Origin: Flavobacteriaceae bacterium
GTDB lineage: Bacteria; Bacteroidota; Bacteroidia; Flavobacteriales; Flavobacteriaceae
Assembly: GCA_029238125.1 (NCBI GenBank)
Contig: JAQWGQ010000002.1
Coordinates: 30,068 to 94,067, forward strand
Length of the DNA: 64,000 nt
Direction of reading: 5' to 3'
Part shown: piece after piece, positions 1-64,000 of the stretch
Layout of the letters: each line of letters starts with the position of its first letter
Position numbering within the stretch: position 1 is the stretch's first letter
Notes under the pieces: model-generated
Databases searched by the model: none
Told to the model about the DNA's origin: nothing
Seen by the model: only the letters and a program-made list of their open reading frames with translations
Position numbers and translations under genes: made by a program

Positions 1-2
1 CT

Positions 3-584
3 AATTTGGTGACTGTTGGGGGCGGTTCGGAGGTGGCCTATTGGTTGCAACTTAGCGAGGTATTCTCAACTTTTGATTTGCCCTTACCCATGCTCAAACT
101 GCGATCTTCGGTTTTATTGATTAGCGACAAGCAGCTACAGAAGCTCAACAAACTCGACGTTTCGATTGCGGATTTGTTTTTACCAACCAATGAATTGATC
201 AACCATCGGGTTCGTCAAATCAGCAATATCAATATCGATTTGGGGGAATTTAAAGCGCATTTGGATCAGCAGTTTGGTGCACTTTACGCACTCGCCAAAC
301 AAACTGATGCTTCATTTTTGGGAGCAGTAGAAGCACAGGAAAAAAAGCAAAAAAAGGGAATTGACCGACTCGAAAAAAGACTGCTCAAAGCCCAACGAAT
401 AAAGTTGGTGGATCATGTCAATCGCCTGACTGAACTGCAACAACATCTATTCCCGATGGGAGATTTGCAAGAGCGCAGGGTCAATTTTGCAGAGTTTGTT
501 TTGTTTTACGGTTATGATTTCATTCCCTTTTTGATAAAGCGTATCGACCCAAATGAAAAAGATTTTATGTGCTTTTCGCTGTAA
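3..584 (+). CDS. bshC: Bacillithiol biosynthesis cysteine-adding enzyme BshC, C-terminal part
   Basis: This is the 3' end of a gene that begins before the window; the frame is open to the left edge. BshC joins cysteine to glucosaminyl-malate in the last step of bacillithiol synthesis, in the cytosol. What is seen is a glycine-rich GGGSEVAYWLQL segment followed by a PMLKLR segment, both characteristic of the BshC core, then a lysine-rich coiled-coil stretch (EKKQKKGIDRLEKRLLKAQ) and a C-terminal RVNFAEFVLFYG end. About 190 residues are present of the usual 530 or so. The family assignment comes from recalled motifs and was not searched. Confidence 0.85.
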   Translation, partial: NLVTVGGGSEVAYWLQLSEVFSTFDLPLPMLKLRSSVLLISDKQLQKLNKLDVSIADLFLPTNELINHRVRQISNINIDLGEFKAHLDQQFGALYALAKQTDASFLGAVEAQEKKQKKGIDRLEKRLLKAQRIKLVDHVNRLTELQQHLFPMGDLQERRVNFAEFVLFYGYDFIPFLIKRIDPNEKDFMCFSL

Positions 585-624
585 AAAAAGCAAGGGATAT
601 AGAAAAAGTACGAGGTAGAAATCG

Positions 625-632
625 TATTTTTG
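625..632 (+). promoter_or_regulatory. Bacteroidota -7 box (TATTTTTG) for guaA
   Basis: TATTTTTG matches the Bacteroidota sigma-70 -7 consensus TAnnTTTG exactly. It ends three bases before the guaA ATG at 636, so the transcript would start at or beside the start codon. No clear TTG is seen at the -33 position. Confidence 0.5.
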
Positions 633-635
633 ACC

Positions 636-2162
636 ATGCAAAACAAGGTTTTAATCCTAGACTTTGGATCACAATACACCCAGCTGATTGCTCGACGCGT
701 ACGCGAATTGAACATCTATTGTGAAATTCACCCATTTAACAACCTTCCAAAACAGATCGACACTTTTAAAGCCGTAATCCTATCGGGCTCGCCCTTTTCA
801 GTCCGTGGAGATGACGCACCCCATCCCGATTTAGCAGAAATCCGAGGGAAAAAACCCTTGCTTGGGGTATGCTATGGCGCCCAATACCTGGCGCACTTCG
901 AAGGCGGCAAGGTTTCACCTTCTAGCACACGAGAATACGGACGTGCCAAACTGACAACGATCAACGATGACTCCCTATTTGCGGGTATTTCTCTAGGGAC
1001 ACAAGTGTGGATGAGCCATAGTGATACGATTCAAACCCTGCCCACAGGCGGAGTTTGTTTGGCCAGTACTGATGATGTACACAATGCTGCCTATCGGATT
1101 GAAGGCGAAACAACTTATGCCATTCAGTTTCACCCCGAAGTCTATCACACCACCGACGGTAAGCAGTTGTTGGAAAACTTTTTGGTTTCCATTGCTGGAG
1201 TTGTTCAAGATTGGACACCCAGTTCATTTGCCGAGATGACCATCACAGCATTGCAAAATCAAATTGGAAAGGATCGTGTCGTTTTGGGTCTTTCTGGCGG
1301 GGTCGATTCGACGGTAGCAGCCATGCTATTACACAAAGCCATTGGGTCTCAGCTTCATTGTATTTTTGTCAATAACGGGCTGTTGCGAAAAAATGAATTT
1401 AACGATGTGCTTCAGCAATATGAGGGCTTGGGTCTCAACGTGAAAGGCGTCGATGCCACCGATCGTTTTTTGACGGACTTGGCTGGCGTCTCCGATCCAG
1501 AAGAAAAACGAAAACGCATCGGAAAGGTGTTTATCGATGTTTTTGATGATGAGGCCACTGCCTTAACCAACATTACTTGGTTGGCACAGGGAACGATTTA
1601 TCCAGATGTGATTGAATCTGTTTCCGTCAATGGGCCATCCGCAACGATCAAATCCCACCACAATGTTGGGGGATTACCGAGCTATATGAAACTCAAAGTG
1701 GTCGAACCCCTTCGTATGTTATTTAAAGATGAAGTGAGACGAGTTGGTAAAACCCTGGGCTTGTCTGCCAACTTGCTCGGACGTCATCCCTTTCCAGGGC
1801 CGGGCTTGGCAATTCGGATTTTGGGGGATATCACAGCCGAAAAAGTACAGATGCTGCAAGAAGTCGATGCGATATTTATCGATGGACTAAAAGAAGAAGG
1901 GCTATACGACCAAGTGTGGCAAGCTGGTGCGATACTGCTACCTGTGCAAAGCGTAGGGGTTATGGGAGACGAAAGAACCTATGAAAAATGCGTTGCGCTA
2001 CGGGCTGTGGAGTCTACCGATGGAATGACAGCAGATTGGGTGAATTTGCCCTATCCCTTTTTGCAAAATATATCCAACAAAATCATCAATCGAGTCAAAG
2101 GAATTAATCGAGTAGTTTATGATATCAGTTCTAAACCGCCTGCCACGATTGAGTGGGAGTAG
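636..2162 (+). CDS. guaA: GMP synthase (glutamine-hydrolysing)
   Basis: GuaA converts XMP to GMP using ATP and glutamine in the cytosol. The N-terminal class I glutamine amidotransferase domain carries the nucleophile Cys79 (GVCYGAQ) and the His166/Glu168 pair (FHPE). The ATP pyrophosphatase domain follows, with the PP-loop SGGVDS at residues 220-225. The C-terminal dimerisation domain ends in KPPATIEWE, the usual GuaA terminus. The length of about 508 aa is normal. The ATG at 636 is chosen over an in-frame TTG at 630 because it gives the standard [13 protein letters not shown] start and lies just behind a -7 box. The gene overlaps the next one by about 44 bases. Confidence 0.97.
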
Positions 2163-3900
2163 GCGTGTGCTTTTCTTCTTTGGGTTTGTGTTTGGGTTGC
2201 TCACCGCAAACCTGCAAGCTCAGGACCCCAATGAAGACTATCGCACACACTTTTTGATCCATAAAGTCCGCAAAGGGGACACCAGCTTTAGCTTGACAAA
2301 ACGATATGAAATCAGTGCGCAACAGTTGTTGTATTACAATCCCAAACTCAAAGATGGTTTGAAGCGGAAAATGAAGCTCAAGATTCCGCGTTATAAAGAG
2401 ATTCTACCCCCACCAAAACCAGAACCCCAAGCCAATTCGCACATAGTCAAAAAAGGGGAAACGCCTTGGCGTGTGGCTTATCAATATGGAATTACCCTCG
2501 AAGAACTCAAAGCGGCAAATCCAGACATGGATGCAGTCATATCAATTGACCAAGTGCTTGTGATTCCAGAAGCGTCAGTCGAAACCAACTCATTTGACCC
2601 CAATTACAACTACTATACGGTAAAACCCAAAGAGGGCTATTATCGCTTAGAAGTCAAGTTTGGCGTGAGTGAGCAAGAGCTGATTGCGCTTAATCCCGAG
2701 TTGTCTGAAAAGGGCTTGTTGGCTGGAATGATCTTGCGCTTACCCAAACGCAGCTCTCCGACCTATACTACAGAAGACAACTTGATCGTTGAAAAGGTCA
2801 ATCTGCGCGATAGTTTGTTTCGACAGACGGAGTTAAAAGTAGCCTTGCTGGCACCATTTCGCTTACCCACAGTTCCGCTTGACTCGGTTGCACAAACGAA
2901 TCAAATTTTACAAACACGAAATTTGCAAACCATATCCCTTGACTTTTATGCAGGTGTGCGCTTGGCCATGGAAGACCTTGTCGAAATTGGCCTGTCAATC
3001 GATTTCACAGTGTTTGATACGGAAAACAGTAATTTTCGGATCAACCAACTCTTGGACGTCCATGATTTTTCTTCCTATGATTTTGTTGTTGGACCCTTTG
3101 TGCCACGACACTTTAATACCGTCTCTGAAAAATTGGAAAACCGCAAGTTTCCCTTGGTTTCTCCGCTCACGACCAAACCGTTGGCCATGGGCAAAAACGT
3201 AGTGCATAGCTCAACGGATCGCAAATTGCTTAGAGAACGCATGCATCGTTATATCGACTCTCTCGACCATTCGGCAGAAAATCCCTGTGTGGTGATCGTG
3301 GCAGATGACGAAAATCTGGCGGCTCAAAATCGATTAAAAAAACAATTTCCATTGGCAGAAATTGTAAACCCCGATCCAGAATTCAATTTTGTCAAACCCG
3401 AACTCATCGACTCGCTGACCTCGAATTTGGAGCAAAATTGGGTTTTTCTGGAAACCAAAAAAACCAACCTGATTATCAGCATTATTTCGATGTTAAATGC
3501 CCAACAAGATGAGAACCGAAAAACAAAACTCATGACCTTGGATCGCTCGTCGGCATACGACGATGAAAACATCGACCAATCTCATCTGGGAAACCTTTCG
3601 TTTACCTACGCAGAAACATTTGATGTCAATCCCATTGCATTGACCAGCTTGTACGAACGCTTTGAGTCTGCCTATGGTACGGTACCGACTCGCGAAGCCA
3701 TTCGTGGTTATGAGTTGATGACCGACTTGTCACTCCGAGCTGCCATACGGGAAAAATTGATCGATGGCTTTGAACTTGGGGAAACCCAATATTTACAGAA
3801 TAAATTCCTGTTTCAAGAGCAAGCCAAAGGGTTTCGAAACACTGCGGTGTATTTGCTCCAACACAAGGGATATGAAACCATAGAGTTAACTGATGAATAA
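2119..3900 (+). CDS. Secreted LysM-repeat protein with periplasmic receptor-like domain
   Basis: The protein begins with a basic, hydrophobic signal peptide ([19 protein letters not shown]). Three LysM repeats follow at roughly residues 45-90, 107-150 and 165-210, each with a GDT/GET or EGYY start and a P[NDE]-type end. LysM modules bind peptidoglycan. Residues from about 240 to the end resemble the periplasmic ligand-binding fold of amino-acid ABC transporters (for example [12 protein letters not shown] and the SYDFVVGPF strand). The combination suggests an envelope protein that docks on the cell wall; its ligand is unknown. The ATG at 2119 lies inside guaA. A GTG at 2167, just after the guaA stop, is a plausible alternative start directly at the signal peptide. 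Translation is probably coupled to guaA. Confidence 0.8.
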
Positions 3901-3927
3901 TCCGATGAATTTGTCATGGTCGTTTTG

Positions 3928-3935
3928 TACTTTTG
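3928..3935 (+). promoter_or_regulatory. -7 box (TACTTTTG) for pyrG
   Basis: Exact TAnnTTTG match between the LysM gene and pyrG. A TTTG lies 14 bases upstream, somewhat closer than usual. The predicted leader is about 25 nt and A-rich before the ATG. It implies that pyrG-yidC can be transcribed separately from guaA. Confidence 0.4.
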
Positions 3936-3957
3936 TTCACGAATTGGAAAAAAATAG

Positions 3958-5583
<1,626 letters not shown>

Positions 5584-5589
5584 CCCAAG

Positions 5590-7380
5590 ATGGAAGAAAA
5601 AAGAATAGACCCCTTACAAATTATCGGTTTCTTTTTGCTTTTCCTCGTTCTGATTTGGATGATGTATGACCAGTCGGAAATGATGGAGCAAAATGCGCAG
5701 TTGGAGACCGATGCCACAACCGTCCAATCCCAAGTGGATGATGTTCCACAGCCCACCGTTTCGGTTGCAGACAATGCTCCCGTTGTGATGGAGTCCATAC
5801 CCGAACAAGTCACAACACTACAAAATGAGTTGTTGCGATTGTCGGTAACCTCAAAAGGGGGATTTATCCAAGAAGCTGAACTCAAACAACACACCAACCA
5901 CCTCAGCGAGCAGGTCTTTGTTGTCAAAGACGGAAACACAGATTTCAATTTGCGGATTGAAGCCAACGGATCATTGATCAATACCCGAGACTTGGACTTT
6001 TTACCCATTCTCGATGGGAACCAACTCACGATGCGTTCTCAAGTCGCAGGAGGAACACTTGACTATATTTATACCCTCTCCAAAGAACGAGAAGACAGTC
6101 AGGCATATCGTTTTCAATTTGGGATACGCTCAAGTGGTTTGAACGTTCAGCCCGAAACCGATTTATACTGGGGCCTCGATGGGTTTCGCCATGCATTGAG
6201 TGCCGATTATGAAAACCGATACACCCAGTTGACCTATCAGTATGAAGGCGATAAAGTACAGGCCTTGTCCGCGATGGGTGAAGATGACGATAAAGACAAA
6301 GAGGTGTCCTGGATTTCGTACCGACAGCATTTCTTTAGCATGATTCTCATTCCAACCACCCAGTTTGAGTCGATTGATGTGGTTTCATCTTCTTTGATGA
6401 ACCCCGATAATAGCGACGATTCGGTGTTTTTAAAACGATTTGAAACCACAACAGCCATCGCTTCTCAAAATGGGGCTTTAAACACATCATTTGACTGGTT
6501 TATCGGCCCTACAGATTATGAGATTTTAAAAACCTATGATGAGAATCTATCCGAATCTATCTCTTTTGGTTGGGGGATTATTGGCTGGATGAATCGCTTT
6601 ATATTTTTCCCATTGTTTGGGTTGTTGAGTGGGTTCTTGCCTTATGGAATTGCCATCATCGTGATGACAATCATCGTCCGACTGGCTTTATCGCCAGTGA
6701 CATATAAATCTTATTTGTCTCAGGCAAAAATGAAAGTATTGCGCCCCGAAATCAATGCGCTTAATGACAAATATGGAAACGATCGTGCGAAAAAGCAACA
6801 AGAAACGATGAAGCTATACTCTAAAGCAGGGGCAAACCCCATGGCTGGCTGTGTGCCGAGTTTGTTGCAGTTGCCCGTTTTCTTGGGATTATTTTACTTT
6901 TTTCCAGTTGCCTTTTCCCTACGTGGAAAATCCTTTTTGTGGGCTGAGGATTTGTCGTCCTATGATGCCATTTTAGACCTTCCCTTTTCCATTCCATTTT
7001 ATGGAGATCATGTGAGCCTGTTCCCTCTTTTGGCATCAATCGCCATTTTTGTGTATTCAAAAATGACCATGGGTCAACAAATGCAACCGTCACAACCCGG
7101 TATGCCAAATATGAAGTTCATGGTTTACCTTATGCCAGTGATGATGTTGTTTTTCTTTAACAATTACGCTTCAGGATTGAGTTTGTATTATCTCATTTCA
7201 AACGTGATTACCATTGGGATTATGCTAGTGATAAAGAACTATATCATTGACGATGAGAAAATCTTTATGCGTATTGAGGAGAATAAAAAGAAACCCAAAA
7301 AGCAAAGTCGATTCCAAAGAAAAATGGAAGAGATGATGGAACAGGCCGAACAGCAAAAACGCTCTGGTCGCCGTCGCTAG
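5590..7380 (+). CDS. yidC: Membrane protein insertase YidC
   Basis: YidC inserts and folds inner-membrane proteins alone or with SecYEG. Residues 6-23 form the N-terminal membrane anchor. A large periplasmic domain of the Gram-negative type runs to about residue 320. The conserved five-helix insertase core follows, with the YGIAIIVMTIIVRLALSP helix, the cytosolic coiled-coil hairpin (KMKVLRPEINALNDKYG) and the GCVPSLLQLPVFLGLFYFF helix. The tail is strongly basic (KKPKKQSRFQRK to RSGRRR), as in many YidC proteins, where it assists ribosome contact. The length of 596 aa is normal for Bacteroidota. Confidence 0.96.
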   Translation: MEEKRIDPLQIIGFFLLFLVLIWMMYDQSEMMEQNAQLETDATTVQSQVDDVPQPTVSVADNAPVVMESIPEQVTTLQNELLRLSVTSKGGFIQEAELKQHTNHLSEQVFVVKDGNTDFNLRIEANGSLINTRDLDFLPILDGNQLTMRSQVAGGTLDYIYTLSKEREDSQAYRFQFGIRSSGLNVQPETDLYWGLDGFRHALSADYENRYTQLTYQYEGDKVQALSAMGEDDDKDKEVSWISYRQHFFSMILIPTTQFESIDVVSSSLMNPDNSDDSVFLKRFETTTAIASQNGALNTSFDWFIGPTDYEILKTYDENLSESISFGWGIIGWMNRFIFFPLFGLLSGFLPYGIAIIVMTIIVRLALSPVTYKSYLSQAKMKVLRPEINALNDKYGNDRAKKQQETMKLYSKAGANPMAGCVPSLLQLPVFLGLFYFFPVAFSLRGKSFLWAEDLSSYDAILDLPFSIPFYGDHVSLFPLLASIAIFVYSKMTMGQQMQPSQPGMPNMKFMVYLMPVMMLFFFNNYASGLSLYYLISNVITIGIMLVIKNYIIDDEKIFMRIEENKKKPKKQSRFQRKMEEMMEQAEQQKRSGRRR

Positions 7381-7392
7381 ACCGCTTTTGGT

Positions 7393-7400
7393 TACCTTTG
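7393..7400 (+). promoter_or_regulatory. -7 box (TACCTTTG) for mnmA
   Basis: Exact TAnnTTTG match between yidC and mnmA, ending seven bases before the mnmA ATG. A very short or absent 5' leader is predicted. No good -33 TTG is seen. Confidence 0.4.
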
Positions 7401-7407
7401 CTTTGCG

Positions 7408-8583
7408 ATGAAATCCGATTCAAAACGTGTGGTTGTTGGACTCTCCGGTGGAGTCGATTCGAGTGTGACAGCTTTTCTGTTGCAACAGCAGGGCTATGAG
7501 GTGATCGGTTTGTTTATGAAAAACTGGCACGACGACAGCGTCACCATTTCCAAAGAGTGCCCTTGGCTCGAGGACAGTTACGATGCGATGCTCGTCGCTG
7601 AAAAACTTGGAATTCCCTTTCAAACGGTGGACTTAAGTGCGGAATACAAACAACGCATCGTGGATTATATGTTTGGGGAGTATGAGCGTGGGCGTACACC
7701 CAATCCAGATATCTTGTGTAACCGTGAAATCAAATTTGACGTGTTTCTCAAAATCGCATTGGAATTGGGAGCTGATTTTGTGGCTACGGGCCACTATTGC
7801 CGAAAAGGACAAGTAGAAATCGAAGGAGCAACTCACTACCGCTTGTTGGCAGGGGTGGACAAGAACAAAGACCAATCTTATTTTTTGTGTCAGCTCAATC
7901 AAGAGCAATTGGCCAAAACCCTATTTCCAATTGGTGAGTTGACCAAGCCAGAGGTGCGGAAGATCGCCAAAGAACAAGGGTTAGTCACTGCGGAAAAGCG
8001 GGACTCACAGGGTTTGTGCTTTGTGGGGAAGGTGAGCTTGCCAGAATTTTTACAGCAACAACTCGCCATCAAAACAGGTTGTATTGTTCAGATTTCCGAT
8101 TCCCATCCGATGTATCAAATCAAGCGAGAAGAACCCCCCCTAGGGCTTGCTGCCAAATACAGTTACTCGGCTGCAGATGGGGTAGAGGTTGGCACCCATG
8201 ATGGAGCGCATTTTTTTACCGTAGGTCAACGTAAGGGGTTGGCTGTTGGGGGCACCAAAGAACCACTGTTTGTGTTGGCTACTGATGTAGAACAAAATAT
8301 CATTTATGTTGGCGAGGGAAAGTCTCACCCCGGACTGCTACGCTCTGCCTTGTGGATTGCGCAAGCGGACATGCATTGGGTACGTCCAGATCTTGTATCC
8401 CATGAGCCCATACAGGTATGGGCGCGTATCCGCTACCGCCAACCATTGACAAAAGCAACGCTACATCCAACATCAACAGGACTGTATGTGGTCTTTGACC
8501 AACCCCAGACTGCCATTGCCGCTGGGCAATTTGCCGCTTGGTATCTCAAAGATGAGTTGATTGGGTCGGGGGTGATTGGCTAA
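7408..8583 (+). CDS. mnmA: tRNA-specific 2-thiouridylase MnmA
   Basis: MnmA thiolates the wobble uridine (s2U34) of tRNA-Lys, -Glu and -Gln using sulfur relayed from a cysteine desulfurase. The PP-loop SGGVDS is at residues 13-18. The two catalytic cysteines are visible: Cys104 in ILCNREIKF and Cys204 in GLCFVGKV, about 100 residues apart as in characterised MnmA. The GHYCR and [10 protein letters not shown] motifs are present. The length of 391 aa is normal. The gene ends one base before the convergent gene at 8585, with no obvious terminator between them. A cysteine desulfurase gene lies at 38388 in this window, but a functional link is only inference. Confidence 0.96.
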
Positions 8584-8584
8584 A

Positions 8585-9136
8585 TCAGAACCGCAATCCT
8601 GCCCCGAAATGCATCCCGACATCAAAGGTGTATAGTTTGGAGTTCACAATATCCTGATAGATGCCAGCTTGCAGCACAATACCCCATTGATAACTCGGTA
8701 CAAATATTACTCCTTGGGAGGAGCCAAATCCAAAAACAAAACGCTCATTCCTTTGATTGAACAAATCAACAAGAATTTCGTTTCCTAAAATTGCATCTAC
8801 TTCGATGTTGAGTAACCACTGTGGTGCAATGGGTTTGTATCCTGAAAGCCCCAAAGTTCCTTGTGTTTTGGTGACGCTTTGGTATGGTGATTCAAGGAAG
8901 GTATCTTCTTGAATCTCTTTGGTTTGAAAACCAAAACTCAATGGGATAAGCCAGTCATTCCACCAATAGTTGGTGTTTTTTAGGTAGGAAAATTGTAGCC
9001 CTGAGGTATGTGTTCCTTCCATTTTTGAAACCGATATGATATTGTTCCAGTTTTGGGTCTTTGAGTCAGAGTTGTATTGGGCAGGAACCATCCAACAACT
9101 CAAAAGAATAAGGATGGTAAGATGGGGTGTTTTCAT
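8585..9136 (-). CDS. Putative outer-membrane beta-barrel protein, unknown function
   Basis: I do not recognise a named family. Starting at the ATG at 9136, the protein begins with a clear signal peptide (MKTPHLTILILLSCWMVPAQ). The rest alternates polar and aromatic residues in strand-like blocks (for example NYWWNDWLIPLSFGF, QGTLGLSGYKPI, GIVLQAGIYQDI) and ends in a terminal phenylalanine (GAGLRF), as many outer-membrane barrels do. The length is about 183 aa. An in-frame start 13 codons earlier would place a soluble stretch before the signal peptide, so the later ATG is preferred. Confidence 0.6.
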   Translation of the reverse strand: MKTPHLTILILLSCWMVPAQYNSDSKTQNWNNIISVSKMEGTHTSGLQFSYLKNTNYWWNDWLIPLSFGFQTKEIQEDTFLESPYQSVTKTQGTLGLSGYKPIAPQWLLNIEVDAILGNEILVDLFNQRNERFVFGFGSSQGVIFVPSYQWGIVLQAGIYQDIVNSKLYTFDVGMHFGAGLRF

Positions 9137-9240
9137 CGTACTGATTTTTGCATAACGTAACAAAGTGTTCAACAAATCCCTAAAATTTGTCGCGAACTGT
9201 CAATAAACCAACGTGAACTGTTGTTTTTTGCAGGGTTACG

Positions 9241-9278
9241 TGAAAAAAAGAAAAAAATCGAGTAAGATAATTCTTACT
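9241..9278 (-). terminator. Rho-independent terminator of lysA
   Basis: A perfect inverted repeat AGTAAGA/TCTTACT with a 4-nt loop spans 9261-9278 and overlaps the lysA stop codon. On the minus strand it is followed by CGA and a long T-rich run. The stem is short and A+T rich, but the position is right. Confidence 0.6.
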
Positions 9279-10497
9279 ATACCTTCACCGCAGCCAAATC
9301 AAGGACAACTTGGTTGTGAAGTAAATCATCAAACTGTTCTGCTTTTCGAATCAATTTGGCTTCGCCTTGATGCCAGAAAATTTCCGCAGGACGGAAGCGT
9401 GAGTTGTAGTTGCTCGACATGGAAAAGCAGTAAGCTCCCGCATTGTGGAAACACAACAAATCGCCTTCTGAAATCTCATTGATTCTTCTGTTGTTGGCAA
9501 AGGTGTCCGTTTCGCAGATATAGCCCACTACAGAATAAAATCGTTCCCGTCCATCTGGATTGGAGATGTTTTCAATATGGTGTTGTGAGCCGTATAGCAT
9601 GGGTCGGATGAGGTGGTTGAACCCACTATTGACTTGCGCAAATACCGTTGAGGTGGTTTGCTTGACCACATTGACTTGGGTAAGGAAATATCCCGCTTCG
9701 CTCACCAAAAATTTCCCGGGCTCAAACGCCAGTGTTAGTTCTTTACCGTAGTCCTTGCAAAACGATTGAAACCGCTCTCCGAGTTTTTGTCCCAGTTCTT
9801 CGATATTGGTTTCAATATCGTTGGGATGATAGGGAACCTTAAATCCACTCCCAAAGTCCAAAAATTCGAGATCATAAAAAGACTTTGCGGTGGTAAACAA
9901 GATTTCAGCTGCATGTAAAAACACATCGATATCAAGAATATCACTACCAGTGTGCATATGAATCCCATTGATGCGCATGTCTGTATTTTCGACAATCCGA
10001 ACAATGTGTGGCAGTTGATGGATGCTAATCCCAAACTTGGAGTCGATATGCCCAACAGAGATATTGGCATTGCCACCTGCCATCACATGGGGATTGATAC
10101 GAATACAAACGGGTACATCAGGGTGTTTGCTCCCAAATTGTTCGAGTAGAGAGAGGTTATCGATATTGATTTGCACTCCGAGTGCTGCCGCTTCCTCGAT
10201 TTCTTCAAGAGAAACCCCGTTGGGCGTAAAGATGATCATATGGGCTGGAACCCCTGCATACAGACCAAGCTCGACCTCCTGAATCGATACAGTGTCCAAT
10301 CCAGCACCCAAGCTGTGCATATAGCTAAGGATATTTACATTGGATAAGGCCTTTACAGCATAGTTGATTCGCAATTGCGGAACATTTTGAAATGCCTGTG
10401 TCAATCGCTTGTATTGGTGCTCCATTTTCTCTGCGTCATAGACGTAAACGGGACTTCCAAATTGATTTGCTATCGATGTCAATACGATATTTTCCAT
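9277..10497 (-). CDS. lysA: Diaminopimelate decarboxylase
   Basis: LysA decarboxylates meso-diaminopimelate to lysine, using PLP. The fold III barrel carries the PLP lysine Lys49 in NYAVKA. A HTGSDI segment and the glycine-rich FGSGFKVPY phosphate-binding loop follow. The C-terminal beta domain has EPGKFLVSEAGY and the substrate-contacting CETDTF motif. The length of 406 aa is normal for the short form. dapD, an earlier step of the same pathway, lies at 19733 in this window but is not in the same operon. Confidence 0.95.
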   Translation of the reverse strand: MENIVLTSIANQFGSPVYVYDAEKMEHQYKRLTQAFQNVPQLRINYAVKALSNVNILSYMHSLGAGLDTVSIQEVELGLYAGVPAHMIIFTPNGVSLEEIEEAAALGVQINIDNLSLLEQFGSKHPDVPVCIRINPHVMAGGNANISVGHIDSKFGISIHQLPHIVRIVENTDMRINGIHMHTGSDILDIDVFLHAAEILFTTAKSFYDLEFLDFGSGFKVPYHPNDIETNIEELGQKLGERFQSFCKDYGKELTLAFEPGKFLVSEAGYFLTQVNVVKQTTSTVFAQVNSGFNHLIRPMLYGSQHHIENISNPDGRERFYSVVGYICETDTFANNRRINEISEGDLLCFHNAGAYCFSMSSNYNSRFRPAEIFWHQGEAKLIRKAEQFDDLLHNQVVLDLAAVKV

Positions 10498-10513
10498 CGG
10501 GATGAATTTGGTG

Positions 10514-10521
10514 CAAATCTA
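10514..10521 (-). promoter_or_regulatory. -7 box for lysA
   Basis: On the minus strand this reads TAGATTTG, an exact TAnnTTTG match, 16 bases upstream of the lysA ATG. The region beyond it is very A+T rich. Confidence 0.45.
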
Positions 10522-10616
10522 ACTTTGTTCTTTCTGATATCAAAACCATTTTTGAGAATGATATAAAAATACAACAAAATGTTATAAATACAACAAAACA
10601 AAATAATAATTCTCTG

Positions 10617-10645
10617 TTGTGATCGGCACTTGTTTTCTATTTTTG
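10617..10645 (+). promoter_or_regulatory. Promoter of sucC (TTG, 18 nt, TATTTTTG)
   Basis: This is one of the most complete promoters in the window. A -33 TTG at 10617-10619 is separated by 18 nt from the exact -7 box TATTTTTG at 10638-10645. A leader of roughly 12-15 nt would precede the sucC ATG at 10664. Confidence 0.6.
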
Positions 10646-10663
10646 TAGCAAACAAACAGCAAA

Positions 10664-11857
10664 ATGAACGTACATGAGTACCAGGCCAAAGAGATTTTAT
10701 CTTCATTTGGGGTTCGAATACAGAGGGGAAAAGTTGCCCAAAACACAAAAGACGCAGTAACGGCAGCCCAGGCCTTGTCTGAAGAGACAGGCACATCTTG
10801 GTTTGTGATTAAAGCCCAGATTCATGCAGGGGGCCGTGGCAAAGGCGGCGGTGTAAAACTCGCCAAAGGTATCGATAAGGTTGAGGAAGTAGCCAGCAGT
10901 ATACTGGGAATGGATTTGGTCACTCCGCAAACCCCTCCAGAGGGCAAGCGTGTCCATCAAGTTTTGATTGCCGAGGATGTCTATTACCCGGGTGATTCCG
11001 AACCAGAGGAATATTATATGTCCGTTTTGTTGAATCGCTCTACGGGTCGCAACATGATAATGTATTCGACTGAGGGTGGAGTGGACATTGAGACCGTTGC
11101 CGAGGAAACCCCACATTTGATATTTACGGAAGACATTGACCCTGCAGTTGGCTTGATGCCTTTCCAGGCACGTCGCGTAGCGTTTAATTTGGGTCTTTCG
11201 GGCAATGGGTTTAAAGAAATGGTACGTTTTGTAACCGCACTTTACACGGCCTATGTACAGTCTGATTCATCTCTTTTTGAGATTAACCCCGTATTAAAAA
11301 CATCAGATGATAAAATTTTGGCGGTTGATGCCAAAGTATCTTTAGATGACAATGCGCTATTCCGTCACAAAGATTATCAAGCACTTCGCGATTTGCGAGA
11401 GGAGAATCCCGTTGAAGTTGAGGCCAAAGAAGTTGGACTCAATTATGTGGCTCTTGATGGTAATGTAGGTTGTATGGTCAACGGTGCTGGTCTGGCCATG
11501 GCGACCATGGACTTGATCAAGCAGGCGGGTGGAGAACCAGCAAATTTTCTCGATGTAGGTGGCACGGCTGACGCCGCACGAGTCGAAACGGCTTTCCGAT
11601 TGATTCTCAAGGACCCGAATGTAAAGGCGATTTTGGTCAATATCTTTGGGGGGATCGTTCGTTGCGATCGTGTAGCGCAGGGGATTGTTGATGCTTACAA
11701 AAACATGGGAGATGCCATTCAAGTACCAATTATTGTTCGTTTGCAAGGAACTAATGCAGATGTTGCCAAAGCGCTGATTGACAACTCAGGCCTTGAGGTG
11801 CAAAGCGCAGTACTGTTCCAAGAGGCAGCCGACAAGGTGCAAGAGGTTCTTCGATAG
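10664..11857 (+). CDS. sucC: Succinyl-CoA synthetase (ADP-forming) beta subunit
   Basis: SucC pairs with SucD to interconvert succinyl-CoA and succinate in the TCA cycle, with substrate-level phosphorylation. The N-terminal ATP-grasp domain starts MNVHEYQAKEILSSFGV and contains the KAQIHAGGRGKGGGVK nucleotide-binding segment. The C-terminal CoA-ligase domain has GGTADAARV and NIFGGIVRCDRVAQGI. The length of 397 aa is normal. The sucD partner is not adjacent, so the genes are split here. The gene has its own promoter. Confidence 0.97.
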   Translation: MNVHEYQAKEILSSFGVRIQRGKVAQNTKDAVTAAQALSEETGTSWFVIKAQIHAGGRGKGGGVKLAKGIDKVEEVASSILGMDLVTPQTPPEGKRVHQVLIAEDVYYPGDSEPEEYYMSVLLNRSTGRNMIMYSTEGGVDIETVAEETPHLIFTEDIDPAVGLMPFQARRVAFNLGLSGNGFKEMVRFVTALYTAYVQSDSSLFEINPVLKTSDDKILAVDAKVSLDDNALFRHKDYQALRDLREENPVEVEAKEVGLNYVALDGNVGCMVNGAGLAMATMDLIKQAGGEPANFLDVGGTADAARVETAFRLILKDPNVKAILVNIFGGIVRCDRVAQGIVDAYKNMGDAIQVPIIVRLQGTNADVAKALIDNSGLEVQSAVLFQEAADKVQEVLR

Positions 11858-11963
11858 ACAGACATTTTGTCATTAAAATACAATTTATAAATGCCATTAT
11901 GACATGAATATTCATTTGGTTCACAATTTGATTAGTGGTTGTTGAACTTAAAAAATTAAAGTA

Positions 11964-12389
11964 ATGAATATTATACGTAAAACATCCCCTTGGTTTCCTT
12001 CCTTATTTGACGAGTTTTTCACACGTGATTTTGGGATTGACTTGGCACCGAGAACACATCAAACCCCTGCAGTAAATATCACAGAAAAAGAGAATGCTTT
12101 TGATTTGGTACTCGTTGCGCCAGGTAAGGAGAAAAAAGACTTTGATGTGGAGTTGGAAGAAGATACCTTAACCATTTCAACCACTGATGAAAATAAAATA
12201 GAGAATGACCATACGCAGTTTACGCGTAGAGAGTTTGACTATGCATCTTTTACACGCAGTTTTCGGATTCCTGAAACAATTGACACAAAAAACATCAAAG
12301 CCAATTACAAAAACGGCTTACTTTCCATCGTTCTACCCAAACGAAAAGAAGCGATTCCAGAACCCAAAAAGCAAATCGAAATTCGCTAA
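11964..12389 (+). CDS. Small heat-shock protein, Hsp20/alpha-crystallin family
   Basis: This is an ATP-independent holdase chaperone of the cytosol. After a hydrophobic N-terminal arm (SPWFPSLFDEFF) comes the alpha-crystallin domain, residues about 30-125, with PAVNITEKENAF, FTRSFRIPETID and the KNGLLSIVLPK beta-9 segment. The basic tail ends in KKQIEIR; the Ile-x-Ile there is the usual oligomer contact. The length of 141 aa is normal. The 106-bp upstream region holds a TGAATATTCA palindrome at 11905-11914 and a spaced TGTCAT/ATGACA pair, possible stress-control sites, but no exact -7 box. Confidence 0.93.
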   Translation: MNIIRKTSPWFPSLFDEFFTRDFGIDLAPRTHQTPAVNITEKENAFDLVLVAPGKEKKDFDVELEEDTLTISTTDENKIENDHTQFTRREFDYASFTRSFRIPETIDTKNIKANYKNGLLSIVLPKRKEAIPEPKKQIEIR

Positions 12390-12393
12390 ATCA

Positions 12394-12420
12394 AAACCAG
12401 CCCACGGGCTGGTTTTTTTA
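12394..12420 (+). terminator. Rho-independent terminator after hsp20
   Basis: Stem AAAACCAGCC/GGCTGGTTTT with a CACG tetraloop, followed by a T tract. The A-run on the other side means it could also end minus-strand transcription of the convergent bactofilin-like gene, whose stop codon lies at 12418-12420. Confidence 0.85.
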
Positions 12421-12999
12421 TTTTACGAGTTGTGATTTTTTCTCAGATGAAGTTGAATTTTCTCCATTTGTGAGGATTTGTTTGACCTTTGGTTTTACGA
12501 CCTTCTTTTGTTGCGTAAACTCATGACTAATCAAATCATCAGGATTCGTTTTGCGAGCAAATACATATTCATAGAAGGTTTCTCTTATCGTTGTTAGTAG
12601 AACATCTTTAGATAGTCCAACTTCAGTTGTCACATCGTTTAAAAGGCCTCGGACTTTTTCAAGTATGCCTTTTTTGGGAATTTGCACGATGAAATTAGAA
12701 TTGGTTTCTGTTAAACTTGTAAAGGCAGAGGCATAAATTTTACCTTCGACAGATGACCCTTCATTCATGGTTACCCGTCCCGTACAAAACACATTTCCCT
12801 TTACTCTTCCGAAAAGCATCAAGTTCTCACAAATAATATCTCCAGTAACTGCTGACGCCTTGTCAACAATCACCTTGTTTTTTGTCAGTATTGTGCCATG
12901 AAAGGCACATTCTAGCCGAATTGATTTGATATAACCCTCAACATAACTGTCTTTGGGGATAAGAATAGGAGCTTTACTGTTTTTGCTATTGTTGTTCAT
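12418..12999 (-). CDS. Bactofilin-like (polymer-forming cytoskeletal) protein
   Basis: From the ATG at 12999 the protein is about 193 aa. Residues 15-100 show the regular short beta repeats of the bactofilin (DUF583) beta-helix: LIPKDSYVEGYIKS, ECAFHGTILTKNKV, SAVTGDIICENLML, GRVKGNVFCTGRV, SSVEGKIYAS. Bactofilins self-assemble into filaments at the membrane. The C-terminal third is an unusual extension (residues about 115-193), charged and lysine-rich, with no family I recognise. The gene is a minus-strand neighbour of uvrB but probably has its own promoter. Confidence 0.65.
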   Translation of the reverse strand: MNNNSKNSKAPILIPKDSYVEGYIKSIRLECAFHGTILTKNKVIVDKASAVTGDIICENLMLFGRVKGNVFCTGRVTMNEGSSVEGKIYASAFTSLTETNSNFIVQIPKKGILEKVRGLLNDVTTEVGLSKDVLLTTIRETFYEYVFARKTNPDDLISHEFTQQKKVVKPKVKQILTNGENSTSSEKKSQLVK

Positions 13000-13025
13000 A
13001 ATTATAAGATTTGGTAAAAAGCAAT

Positions 13026-13033
13026 CAAATATA
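13026..13033 (-). promoter_or_regulatory. -7 box for the bactofilin-like gene
   Basis: The minus strand reads TATATTTG, an exact TAnnTTTG match, 26 bases upstream of the ATG at 12999. Just upstream (13037-13069) is an A/T-only inverted repeat (TTTTTTTGTTG/CAACAAAAAAA) after the uvrB stop, which may act as a weak uvrB terminator. Confidence 0.4.
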
Positions 13034-13079
13034 TACATTTTTTTGTTGATTGTTATTTCAACAAAAAAATCTAGCTATT

Positions 13080-15068
13080 CTATATTTTATTTTTCAGATG
13101 GTCTTGATAGCTTTTCATTCGATCTCGAAGTCGTGCGGCTTCAACAAAATCAAGCTCTTTTGCAGCGGTTTCCATGGCTTTTCGAGTCTCGCGGATGAGC
13201 TTTTGAATCCGATCTGCGGTCAGATATTCCATGTCTGGCTCTGCAGCGTGCTGGATTTCTTCTGGTTTTTCAGCTTGATAGCCAAAGACTTGATCAACGG
13301 CTTTATTTAGTGGCGTAGGTGTGATGCCATGTTTTTCGTTAAAAGCGAGTTGTTTTTCCCGACGATAGTTGGTCTCATCCATTGTTTTTTGCATGCTCTT
13401 GGTAATGGTATCCGCATACATAATGGCTTTTCCATTCAAATGTCTGGCAGCTCGGCCTACGGTTTGGGTGAGTGAGCGTGCAGATCGTAGAAACCCTTCT
13501 TTATCTGCATCAATTATCGCAACTAAGGAGACTTCTGGCAAGTCTAATCCCTCACGAAGTAAATTGACTCCGATAAGAACATCAAACAATCCGCGGCGTA
13601 AGTCTTGCATGATTTCGACGCGTTCCAACGTATCAATATCACTGTGGATATAACGACATCGAATCGAAATCCGCGATAGGTATTTGGTGAGTTCTTCCGC
13701 CATGCGCTTGGTCAGTGTTGTGACCAAAACTCGCTCATCTGCCTCAGCCCGAATTTGGATTTCTTCGACCAAATCATCAATTTGGTTTTGACTAGGCCTG
13801 ACTTCAATGATCGGGTCAAGTAGCCCTGTTGGACGAATGATCTGTTCGACATACACTCCCTCTGTTTGTTCCAATTCATAGTCAGCGGGCGTTGCGCTCA
13901 CATAAATCACCTGGTTTTGAAGGGTTTCAAACTCTTCATACTTCAAAGGGCGGTTGTCCATAGCGGCAGGGAGTCGAAAGCCATATTCTACCAGATTTTC
14001 TTTTCGACTTCGATCTCCGCCATACATGGCATGCACCTGCGAAAGGGTCACATGGCTTTCGTCAACGACCATCAAATAATCATCTGGAAAGTAATCCAAC
14101 AAACAAAACGGACGTGTTCCGGGAGCGCGGCCATCGATATATCGAGAATAATTTTCGATACCCGAGCAATAGCCCAATTCCCGAATCATCTCCAAGTCAA
14201 AGTTGGTTCGCTCCTCTAATCTCGTGGCTTCCAAATGCTTTCCGATTTCTTTAAAATACCCTACTTGTGCGACCAAATCATCTTGAATTTGATGAATGGC
14301 ATTTTGCAATACGTCGGGTGAAGTCACAAACATATTCGCAGGATAAATTGTGAGTTTATCAAACTTTTCTTTGATGCTATTGTTGATTGGATCAAAGCAT
14401 TCAATCGCTTCAATTTCATCGCCAAAAAAATGAATTTTAAATGCATGATCGGCATAACTCGGAAAAATATCTACAATATCTCCCTTGACGCGAAAGGTTC
14501 CATGCAAAAAATCGGCAGTCGTTCGGGCATAAAGACTTTGCACGAGCCGATGTAAAAATGCAGTTCTCGCAATGACTTGTCCCACTTCAACCCCGATGAC
14601 GTTTTTTCGAAATTCAATCGGATTGCCAATTCCATATAAGCAAGAAACAGATGCAACGACCAATACATCCCGTCGACCAGAAAGGAGAGAAGAAGTCGTG
14701 CTCAGTCTGAGCTTTTCGATTTCTTCATTGATCGACAAGTCCTTTTCGATATAGGTTCCTGTTGTTGGAATATAGGCCTCTGGCTGATAATAGTCGTAGT
14801 AGGACACAAAATACTCAACTGCATTTTCTGGAAAAAACTGCTTAAACTCCGCATACAACTGCGCAGCGAGAGTTTTGTTGTGCGCTAGAACCAAGGTGGG
14901 GCGTTGCACCTTTTCGATCACATTGGCAACCGTAAAAGTCTTTCCTGAACCAGTAACTCCCAACAAAGTTTGAAATCGATCACGACTTTCCAATCCCTCC
15001 ACGAGCTGTCGAATGGCCTCTGGTTGATCCCCCGTTGGCTTAAAATCAGAAACAATGTGAAACTTCAT
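13080..15068 (-). CDS. uvrB: Excinuclease ABC subunit B
   Basis: UvrB is the damage-verifying helicase-like subunit of nucleotide excision repair and works with UvrA and UvrC. It starts MKFHIVSDFKPTGDQPEAI, with the Walker A motif LLGVTGSGKTFTVANV, the beta-hairpin region YYDYYQPEAYIP, the DESH Walker B box and the helicase motifs YVSATPADYE and QTVGRAARHLNGKAI. It ends with a C-terminal UVR domain (MEYLTADRIQKLI to LRDRMKSYQDHL) that contacts UvrC. The 662-aa length is typical. The ATG at 15068 is chosen because it follows a -7 box by six bases; the upstream in-frame start has no support. Confidence 0.97.
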   Translation of the reverse strand: MKFHIVSDFKPTGDQPEAIRQLVEGLESRDRFQTLLGVTGSGKTFTVANVIEKVQRPTLVLAHNKTLAAQLYAEFKQFFPENAVEYFVSYYDYYQPEAYIPTTGTYIEKDLSINEEIEKLRLSTTSSLLSGRRDVLVVASVSCLYGIGNPIEFRKNVIGVEVGQVIARTAFLHRLVQSLYARTTADFLHGTFRVKGDIVDIFPSYADHAFKIHFFGDEIEAIECFDPINNSIKEKFDKLTIYPANMFVTSPDVLQNAIHQIQDDLVAQVGYFKEIGKHLEATRLEERTNFDLEMIRELGYCSGIENYSRYIDGRAPGTRPFCLLDYFPDDYLMVVDESHVTLSQVHAMYGGDRSRKENLVEYGFRLPAAMDNRPLKYEEFETLQNQVIYVSATPADYELEQTEGVYVEQIIRPTGLLDPIIEVRPSQNQIDDLVEEIQIRAEADERVLVTTLTKRMAEELTKYLSRISIRCRYIHSDIDTLERVEIMQDLRRGLFDVLIGVNLLREGLDLPEVSLVAIIDADKEGFLRSARSLTQTVGRAARHLNGKAIMYADTITKSMQKTMDETNYRREKQLAFNEKHGITPTPLNKAVDQVFGYQAEKPEEIQHAAEPDMEYLTADRIQKLIRETRKAMETAAKELDFVEAARLRDRMKSYQDHLKNKI

Positions 15069-15074
15069 AGCAAA

Positions 15075-15105
15075 CAAAAATACCACAAATTCAAGCACTG
15101 CTCAA
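15075..15105 (-). promoter_or_regulatory. Promoter of uvrB
   Basis: On the minus strand, TTG (15105-15103), 20 nt, then TATTTTTG (15082-15075). The -7 box ends six bases before the uvrB ATG, so little or no leader is expected. It faces the promoter of the 15149 gene in an 80-bp divergent intergenic region. Confidence 0.55.
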
Positions 15106-15111
15106 TTCATA

Positions 15112-15144
15112 TTGTTTTAGATTGCGCAAAAGCCATTACTTTTG
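15112..15144 (+). promoter_or_regulatory. Promoter of the 15149 gene
   Basis: TTG at 15112-15114, 22 nt, then TACTTTTG at 15137-15144, four bases before the ATG at 15149. It is divergent from the uvrB promoter. Confidence 0.5.
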
Positions 15145-15148
15145 TGAA

Positions 15149-16216
15149 ATGGCGAATAATGACAAATTGATCACAACCAAAAAGCCGAGCTATCGGATTA
15201 GTCCGTTTTTGGGCGATTACCTCACACATTATAACCGAACGGTCACTTTCCCAATCTTCTACCAAGACTTGATGCGTTTTTCTGGTTCTGTCGCTGTGAT
15301 GGACAAAAACGATGACGATTCCCTATGGGTTCGTGTTTTTTACAATGATAATGAACGCGATGAAATCGAAGACAACCTAAAGCGCATCTATACCCTTTTG
15401 CTCTCCGATGGAAGCACTGACGTATTGCGATTTTTAAATGTGGATACCGTTGATTATTGCACTTTTGGAAATTCGAAACCATTTCGAATTAAGATTCGAA
15501 ACATTTTGAACGATAACTTCACCTACTTCTACGTGAAAAAGGCAGATGCTTCTCGCGCCTATGGTTTGGAGTTTGAGCATATGCTTTCGCCATATAATCT
15601 CAATTTTTTGGTTTGTAAAGACACTTTGGTGGAAGAACATATCGCAGGGATTCCAGGCGATGAATTTATCAAGGACTACCTACCCAAATGTTCACAAAGC
15701 GAGAAGAGTCAAATTGCCAAACAGTTTGTGAAGTTCAACGAACGATGCATGATTCGTTTGTTAGGCGACATGCGTTCCTATAACTATGTGATTGTCCCCA
15801 CTCACGATTTTGATCAGGTCGTTTATAAAATCCGTGCAATCGATTTTGACCAGCAGTCTTATGAAGCCAAGTTAAAAGTCTATCGTCCACAATTTTTTAA
15901 GGAAAACTTCCCAATGGTCGAATTGGTTCGTGCACATCTGGATAAACATGCGGTCAATCAATACAAAATTGAAGAACGAGCCATTATCGCTAAGCGCATA
16001 CTCAGCTCCGAAAGTCGCCTTACCCAATTAATGAAGTGCATGCTAAAAGATGAACTCTCAACACCTGAGAATGTCCAACAGTTAAAGTCTGAAATCTATG
16101 AGTATATTCCAGATAAAAACTTTAAAAACAGTTTTAATATGGGCGGAATTGTACGTGCTGCTTTTGAATTTGTAAAGCGAAACTATGAAAACCACGAAAT
16201 GCTCAGAGAAAACTAG
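15149..16216 (+). CDS. Conserved protein of unknown function beside uvrB
   Basis: The protein has 355 aa and no signal peptide or membrane segment. I know of similar uncharacterised proteins in Bacteroidota but no assigned function. Visible features are an N-terminal SYRISPFLGDYLTHYNRTVTFP segment (read as separate motifs), a central acidic DDDSLWVRVFYNDNERDEIEDN region, and a DMRSYNYVIVP to RAIDFDQQSYEAK stretch whose IDFDQ resembles a kinase-like metal-binding motif, though this is weak. The ATG at 15149 is chosen because it lies four bases after a -7 box. The stop codon sits inside a CTAG shared with the convergent gene. Confidence 0.75.
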   Translation: MANNDKLITTKKPSYRISPFLGDYLTHYNRTVTFPIFYQDLMRFSGSVAVMDKNDDDSLWVRVFYNDNERDEIEDNLKRIYTLLLSDGSTDVLRFLNVDTVDYCTFGNSKPFRIKIRNILNDNFTYFYVKKADASRAYGLEFEHMLSPYNLNFLVCKDTLVEEHIAGIPGDEFIKDYLPKCSQSEKSQIAKQFVKFNERCMIRLLGDMRSYNYVIVPTHDFDQVVYKIRAIDFDQQSYEAKLKVYRPQFFKENFPMVELVRAHLDKHAVNQYKIEERAIIAKRILSSESRLTQLMKCMLKDELSTPENVQQLKSEIYEYIPDKNFKNSFNMGGIVRAAFEFVKRNYENHEMLREN

Positions 16217-16704
16217 TACCACTCATCATCTGGATAGCCATTATCCTCCCAACTTTCATTATCCAATTCAGACGATTCTTCACCAGCTTTTTCATATTGT
16301 TTGGGTGGTGCCTCATCGGGGACAATTCCATGGCTAAATACAAGGTGCGGGTAACTCACGCCAGAGATAGATTCTGCTTCTTCAACACAGGTTACAAAAA
16401 AGGTCCACATGTTTAAAAAGTCATAGATATAGAGTGCTGTTTTCTGCTCTTCTGTAAAAATATCGTGAAGGGCGGTTTGCTCCATCAATCGAGATGGCTC
16501 TTCAAACATATCCGTTAGTGCAATGGCTTCTCCCTGATTCCACTCGTCATCGGTGACATAAAAGGTGGCCATTTCATGACCATTCAAACCAAAAGACTGA
16601 ATAATGGCATTGTGTAAGTCTTCAAAAGTAGTGCTACTCTCAAGTTCCAAGTCTCTGAAAATATCTTCTTCTGCGTCTAAAACAATTCTAAATCTATAGA
16701 TCAT
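16213..16704 (-). CDS. pRiA4b ORF-3-like (IS1096 TnpR-like) domain protein
   Basis: The 163-aa protein starts MIYRFRIVLDAEEDIFRDLEL and continues with FEDLHNAIIQSFGL, HEMATFYV and LYIYDFLNMWTFFVTC. These match the plasmid pRiA4b ORF-3-like fold, where the YDFGDxW-type segment is replaced here by YDFLNMW. The C-terminus is very acidic. The family's function is unknown despite the transposon-derived name, and nothing else here suggests a transposon. The stop codon is shared with the convergent gene through a CTAG at 16213-16216. The start overlaps the end of the COX15 gene by 11 bases, so translation is probably coupled. Confidence 0.75.
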   Translation of the reverse strand: MIYRFRIVLDAEEDIFRDLELESSTTFEDLHNAIIQSFGLNGHEMATFYVTDDEWNQGEAIALTDMFEEPSRLMEQTALHDIFTEEQKTALYIYDFLNMWTFFVTCVEEAESISGVSYPHLVFSHGIVPDEAPPKQYEKAGEESSELDNESWEDNGYPDDEWY

Positions 16705-17716
16705 ATGGTTTAATTTTTATACGAAATAACCAGTACAATTGTGCACTGAACAACAGGGTTGCAATGAGTAAATGAAGGGGTTGTGTTCCCCAAGGAAAAT
16801 CAACATAGTACATCAAAATGCCAAGTGCGATTTCTGCAAGGATACACCCAATGATAAATTGAATATATTTTTGTGCCAAGCCCTCTTTTTTTACCTGTTT
16901 ATAAATCCAAATAGTCAGCACCACAACAACGAGCGACAAAGAACGGTGTACGTAAAAAGAGATTTCAGGCCGGTCGAGCCACAGCTGCGGAGCATTAGAT
17001 CCTGCTTGTTTGATTTGGTAATCGATAAACTGGCGTACGTCAACCCCGAGCCCAAATTGTATAAGCGTCAAAGCAAAGGACCCGACAATCAGCATCAGTA
17101 AGGGTTTAGATGGCTGCTGAATTTGTTTCCCATGACTTTTTGAACGCACAAAAAGCAATACGCTGACGATCAGTAGCGCCATGATCATATGTAGGGAGAT
17201 TTTGTTTGGAAGCAAGTTCGAGTCAACGACGGTTTTCCCCAACCACGCTTGTACACCCATTCCAACCACTGCAAAAAACGAAAAGAGGGATAGTAAGGGC
17301 TGCTTTCGAATCCACCAAAGACTGCGAATAAACAAACCGAGTACAATCAACCCAGAAATCGCGCCAAGCAAACGATTGATAAATTCAACCCAAGTATGTG
17401 TCGCGTCAAAAGTTGTGTAATCGTGTTTGGTATATGCCTCCCAATTTTGCAAGTCGATAACTTCACCACTTTCGAAAGTTTGGGTTGCCACCTGCAAGGT
17501 GTTATCCAGAATAATCACATTTCCCTTTTCATAGTTTCTGCTAGGTTGCCAGTCGAGTTGACTGCGTTCAGTAGGGGGGATGAGGTAGCCAAAACATTTT
17601 GGCCAGTCTGGACAGCCCATACCACTACCTGTCATTCGCACCACTGCGCCTGCAAGGATGACTAAATAAACGGACAATAATGCCCATGTTGACCAGGAAA
17701 ATACTGGTTTATTCAT
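16694..17716 (-). CDS. ctaA: Heme A synthase, COX15/CtaA family
   Basis: This inner-membrane enzyme oxidises heme O to heme A for cytochrome c oxidase. The first helix leads into GAVVRMTGSGMGCPDWPKCFG, the signature of the family (written here across two motifs). Histidines that could ligate heme are visible in the helices HTWVEFINRLLG, ISLHMIMALL, YVHRSLSL and QPLHLLIATL. About eight membrane segments are seen in 340 aa. It lies in a tight minus-strand cluster, overlapping the CCA-adding-type gene by 8 bases and the pRiA4b-like gene by 11. Confidence 0.93.
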   Translation of the reverse strand: MNKPVFSWSTWALLSVYLVILAGAVVRMTGSGMGCPDWPKCFGYLIPPTERSQLDWQPSRNYEKGNVIILDNTLQVATQTFESGEVIDLQNWEAYTKHDYTTFDATHTWVEFINRLLGAISGLIVLGLFIRSLWWIRKQPLLSLFSFFAVVGMGVQAWLGKTVVDSNLLPNKISLHMIMALLIVSVLLFVRSKSHGKQIQQPSKPLLMLIVGSFALTLIQFGLGVDVRQFIDYQIKQAGSNAPQLWLDRPEISFYVHRSLSLVVVVLTIWIYKQVKKEGLAQKYIQFIIGCILAEIALGILMYYVDFPWGTQPLHLLIATLLFSAQLYWLFRIKIKPYDL

Positions 17717-19151
17717 TTGTGTTTTGTGTTGGTTTTAAGCCGAGCTCTTTTGCCTTTTTCAACATCATTGCATGAGCAGCTTGATATTCATTTGGAATTT
17801 CACCATCGAGTATGGCCTCTTTGATATATTCTTTAATCAATCCAATTTCACGACAAGGACCAACCCCAAAAGTTTTCATAATTTCATCTCCATTAACAGG
17901 GGGTTGAAAATTTCGAATTCGATCTTTTTCTTCGACGTCTATAATTTTTTGACGTACAATTTTAAAGTTGTTGTGATAGGTTTCAAACCGTCGCGGATTT
18001 TTGGTCGTAATATCGGCCTCGCACAATATCAATAAATCATCGATCAGTTCTCCAGCATCAAAGACCAAGCGCCGCACAGCTGCATCAGTCACAATTTCTT
18101 CCGAAATCACAATGGGGCGAGAGCTCATAAAGACGAGTTTTTGTACGTATTTCATCTTTTCATTAAGGGGCATTTTGAGTCGCTTAAAGAGCTTATATAC
18201 CATCTTGGCGCCAACAAATTCGTGACCGTGGAAAGTCCAACCTACTTTATGATTAAACTTTTTTGTGGGTGCTTTTCCAATATCATGAAGTAAAGCAGCC
18301 CATCGCAACCACAGGTTGTTGGTGGTTTGGCAAATGTTGTCAACTACTTCAAAAGTGTGATAAAAGTTGTCTTTATGCCGTTGACCCTCTACTTCTTCAA
18401 TTCCTTTTAATGAGCAGAGTTCAGGAAAGATGTGTTGGAGTAAGTCGAGTTTATCCAAAAGTAAAAATCCCTTAGAAGGTTTTTGCGTTAATAAAATTTT
18501 ATGAATTTCCTCAACGATCCGCTCCTGTGATAGGATTTTAATACGTTCAGCCATTATTCGGATGGACTTCATTGTTGAGGGGTCAATTGTAAAATTGAGT
18601 TGTGCAGCAAAACGAACAGCTCGAAGCATACGAAGTGGATCGTCAGAGAACGTTTGTGCAGCGGTCAATGGGGTTTTTAAAATCTTTCCGTCTATATCTT
18701 CAAGTCCACCAAATGGGTCAATCAATGTTCCAAACTCCTTTGGATTTAGGGCAAACGCCAAGGCATTGACAGTAAAGTCTCTCCGTTTTTGATCATCTTC
18801 CAAGCTGCCGGTTTCCACGACTGGATTTCGACTGTTTTTTTGATAGCTCTCTTTTCGAGCACCCACAAACTCAAGCTCATAAGAACCAACACGCACCATC
18901 GCTGTTCCATAGTTTTTATAAATGCTTACTTTTCCGCTATTGGGAAATTGGTCAGCAACCGCTTTGGCCAATTCGATGCCGCTGCCTTCACAAACGATGT
19001 CGATATCCTTGGATTGGTTGCGTTGCAACAAGGCATCTCGAACACAACCCCCTATGGCAAAAGCACGGGTTTCCATTTGTTCAGCGATTTCCCCAATGGT
19101 AGTGAACATTGGGTCTGAAAATGCTTGTTGCAAAGTTGTGTTTGTTGTCAA
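17709..19151 (-). CDS. CCA tRNA nucleotidyltransferase / poly(A) polymerase family with HD domain
   Basis: The enzyme probably adds or repairs the 3'-CCA of tRNAs. The head domain has AIGGCVRDALL and the catalytic aspartates in SKDIDIV; an RRDFTVNALAF motif follows near residue 135. The HD domain has AALLHDIGKAPTKKF near residue 290. The length of 480 aa fits the Bacteroidota form. The start appears to be a TTG that overlaps the TGA of tsaC (TTGA); the next ATG, at 19109, would remove residues that usually align in the family. CCA-adding, A-adding and poly(A)-polymerase activities cannot be told apart here. Confidence 0.88.
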   Translation of the reverse strand: MTTNTTLQQAFSDPMFTTIGEIAEQMETRAFAIGGCVRDALLQRNQSKDIDIVCEGSGIELAKAVADQFPNSGKVSIYKNYGTAMVRVGSYELEFVGARKESYQKNSRNPVVETGSLEDDQKRRDFTVNALAFALNPKEFGTLIDPFGGLEDIDGKILKTPLTAAQTFSDDPLRMLRAVRFAAQLNFTIDPSTMKSIRIMAERIKILSQERIVEEIHKILLTQKPSKGFLLLDKLDLLQHIFPELCSLKGIEEVEGQRHKDNFYHTFEVVDNICQTTNNLWLRWAALLHDIGKAPTKKFNHKVGWTFHGHEFVGAKMVYKLFKRLKMPLNEKMKYVQKLVFMSSRPIVISEEIVTDAAVRRLVFDAGELIDDLLILCEADITTKNPRRFETYHNNFKIVRQKIIDVEEKDRIRNFQPPVNGDEIMKTFGVGPCREIGLIKEYIKEAILDGEIPNEYQAAHAMMLKKAKELGLKPTQNTNE

Positions 19152-19702
19152 GGGCGTATTGTTTTAGTTTTCCCGTCAATTGTCAACTGTATAATCCTTG
19201 AGGGCTTGACTGGATAAGTATCTGATTTCAAAGGTACAACATAGTCAACTTGCTCCAAAATACGACGATCTATCTGGCTTTCATTTTCGGGGATGGGCTC
19301 ACCACTGATGTTGGCCGAGGTAGCAATGATGGGTTTACCAAATGATTTGACCAGATCCAGTGCAAATCCGCTTTTCGGAATTCGAAAAGCCATCGACCCA
19401 TCTTCCGCCGTGGCAATAGGGGCAATCCCTTTTGCCTTGGGATATACAATGGTAGTGGGCGAACGATTTCCTTTTAATATCTCGTGCACCGACTGTGGAA
19501 TGGACTCGACATAAGTTGCCAGCATCTCCATATCTGCAACCAAAGCGATCAGAGATTTATTTTGCGGTCTGTTTTTGATTAAAAAAACCGTGTTAACGGC
19601 ATCTTGATTTGTCGCATCACAACCAAGTCCTAAAACCGTATCAGAGGGAAACAAAACGACCCCCGATCGACCCAATGCGTCCAAACTGTTTTGAAGTACC
19701 AT
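19148..19702 (-). CDS. tsaC: L-threonylcarbamoyladenylate synthase (YrdC/Sua5 family)
   Basis: It makes threonylcarbamoyl-AMP from threonine, bicarbonate and ATP for the t6A37 modification of ANN-decoding tRNAs. Seen are the PSDTVLGLGCDATN motif near residue 20, KNRPQNKSLIALVAD, a PTTIVYP segment and SANISGEPIP near residue 130. The length of 184 aa corresponds to a YrdC domain alone, without the Sua5 extension. It is followed by the CCA-adding-type enzyme with a 4-base overlap, so two tRNA-processing genes are coupled. Confidence 0.92.
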   Translation of the reverse strand: MVLQNSLDALGRSGVVLFPSDTVLGLGCDATNQDAVNTVFLIKNRPQNKSLIALVADMEMLATYVESIPQSVHEILKGNRSPTTIVYPKAKGIAPIATAEDGSMAFRIPKSGFALDLVKSFGKPIIATSANISGEPIPENESQIDRRILEQVDYVVPLKSDTYPVKPSRIIQLTIDGKTKTIRP

Positions 19703-19732
19703 AAAACTGTTTAGGTGATCAAATTCGTGTGC

Positions 19733-20548
19733 TTAAGCAGATACATCATAGGTTCGCAAGGCATCGTTAAGCGAAGTCTTTTTGTCTGTACTTTCTTTCC
19801 GTTTTCCAATAATCAGCGCGCATGGCACTTGGAAATCTCCTGCAGAAAACGATTTGGTGTAACTCCCAGGGATAACAACGGAGCGCGCTGGCACAATACC
19901 TTTGGACTCGATGGGCTGATCACCTGTAACGTCGATAATTTTGGTCGATGCAGTGAGTACCACATTTGCACCGAGAACAGCTTCTGTTTCTACTCGAATG
20001 CCTTCAACTACGATGCAACGAGAGCCGATAAAAGCATTGTCCTCAATAATGACGGGTGCAGCTTGAAGAGGTTCCAATACCCCACCTATACCTACACCAC
20101 CACTTAAATGGACGTTTTTGCCGATTTGTGCACAGCTTCCAACCGTTGCCCAAGTGTCAACCATGGTGCCCTTGTCGACATAGGCCCCGATATTGACGTA
20201 ACTCGGCATCAGGATCGTGCCCGGTGAGATGTATGCGCCATGGCGAGCGACTGCATGGGGAACAACTCGAATTCCTTTTTCTTTATATCCTGTTTTTAAT
20301 GGGATTTTGTCATGAAATTCCAATGGCCCCGCTTGCAAGGTTTCCATACCTTGAATGGGGAAGTACAATACGACCGCTTTTTTTACCCACTCGTTGACTT
20401 GCCAGCCGTCAGATGTTGGTTCGGCAACGCGGAGTTCCCCTTTATCGAGTTGACCGATCACCGAGCGAATCACTTCTTGTACGTTTTTATCGGCTAATAA
20501 TGCACGGTCTTCCCATGCTTTCTCAATGGTATTTTGAAATTGACTCAT
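19733..20548 (-). CDS. dapD: 2,3,4,5-tetrahydropyridine-2,6-dicarboxylate N-succinyltransferase
   Basis: DapD succinylates tetrahydrodipicolinate in the succinylase branch of diaminopimelate/lysine synthesis. The N-terminal helical domain is followed by a left-handed parallel beta-helix of hexapeptide repeats (GAYISPGTILMPSYVNIGAY, KNVHLSGGVGIGG, APVIIEDNAFIGSRCIVVEG). The length of 271 aa is normal. The predicted use of the succinylase route matches lysA elsewhere in the window. Confidence 0.96.
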   Translation of the reverse strand: MSQFQNTIEKAWEDRALLADKNVQEVIRSVIGQLDKGELRVAEPTSDGWQVNEWVKKAVVLYFPIQGMETLQAGPLEFHDKIPLKTGYKEKGIRVVPHAVARHGAYISPGTILMPSYVNIGAYVDKGTMVDTWATVGSCAQIGKNVHLSGGVGIGGVLEPLQAAPVIIEDNAFIGSRCIVVEGIRVETEAVLGANVVLTASTKIIDVTGDQPIESKGIVPARSVVIPGSYTKSFSAGDFQVPCALIIGKRKESTDKKTSLNDALRTYDVSA

Positions 20549-20564
20549 CTTGCAATTTTTTTTT

Positions 20565-20572
20565 CAAAGATA
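20565..20572 (-). promoter_or_regulatory. -7 box for dapD
   Basis: The minus strand reads TATCTTTG, an exact TAnnTTTG match, 16 bases upstream of the dapD ATG. It faces the ruvX promoter in an 88-bp divergent region. Confidence 0.4.
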
Positions 20573-20623
20573 ACTTCATTTTATCAAAAAAAAGAGCAGT
20601 TCATAAAATCGATACAATAAGTG

Positions 20624-20631
20624 TATTTTTG
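20624..20631 (+). promoter_or_regulatory. -7 box (TATTTTTG) for ruvX
   Basis: Exact -7 consensus ending five bases before the ruvX ATG at 20637, so the ruvX-def-mazG transcript should have almost no leader. No -33 TTG is visible. Confidence 0.45.
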
Positions 20632-20636
20632 CATCA

Positions 20637-21062
20637 ATGGGCCGATTATTAGCGATAGATTACGGGGGAAAACGATGTGGCATTGCAGTCACCGATTTGG
20701 ATCAGGTGTTTGCCTTTGGCCACGATACGGTTTTGACTTCTGATTTGTTGGATTATCTCAAAGATTACACACAAAAAGAGAATGTAGAAGGGATTGTAGT
20801 TGGCATGCCCAAACGTCTTCATAATGAACCCTCATCAATTGCCGATGAGATTCATCAATTTATAGCAGCTTGTAAGTCACAGTTTCCAACTCTTCAATTC
20901 TATACCTATGATGAGCGGTTTACTTCAAAAATTGCATCGCATGAGATTGCAAGAGCAAGCTCTAAAAAACAAATTCGACAAGACAAAATGCTCATTGATC
21001 AAGTCAGTGCAACCCTATTACTGCAGTCTTTCTTGTCACATCAACAAACCAAGACATCATGA
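20637..21062 (+). CDS. ruvX: Holliday-junction resolvase-like protein RuvX/YqgF
   Basis: YqgF-family RNase H-fold protein, linked to 16S rRNA 5' maturation and proposed as a Holliday junction resolvase. It starts MGRLLAIDYGGKRCGIAVTD with the first catalytic Asp. VEGIVVGMPKRL is the second strand and YTYDERFTSKIA carries the DER motif. A DKMLIDQVSATLLLQ end completes the 141-aa protein. It overlaps def by four bases (ATGA). Confidence 0.94.
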   Translation: MGRLLAIDYGGKRCGIAVTDLDQVFAFGHDTVLTSDLLDYLKDYTQKENVEGIVVGMPKRLHNEPSSIADEIHQFIAACKSQFPTLQFYTYDERFTSKIASHEIARASSKKQIRQDKMLIDQVSATLLLQSFLSHQQTKTS

Positions 21063-21652
21063 CCCTTCCGATATACGCTTATGGGCATCCAATTCTTCGT
21101 CAAAAAACAGAGGAAATTGATACGAATTATCCAGATTTAAAATCTTTGGTTGACAAAATGTGGGAAACGATGTACAATGCGAATGGGGTGGGTTTGGCAG
21201 CTCCGCAAATTGGTCTTGCTCTGCGATTGTTTGTGGTCGATGCGAGTCCGTTTGCCGCTGATCCTGAACTTTCAGAAGAAGAACAACAACAAATCAAACA
21301 GTTCAAGCATGTTTTTATCAATCCCTCAATAAAGGTCTTTCAAGGAGATCAGGTCGACTTTAATGAGGGTTGCTTGAGTATTCCCGACATACGCGGTGAG
21401 GTGACTCGTGAAGATGGGATTTTGATTTCATATTATGATCTTGACTTCAAATATCATGAGTTGGAGCTGACGGGGTTAGCGTCTCGTGTAGTCCAGCATG
21501 AATATGATCATATTGAAGGAAAACTCTTTACGGATAAACTCAGTCCATTTAAGCGAAAAATTTTAAAATCAAAGCTCCTTCAAATTGAAAAGGGAAACAT
21601 CACAGTTGATTACCCCATGGAGTTTCCCTCCAAGCAAAAAAACAAATTGTAA
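21059..21652 (+). CDS. def: Peptide deformylase
   Basis: This metalloprotease removes the N-formyl group from nascent proteins. All three family motifs are present: GVGLAAPQIG (residues about 43-52), EGCLSIP with the metal-binding Cys, and QHEYDHIEG with the HExxH-like pair of His ligands. The length of 197 aa is usual for Bacteroidota. It overlaps ruvX by 4 bases and mazG by 1, a translationally coupled trio. Confidence 0.96.
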   Translation: MTLPIYAYGHPILRQKTEEIDTNYPDLKSLVDKMWETMYNANGVGLAAPQIGLALRLFVVDASPFAADPELSEEEQQQIKQFKHVFINPSIKVFQGDQVDFNEGCLSIPDIRGEVTREDGILISYYDLDFKYHELELTGLASRVVQHEYDHIEGKLFTDKLSPFKRKILKSKLLQIEKGNITVDYPMEFPSKQKNKL

Positions 21653-22428
21653 TGGCAGATCGAAAGAAACAATTAAAAGCCATTGATCGTCTGCTTACCA
21701 TAATGGATGATCTTCGAGAACAGTGTCCTTGGGACCGCAAACAAACCTTTGAGAGTTTACGTCATTTGACGATTGAGGAGACCTATGAATTGAGCGAATC
21801 TATATTGAAAGGCAGCCCTGAGGACATCAAGTCCGAACTGGGTGATTTGCTTCTTCACATTGTATTTTATGCAAAAATTGGTAGTGAGCAGTCTTCATTT
21901 GATATTGCCGATGTTGCAAACCGTATTTGTGATAAACTGATTCAGCGCCACCCGCATGTCTATGGGGATGTTGAAGTGGCAGATGAAAAAGAAGTAAAGC
22001 AAAACTGGGAACAGCTTAAACTCAAGCACGATCGCAAGGGGGTCCTCGATGGTGTTCCCGATTCGCTACCTCCTTTGGTAAAGGCATATCGAATGCAAGA
22101 GAAAGCCGCTGGTGTGGGTTTTGATTGGGATCACACGGCAGGTGTCATGCAAAAAATTGAAGAGGAATTACAAGAGTTTTATGACGAAGTCGATCGAAAC
22201 GACAAAGCATCTGCAGAAGCCGAGTTTGGGGACTTGCTGTTTTCTTTGGTAAATTATGCTCGTTTTATCGGAATCAACCCAGACGATGCCTTATCGAGGA
22301 CGAATCAAAAGTTTCGCAATCGATTTGTAGGCATGGAGAAAAAAATCTCAGACCGTCAAATCAAGATGAACCAACTCAAACTTGATGATTGGGAAAAATT
22401 GTGGCAAGAGGTAAAATCAGAGAAGTAG
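21652..22428 (+). CDS. mazG: Nucleoside triphosphate pyrophosphohydrolase MazG
   Basis: MazG hydrolyses (d)NTPs to monophosphates and pyrophosphate, a house-cleaning enzyme. The duplicated MazG fold is visible: CPWDRKQTFESLRHLTIEETYEL and SELGDLLLHIVFYAKI in the N-terminal half, and EEELQEFYDEV with AEFGDLLFSLVNYARF in the C-terminal half; the EExxE and ExxD metal ligands are present in both. The length of 258 aa is normal. It is the last gene of the ruvX operon and ends one base before the convergent DUF349 gene. Confidence 0.95.
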   Translation: MADRKKQLKAIDRLLTIMDDLREQCPWDRKQTFESLRHLTIEETYELSESILKGSPEDIKSELGDLLLHIVFYAKIGSEQSSFDIADVANRICDKLIQRHPHVYGDVEVADEKEVKQNWEQLKLKHDRKGVLDGVPDSLPPLVKAYRMQEKAAGVGFDWDHTAGVMQKIEEELQEFYDEVDRNDKASAEAEFGDLLFSLVNYARFIGINPDDALSRTNQKFRNRFVGMEKKISDRQIKMNQLKLDDWEKLWQEVKSEK

Positions 22429-22429
22429 A

Positions 22430-24334
22430 TTACATTCTTTTAAAAGCGTCTAGCTTTTGTTGTAAACCATCAATGATTTTCTTTTGTTTTTCAAGGTCCT
22501 TCATTACCTTATTCACCAACGGGTTTTCTGATGAACTTTTAGAGAAAAACTCCATATTCGTTTCGAGTTGAATGTACTCTTGTTTGGCTTTGTTTAAGCG
22601 TTGTTTGATTTGTGACCTTTCCTTTTGAATAAGCTCAGTGCGGTCACCCATCAACTTGAGTTTGAGCTGATACTTAAATGCAGCAATGGATTCTTTATCC
22701 TCCCCGAGTTGTTTGAGTGCATTTTCTATGGTCGCAACAAACTCGCTGTTAATCTGATTTGTTCTCTTACCTACAGATCCAATTTTGGTCCACTCCTCAA
22801 TTAACTGATCGATACTGGCGCGATCAAGATCTTCATCTGATTGGAGTTTTTTTAGCAACTTATTTTTTTCCTCAAATGCTTGTTGTTCTCCTTCCGATAA
22901 TTTGTTTTTTTGATCATCGAGAAGAGCAAAATAATCATTACATGCTTTGCGAAATAGCTTCCATGCTTTATCGTTTTGTTTTCGAGAAACAGGACCCATT
23001 TCTTTCCACTTTTTTTGCAGTGCGATCACTTTGGGCGTTGTCGCTGCAAAATCCTCTGTTTGTAAAAAGGCCTCGGCTTCTTTTACCAATTCCATTCGCT
23101 GTTTAAAATTCTCGCTGTAGTCTCTTTTGAGTGATTTGTAAAATGCATTTCGTTTTCTACCAAAAAGCCGCATTACGCCCTTAAACATCGCCCAAATTTC
23201 CGCATTATCACTTCGACTCACATGACCACATTCAAAAAATGAAGTTCGTAAACTCTCCATATCTTGGATCATCTTTTGCATCTCATTGTGGGTTTTGATC
23301 TCAACCTTAGCAAGTTGCTCTATTTGTGAGATGATTAATTTCTTTTTTTCGTAGTTGGCTTTATAAATCTCCGCTTGATTTTTTTGAAAAAACTGACGTT
23401 TTTCATGGACGACTTTTGTTGCTTCGCTAAAGCGCTCCCAAAGTGTTTCTCCGTGCTCTTTGGCGATTGGCCCCAACTCATCCTTCCAACGTTTGTGGAG
23501 TTCTTGTAGGTTTCTAAAGGCCTTCTGGATATTGTCCATTTTGCCTAGGGCTTCGGCCTGCTCGATAATTTTTAATTTTTCTTCGTAATTATATTTAAAA
23601 TCAAGCTCTCTAAATTCTCGATTCAGATGGAGAAAGTCATAAAATATACCGACGTGATGGTGGTAGGTTTTCCAAATGTTATTTGCGTCTGCTCTGGGTA
23701 CATGCCCCGATTCTCTCCACCGGGCTTGCAAGTCTTTAAACTGTTTGTAGGTATCTGAAATGGGTTGATCAATCCCGATTAGTCCTTTGAGTTCCTCGAT
23801 TAGGTTTTTTCGAATGACCAAATTGTTTTGAAACGACTTTTCGAGTTCTTGATAATAGCTTGCTTTCTCAGACTTATATCTACGAATCAAATCATCATAA
23901 GTTGTTTTCTCTGGGATTTTAGCATCAAAATCCTTGAGTTCTCCTCCAGCATTGATAAAAACTTCTTTTTTATTCTCAAAAATCTGGCTGAGTTTTGTTT
24001 CGATTTGTTTGGAGAGTGTCTCAACCTCACGCTTATGAAGTTGTACTCTTCCAGAAGATACTTTTTTATCAAGCGCTTTCAGGAGTTGCTCTAGATTGAG
24101 ATCGTCATAGCTTTCCTCTTCGTTTTTAAACGCAGAAGGATCTTCTTCATCAAGATTAGATTCTTCTGAAGTCGTATTTTCACCCTGTTGATCTTCTGTA
24201 TTTTCTATTTCTCCTTCATCAGTTGATGGCTCAGCTTGGGTCATCTCTTGCTTAGGTTGGGCTTCAGTATCAGGGATTTTTTCGTCCACTTTATCTTCAT
24301 TTGCATCTTGCAAATTGGCATCATTATCTAGCAT
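22430..24334 (-). CDS. DUF349 repeat, coiled-coil protein
   Basis: The protein is about 634 aa, without signal peptide or membrane segments. A very acidic, low-complexity N-terminus (residues 1-80) is followed by at least five DUF349-type helical repeats, recognisable by W[KR]xxGPV/GHVxR segments: LQARWRESGHVPRADAN, LHKRWKDELGPIAKEHG, MESLRTSFFECGHVSRSDNA, LQKKWKEMGPVSRKQND and EEWTKIGSVGKRTN. The function is unknown in Bacteroidota. An upstream GTG at 24358 could extend it by eight codons. It is the last gene of a minus-strand operon with aroE and two DUF368 genes. Confidence 0.85.
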   Translation of the reverse strand: MLDNDANLQDANEDKVDEKIPDTEAQPKQEMTQAEPSTDEGEIENTEDQQGENTTSEESNLDEEDPSAFKNEEESYDDLNLEQLLKALDKKVSSGRVQLHKREVETLSKQIETKLSQIFENKKEVFINAGGELKDFDAKIPEKTTYDDLIRRYKSEKASYYQELEKSFQNNLVIRKNLIEELKGLIGIDQPISDTYKQFKDLQARWRESGHVPRADANNIWKTYHHHVGIFYDFLHLNREFRELDFKYNYEEKLKIIEQAEALGKMDNIQKAFRNLQELHKRWKDELGPIAKEHGETLWERFSEATKVVHEKRQFFQKNQAEIYKANYEKKKLIISQIEQLAKVEIKTHNEMQKMIQDMESLRTSFFECGHVSRSDNAEIWAMFKGVMRLFGRKRNAFYKSLKRDYSENFKQRMELVKEAEAFLQTEDFAATTPKVIALQKKWKEMGPVSRKQNDKAWKLFRKACNDYFALLDDQKNKLSEGEQQAFEEKNKLLKKLQSDEDLDRASIDQLIEEWTKIGSVGKRTNQINSEFVATIENALKQLGEDKESIAAFKYQLKLKLMGDRTELIQKERSQIKQRLNKAKQEYIQLETNMEFFSKSSSENPLVNKVMKDLEKQKKIIDGLQQKLDAFKRM

Positions 24335-24392
24335 GTCTTGGTTAACTTTGACATTCACAAGATAGTAAAACTTTGTGAGTTTAATTTTTGGG

Positions 24393-25133
24393 TTAATCCA
24401 TCCATAAAGACCATGAGGCCTCTGCTTGCTCTACGAGCATTTGATAGCCATTCAGGACTATAGCACCTTTGTCTTTACCCATTTGCATAAAAGCGGTGAC
24501 TTCAGGGTTGTAAATCAGATCGTACAACAAATGTTCAGCGTTGATTTGCTTATAATCAATTGGGGGATAGGCATCTGTATTTGGATGGGTGCCAAGTGGA
24601 GTACAGTTGATAAGTAAGGTGTGTTCTTTATAATCTTTGGCTGTAAGTTGGTGATATGCCTTTCTGTCTTGTCCTTCACTTCGAGACACTTTGAGCACTT
24701 GTATTTTCAGTTGTTCTAAAACATAACAAACTGCTTTTGAAGCCCCACCAGTTCCCAAAACGAGTGCTTTATTGTGGTGCGGTTTGAGGTGATTCAGAAG
24801 GGTGTTTTGAAAGCCGATATGGTCTGTATTGTACCCTAAGCGTTTGTCGTTTTTAAATACGATAGTGTTGACGGCGCCAATCGCTTTTGCAACTGAATCA
24901 AGCTCGTCTAGAAAAGGAATGACTTCCTGTTTGTATGGAATGGTCACATTCATACCAGAGATATCTTTCCGGTTGAGAAGACTTTTGAAGGTTGATAGAT
25001 TTTCAAGATCAAAGTTAACGTACTTATGTTGGAGATTTTCAGCTGTAAACTTATTAGAGAAGTAATCTCTCGAAAAAGAGTAGCCGATATCCTTTCCTAA
25101 TAATCCAAAAAGTTTATTGTCGCTTTCGATCAT
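24393..25133 (-). CDS. aroE: Shikimate dehydrogenase
   Basis: AroE reduces 3-dehydroshikimate to shikimate with NADPH in aromatic amino acid synthesis. The N-terminal substrate domain has GYSFSRDYF, GMNVTIPYKQEV with the catalytic Lys, and AIGAVNTIV. The Rossmann domain has LVLGTGGASKAV near residue 120, and INCTPLGTHP. The C-terminal YDLIYNPEVTAFM and NGYQMLVEQAEASWSLW are typical. At 246 aa it is a short AroE, usual for this class. Its start overlaps the preceding DUF368 gene by 20 bases. Confidence 0.94.
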   Translation of the reverse strand: MIESDNKLFGLLGKDIGYSFSRDYFSNKFTAENLQHKYVNFDLENLSTFKSLLNRKDISGMNVTIPYKQEVIPFLDELDSVAKAIGAVNTIVFKNDKRLGYNTDHIGFQNTLLNHLKPHHNKALVLGTGGASKAVCYVLEQLKIQVLKVSRSEGQDRKAYHQLTAKDYKEHTLLINCTPLGTHPNTDAYPPIDYKQINAEHLLYDLIYNPEVTAFMQMGKDKGAIVLNGYQMLVEQAEASWSLWMD

Positions 25134-26079
25134 AGACGTCTAAAATAATAACAATGAATAGGCCAACGCCAATCCAAAATAGAGAAAAATATTGATTGGA
25201 CCCACTGCTTTCCACGGTATTGTTTATCAAGGTGTTGTTGGTCAGCAGGCGAAAATCAGACCAAGGCCAAAGGATTGATAAGGAGCCAACGATAAACCCA
25301 ATGATTAAAGCATTTAGTTTGCGTTCAAAACGCATAATGATATAATGAAGTAGGTTGGAAATGCTGACCAATCCAACAACCGAACCGCCAACAAAGACAA
25401 CCAAAATGGTTAGCAACTCACTGTATTCTTGGAATAGCGTTGCGTATGCAGAAGGAACTTGAAGCAGTTGAATGCTAAATTCCCAAACCGCATTGACAGC
25501 ATCAACCAGTAGTAGGGCATAGTTACCAAGAAGAATCAGTAAAAAAGAGCCAGAAAGTCCTGGAAGTGTCATGCCGATGATACTGATTAGACCACAGAAA
25601 AAGACAAACCATAGGTTTCTGTTTTCTGGAGCCGGCTCTAAAAATGTTAAGGATAAGCCGACTGCAAGTCCAAGCAAACTGTAGAAGGCGTATTTCAAAT
25701 TCCATTTTCCAAAGTCTCTCATCAATACAATGGCAGACATGACAACCATGCCAAAAAACAAACCTTTTACGTGTTGCTCATAGTGTAATAATGCGTTATC
25801 AAGCACTCTAGAAACGGTGAAATAGCTCAGTAACACCCCCAGAGCGATCAACAACAAAAACAAGGCATTGGTGTATTGGTAAAAGCTATTAAATCGACCC
25901 GTTAACAGCATGTAAAATGCTTTAAAATTCAATCGCTTGAGCGAGTATAAAAATTCTTGATAGAAGCCAGTAACGACAGCAACAATTCCTCCAGACACCC
26001 CCGGCACTTTATTGGCAATCCCCATCGCCAGCCCTTTGATAACTAGCAAAATATGATCGTATAACCCTCTTTGATTCAT
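25114..26079 (-). CDS. DUF368 integral membrane protein (second copy)
   Basis: Polytopic membrane protein of about 321 aa from the ATG at 26079. It carries the family signature GIANKVPGVSGGIVAVVTGFY near the N-terminus (two motifs) and the repeated inner signature TLPGLSGSFLLILLGNY mid-protein. About eight to nine hydrophobic segments are visible. Some DUF368 proteins (PopT/UptA) are implicated in recycling undecaprenyl phosphate; whether this copy does so is inference. The start codon overlaps the stop of the first DUF368 gene (ATGA), so the two are coupled. Confidence 0.85.
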   Translation of the reverse strand: MNQRGLYDHILLVIKGLAMGIANKVPGVSGGIVAVVTGFYQEFLYSLKRLNFKAFYMLLTGRFNSFYQYTNALFLLLIALGVLLSYFTVSRVLDNALLHYEQHVKGLFFGMVVMSAIVLMRDFGKWNLKYAFYSLLGLAVGLSLTFLEPAPENRNLWFVFFCGLISIIGMTLPGLSGSFLLILLGNYALLLVDAVNAVWEFSIQLLQVPSAYATLFQEYSELLTILVVFVGGSVVGLVSISNLLHYIIMRFERKLNALIIGFIVGSLSILWPWSDFRLLTNNTLINNTVESSGSNQYFSLFWIGVGLFIVIILDVYDRKRQ

Positions 26080-26990
26080 CGCTTTTGGGATTGACTCATT
26101 TTGTGAAAAGCGTAGATAACGAAACTCCCGATTAGTATAAATCCAATGCCAATCCACAGTTCGGAATTACTGCGTTCAAAGATGGGTAAAACAGCGATTT
26201 GGTCACGAGTTTCGTCGGTTATGTATTGCTTCCAAGGCCAGACCTTGTAGAGAGAACCAAACATAAATCCAGACATGGTAGCAAGTAAGGGGTCTCTGTG
26301 ATTGAGATAGAGTTTTCCTACCCAGTGCGCAAACAGCTTAAGTCCAATGATCGCTCCCATTCCAAATGCAATAAGATTTAAAAATCCTTGCGTGCGAAAA
26401 GAGCGAACGAGCTCAACAGTTTCAAGCGCAGTTTCATAGGAACCAAGAAGAACCAAAATAAATGCTCCCGAAATGCCTGGGAGTATCATGGCCATGATCA
26501 TCAACATTCCGCACAGAAACAGGTAGGGTAGGGCTTCGGTTGCCTCTGCAGGCGACAAAAAGCTAATTATAAATGAAATCAGTCCTCCAATAATCAAACC
26601 AACAATTGTGATTGGAGACCATTGTTTGACGTCCTTGCAGATCAAGACTGAACTCGCAAAAATCAGTCCAAAGAAAAAGGACCAAAGTGCAAGGGCGTGA
26701 TTTTCTAGAAAAAAGCCAATGACAGAACTTAAAAACAAAATGCTTGTGGCAATACCTAGGAAAAGGGGTAAGAGAAACGGGCCATTTATTTTTTGCCACG
26801 ATGTCTTTCGATTTGCACCAAACAATGCCAAAATTTCTTTTGCATTCACATGATTTATAGAGGTGATTAAGTCTTCGTAGATATTTGTAATTAGCGCAAT
26901 CGTACCACCAGAAACCCCGGGAACAAGATCTGCGATTCCCATTGCAATCCCTTTCAGATATATGCCAAATGTTGATTTATTGGATTTCAT
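26076..26990 (-). CDS. DUF368 integral membrane protein (first copy)
   Basis: Membrane protein of 304 aa with the same architecture as its downstream neighbour: GIADLVPGVSGGTIALITNIY at the N-terminus and MILPGISGAFILVLLGSYE mid-protein, and about eight hydrophobic segments. It heads the operon DUF368-DUF368-aroE-DUF349. A near-consensus -7 box (minus strand TATTTTCG, 27006-26999) ends eight bases before the ATG. The tandem pair may form a heterodimer or have split substrates; this is inference. Confidence 0.87.
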   Translation of the reverse strand: MKSNKSTFGIYLKGIAMGIADLVPGVSGGTIALITNIYEDLITSINHVNAKEILALFGANRKTSWQKINGPFLLPLFLGIATSILFLSSVIGFFLENHALALWSFFFGLIFASSVLICKDVKQWSPITIVGLIIGGLISFIISFLSPAEATEALPYLFLCGMLMIMAMILPGISGAFILVLLGSYETALETVELVRSFRTQGFLNLIAFGMGAIIGLKLFAHWVGKLYLNHRDPLLATMSGFMFGSLYKVWPWKQYITDETRDQIAVLPIFERSNSELWIGIGFILIGSFVIYAFHKMSQSQKR

Positions 26991-27022
26991 CGTCGAGGCG
27001 AAAATACGAAATAAGAAGGTGT

Positions 27023-28411
27023 TTAGACCTTTAAAGAGAGACTTTGCTTGACAAATGAGGAACTTCTAAACTCAGGAAAGGTTTCGTAAAAGTGTTTGAG
27101 TTGTTTGGCATCCGACATATAGGCGTTCTTAAGGTAAAACCTTGCCTCAAGTGACTGTGAGGAAAGCAAGTAAATCCCTCCGAGACGGAAGTTGATCACA
27201 CTGCTTTCAGGATGAAATTCAAGTCCGTGTTGCAAAACCTCCAAAGCTCTTGGATAATCATGCATTTCTTTGAGAACATCTGCCCATTTTACCCATGTAT
27301 CAACCTCATAATTACCTAGATTGACACACTCTGTAAAGCCCAAATCTGCTTCTTCAAGAAAGCCCAGAGCAAAGTTGATTTCTGCATACCTTTTCCACGT
27401 TGCCACATTGACATTGTCAATCTGTATGGATTTTTTGGCGTAGTAGAGGGCTTTTTCGAAGTCTTTGTTTTTGCAATGCACATCGATCAAAGCAATCCAT
27501 GCTTTTTCATATAAGGGGTCTTCATTTAAAGTCTTTTTGAAATACTGTATCGCGAGTTTGGTATTGCCCAATTCGATATGACACTGTCCGATATGTAGTA
27601 GTGCAAATGCGGTCGGCTCATCGATTGACAAGGTCGTTTCATAGGCGAGGATAGCTTCGTTATAACGCTTCATTTTTTGAAGTGTTTTTCCTATCTCAAA
27701 ATAGGCACCGATAAATTCGTTATCGCAAATGACTGCAAAGTCATAGGATGACAGGGCTTGTTTGAGCATTTCCTTACTCGCATATTGGCGACCCAATTGA
27801 TGCCATGCGATTTCGCAAAAGGGATCGATCTCTAAAAATTCGTTGAGGAATTCAATCGCACCATCGGGATTTTCTAGTGATTCAAAACAATAAATCGCAT
27901 TGTATAAAGCGTGAGTGTCTTTGGGGTCTTCGTTGAGACACTTGATAAAGTGCTCTTTTGCCATAATATAACTATCTAAGAAGAGATATTCCATCGCCAA
28001 CAAACTGTGAAATTCAGCTTGACTTTCGCAGTATTCTAGACCTTTGGTCAAGAACGATATTGCTTCCTGATGCCTTTTGGTTTTTGAAAGAATAACGGCC
28101 TTATGAATATAAACATATTCGTTATAGGGCTCCATTTCCCCAAGTTTATCAATCACTTCTTCAGCTTCTTTGTACTGATTATTCAGTAGCATTAGTTCGA
28201 CATGAAGAAGTTTTAATCCGCTATATCCAGGGTGCTGGTTTTCTCCGATTTCAAGGGCCTTGTACGCCAAACGAAGACTCCCTGAATCGATATAATATTG
28301 GATTATTTCTTCAAATTCAGTGGCGTCGAAAAAATTCACCCGGTTTGATTGTAACATCAACTCAAAACGAGCGAGTGGGGATTTGTGGTCTTTATTAGAA
28401 TTTTTATTCAT
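27023..28411 (-). CDS. Tetratricopeptide-repeat protein
   Basis: The cytosolic protein of about 462 aa has no signal peptide and consists almost wholly of TPR helices. At least ten repeats with the usual spacing can be followed, for example AWHQLGRQYASKEMLKQALSSYDFA, AYFEIGKTLQKMKRYNEAILAYE, ALLHIGQCHIELGNTKLAIQYFK and AWIALIDVHCKNKDFEKALYYAK (each one repeat). Such proteins scaffold complexes; the partner is unknown. The start is the ATG at 28411; a TTG lies just before it. Confidence 0.85.
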   Translation of the reverse strand: MNKNSNKDHKSPLARFELMLQSNRVNFFDATEFEEIIQYYIDSGSLRLAYKALEIGENQHPGYSGLKLLHVELMLLNNQYKEAEEVIDKLGEMEPYNEYVYIHKAVILSKTKRHQEAISFLTKGLEYCESQAEFHSLLAMEYLFLDSYIMAKEHFIKCLNEDPKDTHALYNAIYCFESLENPDGAIEFLNEFLEIDPFCEIAWHQLGRQYASKEMLKQALSSYDFAVICDNEFIGAYFEIGKTLQKMKRYNEAILAYETTLSIDEPTAFALLHIGQCHIELGNTKLAIQYFKKTLNEDPLYEKAWIALIDVHCKNKDFEKALYYAKKSIQIDNVNVATWKRYAEINFALGFLEEADLGFTECVNLGNYEVDTWVKWADVLKEMHDYPRALEVLQHGLEFHPESSVINFRLGGIYLLSSQSLEARFYLKNAYMSDAKQLKHFYETFPEFRSSSFVKQSLSLKV

Positions 28412-28495
28412 CAAATGACTTACATTCTCACTATAAAGTTAACCCCTAGGTGGGTAAGAATGAAATAAACAGATTTATTGTTTTTAACAATTTAA

Positions 28496-29686
28496 TCAAC
28501 AGATTTCATCAAGTATATTTACGATGATATCACATCCTTTTTTGAGCTCTTTTTTTGAGATTGTTAACGGAGGTGTAACTCGAACTGCTCTTTTTTCAAA
28601 CAGTAAAAAAAACAATAGTAACCCTCGTTCAAGAGCAATTTTAACCAACTGTTGTGCAAGTTCTGGAGTTGGAAGGATCAGGGCTAACATCAGTCCTTTT
28701 CCGCGGATTTCTTTTATTGCTTGATGTTGGAGTTGTTCTCGAATATATTGTTCTTTTTCGAGAGTTTCTGACATCAAATTGCTTTGTAAAAGGGTTCTTA
28801 AAGTAGCGTGACATGCCGCTGCAATGACTGGATGTCCTCCAAATGTTGTGATATGCCCCAATATGGGTTTGTCTTGCAATAGATTCATCAGTTCTTTAGA
28901 AGCACAGAAGGCTCCAACTGGGAATCCACCTCCAAGCCCTTTTCCAGTCACAAATATATCGGGAATCATATCATAGTGCTCAAAGGCAAATAATTTCCCT
29001 GTCCGACCCATTCCAGGTTGAATTTCGTCCAATATCAATAAAGTCCCGACTTTGTCACATCGTTCTCGAACGGCTTTCATATAGTCATTGGTCGGAACGA
29101 TAAACCCTGCACCCCCTTGTATGGTTTCCAATATCACTGCTGCAGTTTGTTCATTGATTTGCTCTAAATCCCCAATATTATTAAACTGGATATAAGACGT
29201 GCCAGGGATCAGGGGTCGATAGGCTCTTTTTCGTTCTTCATAGCCCATAACGCTCATCGCGCCTTGCGTATTTCCATGGTAAGCATTTTTGGCAGATATA
29301 ATTCGCTGCCTGCCAGTTGCTCTTTTTGCGAGTTTGAGTGCCCCTTCAATTCCTTCAGCCCCTGAATTCGTCAGGTATGTGCACGATAATTTTTCTGGCA
29401 AATGATCTGCCAATAACTTTACCAGTTGAACAGGTTCATCTTGCACAAACTCACCATACACCATAACGTGGAGGTATTTCCTCATCTGTCGGCGAACGGC
29501 TCGAATCACTTTGGGATGAGAATGACCCAAGGTGCAAGCAGAGACGCCTGCGACAAAATCAAGATATTTTTTATTGTCCTTATCGATGATATAACTTCCG
29601 CGTGCTTTTTTGATTTCAAGACCAATGGGTTGTGCTGTTGTTTGTGCCTGATGGGCAAAGAAAATATCTCGGATTGTACGTCTCAT
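28496..29686 (-). CDS. Class III (PLP) aminotransferase, acetylornithine/ornithine type
   Basis: The 396-aa cytosolic enzyme has the class III features: SGAEGIEGALKLAKRATGR in the cofactor region, an AYHGNTQGA motif, LILDEIQPGMGRTG with the PLP-ring Asp, and FVTGKGLGGGFPVG with the Schiff-base Lys. The substrate cannot be told from sequence; it differs clearly from the RocD-like paralogue at 37092. It overlaps the OstA-like gene by four bases (ATGA), so it is translated from the same message, an odd partner for an envelope protein. Confidence 0.85.
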   Translation of the reverse strand: MRRTIRDIFFAHQAQTTAQPIGLEIKKARGSYIIDKDNKKYLDFVAGVSACTLGHSHPKVIRAVRRQMRKYLHVMVYGEFVQDEPVQLVKLLADHLPEKLSCTYLTNSGAEGIEGALKLAKRATGRQRIISAKNAYHGNTQGAMSVMGYEERKRAYRPLIPGTSYIQFNNIGDLEQINEQTAAVILETIQGGAGFIVPTNDYMKAVRERCDKVGTLLILDEIQPGMGRTGKLFAFEHYDMIPDIFVTGKGLGGGFPVGAFCASKELMNLLQDKPILGHITTFGGHPVIAAACHATLRTLLQSNLMSETLEKEQYIREQLQHQAIKEIRGKGLMLALILPTPELAQQLVKIALERGLLLFFLLFEKRAVRVTPPLTISKKELKKGCDIIVNILDEIC

Positions 29687-31338
29687 TTCATTTGTAGTTT
29701 TATGCGAGACACTATTTCTTCCGTATCTGTTTTATGGGAAACAGAATCATTTTTCACTGTATTCATGATGAGATCAGCTTTCGATCGTCTCATTTCATCT
29801 CCACGCCAATAAAAACCAGGTAGTTGCTGCTGATCTAATGGTAGTTCCTGAATTGGGTAAACCGCCCCTTCTGGCTTGTTCAAAAACATAATGGACTGAA
29901 TTTGATTGTCAGCCATACGCAATTGCATTGCACTACAAATTGCCTTATCAATACCAATGAGGTCTTGGGTGGTATCGTCGTAAAGGTAATATACCATTTC
30001 TGCGTTTTTGACGATGTCAATGGTTTGGAGCTCATTGTTTTCAAAGTTGCCGAGTAAGTTGATTCCTTTCATTTGGTTAAACTGACTGGGGTTGAGAGAA
30101 TCTTGCTCAGCGACAATTGCATTGTTGAAAATTTTTAGCGAGTCTATGGCGTTAGAGATTGAATCCGTCAATAGGTGAATGAGATCTCCACTCATTTGCG
30201 TTTTTGCTGACCACAATACTGGATTCCTTTTTGTCATATCACGAGCAGACAAAAGCTCTGATTCTCGATCGCTAATCGGGTGACGCAAGAGTTGGATAAT
30301 ACCAGACTTTTGATTGATATGTATCGAATCGGAAACACCACTGAGGTTGGTTTTAAAAATGCGAACCCCATAATATCCGGTGAGTATTCTTTCCTCAGCA
30401 GGTCCAGTAGCCAATAGGGTGTCAGCATGGATATAGAGCGAGTCTTTGTCTACCAATTTTATTGCGATGGGGTTTTGGGTTACAATGGCAGAATCCCGTT
30501 CTTTATAAATTTCGCCGTATTGCCCTCGAATCACATTATCTCCAATGGTGTCTGTGATTTGCACATTCTGACTTGCGGCAGCATATTGAATTCGATCATC
30601 AAAATAAATGCTATCCCCTTCGATATTCCTGAAGTTATAGTCGATTGACGCTCGGTCTTGGAAATACCCTTTTTTGAGATTCGAGTCAAAAAAACCTCTA
30701 TTGCATTTTACGTCATAGGATTCACCATGTATGGTGGTCGCCCCATAAAAATAAGCGTGTCGTAGCTCGGTGTAGTAATCCATACGTTCCGAGTGGATCG
30801 TAAAGGACGGATCTGTAACATGGACATTTGTGATGAATTCATATTTATTGTCGTCAGCAACATAGGTGCCAGATTGACTGCGAATCACTGTCTCCTCACT
30901 TGTGATTTCTCCAGCGGTATTATAGAACGCTTCTTGTTTTTTTCGGTCAAAATACAAAGAGTCTGTACGCAAAGTCGATTCTTGATTTTGGAGACGCACT
31001 TTACGCTTGGCAACTGCAAATTTTGTTGTCCCACTATATTCGATGTATTCACTGTTTAACTTTAAGCTGTCCCCCTGTTTGACAACCACATTTCCCTCGG
31101 CTTCAAAGAAATTTCGAGTTTCGTAAAAGTAGGCAATATCTGACCAGATGTCCATTCCATCATGGTGGAGATGTACGCGAATGTCTTGGTTCGATTTTAA
31201 GATTTTAGCACCCGGAAAGCGTTTTTCATTGACTTCAAAAGAAGCGGCTTGGCGAATACCGATTTTTTTCGACTCCTGCCCATAGGTCATGGCAAGCGTC
31301 AAAAGCAAAAATAGTATACAATGTGGGTGTTTTGACAA
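29683..31338 (-). CDS. OstA-like (LptA/LptD N-terminal type) envelope protein
   Basis: The protein has a signal peptide (CILFLLLTLAMTYGQ) and an extended beta-jellyroll of the organic-solvent-tolerance/OstA type with repeating strand units (GNVVVKQGDSLKLNSEYIEY, FAVAKRKVRLQNQESTL, ATTIHGESYDVKCNRGFF). Such folds carry lipopolysaccharide across the periplasm. At about 550 aa it is much longer than LptA, as in other Bacteroidota. The open frame begins at a TTG. An ATG at 31357, five bases behind a -7 box, would give MLNRL and join this frame if one base were absent, so the start is uncertain. Confidence 0.8.
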   Translation of the reverse strand: MSKHPHCILFLLLTLAMTYGQESKKIGIRQAASFEVNEKRFPGAKILKSNQDIRVHLHHDGMDIWSDIAYFYETRNFFEAEGNVVVKQGDSLKLNSEYIEYSGTTKFAVAKRKVRLQNQESTLRTDSLYFDRKKQEAFYNTAGEITSEETVIRSQSGTYVADDNKYEFITNVHVTDPSFTIHSERMDYYTELRHAYFYGATTIHGESYDVKCNRGFFDSNLKKGYFQDRASIDYNFRNIEGDSIYFDDRIQYAAASQNVQITDTIGDNVIRGQYGEIYKERDSAIVTQNPIAIKLVDKDSLYIHADTLLATGPAEERILTGYYGVRIFKTNLSGVSDSIHINQKSGIIQLLRHPISDRESELLSARDMTKRNPVLWSAKTQMSGDLIHLLTDSISNAIDSLKIFNNAIVAEQDSLNPSQFNQMKGINLLGNFENNELQTIDIVKNAEMVYYLYDDTTQDLIGIDKAICSAMQLRMADNQIQSIMFLNKPEGAVYPIQELPLDQQQLPGFYWRGDEMRRSKADLIMNTVKNDSVSHKTDTEEIVSRIKLQMK

Positions 31339-31362
31339 TGTTTAATCGATTGAGCATGTATG

Positions 31363-31370
31363 CAAATCTA
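31363..31370 (-). promoter_or_regulatory. -7 box for the OstA-like gene
   Basis: The minus strand reads TAGATTTG, an exact TAnnTTTG match overlapping the purA stop. It ends five bases before an ATG at 31357 that is out of frame with the OstA-like protein. Confidence 0.4.
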
Positions 31371-32642
31371 TCGAAAAATCGTTTGTTTACGATCGGGTCC
31401 GACAGAGACAAGACGCACAGGTGTTTCTAGAAAATTTTCAATGAAAGTTACGTATTCTTTCAGTTGAGATGGCAGTTCATTATAGGAAGTACAATTTGTA
31501 ATGTCCTCTGTCCATCCTGCCATTTCGATATATTTCGGATTGATGAACTCTTCATCAAGCGAAAAGGGCAGATGACTGATTAATTCTCCGCGGTATTCGT
31601 ATTGCGTACAAATCTTTAGTGTGTCGATTCCTGATAGAACATCTCCTTTCATCATCATGAGTTGGGTAACTCCATTGATTTGTACCGTATATTTAAGTGC
31701 AACCAAGTCAAGCCACCCACAGCGTCTTGGGCGTCCAGTGGTTGCTCCAAATTCGTGACCGACTTTGGCAATTTTTTCTCCGACTTCATCAAACAATTCA
31801 GTGGGGAACGGCCCACTACCGACTCGAGTCGTATAGGCCTTAAAAATGCCAAACACATCTTTGATTTTGTTTGGTGCAACACCTAAGCCTGTACAAGCCC
31901 CAGCCGCAGTGGTATTTGAGGAAGTGACAAAAGGGTAGGTTCCAAAATCAATATCTAATAACGATCCCTGTGCCCCTTCACCGAGAATCTTTTTTTGATC
32001 TGATTGCGCATCAGCTAATACAGATTCGCTATCTACAAATCGGAGCTTATCAACGATAAAATCAACGGCAGCAAAAAAATCAGATTCTAGCGCATGAAGG
32101 TCATAGGTCAAATCAACTTGATAGAATGAAATGAGTTCCTCATGCTTATTAGCGAGTTCTCGGTATTTTGATTTCCAATCGGGAAATTCCAAGTCACCAA
32201 TGCGAATTCCATTTCGACCAGTTTTGTCCATATAGGTTGGTCCGATTCCTTTAAGAGTTGATCCAATTTTTTTGTTTCCCTTCGCTTTTTCAGAGGCAGC
32301 ATCAAGAAGTCGATGGGTTGGTAGAATAAGATGTGCTTTGCGAGAAATGAGTAAAGATTTGCTATAATCGATTTCAAATTTATCAAGATTTTCGAGCTCT
32401 TGCTGAAAAATTACAGGGTCGATAACAACACCGTTTCCAACTAAGTTTTGTGCGTTTGGGTGGAAAATCCCCGATGGAATGGTGTGCAAAACGTGCTTAA
32501 TCCCATCAAATTTTAATGTATGCCCTGCATTTGGCCCCCCTTGAAAACGGGCAATGATGTCATAATTTTTGGTCAGTACATCGACAATTTTCCCTTTTCC
32601 TTCATCTCCCCATTGTAGGCCAAGGAGTAAATCTAATCCCAT
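31368..32642 (-). CDS. purA: Adenylosuccinate synthetase
   Basis: PurA makes adenylosuccinate from IMP, aspartate and GTP, the first committed step to AMP. It starts MGLDLLLGLQWGDEGKGKI with the GTP-binding loop. NAGHTL with the catalytic His, GSTLKGIGPTYMDK, the TTRVGSGPFPTEL switch and ATTGRPRRCGWLDL follow. The length of 424 aa is normal. It lies two bases after fur on the same strand, so purine synthesis and a metal regulator share a transcript, as in some other Bacteroidota. Confidence 0.97.
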   Translation of the reverse strand: MGLDLLLGLQWGDEGKGKIVDVLTKNYDIIARFQGGPNAGHTLKFDGIKHVLHTIPSGIFHPNAQNLVGNGVVIDPVIFQQELENLDKFEIDYSKSLLISRKAHLILPTHRLLDAASEKAKGNKKIGSTLKGIGPTYMDKTGRNGIRIGDLEFPDWKSKYRELANKHEELISFYQVDLTYDLHALESDFFAAVDFIVDKLRFVDSESVLADAQSDQKKILGEGAQGSLLDIDFGTYPFVTSSNTTAAGACTGLGVAPNKIKDVFGIFKAYTTRVGSGPFPTELFDEVGEKIAKVGHEFGATTGRPRRCGWLDLVALKYTVQINGVTQLMMMKGDVLSGIDTLKICTQYEYRGELISHLPFSLDEEFINPKYIEMAGWTEDITNCTSYNELPSQLKEYVTFIENFLETPVRLVSVGPDRKQTIFR

Positions 32643-32644
32643 AT

Positions 32645-33085
32645 TTAATTCTTGCTGTTGTTTTTAGTTGCATAGAAATACAGAGAATGATTGTGAATGT
32701 CAACATCAAAAACTTCTTCTATACTTTTCTTTATCATTTGAATTCTAGGATCACAAAACTCTTTTACTTCTCCAGTATCTGTAAAAATGATATGATCGTG
32801 CTGATTGTCGAAATACGACTTTTCGTATTGTGCGTGTTGCGGACCAAATTGATGCTTGCGGACAAGCCCACAATCGAGGAGTAGTTCGATGGTGTTGTAC
32901 AAAGTCGCTCGACTCACTCGGTATTTCTTCTCTTTCATTTTCAAATACAGAGACTCGATATCAAAATGATCATCACTTTGATAAATTTCTTCGAGGATGG
33001 CGAAGCGCTCGGGTGTTTTTCGATGGCTGTTTTTGTCTAAAAAGGCAATAAAAACGTCCCGTACAATTTCTTGATTTTTATCCAT
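32645..33085 (-). CDS. Fur-family transcriptional regulator
   Basis: The 146-aa protein has the winged-helix DNA-binding part ([29 protein letters not shown] as separate helices, then [19 protein letters not shown]), followed by the dimerisation/metal domain with HDHIIF. The usual structural-zinc CxxC after that motif is absent: the equivalent text is [14 protein letters not shown] with one Cys. So it may sense metal, or another signal, differently from canonical Fur. Fur, Zur and PerR cannot be told apart. It is followed by purA two bases later. Confidence 0.88.
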
Positions 33086-33094
33086 GATTCATCG

Positions 33095-33102
33095 CAAATT
33101 TA
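33095..33102 (-). promoter_or_regulatory. -7 box for fur-purA
   Basis: The minus strand reads TAAATTTG, an exact TAnnTTTG match, nine bases upstream of the fur-family ATG and inside the 28-bp gap after spoT. A separate fur-purA transcript is likely. Confidence 0.4.
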
Positions 33103-33113
33103 CGTAGGTTTTT

Positions 33114-35321
33114 TTACTCTCGTATAACTTTATCAACTCCATTTATATTTTGAAGCTGCTTTATCACCTTTTTAAGAAGAGCAGTGTTTTTGACTTTCAA
33201 CAAAATATTTCCTTCAAATGTACCATCAAGGGAGTCAAAAGACATTCGAATGATGTTCACATTGTTTGTATTTGAAATGACTTGTGTAACCTTGTTTACA
33301 AGCCCCAAATCGTCCAGTCCAGTGAGCTGTAGCTTAGCGGTAAATTCATTCTGAGAAGAGTCAATCCATTTGGCATTGACAATCCGATAGGCATAGTTTG
33401 AGCGCAAGGTTAGGGCGTTTGGACATTCGTTTTTATGAACTTTAACCCCATCACTTATTGTGACAAACCCAAATACGTCATCACCAGCGATTGGATTACA
33501 ACATGGACTGAGTTGATATTCGAGCTGTTCCTCGGTTTTTCCAAAAACGAGTTGATCGTATTTGTCGGTGATTTTGTCCTGTTCGATATGAGTATGAGTC
33601 GGATCTGTTTGGGCTTTTCTTTTAAAAAAGTTTAGGAATCGATTGTTGCGATCGGCACTAAATTTTTTAAGCTTTACATTGTCAATGGTGCCAATCCCAA
33701 CGCGATAATATAAGTCTAGTGTTGTTTTGAGTTTGAAAAATGTAAGGAGTTTATCAATCGTTTTATCGTTAAAACCGATTTTGAGTTGTTTGAGCTTTCT
33801 TCTCAAAATTTCTTTTCCTTCCTGAGCGATTTGCTTTTTATCCTCTCTCAAAAAGGAGCGAATTCGGGAACGTGCTCGGGATGTGATGACATAGTCCAAC
33901 CAGCTGGGGTTTGGAAATGATTTTTCAGAAGTAATGATCTCAACTTGATCACCACTTCTCAAACGATAGCTCAGCGGCACGATTTTACCATTGATTTTTG
34001 CCCCTCTGGTATGCATACCAATTTCCGTATGAATATGAAATGCAAAATCAACTGGGGTTGCACCTTGTGGCAAAGATTTTAAATCTCCCTCAGGTGTGAA
34101 TACAAATATTTCACTGGCATAAAGATTGAGTCTAAAGTCTTTAACAAAATCAACAGCATCAGAATTTGGTTGTTCGAGGACTTCTCGCAAGCGGTTTAGC
34201 CAGACTTCCAAACCTCTTTCGTCTTGCTTTCCATGCTTGTATTTAAAATGTGCAGCATAGCCCTTTTCTGCAATTTCGTGCATACGTTGAGACCGGATCT
34301 GAACCTCAACCCACCGACCTTCGGGGCCCATGACAGTTATATGTAATGCTTCATAACCAGTCGATTTTGGTGCTGAAATCCAATCTCTTAGACGAAGTGG
34401 ATTGGGCTGAAAATGGTCAGTGATCACTGAGTAAATTTTCCATGCCAAGAATTTCTCTTCCTGTGGGTCAGCTTTATAGATGACGCGTATGGCATAGCGA
34501 TCAAAAATTTGATCGAAGTCAAGGTTTTTTGAAACCATTTTTTTCCGAGTAGAAAAGATCGATTTCGGACGTCCTTCAATTTTACATGACAACCCCTCTC
34601 GGCGTAAGTGCTTTTTTGTGAGCTTGATAAATCGATCGATAAACTCCTCTTGACTGTCAAAGTTTTCTTGAACACGCTGTTGTATCTCGTCATAGACTTC
34701 TGGCTCGGTGTATTTCAGTCCCAAGTCTTCGAGTTCGGTTTTGATGTTATACATCCCAACACGATGTGCAAGTGGTGCATAGATGTATAAGGTTTCAGAT
34801 GCAATCTTTATCTGTTTATGTTGCGGCATGACATTCATTGTTTGCATATTGTGCAAACGATCTGCAATTTTGATGATAATCACTCTTGCATCGTCATTTA
34901 ATGTCAAGAGCATTTTTCTGAAATTTTCAGCTTGTAAAGAGACGTTTTTATCTTTTTTTAAACTGGAAATTTTGGTTAGACCATCTACAATTTTTGCAAT
35001 CTGCTCTCCGTGTAACGACTTGATATCGTCAATGGTGTATTTTGTGTCCTCTACCACATCGTGAAGTAGGGCTGCTGCAATGGAGGGTGCTCCCAAACCG
35101 ATATCGTCAGCAACAATCTTTGCTACAGAGATAGGATGTAGGATATAGGGTTCTCCAGATTTTCTTCTTTGATCTTTGTGCGCATCAACAGCAGTGTCGA
35201 GCGCAAGGCGAATCATTTTTTTATCAGCAGCGGTTAGCTTTTGGTAACTGATACGTAGCAGGTCTTTGTACGCTTTTGCGATTTGCGCATTTTCCGCAAC
35301 CGTTTCTATTGCACTAACCAT
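33114..35321 (-). CDS. spoT: Bifunctional (p)ppGpp synthetase/hydrolase (RelA/SpoT family)
   Basis: The cytosolic stringent-response enzyme has the full long-RSH layout in 735 aa. The HD hydrolase domain is intact, with LLHDVVEDT (His87-Asp88) near the N-terminus. The synthetase domain has GRPKSIFSTRKKM and FDQIFDRYAIRVI. A TGS domain follows (EIFVFTPEGDLKSLPQGATPVDFAF in two motifs), then helical and zinc-finger-like regions (LSPCCNPIAGDDVFGFV) and a C-terminal ACT domain. Because the HD motif is intact, it should both make and degrade (p)ppGpp. It follows the trmH-like gene by 12 bases. Confidence 0.95.
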   Translation of the reverse strand: MVSAIETVAENAQIAKAYKDLLRISYQKLTAADKKMIRLALDTAVDAHKDQRRKSGEPYILHPISVAKIVADDIGLGAPSIAAALLHDVVEDTKYTIDDIKSLHGEQIAKIVDGLTKISSLKKDKNVSLQAENFRKMLLTLNDDARVIIIKIADRLHNMQTMNVMPQHKQIKIASETLYIYAPLAHRVGMYNIKTELEDLGLKYTEPEVYDEIQQRVQENFDSQEEFIDRFIKLTKKHLRREGLSCKIEGRPKSIFSTRKKMVSKNLDFDQIFDRYAIRVIYKADPQEEKFLAWKIYSVITDHFQPNPLRLRDWISAPKSTGYEALHITVMGPEGRWVEVQIRSQRMHEIAEKGYAAHFKYKHGKQDERGLEVWLNRLREVLEQPNSDAVDFVKDFRLNLYASEIFVFTPEGDLKSLPQGATPVDFAFHIHTEIGMHTRGAKINGKIVPLSYRLRSGDQVEIITSEKSFPNPSWLDYVITSRARSRIRSFLREDKKQIAQEGKEILRRKLKQLKIGFNDKTIDKLLTFFKLKTTLDLYYRVGIGTIDNVKLKKFSADRNNRFLNFFKRKAQTDPTHTHIEQDKITDKYDQLVFGKTEEQLEYQLSPCCNPIAGDDVFGFVTISDGVKVHKNECPNALTLRSNYAYRIVNAKWIDSSQNEFTAKLQLTGLDDLGLVNKVTQVISNTNNVNIIRMSFDSLDGTFEGNILLKVKNTALLKKVIKQLQNINGVDKVIRE

Positions 35322-35333
35322 ATTATAAAAGTA

Positions 35334-36155
35334 CTAAATTCCTTTTATATCTCTGTAAAAATTACGTTGTCGTGTCGCTTCAAAAAGAAGTATGGCCGCA
35401 GCGACTGATACATTCATCGAGTCCAAAGTTCCAAGCATGGGGATTTTAATATTTGTTTTTGATTTTTTTGTCCAAAATGCGCTTAACCCCGTTGCTTCTG
35501 TACCTACAACCACAGCAGTGGGTTCCGAAAAATCGATTTTCTCGTAGGAGACGCTGTCTTGTAAACTTGCTGCGTAAGGCGTGATTTGGTTCTGTTGTAA
35601 AAAACCAAGAATATCATTATTTGACCCTACCCCGATTGGTACTGTAAAGAATCCGCCAACACTCGATCGGACAACATTGGGGTTATATATATCGGTTTTG
35701 GGGTCGGCTACCAAAAGACAATCGATGTTCGATGCATCTGCCGTGCGAAGCATAGCACCAATATTCCCTGGTTTTTCAATGTTTTCCACTACGAGAATCA
35801 ATGGGTTTGGATTTTTGAATACAATGGAATCTAGGCCAAAAGTTTTCTTTTTTACCAAGGCAATGATTCCCTCTGTTTTTTTTCGATAGCTGATTTTTTC
35901 ATAGACATTCTCTGTCACAAGAATAATATTACTCGTATCTAAGTTCTTGGCACTCCATTCCTCCAATGATGTAGACGTAAACAGAGCTGGGCAAAAAAAG
36001 ACGGTATCAATTGTAAACCCTCCTTTGTGTGCTAACTGCAATTCACGTTTACCCTCAACAACAAAGACATTACTTTTCTTCCTTAAGGATGCCTTTTGAA
36101 TCAATCCCGTAATGGATTTGATTGTATCATTATGCAAGCTGGATATCGTTTTCAT
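35334..36155 (-). CDS. SpoU/TrmH-family RNA 2'-O-methyltransferase
   Basis: The 273-aa protein has an N-terminal substrate-binding domain (KSNVFVVEGKRELQLAHKGG as the L30e-like part) and a C-terminal knotted SPOUT domain with the three family motifs: ENIEKPGNIGAMLRTADA, VRSSVGGFFTVP and PMLGTLDSMNVSVAAAILLFEA. It uses S-adenosylmethionine to methylate rRNA or tRNA ribose; the target nucleotide is not predictable. It heads a minus-strand run with spoT. Confidence 0.9.
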   Translation of the reverse strand: MKTISSLHNDTIKSITGLIQKASLRKKSNVFVVEGKRELQLAHKGGFTIDTVFFCPALFTSTSLEEWSAKNLDTSNIILVTENVYEKISYRKKTEGIIALVKKKTFGLDSIVFKNPNPLILVVENIEKPGNIGAMLRTADASNIDCLLVADPKTDIYNPNVVRSSVGGFFTVPIGVGSNNDILGFLQQNQITPYAASLQDSVSYEKIDFSEPTAVVVGTEATGLSAFWTKKSKTNIKIPMLGTLDSMNVSVAAAILLFEATRQRNFYRDIKGI

Positions 36156-36222
36156 TTTTATTGTAAATTTAAATCAAGTATTTCACCTAAATTCACAATT
36201 TTCTGAGTTTCGGTAAATATCT

Positions 36223-36230
36223 TAATTTTG
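36223..36230 (+). promoter_or_regulatory. -7 box (TAATTTTG) for the response regulator
   Basis: Exact TAnnTTTG match, 19 bases upstream of the ATG at 36250. It suggests the split response-regulator gene is still transcribed. Confidence 0.4.
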
Positions 36231-36249
36231 TAAGTGATCTAAATGTAAT

Positions 36250-37045
36250 ATGAAAAAACTAAAATGCATTTTGATTGATGATGAGCCAAGAAATCTTGAG
36301 TTGCTCACCTATTATATCGAAAAGTATTGTACCGACCTTCAAATAGAAGCTACGTTTTCAAAAAGAGTTGAAGCCGAAGACTTCCTGAAAGATGACAACA
36401 AGAGGTCTGCAGTCGATATCCTTTTTTTGGATCTGATTTTGGACGAAGGCACTGGCTTTGACTTGCTAGATCAAATCGATTATTCATCCCTACACATCGT
36501 AATATGTACTGCTCATGATGAATTTGCTTTAAAAGCGATCCAATATGAAGTTGTGGATTATCTGCTAAAGCCCATTGAAATTCAAGATTTACAACAGACT
36601 ATTGAAAAGATAAAGAGCAAACATAAAAACCAAGAAAAGGCATCATATGATGCGGAAGCAATTTCAAAGTTTTCGACCAATAGTTATGAACTTGATAAGC
36701 CCGTAATTATCAAAAACAAAAATGCAATTGAGCTTGTGTTGTCCAAAGATATTGTTTTTTATAGAAGCAGCATATTCTGAGGGGAGCAAATCAGCTGTTG
36801 TCATGCGGGATGAGTCTGTAAAACCATGCTCACTTGTACTCAGTAAAATTGAGGGCGTACTGGACTCGAATATTTTTTACCGATTGAACAGGTCACATAT
36901 TGTAAATATTCGTGAAATTTCGAAAATCGAACGCGGCATAAACTATGTATGTGTGATGTCCAATGGGTTTAAGTTGCCTTTACCACGAGACAAGTATAAA
37001 AACCTATTAACCCAAATCGAGAAACTGTTTGGTATGTCGATCTAG
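36250..37045 (+). pseudogene. LytTR-type response regulator, split by a one-base frameshift
   Basis: The first frame (36250-36780) encodes a receiver domain with the acidic pocket Asp10-Asp11, phosphoacceptor Asp61 (FLDLILDEG) and the LLKP lysine, then the start of a LytTR DNA-binding domain. It stops shortly after LSKDIVF. The rest of the LytTR domain continues in another frame (to 37045): EAAYSEGSKSAVVM, then FYRLNRSHIVNIREISKIER. Removing one T from the six-T run at 36755-36760 restores KDIVFIEAAYSEG and an uninterrupted protein of about 264 aa, a normal length. No histidine kinase is adjacent. It may be a true pseudogene, a length-variable run, or a sequencing error. Confidence 0.8.
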
Positions 37046-37091
37046 CTTTTTTTTTGCTTCAGATTTGACTACTTTCGTCAAAACTTTGATA

Positions 37092-38378
37092 ATGAACCCA
37101 AAGACTACATCCAAAACCGACCGCTACATACATGATGAATTTCAGTATGGCGCACACAATTACCACCCTTTACCTGTTGTTCTAAATCGGGGCGAGGGGA
37201 TCTATGTTTGGGATGTAGAAGGGAAGAAATATGTTGACTTTTTATCTGCATATTCAGCAGTTAATCAAGGACATTCTAACCCGGCAATTATCAAAGCACT
37301 AACGGAGCAAGCGCAGCAATTGTCACTCACATCTAGGGCATTTCACAATGATCAATTTGGTCAATTTGCAAAACTTGCAACTTCTTATTTTGGTTTTGAT
37401 ATGATGCTTCCCATGAATACGGGTGCAGAAGCAGTGGAAACGGCAATTAAGCTCGCTCGTAAGTGGGGTGTTCAGAAAAAAGGGATTTCGGAAAATCAGG
37501 CAGAAATTGTGGTTTGTCAAAATAACTTTCATGGAAGAACAACGACCATCGTCTCTTTCTCTTCCGACTCTGTCGCACAAAAAGATTTTGGTCCGTTTAC
37601 CCCAGGATTCATCACCATCCCATTTAACGATCCAGTTGCGCTCGAAAAAGTTTTAAATGAACGCCCAAATATCGTTGGCTTTTTGGTTGAGCCCATTCAA
37701 GGAGAAGCGGGTGTGAATACCCCAGGTGATGATTTTATGCGAAAATCACAAGAGTTGTGCAATACATACAACGTCCTTTTTATGGCTGATGAGATTCAAA
37801 CTGGAATTGGCCGGACGGGTTCGCTATTAGCTGTATGTGGAGACTGCTCGTGTGAATCTTCTTGTATGCAACAGAAAGACACCTATGCACGTCCTGATGT
37901 TCTGATTCTTGGCAAGGCCTTAGGAGGAGGAGTTTACCCTGTTTCTGCGGTATTGGCAGACCGACATATCATGGAGGTAATCCAACCTGGAGAACACGGT
38001 AGTACTTTTGGGGGTAACCCAGTGGCAAGTGCAGTTGGAACGGCATCTTTAGAAGTCATTAGAGATAAAAAACTTGCCCAAAACGCTCGTTATCTTGGAA
38101 AAATTTTCAGACAACATTTAAACGATTATAAAATAGAAAGTGAAGTCCTTGTTGGGGTACGAGGGCGTGGCCTACTCAATGCCATAGTCATCAACGACAG
38201 TCAAGATGGATCTTTGGCCTGGGATATTTGCATGGCTTTTAAAAACAAGGGACTTTTGGCAAAACCCACACACGGGAATATCATTCGATTTGCTCCTCCA
38301 TTGGTAATCGATGAAGCGCAGCTCTTGTCTTGCGTTCAGATTATCATTGAGACCTTAGGTGAGTTTGAACCTTCATAA
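37092..38378 (+). CDS. rocD: Ornithine aminotransferase (RocD type)
   Basis: The PLP enzyme interconverts ornithine and glutamate semialdehyde. It starts MNPKTTSKTDRYI; HNYHPLPVVLNRGEGIYVWD and SAYSAVNQGH are typical of ornithine-oxo-acid transaminases. FMADEIQTGIGRTG and LILGKALGGGVYP (Schiff-base Lys) follow. Between them lies a four-cysteine insert (Cys249, 252, 254 and 258; CGDCSCESSC), which I recall from related flavobacterial RocD proteins but not from other lineages. The length of 428 aa is normal apart from the insert. The ATG at 37092 is preferred over an upstream non-ATG start. A near-consensus TACTTTCG lies at 37070-37077. Confidence 0.9.
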   Translation: MNPKTTSKTDRYIHDEFQYGAHNYHPLPVVLNRGEGIYVWDVEGKKYVDFLSAYSAVNQGHSNPAIIKALTEQAQQLSLTSRAFHNDQFGQFAKLATSYFGFDMMLPMNTGAEAVETAIKLARKWGVQKKGISENQAEIVVCQNNFHGRTTTIVSFSSDSVAQKDFGPFTPGFITIPFNDPVALEKVLNERPNIVGFLVEPIQGEAGVNTPGDDFMRKSQELCNTYNVLFMADEIQTGIGRTGSLLAVCGDCSCESSCMQQKDTYARPDVLILGKALGGGVYPVSAVLADRHIMEVIQPGEHGSTFGGNPVASAVGTASLEVIRDKKLAQNARYLGKIFRQHLNDYKIESEVLVGVRGRGLLNAIVINDSQDGSLAWDICMAFKNKGLLAKPTHGNIIRFAPPLVIDEAQLLSCVQIIIETLGEFEPS

Positions 38379-38387
38379 CACTTGTTT

Positions 38388-39536
38388 ATGGATTCCATTT
38401 ATCTCGACAATGCTGCTACAACTCCTGTGCTTCCAGAAGTTGTCGATAAAATGAAGGAGGTTTTATCTGCTTCATTTGGAAATCCATCATCAATTCACAG
38501 TCAAGGTAGAACCGCGAAAAGCTTGATTGAAAATACAAGGAAATCTATAGCCAAGGAATTGGGTGCTTTGCCTAGCGAGATTATTTTCACTTCCGGTGGA
38601 ACTGAAGGAGATAATATGGTTTTGCAGGGAGCTGTGCGCGGGCTTGGTGTTGAGACAATCATCACCTCCAAAATTGAACATCATGCTGTGATTCATGCAG
38701 TGGAAAACCTTGAGCAATCAGATGACATCAACGTTCACTATGTTCAGGTGTCAAGTGATGGAAGCCCTGATTTGGCTGATCTTGAACGACTTCTTCAGTA
38801 TGACGACTCGAAGAAACTAGTGAGTTTGATGCATGTCAACAATGAGTTGGGAACGATTTGTGATTTGGAGGCAATCGGGAACCTTTGCCGACAGAACGAT
38901 GCGCTCTTTCATTCGGATACGGTTCAATCAATCGGTCATTACCGGCTTAATCTACAAGAAATACCTATTGACTTTGCAGTTGCTGCAGCTCATAAATTCC
39001 ACGGTCCAAAAGGGACTGGCTTTGTGTTTATCCGAAAGGCAACAGGTTTACATAGTTTATTTTTTGGAGGGGGTCAAGAAAGAGGTTTGCGTGCGGGAAC
39101 AGAAAGCGTACACAATATCGTTGGTTTAGGGGAAGCGTTTTCTCATGCGTATTCAAATTTGGATGCTGACAAATCTCAAATTACAGATTTAAAAATGTAT
39201 TGTATCCATCAACTCAAAAGCACATTTTCGGACATATCGTTTAATGGCTGCTGTGACGATTTGACAAAGAGTACATATACTATTGTGAATGCTAGAATTC
39301 CAATGAGTCCAGAGAAAGCAAATCTCTTAGGATTTACACTTGACCTGAAAGGGATTTGTTGCTCAAAAGGAAGTGCCTGTCAAGCGGGTAGTGAAACAGG
39401 TTCTCATGTTTTGAATCATATTCTTTCCAAAAAACAATTGCAATCCCCTTCTGTTCGCATATCGTTTTCGAAATACAACACCAAAGAAGAGGTGGATCAA
39501 CTTGTTGATGTGTTGAATAACTATATCAGCGCTTAA
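38388..39536 (+). CDS. Cysteine desulfurase (IscS/NifS family)
   Basis: The PLP enzyme takes sulfur from cysteine for Fe-S clusters and tRNA thiolation. It starts MDSIYLDNAATTPVLPEV. EHHAVIHA near residue 100 and the Schiff-base lysine Lys203 in AAHKFHGPKG are present. The catalytic-loop Cys331 lies in SKGSACQAGSE. The extra CC pair just before it (GICCSKGSAC) is noted. The length of 382 aa fits a single-domain enzyme. No iscU or nifU is adjacent. It could supply sulfur to MnmA (7408), which is inference. Confidence 0.92.
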   Translation: MDSIYLDNAATTPVLPEVVDKMKEVLSASFGNPSSIHSQGRTAKSLIENTRKSIAKELGALPSEIIFTSGGTEGDNMVLQGAVRGLGVETIITSKIEHHAVIHAVENLEQSDDINVHYVQVSSDGSPDLADLERLLQYDDSKKLVSLMHVNNELGTICDLEAIGNLCRQNDALFHSDTVQSIGHYRLNLQEIPIDFAVAAAHKFHGPKGTGFVFIRKATGLHSLFFGGGQERGLRAGTESVHNIVGLGEAFSHAYSNLDADKSQITDLKMYCIHQLKSTFSDISFNGCCDDLTKSTYTIVNARIPMSPEKANLLGFTLDLKGICCSKGSACQAGSETGSHVLNHILSKKQLQSPSVRISFSKYNTKEEVDQLVDVLNNYISA

Positions 39537-41959
39537 AAACCAGCACTCAATTTGAGGTTAAACACTCGAGGGGTCATGTAATTTGGGATACCAAATTGAG
39601 ACTTGCTAGACACATCACGTACCCAGGTCATGGTAATGGCATTTTGCACATCGAACACATTGAAAATTTCAAAGCCAATCATCAGGTCTTTCAAAAACGG
39701 AACCCGAGACTTATTGTCATCGTTGACCACGTAAAAAATCCCCAAATCGGCGCGTTTATAGTCTCTAAGTCTTCCGCCGTAATCGTATGGGTCGGCATAA
39801 TTTGGTGCTCCACCGGGGAGACCAGAATTGTAAACAAGATTCAAGTTCATTTTTAAAAACGGCATGGATGGGACATAGTCCTGAAATAACATGGCAAATT
39901 TAAACCGCTGGTCAGTTGGTCTTGGAATGTACCCTCTGTTGTTTCTGTTTTCTTCTGTTAACATAAACCCTAAACTTATCCACGACTCTGTTCCAGGAAC
40001 AAACTCTCCATTTAATCGCAAGTCAAGTCCGTAAACAAATCCTTTGGTATTGTTATTTGCATCGTAGCGGATTCGAACATTTTCAACGGTGTAGGCATTA
40101 ATTTTGTCCAAATGCTTGTAATAGAGCTCGGACTGGAATAAAAACGGTCGATTCCACATGGAGAATCGATATTCATTTCCTAGGGATACATGTATTGCCT
40201 TTTGTGCATCCACGTCTGGATTGATCAGCCCATTTCTTGATCGTAATTCTCGATAGAAAGGGGACTGAGCATAAAGCCCAGTTGCAAATCGATACAACAC
40301 ATGATCCTTATTTTTTGGACGAAAGCTCAACTGCATTCTAGGACTGGCAATGTATTTGCCCTTTTCATTGTCCAACTGCCATCGTTGGCCACGGATTCCA
40401 GCTGTGAGCCAATACAGCGTATTTCCCACAAGCCCTCGATGACTCCATTGAAAAAAGCTCGTCATGCGTTGAATTTGTGTTTGATTGGTAGCTCGAACAT
40501 AAGCGAAAGGGAAAAGCGGACCTGTAAACGAGGTGTAAGGTTGGTCATTTGTAATTGAACCACTTGGGGGGCGAATTGAAAACCCTGCGGAATCGATAAC
40601 TTCCCATTCTACTAGACGGTCATCGATATGTTCCCTTTTATACCCAATTCCCCAGTCCAATTGATGATTGCCTTTTATGTGTTTCCCTCTGAGTTTACCA
40701 TCGATAATCTGTGCCCCGTAGTTGTTTCGACCATGAGTGAGTTGCGAGCCAACCCCTTCAGTAAAAGTGACTTCACCCAAGTCGTCGCCACCTATCGAGG
40801 TGTTGGGATCCCCCAAGCGATACTGTGCCAAAATATCAAAATGTTCGGTTTCAACCGTTTGGTAATTTGATAAAATGAGTCGATAACTGTTGTTATTATT
40901 TGGAATCCAAGTGGTTTTTAGTGCCCCTGTAAAGGCAGTGTACTTGTCTTTTTCGTTTCCATCATAGTATACCACAAGTGCCTTTGGCTGCTGGATTGTG
41001 CCAAAGTTTGTTTGTCTTACCAATGGCTCATATCGATAGGTATTGACAGAGAAGGCACCCAATACATTGAATAACAATTGGTCAGAGTGGGCGTAGGTGA
41101 TAAAGGTTTGTAGATCCGTAAAGCTGGGATTAAAATTGGTTTCTGTTTCTTTCTGATCGACCAGCAAACCATTGTCTCGATAACGAAGCCCAGTGATCGC
41201 ACTCCACTTTTCTTTACCGAGAGACCAACTCAGATTCCCACCCAATCGACTCAGTGATAAAAGCGTTTGGTTTTCAGAAAAACTCTTGTAGGTAATATCA
41301 AGAACAGACGATAGTTTATCGCCGTATGATGCTTCAAATCCACCAGCGGAAAACTGCACTTGCTGAATCATGTCAGGGTTTAAAAAGCTCAAACCTTCTT
41401 GTTGACCAGATCGAATCAGTTGAGGTCGATAAACTTCGATTTCATTCACGTAAACTAAGTTTTCGTCATAGTTTCCGCCTCGAACAGCATACTGTGTGCT
41501 GAGTTCATTATTGGAATTGACACCTGGCAGACTGATTAATAGATTTTCAACGCCGGCATTTGCTCCAGAAATACTGCGAATCGTTTCTGGTGTCAAAGCT
41601 GTCATGCCTTTAATCACACGTTGCTGGTTTGCCTGTACAATTACCTCGGCAATTTGCTCTTCTGACTCGTTGATCACAGGATTTAACTCATAGATCTCTC
41701 CGGGCTCAAGTTGGAGTTTTACGATGCTATTTTGATACCCAATATGCTGAAAGATGACTTGGATGTCTTTATTCGATTGAACTTGTAAAGAGTAAAATCC
41801 ATTTGTATTCGAGGTGGTGCCACTACGACCAGAAACAACCGTCGCATTTTGAATTGGGACTTGATTGTTGTTTGTGATGATACCGCGCACAATGGCTTGT
41901 TGGGCTACGGAGCTTCCAAAGATCAACCCACAAAAAACAATAATGAATTTAGCTCTCAC
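39533..41959 (-). CDS. TonB-dependent receptor with carboxypeptidase-like N-terminal domain
   Basis: The outer-membrane transporter has 808 aa. After a signal peptide (FIIVFCGLIFGSSVAQQ) comes a CarboxypepD_reg-like domain (AIVRGIITNNNQVPIQNATV), the plug (ISGANAGVENLLISLPGV, YAVRGGNYDENLVYVNEIEV) and a barrel ending in LKLSAGF. No SusD partner is adjacent, so it is not a classic Sus pair; the substrate is unknown. The start codon appears to be GTG, overlapping the TGA of the peptidase gene (GTGA). It is coupled to the M23 peptidase upstream. Confidence 0.9.
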   Translation of the reverse strand: MRAKFIIVFCGLIFGSSVAQQAIVRGIITNNNQVPIQNATVVSGRSGTTSNTNGFYSLQVQSNKDIQVIFQHIGYQNSIVKLQLEPGEIYELNPVINESEEQIAEVIVQANQQRVIKGMTALTPETIRSISGANAGVENLLISLPGVNSNNELSTQYAVRGGNYDENLVYVNEIEVYRPQLIRSGQQEGLSFLNPDMIQQVQFSAGGFEASYGDKLSSVLDITYKSFSENQTLLSLSRLGGNLSWSLGKEKWSAITGLRYRDNGLLVDQKETETNFNPSFTDLQTFITYAHSDQLLFNVLGAFSVNTYRYEPLVRQTNFGTIQQPKALVVYYDGNEKDKYTAFTGALKTTWIPNNNNSYRLILSNYQTVETEHFDILAQYRLGDPNTSIGGDDLGEVTFTEGVGSQLTHGRNNYGAQIIDGKLRGKHIKGNHQLDWGIGYKREHIDDRLVEWEVIDSAGFSIRPPSGSITNDQPYTSFTGPLFPFAYVRATNQTQIQRMTSFFQWSHRGLVGNTLYWLTAGIRGQRWQLDNEKGKYIASPRMQLSFRPKNKDHVLYRFATGLYAQSPFYRELRSRNGLINPDVDAQKAIHVSLGNEYRFSMWNRPFLFQSELYYKHLDKINAYTVENVRIRYDANNNTKGFVYGLDLRLNGEFVPGTESWISLGFMLTEENRNNRGYIPRPTDQRFKFAMLFQDYVPSMPFLKMNLNLVYNSGLPGGAPNYADPYDYGGRLRDYKRADLGIFYVVNDDNKSRVPFLKDLMIGFEIFNVFDVQNAITMTWVRDVSSKSQFGIPNYMTPRVFNLKLSAGF

Positions 41960-43632
41960 TTTCTGTAAAATTCCAGTTCGTGGTTCGATTCATTCCCCAC
42001 ATTGTCAATAACGGTAATTTTGAGCTTATGTTTTGCTCCTTCAAAAGAAAAATACTCATCAAAATTAAACGTGATTTCCTTTTTCTTGGGTTCATATTCA
42101 AATAAGGCCCATTTGCCATCGATAGTTGCCTGATAAGAACGGATCCCAGTTTCTTTATCATCTATTGTAAAACGCAAGGTTTTAAAATTGGAAAGCCAAC
42201 GCTTATCATAGAGTTGAGATGCTTTTATGATTGGGGGTATGGTGTCTTGCGCGATGATATATGTCCCTGTTTTTTTGATTTTCGCGACAAAGTGGTTGCC
42301 GCGTATTGCTTTACTGATGAATCCTTTCTTTCCATTTTTTAATTGAATGCCTAGATAATGACCAATCACAGAGTCTGGTGCAATGATTTTGATTTGAAAA
42401 GCTTTTCGCAATGCGACATGATCTGCTTTGATTTGCAACTCGTTGTTGTCAAAACCAAGCACAAATCGATTGCTGTCATAGACTGCATTTTTAGGAACAT
42501 AAACTTCTGCACCATCATACATAAAAAGATAGTCACGATTTGGTTCAATCTCTTTTCCTTCGGGGAGTTTTTTGGGTGGTACGGCGACCTCTTGTTCTTT
42601 TCCTTTAATCGGTACAAACAGGTATCGATTGTTGTGGTTGACATCTGAAACCTTGATTTGGTACGCATAGTCCTTTCCGGTTTCAACATCAATGAGTCCA
42701 TCTTCCAAATGATCGAAGAAGTCCAACTCATTTCCTGGCGATCGAAATAGCTTTTGGATACGTTGTCTCGTACGACTGTATCTCGGGTAGTCAATCAGCG
42801 TGTTGAGATATTCAGAATCTGAAAATCGAATTTTGGAAAATTGGAGGCCTTTGATTTGAGTACCGTTTAATTTCGCAGTGATTGAATAGACACCGTTTTT
42901 ATTGTATGTATTGTCATGCCGGTCATAGGTCCCTATTCCCAATCCGATTTTTCCAATTGCTTCAATTGGATCAGCGGCATAAATGCTATCATTAATTTTT
43001 TGAAAAGGGATTTGCAGTTCTTGTTTTGCGGAATTAACAATGGCATCTTCACTGATTGGGTAAGCGATTAGCGAGTGAATAACTGGTCTGACCGAATCAT
43101 GAATGTCATAGTGAGACAACAAAGGATTGATGGGTTTTTGGGTTGTGGTTTCACGCAGTTCAAAGTGAAGATGAGGGCCAAATGATCCGCCAGTGTTTCC
43201 TGAAAAGCCGATGATTTCGTTTTTAGAGACAGGCAGTTCCGATGGTTCAAAAAACAGTTCTACCTCATAGGATTGGGTGTCATATTGTTTTTTTCTGACT
43301 TCATGAATAATCGGTGCTGAGAATTTTTTTAGATGCGCATAAACAGAGGTTTTGCCATCGGGTTGATTGATGTAAATTGCTTTGCCGTAGCCAGAAGTCG
43401 AAACCTTTACGCGTGACACATACCCATCGGAAACTGCTTTGAGGGGAAACCCTTCACGTCCTTGTGTTTTGATATCAATTCCGGCATGAATATTTGAACT
43501 TCTCAGCTCTCCAAAAGTGCCTGAAAGGAAGATGGGAATATCGATAGGGAGTGAATACGGGTGATGGTCATTATGCTGCGCACAAAGCAAAGATGAAATC
43601 CATAAAAAGGCCAAGGTTGCCGTTGCTCGCAT
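41956..43632 (-). CDS. M23-family (LytM) peptidase, secreted
   Basis: The protein of 558 aa has a signal peptide (TLAFLWISSLLCAQ). The LytM peptidase domain is near the N-terminus, with the zinc ligands in HAGID (His49, Asp53) and the HLH pair (His154, His156) in GPHLHFELR. The remaining 350 or so residues are beta-rich, Ig-like, as in periplasmic M23 proteins of this phylum. It probably cleaves peptidoglycan cross-links, or acts as a regulator of amidases. It is the first gene of a two-gene operon with the TonB receptor. Confidence 0.9.
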   Translation of the reverse strand: MRATATLAFLWISSLLCAQHNDHHPYSLPIDIPIFLSGTFGELRSSNIHAGIDIKTQGREGFPLKAVSDGYVSRVKVSTSGYGKAIYINQPDGKTSVYAHLKKFSAPIIHEVRKKQYDTQSYEVELFFEPSELPVSKNEIIGFSGNTGGSFGPHLHFELRETTTQKPINPLLSHYDIHDSVRPVIHSLIAYPISEDAIVNSAKQELQIPFQKINDSIYAADPIEAIGKIGLGIGTYDRHDNTYNKNGVYSITAKLNGTQIKGLQFSKIRFSDSEYLNTLIDYPRYSRTRQRIQKLFRSPGNELDFFDHLEDGLIDVETGKDYAYQIKVSDVNHNNRYLFVPIKGKEQEVAVPPKKLPEGKEIEPNRDYLFMYDGAEVYVPKNAVYDSNRFVLGFDNNELQIKADHVALRKAFQIKIIAPDSVIGHYLGIQLKNGKKGFISKAIRGNHFVAKIKKTGTYIIAQDTIPPIIKASQLYDKRWLSNFKTLRFTIDDKETGIRSYQATIDGKWALFEYEPKKKEITFNFDEYFSFEGAKHKLKITVIDNVGNESNHELEFYRK

Positions 43633-43678
43633 GATGTAAAAATAAGCGTTTACTTGCTAAAGTAAAAGCTCGTATTCC

Positions 43679-43709
43679 TTGTTTTGGTAAATCTATTCTT
43701 ATACCTTTG
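43679..43709 (+). promoter_or_regulatory. Promoter of the coiled-coil/zapA operon
   Basis: TTG at 43679-43681, 20 nt, then TACCTTTG at 43702-43709. A leader of about 15-18 nt precedes the ATG at 43731. Confidence 0.5.
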
Positions 43710-43730
43710 GGTATCGTTAATGCAATTTGA

Positions 43731-44024
43731 ATGGCAAATACCTCTCAACTTGTTGACTCTATTTCTGGTCGGTTACAAACTGTTGTTGAGCGAATAAAGC
43801 AACTGCAGCAAGACAACCAATCATTACATGAGCGATTAGAGCATGCAAAGCAAGAGTTGTTACATAAACAGGGGAGTATTCGGGAGTTGAAAATGAAACT
43901 GGAAGCCGCACAAACAGCCAAATCGATCAAAGGAGTTGGACAAAGTAGTGCGAAAGCCAAAACACAAATTGACAAGCTCATTGGAGAGATCGATGCTTGT
44001 TTAGATGTTTTATCTCTATCTTAG
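43731..44024 (+). CDS. Short coiled-coil protein upstream of zapA
   Basis: The 97-aa protein is almost entirely a predicted coiled coil: heptad-like leucine spacing from residue 10 to 65, with repeated Gln/Glu/Lys (VVERIKQLQQDNQSLHERL, AKQELLHKQGSIRELKMKL). Its C-terminus is short and helical. Because it immediately precedes zapA, it may be a division-associated partner, resembling ZapB in size and coiled-coil nature, but homology is not shown. The stop lies six bases before the zapA ATG. Confidence 0.75.
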   Translation: MANTSQLVDSISGRLQTVVERIKQLQQDNQSLHERLEHAKQELLHKQGSIRELKMKLEAAQTAKSIKGVGQSSAKAKTQIDKLIGEIDACLDVLSLS

Positions 44025-44029
44025 GTTCG

Positions 44030-44308
44030 ATGCAAAAGATTAAAATTACAATTGGATACCGCGTTTATCCTTTGAGTGTAACAGAGGGTCAAGAAGAATT
44101 TTTAAGAAATTCAGCCAAGCAAATCGATCAGATGATGAAGCACTACGAGCAGAATTATGCTGTACAGGATAAACAAGACGTACTTGCAATGTGTGCGTTA
44201 CAGCTTGCTCTTCAGCTTCGACAAGAGGAGACAAAAAGTAGTGAGAGCTCTGAGGAGATCGATAAAAAATTACGTACGATTGACACGTTGTTATCTGAGA
44301 TAACATAG
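44030..44308 (+). CDS. zapA: Cell division protein ZapA
   Basis: ZapA bundles FtsZ filaments at the division ring. From the ATG at 44030 the protein starts MQKIKITIGYRVYPLSV, and it contains EEFLRNSAKQIDQMM and the long C-terminal helix DVLAMCALQLALQLRQEE. The length of 92 aa is normal. An upstream in-frame start at 43997 lies inside the preceding gene and adds an unsupported extension. The 3' end holds a perfect GTTATCTGAGATAAC palindrome (44290-44304). Confidence 0.88.
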   Translation: MQKIKITIGYRVYPLSVTEGQEEFLRNSAKQIDQMMKHYEQNYAVQDKQDVLAMCALQLALQLRQEETKSSESSEEIDKKLRTIDTLLSEIT

Positions 44309-44329
44309 AATAAAATACGTTCATTACAG

Positions 44330-44501
44330 TATACTGCCTGCACTGGTTTTATTTTTGATAAACTCAACGCTAATTCAATTAGAAGAGGTGAGTTTAAATT
44401 GCAAAAGCAAGCCACCTTCGAGTGGATCCTTGAACAATTTGGTAGCCTCAATCCTGTTTATTTCAGAGTTTATACAAAACTCTACTGGTGTGGGCTTTTT
44501 T
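44330..44501 (+). ncRNA. ssrS: Probable 6S RNA (ssrS) downstream of zapA
   Basis: No protein is encoded here. GCCTGCACTGGT (44336-44347) can pair along all 12 positions, using G-U pairs, with ACTGGTGTGGGC (44484-44495), which is followed by six T. This gives a long closing stem with a terminator-like 3' end. The roughly 135-nt interior holds several AAACTC/GAGTTT complementary pairs and a large central region, in line with the rod-shaped 6S RNA fold. 6S RNA lies immediately downstream of zapA in Enterobacteria and, as I recall, in Bacteroidota. The identity is inferred from structure and synteny, not from a covariance search. Confidence 0.6.
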
Positions 44502-44503
44502 GA

Positions 44504-45394
44504 TTAATAATTGGTTGGGATCTTATTTTTCTCAAACATCATATGAATCCACAAAATCAGAACGCCAAAGCTGACAGCCGTAACAATTAAAACTGAATTT
44601 AATAAGCCTTCGGTTCCAAAAGACAGCTTGACCAAAATCGTGGAAATTACAAATCCTGAATTGCGAATCACTTTATTGAACTTGTCAGTATGCGTGAACG
44701 AAAACAACAACAACAAAACATCGACAAGAATAAGGACAGTAAAGAATTCGTCAAAAAATAGATTATTGATATTTGCCAAATCTGTTATGTCTGATGGATT
44801 GATTAGCGTGGCAAAGGCCCAATTTCCAAAAGCATATATTGCCATTACTATAAACAATGGAATCAAGATCAACGCAATGACTTTTTTGATTTGGATAAAG
44901 CGAATGATTTCAGGCTTAGTCTCGGTTAATTTGAGTAGTTTTCGCACCCGTTTTTTATTCATTTTATAAAACAAGTGAATCAAAATGAAAAGAATAATGG
45001 TTGCCAGTAAATCGTACGTGAACTGAAGATCTTCTTGAATACTGAACCAATTGTTACTGAGCTCGAGTTGAGACAAATCTTTATACAACCTACGGATTAC
45101 AATCAGCATAATAATTTCGTACTGTTTTCCAATGTAGATGGTCATTGATTTGGGTAAATAATAAATCAAGAGATAAACCTCGTATAAAAGGATAAAAGAA
45201 AAAGGGGTGTAAATCGCAGCGATGGGGCTAGAGAAAAATCCAGAACTTTCGTATTGATCCCCAAAGACCCCAAAATTATGAAGAAAAATTAAAATCAAAT
45301 GAACAACAAAACTGAAAATTGCAATGTTGATGATGATTCGTTCGCTCAGTTTTTTTGTTTTCTCTGAGAAAACGTTTTCAATAAATGTTGTCAT
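44504..45394 (-). CDS. Integral membrane protein of unknown function
   Basis: The protein has 296 aa and about six or seven hydrophobic helices (for example INIAIFSFVVHLILIFL, IYTPFSFILLYEVYLLIYYL, LLATIILFILIHLFY, LILIPLFIVMAIYAFG and VLILVDVLLLLFSF). A short basic loop (KMNKKRVRKLLKLTE) probably faces the cytosol. I recognise no family. It ends two bases after the ncRNA terminator on the opposite strand. Confidence 0.7.
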   Translation of the reverse strand: MTTFIENVFSEKTKKLSERIIINIAIFSFVVHLILIFLHNFGVFGDQYESSGFFSSPIAAIYTPFSFILLYEVYLLIYYLPKSMTIYIGKQYEIIMLIVIRRLYKDLSQLELSNNWFSIQEDLQFTYDLLATIILFILIHLFYKMNKKRVRKLLKLTETKPEIIRFIQIKKVIALILIPLFIVMAIYAFGNWAFATLINPSDITDLANINNLFFDEFFTVLILVDVLLLLFSFTHTDKFNKVIRNSGFVISTILVKLSFGTEGLLNSVLIVTAVSFGVLILWIHMMFEKNKIPTNY

Positions 45395-45471
45395 ACTTTT
45401 TTTTAACTCTTAAATGTATTAATTTTTTAACCATATTTAAATTTAACTAATATTTATTTAAATTTTGATAA

Positions 45472-45479
45472 TAATTTTG
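45472..45479 (+). promoter_or_regulatory. -7 box (TAATTTTG) for the DUF1800-DUF1501 pair
   Basis: Exact TAnnTTTG match, 54 bases upstream of the ATG at 45534, in a very A+T-rich intergenic region. No TTG is visible at the right distance. Confidence 0.35.
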
Positions 45480-45533
45480 CGAATTAATTTTTATCCTTAT
45501 GAGATTAAGAGTTATTTTTATGTAAAATAAAAC

Positions 45534-47351
45534 ATGGCATCACTAGATCCATATTCGGGTGTTCTTGGCTTAAGATTGGCTAAGCATTTATTGCGACGTA
45601 CATCATTTAACATTACAAAAGCAAGAATTGAAGAATTTGCAAGCTATAATGTAAATCAAGCCCTTAATGTATTGCTAGCTCCCTCCCAAAAATATTTAAA
45701 CCAACCAGTCCATTACCCTGGTTCATGTACAGTAAGGATCAGTGGTGAAGATGTGCAAATTAACCTTACCCACCCAGCTCCATGGATCAATGATGAACCT
45801 GCTGAGCCAGATGGTTTTGGTGTCGTCAAAGAAAACTGTTCAGGTAAGCAAAAAGAAAATGATTTCCTTACTGCTTGGTGGATGGATGAGGCCAGGCGTG
45901 ATACTTCGTTGCGCTCCAAGATGACCTATTTTTTGTTTACCAACTTTACCGCACCACAAAAAGATAATGGCGACAGCTCGTTTTATTACGATTATTTGTT
46001 GTTGCTTGAGCACTTCTGCCTTACTGATTGGAAAGAACTTGTTTTTCAGGTTACGGTCAATCCGAAGATGTTAGATTTTTTAAATGGCAACTTGAATGTA
46101 GTCAATGGTTATAACGAAAACTATGCGCGCGAGCTATTAGAACTGTATACAATTGGCGTTAAAAAGCCTGTTGTGCTAGATCAAAATGGCGAAATGATTC
46201 CCAATGCTGATCCACTAAACTATAACTACCAAGATATACAAGAAGCTGCACGTGTGTTGACGGGATGGTCTTTTAATAAAAACGATAGGAACGGATTGCC
46301 TAAGAATGGAGTCGAAAATGGCGATCTTCCCACTGCAAATCAATATCCAGGAAATCATGATTTTGGACAAAAGCAATTTAGTTCATATCTAAGCAATTTA
46401 AATATTCCAGCTTATGACCCAGAAATGGAAACCCAATCTGAGCGAATGGAGAGTGAAATTCGAATGTTAATCGATGCAATCCTAGCACAGGATGAAACTG
46501 CCAAATATATTTGTAGAAAGTTATACCGTTTTTTTGTTTCCAGGTCGATTCCGAATACGGAAGACAATTTAGAAATCGAAAGGGATATAATTTCACCCCT
46601 TGCACAAACCTTCCGAGATAGCAATTATAACTTGACGACTGTGATTTCTAAACTTCTGAAAAGTCAGCATTTTTTTGGTGCTGATGGTAACGAATCAACG
46701 AACGAAATTATTGGGGGGTTGGTCAAGTCCCCTTTAGAACTTGCTTTACAGACTTTAACAGTCACAAATTTTCCCGTTCCTGACCCAATAAGCGATGACC
46801 AAGGAAACTACACTGGGGAAGACCATTATAAAGTTTTTTATCTCAACTATATCACAAATAAAGTTTTGATTCCCTCAGCCCAGCCAGCTTTTGGAAATGT
46901 TAATACGCCTCCTGCAGGCTTTCCAGCACATTATTCTGGTCCCACTTATGATCAGAGTTGGTTTAATGCTTCAACGATCATAGCGCGCTATGATTTTTGT
47001 AGAAATGTGTTATTTAAAAATATATTTAATTTTAATGTAGTCGATTTTGTGGAAGAAAATGTTTCAAATCCACGAGATCCAGATGTAATGCTTGATGAGC
47101 TCACAGATTTACTTTTTCCAGAATCTGCAAGTCAAAGTAGAAAAAATTATTTTATTGAAACTTTTCTATTTGATGGTGGATCTTTAATTATAGTTGATCA
47201 ACCTAAAACTCATCCATATTATTACTGGCATGATCTGTGGGGTTCTTACAAATCATCATCCCCTTCAAACAGAACCGTTAGAGATGTGAACAATATTTTA
47301 AAATCTTTAGTTGAAGCACTTTTATGGTCGCAAGAGTATCAAACCACATAA
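45534..47351 (+). CDS. DUF1800 domain protein
   Basis: The 605-aa protein has a typical DUF1800 layout: an N-terminal LRLAKHLLRRTSFNIT, a MTYFLFTNFT segment, NENYARELLELYTIG with the family's ARELLELxTxG core near residue 200, the QEAARVLTGWSF motif, and KLYRFFVSR. The function is unknown. These genes are almost always next to a DUF1501 gene, as here (10 bases apart), and the products are thought to act outside the cytosol. No clear signal peptide is visible at this N-terminus. Confidence 0.9.
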   Translation: MASLDPYSGVLGLRLAKHLLRRTSFNITKARIEEFASYNVNQALNVLLAPSQKYLNQPVHYPGSCTVRISGEDVQINLTHPAPWINDEPAEPDGFGVVKENCSGKQKENDFLTAWWMDEARRDTSLRSKMTYFLFTNFTAPQKDNGDSSFYYDYLLLLEHFCLTDWKELVFQVTVNPKMLDFLNGNLNVVNGYNENYARELLELYTIGVKKPVVLDQNGEMIPNADPLNYNYQDIQEAARVLTGWSFNKNDRNGLPKNGVENGDLPTANQYPGNHDFGQKQFSSYLSNLNIPAYDPEMETQSERMESEIRMLIDAILAQDETAKYICRKLYRFFVSRSIPNTEDNLEIERDIISPLAQTFRDSNYNLTTVISKLLKSQHFFGADGNESTNEIIGGLVKSPLELALQTLTVTNFPVPDPISDDQGNYTGEDHYKVFYLNYITNKVLIPSAQPAFGNVNTPPAGFPAHYSGPTYDQSWFNASTIIARYDFCRNVLFKNIFNFNVVDFVEENVSNPRDPDVMLDELTDLLFPESASQSRKNYFIETFLFDGGSLIIVDQPKTHPYYYWHDLWGSYKSSSPSNRTVRDVNNILKSLVEALLWSQEYQTT

Positions 47352-47360
47352 ATCTAAATA

Positions 47361-48974
47361 ATGAAAAGACGAAAATTTATACAAATCTCATCGACTGGGT
47401 CATTAGCAGGATTTATGCTCAATGGTCAGTTTGTTAATGCATTTACGAGGACAAAGTTATTGAATCAGCTTTCAAATGATTTGGTTCGTGATCGATCAAT
47501 AGTGATGATTCAGCTTAGTGGCGGTAATGACGGGTTAAACTCTGTGATTCCTAAAGATCAATATGACAAATATGCAAACCTACGACCCACAATTCGTATA
47601 AAAGAATCAGATGCAATTGATTTAGATTCAAATCTTGGAATTAGTGATGGGATTTTACTTCATCCGAATCTTCTGCCTTTCAAAGAGTTATACCTTCAAG
47701 GAAAACTCAATGTCGTTCATGGTGTTGGATATCCTAATGTCAACAGATCACATTTTAATGGTAGGGCGATTATGTCAAAGGGAGCTGATGGAAATAACGA
47801 TGATTTTGATGACGGATGGATGGCAAGATACCTTCACTCTGCATTTGATCATACAACCTATTTAGATCCATTAGGAATTCAAATTGGCAACAAAAAACCT
47901 GCCGATGATTTCCATTCAGAAGAGGAGCACAAAGTTGATATCAACCTAACGGGACAAGATCCAGAGGGGTTTTATTCGAAACTATCAAATATTGGAAATC
48001 CAAAACCTGATTTTGGAGATCAAGATTCTGAGTACATTAGAAATATTATTGAGATCAATAACACGGAACAAATCGCTACCAACTACGCACAAAGAATATC
48101 AGAGGTCTTCAGCCAAGGGGATAATTCTGTTACTTATCCTCAGTTTGATTTAGCTAATCAGTTAAAAACCGTTGCTAAAATGATCTCGGGGGGTTCAAAA
48201 ACCAAGATATTTCTACTTCGAATCGATGGCTTTGATAATCATGCTAATCAGGTTGATAGTCTAAACAACAGTCAGCTTGGTAAACATGCCAATTTGCTCA
48301 ACGAATTGGCATTGTCGGTTAAAGCATTTCAAGACGATTTGCAAGCCCAAGGCAGGGAGGATAATGTAGTTACTGCAACCTTTACTGAGTTCGGTCGCAA
48401 AGCTGTAGAAAACAATTCTAAAGGCACCGATCATGGAAATTTTGGCCCCATGTTTGTGATTGGTAAGCATGTAAATGGGGGTGTTAGGGGTAGTCATTTA
48501 TCTCTTGATAATTTCACCTATAGTGTAAAAAATAAACACTTCGATGAAGATCAGATGCAACATGACTATCGTCAAGTTTATTCGGCAATTATTGGTGACT
48601 TTTTGGGAGCTTCTGATTCAACAATAATTGATACTGAGTTTGACGCCTATGATATTGATCGATTAAACTTAATTGAAAACCCAATTTTAAGTAATCCTTA
48701 CGAAAAGACTCCGCAGGAGAACTCGCTAAATATTGTACCAAACCCTGTTGTGAATGATATAATGATTCGGTTTCGTAGTTTTGAGTGGGTGCGCGGTGGC
48801 ATACAAATACACGATTTGCAAGGACGAATCGTCGAGGACTTGACAGTTGATTTTTCATCGGGGACAAATCAAATTCCATTGAATTTGTCTCATCTTTCAA
48901 AGGGACTGTACGTGTTAAAGGTTGTTGATGATAGAAATCAAACGATTGTAACAGCGAAGTTTACAAAGCAATAG
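47361..48974 (+). CDS. DUF1501 protein with T9SS type A sorting domain
   Basis: The 537-aa protein starts MKRRKFIQISSTGSLAGFML, a twin-arginine-like signal (RRKFIQ). The DUF1501 sulfatase-like region has IVMIQLSGGNDGLNSVIP near residue 50 and VTATFTEFGRKAVENNSKGTDHG near 365 (as separate motifs). The last 80 or so residues form a T9SS type A sorting domain (NIVPNPVVNDIMIRF, IHDLQGRIVEDL, LSKGLYVLKVV), so the protein should cross the outer membrane and be surface-attached or released. A Tat-like signal combined with a T9SS tail is noted as unusual. Confidence 0.9.
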   Translation: MKRRKFIQISSTGSLAGFMLNGQFVNAFTRTKLLNQLSNDLVRDRSIVMIQLSGGNDGLNSVIPKDQYDKYANLRPTIRIKESDAIDLDSNLGISDGILLHPNLLPFKELYLQGKLNVVHGVGYPNVNRSHFNGRAIMSKGADGNNDDFDDGWMARYLHSAFDHTTYLDPLGIQIGNKKPADDFHSEEEHKVDINLTGQDPEGFYSKLSNIGNPKPDFGDQDSEYIRNIIEINNTEQIATNYAQRISEVFSQGDNSVTYPQFDLANQLKTVAKMISGGSKTKIFLLRIDGFDNHANQVDSLNNSQLGKHANLLNELALSVKAFQDDLQAQGREDNVVTATFTEFGRKAVENNSKGTDHGNFGPMFVIGKHVNGGVRGSHLSLDNFTYSVKNKHFDEDQMQHDYRQVYSAIIGDFLGASDSTIIDTEFDAYDIDRLNLIENPILSNPYEKTPQENSLNIVPNPVVNDIMIRFRSFEWVRGGIQIHDLQGRIVEDLTVDFSSGTNQIPLNLSHLSKGLYVLKVVDDRNQTIVTAKFTKQ

Positions 48975-48991
48975 GACAAACCCCTGTTAAA

Positions 48992-49021
48992 AAAAAGCCC
49001 ACATTTCTGTGGGCTTTTTTC
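48992..49021. terminator. Bidirectional terminator between the DUF1501 and TonB-receptor genes
   Basis: The stem GCCCACA/TGTGGGC with a TTTC loop is flanked by an A run and a T run of six or more, so it can end transcription from both convergent genes. Confidence 0.88.
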
Positions 49022-49039
49022 GTTTTACTAGAGTGATGA

Positions 49040-52000
49040 CTAGAAGATATAACGCAATCCAAATTGCATCTGCCATCTCGATTGTAAGCTCGAGTCATAA
49101 ACGAATGAATCGACTAGGTCAGTATCAAATGTATAAGTTGGTTCTCCATCTGTAACACTAACACCTACTGGCTGAATGGAACTTGGCTGTTGGACTAGCC
49201 CCCAGTCTGAACTGATTAAGTTGCCAAAGTTGAGGATATCCATGCTAAACTGAATCACATTGGTTTTCCCAGAGCTTCTTTGGATCCGGTAATCCTGCAA
49301 AAAGCGTACATCCCAACGGCTTGTCCATGGGCTGAGTGCTCCATAACGTTCTGCATATTTTCCTCTTCGGCTGTTCAAATACTCATCCTGTTCGATAAAT
49401 GCATTGTATGCACTTGCATGAGCAGGATTGGCAAAATTCATTTGCGATATTTGAGAAGGAGTAGGAACATATAATAGATCGTTAATACCACTTCCATCAT
49501 TATTGATGTCTCCTCCATAAATGTAACTAAATCTGCCTCCTCGATTGTATTCGAATAGGGTAGTAATGGTTGTTCCCCATCGGTTATTTGACCCATAATT
49601 CCATGACTGGCTAGCAACACCAACTAAGCGATGTGTGTCTCCATATTTAGAAAACCCGAGAGTTTCAATGTTCGCATCACCAACAACTGGATTTCCAACA
49701 AATGCGTCACCAGTTATTTCAGCTTCAATAGAGTTAACATCTTTAGCATTTAAATGGCTGTATGCTAAGCTGGTGTAGAGTCCACTGTCAAATGTCTTTT
49801 GAAGTTTTAGAGAATAGTTCCAAATTCTACCGAGGTCTGAATTTGAAAAAGTAAACGCCCCGTCACGATTAATGACATCTGTATCTTTGTAAATCTTTCT
49901 TGAATCTAATCCGACAAGGTTCCCGCTTGGTTTTTTAAGACCCCAGTGTTGCACATGTGCACCATTGACATCTTTCGTATACGAAACATCAAGAGAAAGT
50001 ACTAGACCATTGTCATAATTTTGATCTAAACCAATGTTGGTTCGCCAAACTTGTGGAAATTGATAGTCGGGATCAACCATGAGGTGATACCATGAATTCA
50101 CGTTTTGAACTTGATTTCCTAGCCATACGAAAGGAAAACGTCCTGTAAAAAGTCCTGATCCTCCTCGAAGCTGTGTCGATTCATCACCATTGACATCGTA
50201 GTTAAACCCAACACGAGGTGAAATCAGCCACTTATCGGTAGGCATTTTTGTATTATCCAACAATTGTACCTGTCCAGTATTGGGATTTACGTACGGAATG
50301 GTGGGATCGTTACAACAGTTTCTATCGATGTTTTCCTGTACTTTTTCATCTGTGTCAAAGTACAATGGCTTATCCATACGTAATCCATAAGTGAGTTTAA
50401 ATTTATCATTGACAAACCATTCGTCTTGTACATAAAATGCCATTTGCCCAACATTGGTTTCTGCCAGAGACCAACTATTGGCATCTAAAGTTGATTTTGC
50501 TGCAGAAATTGCATCTCCGATTAGACCATTGTTGATTGCATCTGTAAAAGAACCGACTGATTCAAATGCACCAAATGCACCAGCATATCCTCTATCATCT
50601 TCAAATCCATAAGCTCCTAGGTTGAAGGAGTTGTCAAACTCAAACTTTTCATAAGATAATCCAAGGGTGTATGTATGATCTCCTTTGATATAGGTGAGAT
50701 TATTAGTCAGTTGCATTACTTTTTGATCCAATTGGTTGTTGATTGAAAATGGCTCGTGACCTACAATAATGTAGTTTGCGCCTGTACCGTCTTGGATTGT
50801 CATTGCAGGTGCTGGGCTTGACATTGGGTTTCGGAAATCATCAAAGTGGGTATATCCAACTTGAAGTTTATTTGAAACCGCATCACTTAATGTAGAGTTC
50901 AGCTCCATTTGAACGGAGTTCAATTTGTTATTGATTTGATATCCTGAGTTTTCAAATTGTAAAATCGAAGCATTCGGACCTCTAAATCCAAGTGCTGTAG
51001 GGTGCGCTGGCTTGTCCTTAGAAGCATCTAAGAAATTATAAATGAGTGCCATTCTATGGTTGTCATTGATGTTCCAGTCGAGCTTTACAATTCCTTTTGT
51101 AGAGCTCGCTTCGTGAATAAAACCTTCGTATGCGCCAGTGTCATACCCCAATCCAGACAAGGCATTTTGTACAGCGATTAAATCGGATTCAGCAACACGA
51201 GATTCATTGATTCCTCCTGTTCCTCTATTTGGAAGCCATGACTGACCGAGATCTTCTCTTGTATCTTGTTCAAAGTTCGCAAAGAAAAACAGTTTGTTTT
51301 TGATGATTGGTCCCCCAATACTTACTCCTGTTTGAGATTGAAGAAGCTTTGGAACAAATATACTTTGCCCTTTGATTTTAGAACCTGTCATGTCCTCGTT
51401 TCTGTAAAAGCCGTAAACAGTCCCAGTAAACTCGTTGGTACCACTTTTGGTAACTGCATTAACCGAAGCACCAGTAAACCCAGCTTGCGTGACATCATAT
51501 GGTGCGGTTGAGACTGTAATTTGCTCGATTGCATCAATCGATATGGGTTGGGCTTCTGTTTGTCCGCCTGGAGTCGCAGCATCCAAACCAAATGGATTGT
51601 TAAAAATTGCTCCGTCGAGGGAGTAATTGTTAAACTGGTCATTGCGCCCACCAAACGAACCGTTACTTGCGGTTGGCTCGAGGCGCGTATAATCAGCAGC
51701 TGAACGACTAATAGAAGGTAAGGTAGCAAGCTGTCTTCGCCCAACACTTGTTTGAGCTCCTGTACGATCGCTACTAAACACATCCGATGCACTCGCCGTG
51801 ACCACAACGTCATCTAGCTCTTGTGAGTCGGGAGTCATTGCTAGGGAAAAGGTTTCGCTTTTCCCTAGGGTGAGGTATACGTCCTCAAAGTTTTGTTGAT
51901 TAAAGCCAACATAACTGATCGTCACCGTGTAGGGTCCACCGACACGCATATTGACCATATTGAAGCGACCATCTTGATTGGTTACAACTCCGTAGGTAGT

Positions 52001-52147
52001 CCCTGTTGGTACGTGCACAGCAACCACATTGGCTCCTTCAAGCTCCATGTTTGCATCGTCAACAACGACTCCAGATATCGATGATGTAGTTATCTGTGCA
52101 GAGATAAATCCACTGACCAAGAGAAGTAGAAAATTAAGTTTTTTCAT
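49040..52147 (-). CDS. Oar-like TonB-dependent receptor
   Basis: The 1035-aa outer-membrane protein has a signal peptide (LNFLLLLVSGFISAQ), a carboxypeptidase-regulatory/Cna-B-like domain (SSISGVVVDDANMELEGANV), an Oar-type plug (RQLATLPSISRSAADYTRLE, NNYSLDGAIFNNPFGL, GFTGASVNAVTKSGTNEFTG) and a large barrel ending MQFGLRYIF. Oar-like receptors in Myxococcus and Bacteroidota export or import peptides and proteases; the substrate here is unknown. It ends at a shared terminator. No exact -7 box is seen in the 211-bp upstream region. Confidence 0.92.
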   Translation of the reverse strand: MKKLNFLLLLVSGFISAQITTSSISGVVVDDANMELEGANVVAVHVPTGTTYGVVTNQDGRFNMVNMRVGGPYTVTISYVGFNQQNFEDVYLTLGKSETFSLAMTPDSQELDDVVVTASASDVFSSDRTGAQTSVGRRQLATLPSISRSAADYTRLEPTASNGSFGGRNDQFNNYSLDGAIFNNPFGLDAATPGGQTEAQPISIDAIEQITVSTAPYDVTQAGFTGASVNAVTKSGTNEFTGTVYGFYRNEDMTGSKIKGQSIFVPKLLQSQTGVSIGGPIIKNKLFFFANFEQDTREDLGQSWLPNRGTGGINESRVAESDLIAVQNALSGLGYDTGAYEGFIHEASSTKGIVKLDWNINDNHRMALIYNFLDASKDKPAHPTALGFRGPNASILQFENSGYQINNKLNSVQMELNSTLSDAVSNKLQVGYTHFDDFRNPMSSPAPAMTIQDGTGANYIIVGHEPFSINNQLDQKVMQLTNNLTYIKGDHTYTLGLSYEKFEFDNSFNLGAYGFEDDRGYAGAFGAFESVGSFTDAINNGLIGDAISAAKSTLDANSWSLAETNVGQMAFYVQDEWFVNDKFKLTYGLRMDKPLYFDTDEKVQENIDRNCCNDPTIPYVNPNTGQVQLLDNTKMPTDKWLISPRVGFNYDVNGDESTQLRGGSGLFTGRFPFVWLGNQVQNVNSWYHLMVDPDYQFPQVWRTNIGLDQNYDNGLVLSLDVSYTKDVNGAHVQHWGLKKPSGNLVGLDSRKIYKDTDVINRDGAFTFSNSDLGRIWNYSLKLQKTFDSGLYTSLAYSHLNAKDVNSIEAEITGDAFVGNPVVGDANIETLGFSKYGDTHRLVGVASQSWNYGSNNRWGTTITTLFEYNRGGRFSYIYGGDINNDGSGINDLLYVPTPSQISQMNFANPAHASAYNAFIEQDEYLNSRRGKYAERYGALSPWTSRWDVRFLQDYRIQRSSGKTNVIQFSMDILNFGNLISSDWGLVQQPSSIQPVGVSVTDGEPTYTFDTDLVDSFVYDSSLQSRWQMQFGLRYIF

Positions 52148-52358
52148 AAAAAATTAGTTTTTTTAGTTTCAATTTTAAATTTAAGAGATTTAATAAAATA
52201 ATAGTTATAATGTTTATAAGTTGTAAAAAAAAACAAAAAGTCAAGGCCTAAAAATTCCAAATATGTAATTTTCAGACACCTAGGGTACAAATAACATATA
52301 AAATATCTCATTTAATTATTAATATGTAAACTTGAAGTAATTAATAACTACTTTAAAT

Positions 52359-55044
52359 ATGAAAAACCTAATTATATTTTTATTGTTCACAACCTTTGTC
52401 TTTGCGCAGCAAAGTGGAATGGTTGTTGATCAAAAACAATGAACCCTTGCCAGGAGCGAGTGTTGTCATAAAGGGCACGACCACGGGCACAACTACTGAC
52501 TTTGACGGAAAGTTTTCTATCAACATAAGTCAGGGTGATGTGATTATCGTTTCTTATGTTGGTTTCTCAACCAATGAAGTCACTTTTGACGGAGGCAGCT
52601 TAACCGTTGTTCTTAACGAAGGCGAAGCACTTGACGAAGTTCTTGTAACGGGTAACCGTTCGAAGCCAAGAACGGCAATTGACTCTGCTGTTCCGATTGA
52701 TAATATCAGAACGGAGTCTGTTCTCAATGTCGGTGAAGCATCGATTGAGCGTGCTTAAACATTCACGATTCCTTCCTATAACTCCCAAGATCAGGCGATT
52801 TCTGATGCAACTGCTGGCTTTAGCCCAGCTGACCTACGTGGGTTGGGTCCATCAAGAACTTTGGTTCTTATCAATGGAAAGCGTGTGAATCAACAAGCGC
52901 AAGCTTACTTGAATCGTACTCCTGGAAAAGGGGAGGTTGGGATCAACCTGAAATCGATTCCTTTGGCTGCTGTTGAGCGAATCGAGGTCCTTCGTGATGG
53001 AGCATCTTCACAGTATGGTTCTGATGCCATGGCTGGTGTGATGAACTTTATCCTTAAAGAAGACTCTGCGTTCTCGACTTTGAGTGCCGGAACAGGCATT
53101 ACTTCTGAGGGCGATGGCTTTCAATTTAATTTGGATTACAATACGACCTTTGCGTTTGGAGACGGTGGACGTATCAACCTAACCGTTGCATACACCGATC
53201 AGGAAAAAACAAATCGGGCTGGATCTCCAGGATTAGGTGCTATTAACGCAGCCAATGAACAGGGGAATGCCGTTAAGTTTGCCGAGAACGACCCTACTTT
53301 AGGAATGATTGTAGGTCGTCCAGATCTTCAACAAAAAACAATTTTTGCAAATATCACTCATCCTGTTGGGGATAATGCAGAATTTTATATGACGCATGGG
53401 TATTCTGAAAGATGGAATCGTTCTTTTGCGTATTATCGCTTCCCAGGATGGAGAGAAGATGTAGCAGCTGCGGGGTTTTTAAATACAGATACTATAGCTA
53501 TTCCAAGATATAGTCAAGATGATTTTGATAATGTTGTTATTACGGACGATGATCTTATTGGAACACTCATCCCTGGAGAGTACTCCGATGATCAAAAAGA
53601 CGGTTACAGTGATTTTGTTGGATATCATCCAACGTTTGAAGGCGATATCAAAGATTTCTTCAACGTCGTTGGTGTTGATTTTGACTTGGCCAATGGTTGG
53701 AATCTTGATTTATCTGTTACACACGGTAAAAACAGCATTTTCTACACGGTTAATCGTTCTGTGAACAGAGATTATCTTAAAAAACATGGCTGGAGTCCAA
53801 GAAGCTTTAAGCCAGGCGGATATGCGTTCTCAAACATTATTCAAAATGCAGATTTATCAAAGTCATTTAGTGACCAAGTTTCATTCTCTGCTGGAGTAGA
53901 GTATAAGACAGAAAAATTTGAAGCATTCCCGTGTGATCCTTTTTCTCGATATGGAGCAGGAAGTGATTCATTTGCTGGAATTTCACTTGACCAAGAAGGG
54001 GAGTGGGATCGCAACAACCTCGCTGTTTATAGTGGTGTTGATGTTGACTTGACAGATAAGCTGTTGGTTGCTGCTGCGGTACGTTATGAGGATTTTTCTG
54101 ACTTTGGTTCTAATTTTAGTTGGAAAATGGCATCTCGTTATAAGTTGAATGACCAATCTGCCCTTCGCGCAAGTTATTCGACTGGATTCAGAGCACCTTC
54201 TTTACATCAAAAGTATTTATCAAACACACAATATATTATTGTTGCGGGATCTAATGAGCCTTTATTGCAGGGTACCCTACAAAATGGTACTCCTGAAGTA
54301 CGCGCTTTGGGCATCAAAGACTTATTTGCAGAAACTTCTCGTAATTTAACTGCAGGTTTGACTTTTGGAAACGGTTCGAATTTCTCAGGTAGTGTTGATT
54401 TTTATAGCATAAATGTAGATGATCGAATTCTATTTACCTCACAGCTTCAAGGAGCCGAGGGGTCAGAATTAAGACAAACACTTTCTGATGCTGGTATTTA
54501 TGCAGTTCAAGCATGGATCAATGCTGGTAACACCAAAACAACTGGACTAGATTTTGTATTGAATTGGAAAAGTAATGATCTTGACCTAGGGCTAGTTGGT
54601 AACTTCAACGAAACCACTATTGAGAGTATTGATACGCCTACAGAACTCGAAGGGGTTGATATTTTTGCTAGAGAAGAGGCAGGTTTGATTACCAATTCTC
54701 GTCCAAAGTCTAAAATCATTCTTACGGCTGACTACAGTACAGATCGTTGGGAAATGGGCATGTACAATACCCGTTTTGGTGAGGTAACTGTAACCGCACC
54801 AGCTGGTGGTATTGATCAAGAACTTTCAGCGAAATTAATCACTGATTTTAGAGTTACATACTTGTTCACGCCGCAATTGAGTTTGACGGGTATCATCAAT
54901 AATGCATTTGATGTTTATCCAGATGAAACATTGGAGAGTACAAAAACTGCTCAGGCAGGAACTCGCTTTGTTTACTCAAGCGAAGTGCAACAACAAGGAC
55001 AATTAGGAAGAAATTTCTCTCTTTCACTGAACTATAAGTTCTAA
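52359..55044 (+). pseudogene. TonB-dependent receptor interrupted by a frameshift and an in-frame stop
   Basis: The ATG at 52359 begins a good signal peptide (LIIFLLFTTFVFAQQ) and reads to VVDQKQ then TGA at 52440. Removing one A from the five-A run at 52432-52436 continues as VVDQNNEPLPGASVVIKG, the carboxypeptidase-like domain. That frame then meets TAA at 52756-52758 after ASIERA, but continues in the same frame (TFTIPSYNSQDQAISD, LRGLGPSRTLVLINGK) to the barrel end at 55044. A single C-to-T change (CAA to TAA) would explain the stop. Restored, the protein is about 894 aa. Two independent lesions favour a real pseudogene. No SusD gene is adjacent. Confidence 0.85.
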
Positions 55045-55059
55045 AAATCTTTTTGAAAT

Positions 55060-55090
55060 AATAAAAGCCACTCATTGAGTGGCTTTTATT
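55060..55090. terminator. Bidirectional terminator after the broken TonB receptor
   Basis: A perfect 14-bp inverted repeat, AATAAAAGCCACTC with GAGTGGCTTTTATT, and an ATT loop. It serves the plus-strand receptor and the minus-strand methyltransferase. Confidence 0.88.
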
Positions 55091-55107
55091 GTTCTTACAA
55101 TATTAAC

Positions 55108-55650
55108 TTACAAACTACAACGATAGACAAAAGCAGGGGGGAAGTTGCTCATTGAAAAATTCATCTTCACACTTCCAAAGTGACTTTTCAATCTTTTATA
55201 GTCAAAAGGGGCATACTGAAATTGTAAAAACTGCCCCATATCACTGAGAAAACGAGTGGCGTTTTGTAAAATCGATTCTTTTAATTCTATTGAAAACATA
55301 GATAGTGGTAATGACGAAATGATATGGTCTGCTTTTTCAAACTGATGTTGCTGTAAATACGATCCGATATGTTCTGCGCTATCATTGATAATCGTTACTC
55401 GTTCGTCTTGAATTTCAGATTTCAGTTGGTTGCAAAACACTTCATTGACTTCAAAAACCAAGAGTTTACAATCTGAATTCATAAGTTTTAGAATTTCGTG
55501 TGTAAACACGCCACGTCCGCCTCCGAGTTCAACAATTATTTTTGCGTCTGAATAGTTGAGTTTTCCAAACATTACCCTTCCCAATGACTTGCTGCTAGAT
55601 GACACTGCTCCTACACTTCTGTTCTTGATGAATTCACTCAAGTATGACAT
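55108..55650 (-). CDS. SAM-dependent methyltransferase, PmtA/KsgA-like
   Basis: The 180-aa protein has a class I Rossmann fold with motif I IIVELGGGRGVFTHEIL near residue 40, an acidic motif II VFEVNEVF, and IISSLPLSMFS, the SLP form seen in phospholipid N-methyltransferases and rRNA dimethylases. It is too short for KsgA. A phosphatidylethanolamine-type substrate is plausible but unproven. It is flanked by a terminator and lies at the left edge of the A+T-rich hotspot region. Confidence 0.75.
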   Translation of the reverse strand: MSYLSEFIKNRSVGAVSSSSKSLGRVMFGKLNYSDAKIIVELGGGRGVFTHEILKLMNSDCKLLVFEVNEVFCNQLKSEIQDERVTIINDSAEHIGSYLQQHQFEKADHIISSLPLSMFSIELKESILQNATRFLSDMGQFLQFQYAPFDYKRLKSHFGSVKMNFSMSNFPPAFVYRCSL

Positions 55651-55817
55651 AAATCCTAAATTTTTTTTGGTGCTCGAATTTAGTTATTTTTTGCGAGCCA
55701 TGTAAGAGGAAATAAAAACTAAATTTTTGATCAACGTTTTTTGTCAATTTTAAATGTTAATTGAAATTTTACGGAAGACAAATGGCAAGAGTTCAAAAGG
55801 AATAAATAGGATCTAAA

Positions 55818-56687
55818 TTAATAAAGACTTCTTTTTTCATGTTTTACCCAATCAACTTCCATAACCCATTGGCCAGTCATGGGAGAGTCTGTAATTTTAG
55901 CATAATTTAAAATCGCAAACATAGCTTCAGGATATTTATCACCCTCTCCTTTGTTTCTGTACACCTCAATTCCATCTAAACGATAAACTAAGTCACTTCC
56001 TTCCCATTCAACGGAGTAGTCATGAAATTCATCTAGAGTTGCAGGCACTGAAGTTCTGAGACTCCACCAATCGCCTTTATCACATTCACCTAAATTTTTG
56101 ATTGCCCCAGTAGTATATTGATTATGATGATGGTCTCCATGGTGCTCAAAAATATCAATTTCTCCAGATCCTATCGTCGGCCAGCAAACATCCTCATTGA
56201 TTTCGTCTACAGGTGGCTCATTATTTTGAGCTCCCAAAATCCACCACGCTGGGAACATACTTGGGGTTCCGTTGCCCCAAAGACGAAGTCTAGCAGTCCA
56301 TTTTCCCTTAACAAACTCCTTGCGGTTTTTAGAGGCGATTCGACCCGCAACATAAGGTGTGGGAGACTGTTGTTTGCCATGTTTGTCCATGTTGTCGCAG
56401 TCAATTTTTTTATCGATGTTGATTAATTTGATCTTAAGAGTTCCATTGCTAACTTCTCGTGTTTCATACATGTTGTCTGGGACATAACACTGCTTTTCAT
56501 TGTTAACCCAAATACGTTGATCTTGCCAATTTTCGTGGTTAAAGATGTCAAAATCATCAAAAAAATCTATTTCCCATTGTTTCTGATTTTTATCGCTATT
56601 AGATGTTGACGTAAGTATGTTGTTTTCAAAAGAAAATAAAGTAATACAAAAAATGATTAGTGTAATGGCAATAGGGATTTTCTTCAT
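55818..56687 (-). CDS. Glycoside hydrolase family 16 enzyme, secreted
   Basis: The 289-aa protein has a signal peptide or N-terminal anchor (IPIAITLIIFCITLFSF). The GH16 catalytic motif GEIDIFEHHG places Glu176 as nucleophile, Asp178 and Glu181 as acid/base. FPAWWILG and FHDYSVEWEGSDLVYRLDG are further family landmarks. GH16 enzymes hydrolyse beta-1,3/1,4 glucans, agars, carrageenans or porphyran; the target is not clear from sequence. It has no T9SS tail and no visible carbohydrate-binding module. A sulfatase gene lies 500 bp away on the other strand. Confidence 0.88.
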   Translation of the reverse strand: MKKIPIAITLIIFCITLFSFENNILTSTSNSDKNQKQWEIDFFDDFDIFNHENWQDQRIWVNNEKQCYVPDNMYETREVSNGTLKIKLINIDKKIDCDNMDKHGKQQSPTPYVAGRIASKNRKEFVKGKWTARLRLWGNGTPSMFPAWWILGAQNNEPPVDEINEDVCWPTIGSGEIDIFEHHGDHHHNQYTTGAIKNLGECDKGDWWSLRTSVPATLDEFHDYSVEWEGSDLVYRLDGIEVYRNKGEGDKYPEAMFAILNYAKITDSPMTGQWVMEVDWVKHEKRSLY

Positions 56688-56773
56688 TTTAATCTAATTT
56701 AAATTGAGTTTCTGATTTATCATAAATTTTACAATTCAATGAATTGCTACAGTTTTTTTTGATTTATTTATTC

Positions 56774-56875
56774 GTGACCCAAACATATAGTTTTCGGACT
56801 TTTTGAATGGAATTAGTGATATGTATTCAGAAAAAATATTCCCAGAAATAAAAAATTATTCATGGGAATAAATCT
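56774..56875 (-). repeat. Hotspot repeat unit, copy A (102 bp)
   Basis: Starts GTGACCCAAACATA and carries the 48-bp module with TCGGACTTTTTGAATGG and AATTAGTGAT, then the terminator-like hairpin ATTCCCA/TGGGAAT (56838-56869). It runs straight into a tRNA-end remnant at 56876. It is closely similar to copies D and E near 61500-61693. Confidence 0.8.
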
Positions 56876-56890
56876 GTGACCTCGGCAGGA
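56876..56890 (-). other. tRNA-Arg 3'-end remnant (GTGACCTCGGCAGGA)
   Basis: Fifteen bases identical to the start of the tRNA-Arg(ACG) fragment at 61694 (acceptor strand and part of the T-arm, minus strand). The sequence then diverges at GTACTTTG. It sits at the same place after the 101-bp-type unit as the longer fragment does. Confidence 0.65.
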
Positions 56891-56905
56891 GTACTTTGTG
56901 GCCCT

Positions 56906-56929
56906 CCAAAGCTCAGCTTTGAAAATCAC
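56906..56929. repeat. Small hairpin repeat, copy 1
   Basis: CCAAAGCTCAGCTTTGAAAA followed by TCAC: a CAAAGC/GCTTTG mini-hairpin with a conserved GAAAAT tail. Two more copies lie at 56958 and 58661, always near the tRNA-end remnants. Confidence 0.6.
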
Positions 56930-56957
56930 ACAAACAAAAGGATTACTCAGTGATCCT

Positions 56958-56980
56958 ACAAAGCTCCGCTTTGAAAATCA
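56958..56980. repeat. Small hairpin repeat, copy 2
   Basis: ACAAAGCTCCGCTTTGAAAA then TCA, directly after the GGATTACT/AGTGATCC inverted repeat. Confidence 0.6.
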
Positions 56981-56995
56981 AAACCTCACAAAACC

Positions 56996-57028
56996 AAAAA
57001 AGCAAGCTTTATGATTTTGCTTGCTTTT
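56996..57028. terminator. Hairpin AAAAGCAAGC/GCTTGCTTTT
   Basis: A 10-bp stem with an 11-nt loop, flanked by A and T runs. It lies immediately before copy B of the repeat, as another terminator lies before copy D at 61443-61485. Confidence 0.7.
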
Positions 57029-57037
57029 GATTTATTC

Positions 57038-57134
57038 GTGACCCAAACATACAATAGTTCGGACTTTTTGAGTGGAATTAGTGATATAAAAACGAAAAAA
57101 AATCATAAAAAATGATTGTTCTCGAGAATAAATT
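57038..57134 (-). repeat. Hotspot repeat unit, copy B (about 97 bp)
   Basis: GTGACCCAAACATACAATAG then TTCGGACTTTTTGAGTGG and AATTAGTGATAT match copies D and E. The second half has diverged: the usual ATTCCC hairpin is replaced by an AATCAT/ATGATT stem. A degenerate next unit start, TAACCCAAACATAC, follows at 57136. Confidence 0.75.
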
Positions 57135-57195
57135 ATAACCCAAACATACTAGGGTTGTTATTTAGTTGTTAATTTTACAACTATGAGACAACACT

Positions 57196-58574
57196 ATGCG
57201 ATTTTTTGTTTTTTTTTCAATTTTATCTTTTGGCCAATCACATCCAAATATTCTCATAATTCACACTGACGACTTAGGGTACCATGATCTCAGTATTCAT
57301 GGTTCTAAAACATATCAAACTCCACATATCGATACGCTTGCGAGGCAATCAGTCTCATTTAAAAAAGCATATGCAAATTACCCAAGATGCGTACCCTCCA
57401 GATTTTCTATGATAAGGGGGAATTACCCAATACAAAATGGAAATATTCCAGATGATGGATTTAAAATTAAAAATATAGCTACAAACAAAAACTTCATTAA
57501 ATCATTTAATACGATAGGTTATCAGACAGCTTATTTTGGTAAATGGCATTTAGGAGACGAACAAAGTTTACATGACTTTGGATTTCAATTTAGTTTTGGT
57601 GCAGGAAAAGCTGGCTCACCTATTAGTTTCATCTATCCCTTTAATATTTTTAAGGGAAAAGGGAAGAACAAAAAAAACCAATTCCAGATGTTGATGACGT
57701 AAGTACTGAAGGTGATTACCTTACTGACGTCATGACAGATCAAGCAATTAATTACTTAAGGCAGCATGATTCATTGAAACCATTTATGTTGATGCTTTCA
57801 TATTATGCTGTTCATCAGCCTATTGAAGCAAAACCGGATGATATTGAGCATAACCGTATAGAAATTGATGCTGTTGATTATGGCAACCAACCCGAATATA
57901 TTCAAGAAGGTACAGGACGAACAAAAATGCGCCAGGACAATCCCGCTTATGCTGCCATGGTAGAAAACTTGGACGATAACATTGGTAAACTTTTAGCTCA
58001 TTTAGAATCTAGTAATGTTTTGGAAAATACTATAATCGTTTTTTCATCCGATCATGGAGGATTGTCTAATGATGGCTATAACAAAAGACGTTTGGCTACC
58101 TCAAATTTTCCGTTACGCGCTGGAAAAGGGTGGCTTTATGATGGAGGGATAAAAGTTCCATTATTTATTAAATGGCAAAATAAATTTAAACCTCGAACTG
58201 AAGATACTTCTATTGTAACGCTTATGGATATTTTTCCAACACTGTTAGATATAACTGCCAACATTGATTTGGGCGTAGACGGGAAAAGCATGCTGCCAGT
58301 ACTTTATTCAAAAAAGAAATGGCAAAATCGAACGGTTTATTGGCATTCTGAAAAAGCAAGGCCGAAAAGTACCGGAGACACAAAATCATCTGCAATACGA
58401 AAAGGGAAGTATAAGCTCATTCATTGGTTTGAATCCAATAAGATTGAGCTCTATAATATGGATAAAGACCCTTATGAAAGACATGATTTAGCCAATGAAA
58501 AACCAAAATTACGACTAGCACTTTTGTCCGATTTAAATGATTGGAAATTTGAAATGGCGCAAGATAAATACTGA
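57196..58574 (+). pseudogene. Sulfatase (formylglycine-dependent), frameshifted at an eight-A run
   Basis: The first frame (57196-57702) has a short signal peptide, metal-binding HTDDLGYHD (Asp25-Asp26) and the CVPSR active site, whose Cys65 would become formylglycine. It ends after KGKNKKN. The second frame (from about 57678 to 58574) continues with PIPDVDDVSTEGDYLTDVM, SDHGGLSNDGY and GKGWLYDGGIKVPLFIKW. The break is at A8 (57670-57677); nine or six A would restore one protein of about 459 aa, a normal family-S1 length. The sulfatase probably acts on sulfated polysaccharide together with the GH16 enzyme. Real decay, length variation of the run and sequencing error are all possible. Confidence 0.83.
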
Positions 58575-58619
58575 TTTTTTTAGCTGTATTAGCGCTTGAT
58601 TAGTACAAACAACTTTTTG

Positions 58620-58682
58620 TTGATTTATTCGTGACCCAGGCAGGATTAATACTTGATCCTCACAAAGCTTCGCTTTGAAAAT
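58620..58682 (-). repeat. Hotspot remnant, copy C
   Basis: TTGATTTATTCGTGACCC (58620-58637) is shared exactly with the left edge of copy B and nearly with copy A. It then reads AGGCAGGATT, similar to the tRNA end, TGATCCT, and the mini-hairpin CACAAAGCTTCGCTTTG (copy 3, 58661-58682). It looks like a chimera of the repeat unit and the tRNA-end remnant. Confidence 0.65.
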
Positions 58683-58788
58683 AGTTCCAACAAAAAAAGC
58701 TCGGCACACTGTTTTCTTGAAATTAACTTTCTGTCCATAACATTCTAAATTATTTATTACAAAAGAAAAAATGATTGGAAACTTTATT

Positions 58789-58826
58789 GCGAGCATTTAC
58801 TTAAAAAAAAAGATCTTAATGCTCGC
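58789..58826. other. Isolated long hairpin
   Basis: GCGAGCATT and AATGCTCGC form a perfect 9-bp G+C-rich stem around a 20-nt A-rich loop that itself contains AAGATCTT. There is no adjacent gene end close enough for an obvious terminator role; the sulfatase ends about 215 bp away. Confidence 0.5.
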
Positions 58827-59017
58827 TTCTATATAATCTATTTTTAGTATGCGATAAATTATTCATAATCACTAATTATGTAGACTATATTATCCAGATA
58901 CATATACTCAGTGAGTGTGAACACCCCGTTGACCTATTTTCGAAACAAACACTGACTTTTTGATGAATTTTGGTAGTTAGCTTTTTGTTAATGAGTGATT
59001 TTCCAATCTATTTTGTT

Positions 59018-59025
59018 TAATTTTG
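59018..59025 (+). promoter_or_regulatory. -7 box (TAATTTTG) for the 59030 gene
   Basis: Exact TAnnTTTG match ending four bases before the ATG at 59030; another predicted leaderless start, this time in accessory DNA. Confidence 0.45.
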
Positions 59026-59029
59026 AATT

Positions 59030-60367
59030 ATGATAAAACAACTACTTTCTCTAACAGGACTCTTTCTATGTCCGTTTCTTTTTAGTCAAATAAGCGTTAA
59101 TGGAAGCCAAATAAAAGATTTGGCAGATCCTACAGAAGCACAAGATGCCGTAACCAAAGCATATATTCAAGCACTTGAAGAAAAACTAAATAGGTTACAA
59201 AATTCTATAGCTAAAAAGGGATATTTCAGCGACGATATTCTTTGGCAACGTTCAGAAGAAAATGAAAATAATTTTAGTACTGGATTTAGAAATGACTGGA
59301 ATGTTTCGTTGTTTGATAGCTATGATAATACTGTTATTTTGGGGCAAAGAGGTTTGAGTGACAATAAAATTATTCCTTTATTAAAAAAACTAGATACTGA
59401 CGGAAATGTGTTATGGGAAAGGTCCTACGACATTTCTTTAATAGAAGAGAATTATCCGATATCAATTATTGAAAATAATTCTAAAAATGGCTATGTTATT
59501 ACATTATGGGAGAGAGAAGAAATTAACAGCGTTTATAACATTAGAAGTGGTTTGTTTGAAATTAATCACGAGGGTGAGTTGATAAATTATTTTGTACAAC
59601 CAATTAGAGTTATTTTTCAAGATATTAATTCATTTACAGATGGATATGTGACGGTGAGTCATACAGTTTCTGAAAACAATAATTTTGGTTTTAGAGTTCA
59701 AGAATTTTCTAACAATATTGAACCTACAAATTCTTTTTTTGTTGACATGGATGAAAATTTTACTGCTGAAAAGATAATTCCATTTCAAGGTGATTATGTA
59801 ATTTGTGGCAATAAAGGCGATAACGGAGTTGTTTTTCGAATTAATCTTTTGACTCAACAAATTATATGGACAAAATCTTTAGTTGCCAAACAGACAAAAA
59901 CCATAAAAATTATTGAGGAAGATATTTTTATAGTTGGTATTGATAATAGGGAAACCTATGAAAGTGGATTTGTCATGAAAATTGATCAATATGGAGATAT
60001 ACAAGATGAAGCTTATTTAGATAGAAGTCCGATTACAAATATGACAACTCACAACAATGACCTTTATTTAATAGGAACTATATATTATTATTTTTCATCA
60101 GTTTATGGACTAACTGGATATGGACAGGATGATGTTATAATTCATAAATTAAATTATAATCTAGGCATCATTTGGAGCAAAAATTATGGAGGTAGTTATA
60201 AAGAAGGCCCATATGTTTCACAACCCTATTATGCTGCTAGTATTCACATTAAAAACAATAACAATATAATTATTGGTGCCCAAACAAGCTCAAATGATTT
60301 TTTAGTTGAGCGAATAAAGAGTCCTGGCAATTCAGCGATTTGGATTCTTGAAATTCAGAACAACTAG
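59030..60367 (+). CDS. Secreted protein with stalk-like N-terminus and propeller-like repeats, unknown function
   Basis: The 445-aa protein has a signal peptide (LLSLTGLFLCPFLFSQ). Next comes IKDLADPTEAQDAVTKAYI, a motif common in phage tail-fibre-like and adhesin proteins of this class, and a short coiled coil (LEEKLNRLQNSIAKK). From residue 75 onward there are repeated blade-like units (DSYDNTVILGQRG, ENNSKNGYVITLWE, FQGDYVICGNKGDNG, HNNDLYLIGTIYYY, KNNNNIIIGAQTS), suggesting a beta-propeller. No T9SS tail is seen. It is A+T rich compared with core genes and lies between two hotspot repeats. Surface attachment is possible but unproven. Confidence 0.7.
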   Translation: MIKQLLSLTGLFLCPFLFSQISVNGSQIKDLADPTEAQDAVTKAYIQALEEKLNRLQNSIAKKGYFSDDILWQRSEENENNFSTGFRNDWNVSLFDSYDNTVILGQRGLSDNKIIPLLKKLDTDGNVLWERSYDISLIEENYPISIIENNSKNGYVITLWEREEINSVYNIRSGLFEINHEGELINYFVQPIRVIFQDINSFTDGYVTVSHTVSENNNFGFRVQEFSNNIEPTNSFFVDMDENFTAEKIIPFQGDYVICGNKGDNGVVFRINLLTQQIIWTKSLVAKQTKTIKIIEEDIFIVGIDNRETYESGFVMKIDQYGDIQDEAYLDRSPITNMTTHNNDLYLIGTIYYYFSSVYGLTGYGQDDVIIHKLNYNLGIIWSKNYGGSYKEGPYVSQPYYAASIHIKNNNNIIIGAQTSSNDFLVERIKSPGNSAIWILEIQNN

Positions 60368-60516
60368 AATTAATATCCACTTTATTATTTCCTATAGTAA
60401 TCTATAATCAGAGAAAAGTTTGTAGATTTTTATGGAACTTGTAGTAACGAAAAAAATTCTGCAAAATTTAGTAATACACAATCAAAAAATTGAACTGAAA
60501 ATTCGTGTTTTTAAGT

Positions 60517-61413
60517 TTAGTCCAAATGTTTTGATTTTTCATATGTGGTTAAGAACTTTTTATATTTAGTGTTTAACTCTTGTCTGGTATAATCAGGATT
60601 AAATACTTCAGGGTAACATATTTTACAAACTATTTCTACAAAAAGGGGTCTTAGTAAACTGTTTTTTATAGCACTTGTGAGGGTTTTTGGAAGTGATATA
60701 TTGTTTTCTATTGTGGCGTAAAAATACCTCGCTCGTTTGCTATTTATAGTATGGATTTTCAATTCTTTGAGTATTTGTTTTTGATAGTCAGCATTAAACC
60801 CAAATGAATTTACTAACTCTTTTTTTCTCTCATTTTTCTTTATTTCGAACCAGCTTGGGGAGGTATTAGATTTTTCAAAATCATCAGAGGTAAGAAATTC
60901 CTTCATAAATTCAGATATTGATTGCCGATATTTAATTTCTTTTCCACTTATAACTGTTTCAGATTTTAAATAAATACTATCAACGAGTTCTATAAAGAAG
61001 TATTTATACAACTTTATAAAAAGGTCTGAGTAGAAGTTTTGATAATCAATAGTTGATCCATCAATGTCTTCAATTGATTTCAATTGTGTATTGAATACAT
61101 TTTCATCCAGTCGAAAATTTAAAGCCCTTTCAAGTTTTTCCACATCACATACAGAATCTAATCTATATTTTTTTGTTAATCTTATATCTTTCTTGGATGA
61201 AAATGCTAAGAATGGAAATAATAGTAAAAGTTGAATTAGCAAATGCTGGTTCTCCAAAGTGCTAAGGTTTTCAGCCAGGTACTCCTTGTGAGAATAAACA
61301 CAGGGGTGACTCCAACTTTTAATATCTTGATATGAAGATAACTCTTTCATATCATGAAAATTAAAAAGTGATAGGGGTATTAAAGATTGTTTTATATATT
61401 CATTCAAAATCAA
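60517..61413 (-). CDS. Protein of unknown function in the hotspot
   Basis: The 298-aa frame has no signal peptide or membrane helix apart from a short hydrophobic stretch (LLIQLLLLFPFLAF) near residue 60. It is lysine- and tyrosine-rich and probably helical; I recognise no family. No ATG starts the open frame: the first candidates are TTG at 61413 and 61407, and the first in-frame ATG is 21 codons in (61350). The 5' end may be lost. A minus-strand terminator lies just upstream (61443-61485), so the promoter must be in the small gap between, or be missing. Confidence 0.5.
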   Translation of the reverse strand: MILNEYIKQSLIPLSLFNFHDMKELSSYQDIKSWSHPCVYSHKEYLAENLSTLENQHLLIQLLLLFPFLAFSSKKDIRLTKKYRLDSVCDVEKLERALNFRLDENVFNTQLKSIEDIDGSTIDYQNFYSDLFIKLYKYFFIELVDSIYLKSETVISGKEIKYRQSISEFMKEFLTSDDFEKSNTSPSWFEIKKNERKKELVNSFGFNADYQKQILKELKIHTINSKRARYFYATIENNISLPKTLTSAIKNSLLRPLFVEIVCKICYPEVFNPDYTRQELNTKYKKFLTTYEKSKHLD

Positions 61414-61442
61414 ATGTGGTCAAAAATTGGACAAACGAAAAT

Positions 61443-61485
61443 AAAAAAAAATCCTAAAGTAACTGTTAATCAGTAGTTTAGGATT
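61443..61485 (-). terminator. Minus-strand terminator before the tandem repeats
   Basis: The stem AATCCTAAA/TTTAGGATT (61450-61458 with 61477-61485) encloses an inner ACTG/CAGT. On the minus strand it is followed by a run of about eight T. It would stop transcription arriving from the tRNA side. Confidence 0.7.
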
Positions 61486-61491
61486 TGTGGT

Positions 61492-61592
61492 GTGACCCAA
61501 ACATACAGTAGTTCGGACTTTCTGAGTGGAATTAGTGATATATAGCCAAAAAAATATTCCCAGATATAAAAAATTATTTTTGGGAATAATCC
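61492..61592 (-). repeat. Hotspot repeat unit, copy D (101 bp)
   Basis: First of two directly tandem units. It begins GTGACCCAAACATACAGTAG and includes the ATTCCCA/TGGGAAT hairpin at 61556-61587. It differs from copy E at only about ten positions. Confidence 0.9.
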
Positions 61593-61693
61593 GTGACCCA
61601 AACATACAGTAGTTCGGACTTTTTGAGTGGAATTAGTGATGTATACTCAAAAAAATATTCCCAGAAATAAAAAATTATTTTTGGGAATAATCC
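61593..61693 (-). repeat. Hotspot repeat unit, copy E (101 bp)
   Basis: Second tandem unit, joined without a gap to copy D and to the tRNA fragment. The hairpin at 61657-61688 (ATTCCCA-AAATAA/TTATTT-TGGGAAT) is followed on the minus strand by T7, so it is a canonical terminator six bases beyond the tRNA 3' end. A second inverted repeat, TTTTTGAGT/ACTCAAAAA (61620-61653), lies in the other half. Confidence 0.9.
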
Positions 61694-61737
61694 GTGACCT
61701 CGGCAGGATTCAAACCTGCAACCTTCTGAGCCGTAAT
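61694..61737 (-). other. Attachment site: 3' half of tRNA-Arg(ACG)
   Basis: On the minus strand this reads from the anticodon loop (TTACGGC; anticodon ACG) through the 3' anticodon strand TCAGA, variable loop AGGTT, T-arm GCAGG-TTTGAAT-CCTGC, acceptor strand CGAGGTC and discriminator A. The 5' side does not continue as tRNA: the bases that should pair with TCAGA are absent. A 3' half-tRNA beside an integrase gene is the classic product of integration into a tRNA gene. The intact tRNA should lie at the other end of the element, beyond the window. Confidence 0.85.
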
Positions 61738-61856
61738 TAAGTTTTATAGCTAATTAGGCTCATTTTAATTCCTTTTTTCAGGTTAAATATACATAAATTT
61801 ACTTACTAATAAAACCTGTTACAAACTTAAGTTACTTCTGTTTGAAATGTAATACA

Positions 61857-61864
61857 TATATTTG
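61857..61864 (+). promoter_or_regulatory. -7 box (TATATTTG) for the integrase gene
   Basis: Exact TAnnTTTG match, 40 bases upstream of the integrase ATG. A TTTG at 61841-61844 is closer than the usual -33 distance. Confidence 0.45.
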
Positions 61865-61870
61865 TAATAT

Positions 61871-61893
61871 GTAGTATACAAAGTAGTATACAA
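61871..61893. repeat. Tandem 11-bp direct repeat in the integrase leader
   Basis: GTAGTATACAA occurs twice with a one-base gap (61871-61881 and 61883-61893), each containing the palindrome GTATAC. The 12-bp period and the position between the -7 box and the start codon suggest an operator, or a leader control site, for the integrase gene. Confidence 0.55.
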
Positions 61894-61904
61894 TTATTAG
61901 AAAT

Positions 61905-63386
61905 ATGCCAACACGATTAGGACTATATCATAGACCACATAAAACAACTCACAAGAAACATTTGTATTTTGATTTGCAGTATAGTAGAAAAAACAGAAAA
62001 CACATACACACATCAATACTGCTAGATGAACACTTTTGGGATAAAAATAACAGAAAGATAAAGCGCTCACACCCAAATTATAAGTCATTACGTGAGGCGA
62101 TAAAGGTTTATGAGCAAAGAATAGAGGTGGGAGAGGATAGGTTTCTTGCTAGACAGATAAGTTTTGAGCAGTTTGCATCTCTAGTTGAAGGTAAATCTGA
62201 TATTAGTAGTGTTGATAGGTATATTGATACAGAAATTCAACGAAGTAGGACTGTTGGTACTTACAAAGATTATGCGTGGGCTTTCAATACCTTTAAAGTT
62301 CATCTTGGTATAAAGAAACCTCTAAAGTTTGAAGATATTACTGTGAGAATGTTAAAGGACTTTAAAAGGCTATATATAGAGGCAGGTCGTAGTAATAATA
62401 GTTTTAATTCTGTAGTAGATAAAATACGAGCAGTCTATAACGATGCAAAAGATAATGGAGTTGTTTATAAAGAATTACAGTTTCCTAGAAATTATAAGTT
62501 GCCAAAGACACCAACAGAGTGGACTATATGCACATTTGATGAATTTAAAAATGCGATAGATAGGGCAAATACCCATAGACAATGGGAAAGTTTATGTATG
62601 TGGCTTTTATCTTTTTGTATGCGTGGTATGTACTTTGCTGACTTTAGTTCTATTTCTGAAAATGATATTATTGGAGATAATGATGAGTATCAGACTTGGT
62701 GTACAGACAAAGAATTTGTAATAAAACACAGAAGACACAAAGTAAAGAGGCGTATGTCGCAACCAATGTTTATTAGAATAGACAGATACCCTACAAGTCA
62801 GTTATTTCTTATGTTGAAGTTTTCATTTGCGTCAAGGTATTGGAATACCGCAAACCGAGATATGGTAGGGGATATAAATGATAGATTGAGTATTTATAGT
62901 TATAATCTGAACACAGCTAAAGGGGATAAGTTTCACAACGAAATGATGAACAGTTATCAAAAAGCCATAAGAAGTGTTTTACCCAACCAACCGATGAAAA
63001 ATGCAAGGAAATGTTTTAAAACTATTGCGAATAGAAATGGTACAAGAAGAATTGCCGACTTACTAATAGGACATAGTTCTGATACTCAACAAAACGAATT
63101 AAGCTACAATGACAACACTTATTTAGCACAAGAAGTTTACGATACTCACACGAAAGTGTTACAAGAGTTTAGAGCAGATGACTTGTGTGAATTATTACAG
63201 AAAAAACTTATCTCATTAGTTGAAAAAAATGAAGCCCCCGCTATGCTTGCAGATTATAGTTTAGAAGTAATTGACAAGAAAGGGGGTATATATTTAGGAA
63301 AAAACGAAACCAATCAAAAGGGGTTTGAAAGCTACTTCAAGAGTTACAATGATTTACGTTTCTATGAAAAGGACATACCTGTATAG
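61905..63386 (+). CDS. Tyrosine recombinase (integrase) with SAM-like core-binding domain
   Basis: The 493-aa protein has an N-terminal arm-binding-like region, a SAM-like core-binding domain (residues about 100-185) and a catalytic domain. Box I Arg240 is in LLSFCMRGMYFADF; a basic segment HRRHKVKRR is at the beta-hairpin; LIGHSSD provides His390; candidate nucleophiles are Tyr401 (ELSYND) and Tyr406. The box II HxxR motif is altered: Lys365-Asn-Ala-Arg368 replaces the usual His. The C-terminus extends about 85 residues past the nucleophile, longer than most Bacteroidota integrases. Its position beside the tRNA fragment makes it the likely enzyme of this element. Confidence 0.88.
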   Translation: MPTRLGLYHRPHKTTHKKHLYFDLQYSRKNRKHIHTSILLDEHFWDKNNRKIKRSHPNYKSLREAIKVYEQRIEVGEDRFLARQISFEQFASLVEGKSDISSVDRYIDTEIQRSRTVGTYKDYAWAFNTFKVHLGIKKPLKFEDITVRMLKDFKRLYIEAGRSNNSFNSVVDKIRAVYNDAKDNGVVYKELQFPRNYKLPKTPTEWTICTFDEFKNAIDRANTHRQWESLCMWLLSFCMRGMYFADFSSISENDIIGDNDEYQTWCTDKEFVIKHRRHKVKRRMSQPMFIRIDRYPTSQLFLMLKFSFASRYWNTANRDMVGDINDRLSIYSYNLNTAKGDKFHNEMMNSYQKAIRSVLPNQPMKNARKCFKTIANRNGTRRIADLLIGHSSDTQQNELSYNDNTYLAQEVYDTHTKVLQEFRADDLCELLQKKLISLVEKNEAPAMLADYSLEVIDKKGGIYLGKNETNQKGFESYFKSYNDLRFYEKDIPV

Positions 63387-63424
63387 TTTGGTCGTGCTAT
63401 TCAAACAACCGAACACAACAAATA

Positions 63425-64000
63425 CTAGTTCTTTACAACCTTATATGTTAGTTCTTCGTTGTTTGACTTGTCTGTTGCTTTTACTATGTAAGTAGCAGTT
63501 GATAGGTGTGCCATATTGATGTTGTTTCCTGTAAGTGCCATTACTTTATTTCCTGCCATATCGTAAACTTCTATATCATACTCTTTATCGCCCTGAATAG
63601 TAATTATTGAAGTTGTTGGGTTGGGGTAGATTGTTATAGCGTTAGAGTAGTTGTTTGTTGATGCTGTGAAGGCGTTTCTAACGAAGCGGACAGAAAGCCC
63701 TTCAGTATACCACGCTTGTAACCTCTCCAAGTCCGCTCGATTTCTATCCAAATTACGCCTATATAAATCACTGCTCCACAAAAGTGTGTAATCCCATTCT
63801 CCTCCGAAATGTCCATCCTCTGTCCTTGTGCCTACAGGAAATAGATTAAATCCACTTGAATTATTTGTACTTTGATTACTTCCTACAACATTCTGCATTG
63901 ATGTTTCTAACCAATTTGTCCACCCCGTATTAGATGCTATTGACTTCCCTATTTTGTTTCCTGTGGTAGTGCCATCATAATTATAGCCATTGGCAATGAG
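63425..64000 (-). CDS. FISUMP-domain surface protein with T9SS type A sorting domain, partial
   Basis: The frame is open to the right edge; an internal ATG at 63898 is not the start. What is present is the end of a Fibrobacter succinogenes major paralogous (FISUMP) domain (LIANGYNYDGTTTGNK, GGEWDYTLLWSSDLYRRNL, GLSVRFVRN), followed by a T9SS type A sorting domain (ITIYPNPTTSIITIQG, VYDMAGNKVM, LSTATYIVKA). The product should be exported by the type IX system to the cell surface. It is cargo of, or next to, the integrative element. Confidence 0.82.
   Translation of the reverse strand, partial: LIANGYNYDGTTTGNKIGKSIASNTGWTNWLETSMQNVVGSNQSTNNSSGFNLFPVGTRTEDGHFGGEWDYTLLWSSDLYRRNLDRNRADLERLQAWYTEGLSVRFVRNAFTASTNNYSNAITIYPNPTTSIITIQGDKEYDIEVYDMAGNKVMALTGNNINMAHLSTATYIVKATDKSNNEELTYKVVKN

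Follow-up and report, generated by a model that had tools for sequence, protein, structure and literature searches.

The two 101-bp direct repeats that run into a partial tRNA-Arg(ACG) gene in flavobacterial genome G000 are, with a probability of about 0.78, two gene-less members of a tRNA-anchored cassette family of marine flavobacteria. In this family a predicted terminator comes first and a ~33–41-bp site comes last, and a putative site-specific recombinase likely adds and exchanges cassettes at the ...CAC end of the tRNA or of the cassette before. The window, that is, the whole analysed stretch of 64,000 nt, corresponds to C16:30068-94067, and its right end is the end of the contig; the source genome (1.465 Mb in 38 contigs) has a completeness estimate of 82%. 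By comparison of sequences we could show that a unit consists of a hairpin part and an end site, that the boundary lies right after CAC, that one left arm can adjoin several right arms and one right arm several left arms, and that near-identical units stand behind different tRNAs and in distant genomes.

The initial annotation had described the repeats as adjoining a 44-nt 3′ part of tRNA-Arg(ACG) directly, as beginning in both units with GTGACC (plus strand), which matches the tRNA end, and as containing a terminator hairpin in every unit. All of this was reproduced: the repeats are 101 nt each with a gap of 0 and 95% identity, a terminator-like hairpin was found in every unit, and both hairpins of the tandem pair fold, with a T-run after each (Table 1). 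The repeats are not due to chance, because more copies occur in G000 and its relatives. Two poorer copies in the window had been missed. Outward from the tRNA, the pair of gene-less cassettes is followed by a 4.45-kb interval, then by a degenerate unit, a short piece with a tRNA remnant at its end, and a fourth unit. Rfam yielded no match for 56500-62000 up to an E value of 0.1, and the 202-bp repeat pair had no match among phages and plasmids. Beyond the fourth unit, the window is syntenic with G002, G003, G010 and G012 at about 44.0–55.65 kb. The sulfatase (57196-58574) and a TonB-dependent receptor (52396-55044) are each spread over two frames, through decay or sequencing error. The 15-nt copy of the tRNA-Arg(ACG) end between two cassettes is a classical tRNA-end repeat.

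Table 1. Features around the tandem units, in window coordinates (z values are relative to shuffled sequences)
Feature	Coordinates	Strand	Remarks
Divergent integrase gene	61905..63386	+	PF17293 (integrase arm) and PF13102 (SAM-like) domains
tRNA-Arg(ACG) 3′ part, positions 32–75, anticodon loop to end ...GAGGTCAC	61694..61737	-	100% over 44 nt
Gene-less 101-bp cassette 1	61593..61693	-	Directly behind tRNA end; 98% to tRNA-Arg(TCG) units of G004 and L075
Cassette 1: terminator-like hairpin, then T-run	61656..61689	-	-13.5 kcal/mol, z -3.21
33-nt family-1 end site of cassette 1	61593..61625	-	Conservation extends to about 41 nt
Gene-less 101-bp cassette 2	61492..61592	-	95% to cassette 1
Terminator-like hairpin of cassette 2	61555..61588	-	-10.2 kcal/mol, z -1.82 (weak)
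Cassette 2: family-1 end site, 33 nt	61492..61524	-	
Different terminator-like hairpin, opening the next interval behind the end of cassette 2	61449..61486	-	-12 kcal/mol, z -5.05
Interval from end of cassette 2 to next family-1 site	57038..61491	-	4,454 bp, three genes
ORF without Pfam family, in 4,454-bp interval	60517-61413	-	
ORF without Pfam family, in 4,454-bp interval	59030-60367	+	
Sulfatase reading frames, in 4,454-bp interval	57196-57702, 57732-58574	+	
Degenerate unit	about 57038..57131	-	Altered hairpin part and good family-1 site at 57038-57070
15-nt remnant of the tRNA-Arg(ACG) 3′ end, TCCTGCCGAGGTCAC	56876..56890	-	Directly before next unit
Fourth unit, more diverged	56774..56875	-	102 bp, 84–86% to tandem pair

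Matches to the unit in relatives covered the whole unit, the first ~45 nt (hairpin) or the last ~39 nt, with genes between the parts. Since hairpin and site occur apart with genes between them, the unit is a hairpin part plus an end site with nothing between. In the general cassette layout, the terminator-like hairpin begins right after ...GTCAC and the ~33–41-bp site ends in GTTTGGGTCAC. The initial annotation had suggested that the 48-bp module of each unit is a scar left by one of several successive insertions at the tRNA. The module is instead the end site that members of a cassette family have in common, and the whole unit is a complete gene-less cassette (16 copies aligned, 99–103 bp). 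Repeated insertion at a single point, the tRNA end, was supported, and the serial-scar reading was half right.

An IUPAC pattern of the site occurred in 42 stretches from 32 assemblies of the genome collection, 41 of them titled Bacteroidetes/Flavobacteriia and one (L096) a Proteobacteria MAG; viral contigs gave no match. The site consensus is nAAAAAGTTCGAACTTTTGTAAGTTTGGGTCAC (40 distinct sites). A profile search gave 61 distinct family-1 junctions, which are conserved through position -1 and carry different modules beyond the boundary (at most 0.6 bits per column in the first 40 columns after it). An A at -41, outside the 33-nt search model, is present in 59 of the 61. The invariance of TCAC at the site end is there by selection of the junctions, because the family-1 collection required a terminal TCAC; TCCAC was required in the collection of a second family. 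By a terminator rule of our own (stem length 6 or more, one mismatch allowed, two or more G/C, 6 T in 7, within 75 nt), a terminator-like hairpin lies downstream of 43 of 59 family-1 junctions (two of the 61 were too short to test), and 16 of 59 are without one. The same rule gave 0/59 upstream, 33/600 in random windows, 61/600 in AT-rich windows and 51/590 in shuffles. The end site shares just its last 3–8 bases with the tRNA ends seen, while conservation between unrelated cassettes spans ~41 nt of it. It contains a small palindrome. For the helix 12–16/21–25 of the site there was no covariation, and for the helix 4–8/13–17 it was weak, within shuffles for most measures; we rejected an attC-like fold, as covariation was absent or weak for the helices tried.

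The family-1 profile matched in 12 of 149 genomes, namely in 10 of 13 of the window's own genus and in G055 and G058. The 16 aligned units stand behind tRNA-Arg(ACG) (three), tRNA-Arg(TCG) (three), tRNA-Val(TAC) (one), a degenerate tRNA-Arg end (one), the 15-nt remnant (one), the sites of other cassettes (five) and another unit (two). G000 itself also has a unit behind an intact tRNA-Arg(TCG). The initial annotation had named wide scatter of the unit away from any tRNA-Arg as a result that would speak against its reading. Such a result was partly obtained, since units also stand behind tRNA-Val(TAC) and unrelated cassettes, although in every case within the ...CAC frame. The closest upstream tRNA on the same strand of the 61 junctions was Arg(TCG) in 13, Arg(ACG) in 4, Arg(TCT) in 1 and Val(TAC) in 1; a tRNA was absent from 42 of the 61 junction loci, and no locus had a tRNA elsewhere alone. 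At tRNA-Arg(TCG), the upstream flank (ftsZ, yqeY) is kept and the downstream content differs in nine loci.

Units recur at 97–99% identity in many contexts. Cassette 1 is 98% identical to the L075 unit, and the ftsZ and yqeY of L075 are 66% and 61% identical to those of G000. Tandem neighbours are not nearest kin (95% mutual identity in the window and 93% in G004, against 98% between cassette 1 and units elsewhere), which favours separate insertions over local duplication; the unit tree has few differences and weak to moderate support. The two sides of the 61 family-1 junctions fell into 35 left-end and 23 right-end clusters. The unit's left cluster pairs with 12 right clusters and the largest right cluster with 14 left clusters, where clusters are set by our own score cut-off and related hairpins fall together in the largest right cluster. 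Among 61 boundary-to-boundary intervals (35 of family 1 and 26 of family 2; those above 9 kb excluded), 20 were gene-less and shorter than 130 bp. All genomes compared were MAGs or SAGs; neither an excised circle nor a before/after pair of one strain was present among the MAG/SAG assemblies examined.

A second family of sites, ending in ...CTCCAC, was found on contig C8 of G000, where three such sites are spaced 101 bp apart. Its profile matched in 13 of 149 genomes (10 of 13 of the window's genus, G055, G058, and G113 from another family), and its 34 junctions have the same sharp boundary as those of family 1, with 101-bp units in tandem. A tRNA-Ala(GGC) lies upstream in two family-2 loci, at distances of 3.2 and 5.3 kb from the first site that was scored; in the one locus inspected, the tRNA ends in ...CTTCTCCAC with a hairpin directly behind it. 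Most family-2 loci fetched were without a tRNA. The family is apparently anchored on tRNA-Ala(GGC), with the same design as family 1, and a tie to tRNA-Ser or tRNA-Tyr was rejected once tRNA-Ala(GGC) had been found. The distance from GTTCGA to the final C is 27 nt in both families. In gene-bearing family-2 arrays, VWA/AAA and YHYH/sulfatase cassettes recur in changed order; the order of the YHYH/sulfatase and the 458–484-aa cassettes is reversed between G010 and G006. One 289-aa array protein is 93% identical between G000 and G058, which belongs to another genus. The sulfatase of the 4,454-bp interval has relatives close to family-2 sites in G055.

A segment for uronate catabolism (UxuA, UxaC, an MFS transporter, a PfkB kinase and KDPG aldolase) is present in two copies in each of two MAG genomes, G149 and G150. 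Agreement among the four copies extends to GTCAC, after which each has a right arm of its own. Five of the six pairs of left arms are 99.98–100% identical over 4.6–5.1 kb, the left end of the segment lying beyond the compared stretch, and the sixth pair (within G150) is 98.9% identical over 7.9 kb. On two contigs, one per genome, chromosomal DNA further right, past the variable part, is 80–84% identical. The near-identity of the segment against this background indicates that the segment arose after the two lineages had diverged, or that binning is at fault; binning or strain mixing could be the source of the two copies per genome. The moved segment suggests that the use of algal sugars can spread via cassettes. 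One right arm (G150:C2; L262, 1074-5477) contains three Y1 (IS200-like) transposase genes of 188 aa each, which score alike in Pfam (PF01797, 37.7 bits), about 6.5–11 kb from the moved segment.

The half tRNA beside the repeats had been interpreted as the attachment site of an integrase element, and our data support this. All 44 nt of the 3′ part match an intact tRNA-Arg(ACG) from another genome of the genus, and the 5′ part (positions 1–42) lies on another contig of G000 (C33:745-786); the two parts have 11 bp in common (ATTACGGCTCA), and integrase genes adjoin both, 29% identical over the aligned stretch. ARAGORN detected no complete tRNA in the window. The intact gene, which the initial annotation had proposed to look for, was not found in the incomplete G000 genome, where the split tRNA-Arg(ACG) is the only one found; its absence may be due to missing sequence, to a mixture of strains or to a copy carried by the element. 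The split tRNA with its integrase looks like the mark of an ordinary element, separate from the cassettes, that entered at the anticodon loop and has its other end off the contigs. The half tRNA with the integrase of 61905-63386 would then stem from a later integration of the ordinary kind into the same tRNA gene that the cassettes use. The integrase ORF had no PF00589 and no NCBIfam match. Homologues were present in 19 of 149 genomes searched (its own included) and in only 1 of 12 other same-genus genomes, where family-1 sites or units are found nearly throughout (11 of 12; the exception, G008, has a family-2 site). This integrase is therefore probably not the enzyme for the 101-bp units, and we rejected it as a candidate.

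We searched for the cassette recombinase among other gene families as well. In none of the 15 genomes compared was a PF00589 gene located between two sites, a search that divergent integrases could escape, and PF00589 genes as such are present in all genomes of two sets (15/15 and 17/17). Six proteins from G163, G058 and G000 had XerD (three) or XerC (three) as best model, with cut-offs reached by two of the three XerD and none of the three XerC proteins. The ~350-aa integrases of the genus were rejected: they adjoin split tRNA-Met and tRNA-His halves and are absent from the site-bearing G055 and G058. In L185, L186, L187, L189 and L191, such integrases neighbour tRNA-Met and tRNA-His genes, either split or intact. 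Serine recombinases (2/15 genomes) and Y1 transposases (PF01797 in 0/15 same-genus and close site-bearing genomes; G150, with its three, is outside this set) were likewise rejected, as was an XerA/integron-like integrase, which is too patchy (2/15 genomes; named in G012 and G156). The last scored 213 bits on TIGR02249 (cut-off 265) and above the cut-off of NF040815 in L194 and L286; it does not lie beside family-1 or family-2 arrays, and it had no match in G150, a carrier of the moved cassette. In G012 it is located near tRNA-Leu(CAA) and umuDC-like genes (L194, 7392-8237), L286 is the G156 locus, and in G055 (L195) we recognized a broken relative by eye.

We propose that a cassette would move as a circular intermediate whose joint is formed by end site and hairpin. 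The crossover would fall within the short run of shared bases that ends in CAC; the tRNA would thereby keep its own sequence, and the newcomer would bring a new terminator. The tandem units would represent independent insertions and not a local duplication. A tyrosine recombinase might act in trans, either one of the XerC/XerD type, the patchy XerA/integron-like integrase or an enzyme on a visiting element.

Exchange of neighbours could also come from homologous recombination between repeated sites or units, in which case only the first arrival at a tRNA would need another mechanism. All family-1 cassettes have 33–41 bp in common and units ~100 bp, and a breakpoint within the shared site would look just as exact. 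We regard this explanation as unlikely, since joints to the Arg(ACG), Arg(TCG), Arg(TCT) and Val(TAC) ends share 3–8 bases, and the 33–41 bp of the site are short for RecA. That the units are remains of an additive genomic island, whose ordinary elements enter the tRNA serially and each leave a tRNA-end repeat, is quite unlikely. The half tRNA with its integrase, the true 15-nt remnant at 56876-56890 and the repeated tRNA ends at islands described in PMC10872708 and PMC7771536 are in its favour. Yet the end site is no tRNA copy, with 3–8 shared bases against ~41 nt conserved among unrelated cassettes; the unit is complete and recurs almost unchanged in many contexts; and scars would not be bounded by a conserved hairpin on one side and by a conserved site on the opposite side. 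Slippage that duplicated one unit beside the tRNA would account for two adjacent units of 95% identity, and is improbable given the closer match of cassette 1 (98%) to the G004 and L075 units and the 93% between neighbours in G004, although these comparisons involve few differences and moderate support.

Transposition by an IS200/IS605-like or REP-type element (Y1 transposase), with hairpins at its ends and insertion 3′ of a short motif and no target duplication, is very improbable. The hairpin near one end, the small palindrome in the site, insertion behind CAC and the three Y1 genes of G150 would suit such an element; the targets, however, are tRNA ends and no bare tetranucleotide, PF01797 is missing from the 15 same-genus and close site-bearing genomes (a set without G150), and the helices tried lack covariation support. 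We give least credence to a true integron array, one with IntI and attC sites, even though gene cassettes with an end site, changing array order, an integrase gene oriented away from the array and, in some genomes, an integrase that reaches 213 bits on the integron model, whose cut-off is 265, recall one. The attC core consensus is GTTRRRY, whereas the site has TTTGGGT and is too short; the attC fold is unsupported, the window integrase has no NCBIfam match, and the array starts at tRNA genes.

The cassette system, as tested, fails defining features of both integrons and additive islands. Like integrons, it combines gene(s) with one shared end site, has a shuffled order and a primary target, and includes free-standing gene-less units. 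Unlike in integrons, tRNA ends take the place of attI, a terminator stands at the cassette front, an IntI-type integrase was not found beside the arrays, and, judged on the consensus and covariation of the sites, the GTTRRRY core and a conserved fold are missing. Tycheposons carry their own recombinase, whereas the 15 genomes compared have no PF00589 gene between two sites. Tycheposons resemble the cassettes in their association with tRNAs, their tyrosine-recombinase logic and their nutrient-use cargo in marine bacteria; they differ in being large, with a size given as 4–200 kbp in PMC10872708. Ordinary tRNA-targeting integrases (the 61905-63386 ORF and the ~350-aa proteins at split tRNA-Met and tRNA-His) have the same tRNA target and leave half tRNAs, splitting the tRNA from inside, whereas the tRNA end ahead of the cassettes is intact.

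Additive flexible genomic islands have been described in Ca. Actinomarinales (PMC7771536), Ca. Methylopumilus (PMC10872708) and Alteromonas (PMC4119200). There, small cassettes are added singly behind tRNA genes of streamlined marine or freshwater plankton, one locus has differing content, and cassettes cross genera, all of which is similar to our case; insertion at the tRNA 3′ end and variable downstream content are present here as well. The published joints are described as direct repeats of a tRNA part, e.g. the last 20 bp of tRNA-Lys. Here, in contrast, 3–8 terminal bases are shared, with one true 15-nt repeat (56876-56890), every cassette ends in a ~33–41-bp non-tRNA site and opens with a terminator, and gene-less 101-bp cassettes circulate. 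The system is one of integrase-less, terminator-led cassettes on tRNA ends, which works like an integron array and is located like additive tRNA islands. We found no paper describing the site or the units in the open-licence PMC literature.

These features bear on the exchange of catabolic and surface genes in streamlined ocean bacteria, where mobile elements are few. We tentatively suggest, at somewhat less than even odds, a new integron-like platform. Its entry points would be tRNA 3′ ends, where terminator-led cassettes are captured and shuffled via a short dedicated site. Parallel families of one geometry would serve Arg/Val and Ala tRNAs, and the stock would be kept without resident integrases, with XerC/XerD-type or visiting recombinases acting in trans. 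If so, streamlined marine flavobacteria would possess an exchangeable gene stock without resident integrases, and the leading terminator would let each newcomer re-terminate the tRNA ahead of the insertion. With a defined ~33–41-bp site, a 101-bp minimal member and named tRNA entries, tRNA hotspots become searchable and countable in metagenomes and testable with candidate recombinases.

Directly behind the tRNA-Arg(ACG) of G012 (L049, 8242-8433) there is a 51-bp tandem repeat in 3.8 copies, each with GGATCAC, which is perhaps another kind of tRNA-end array.
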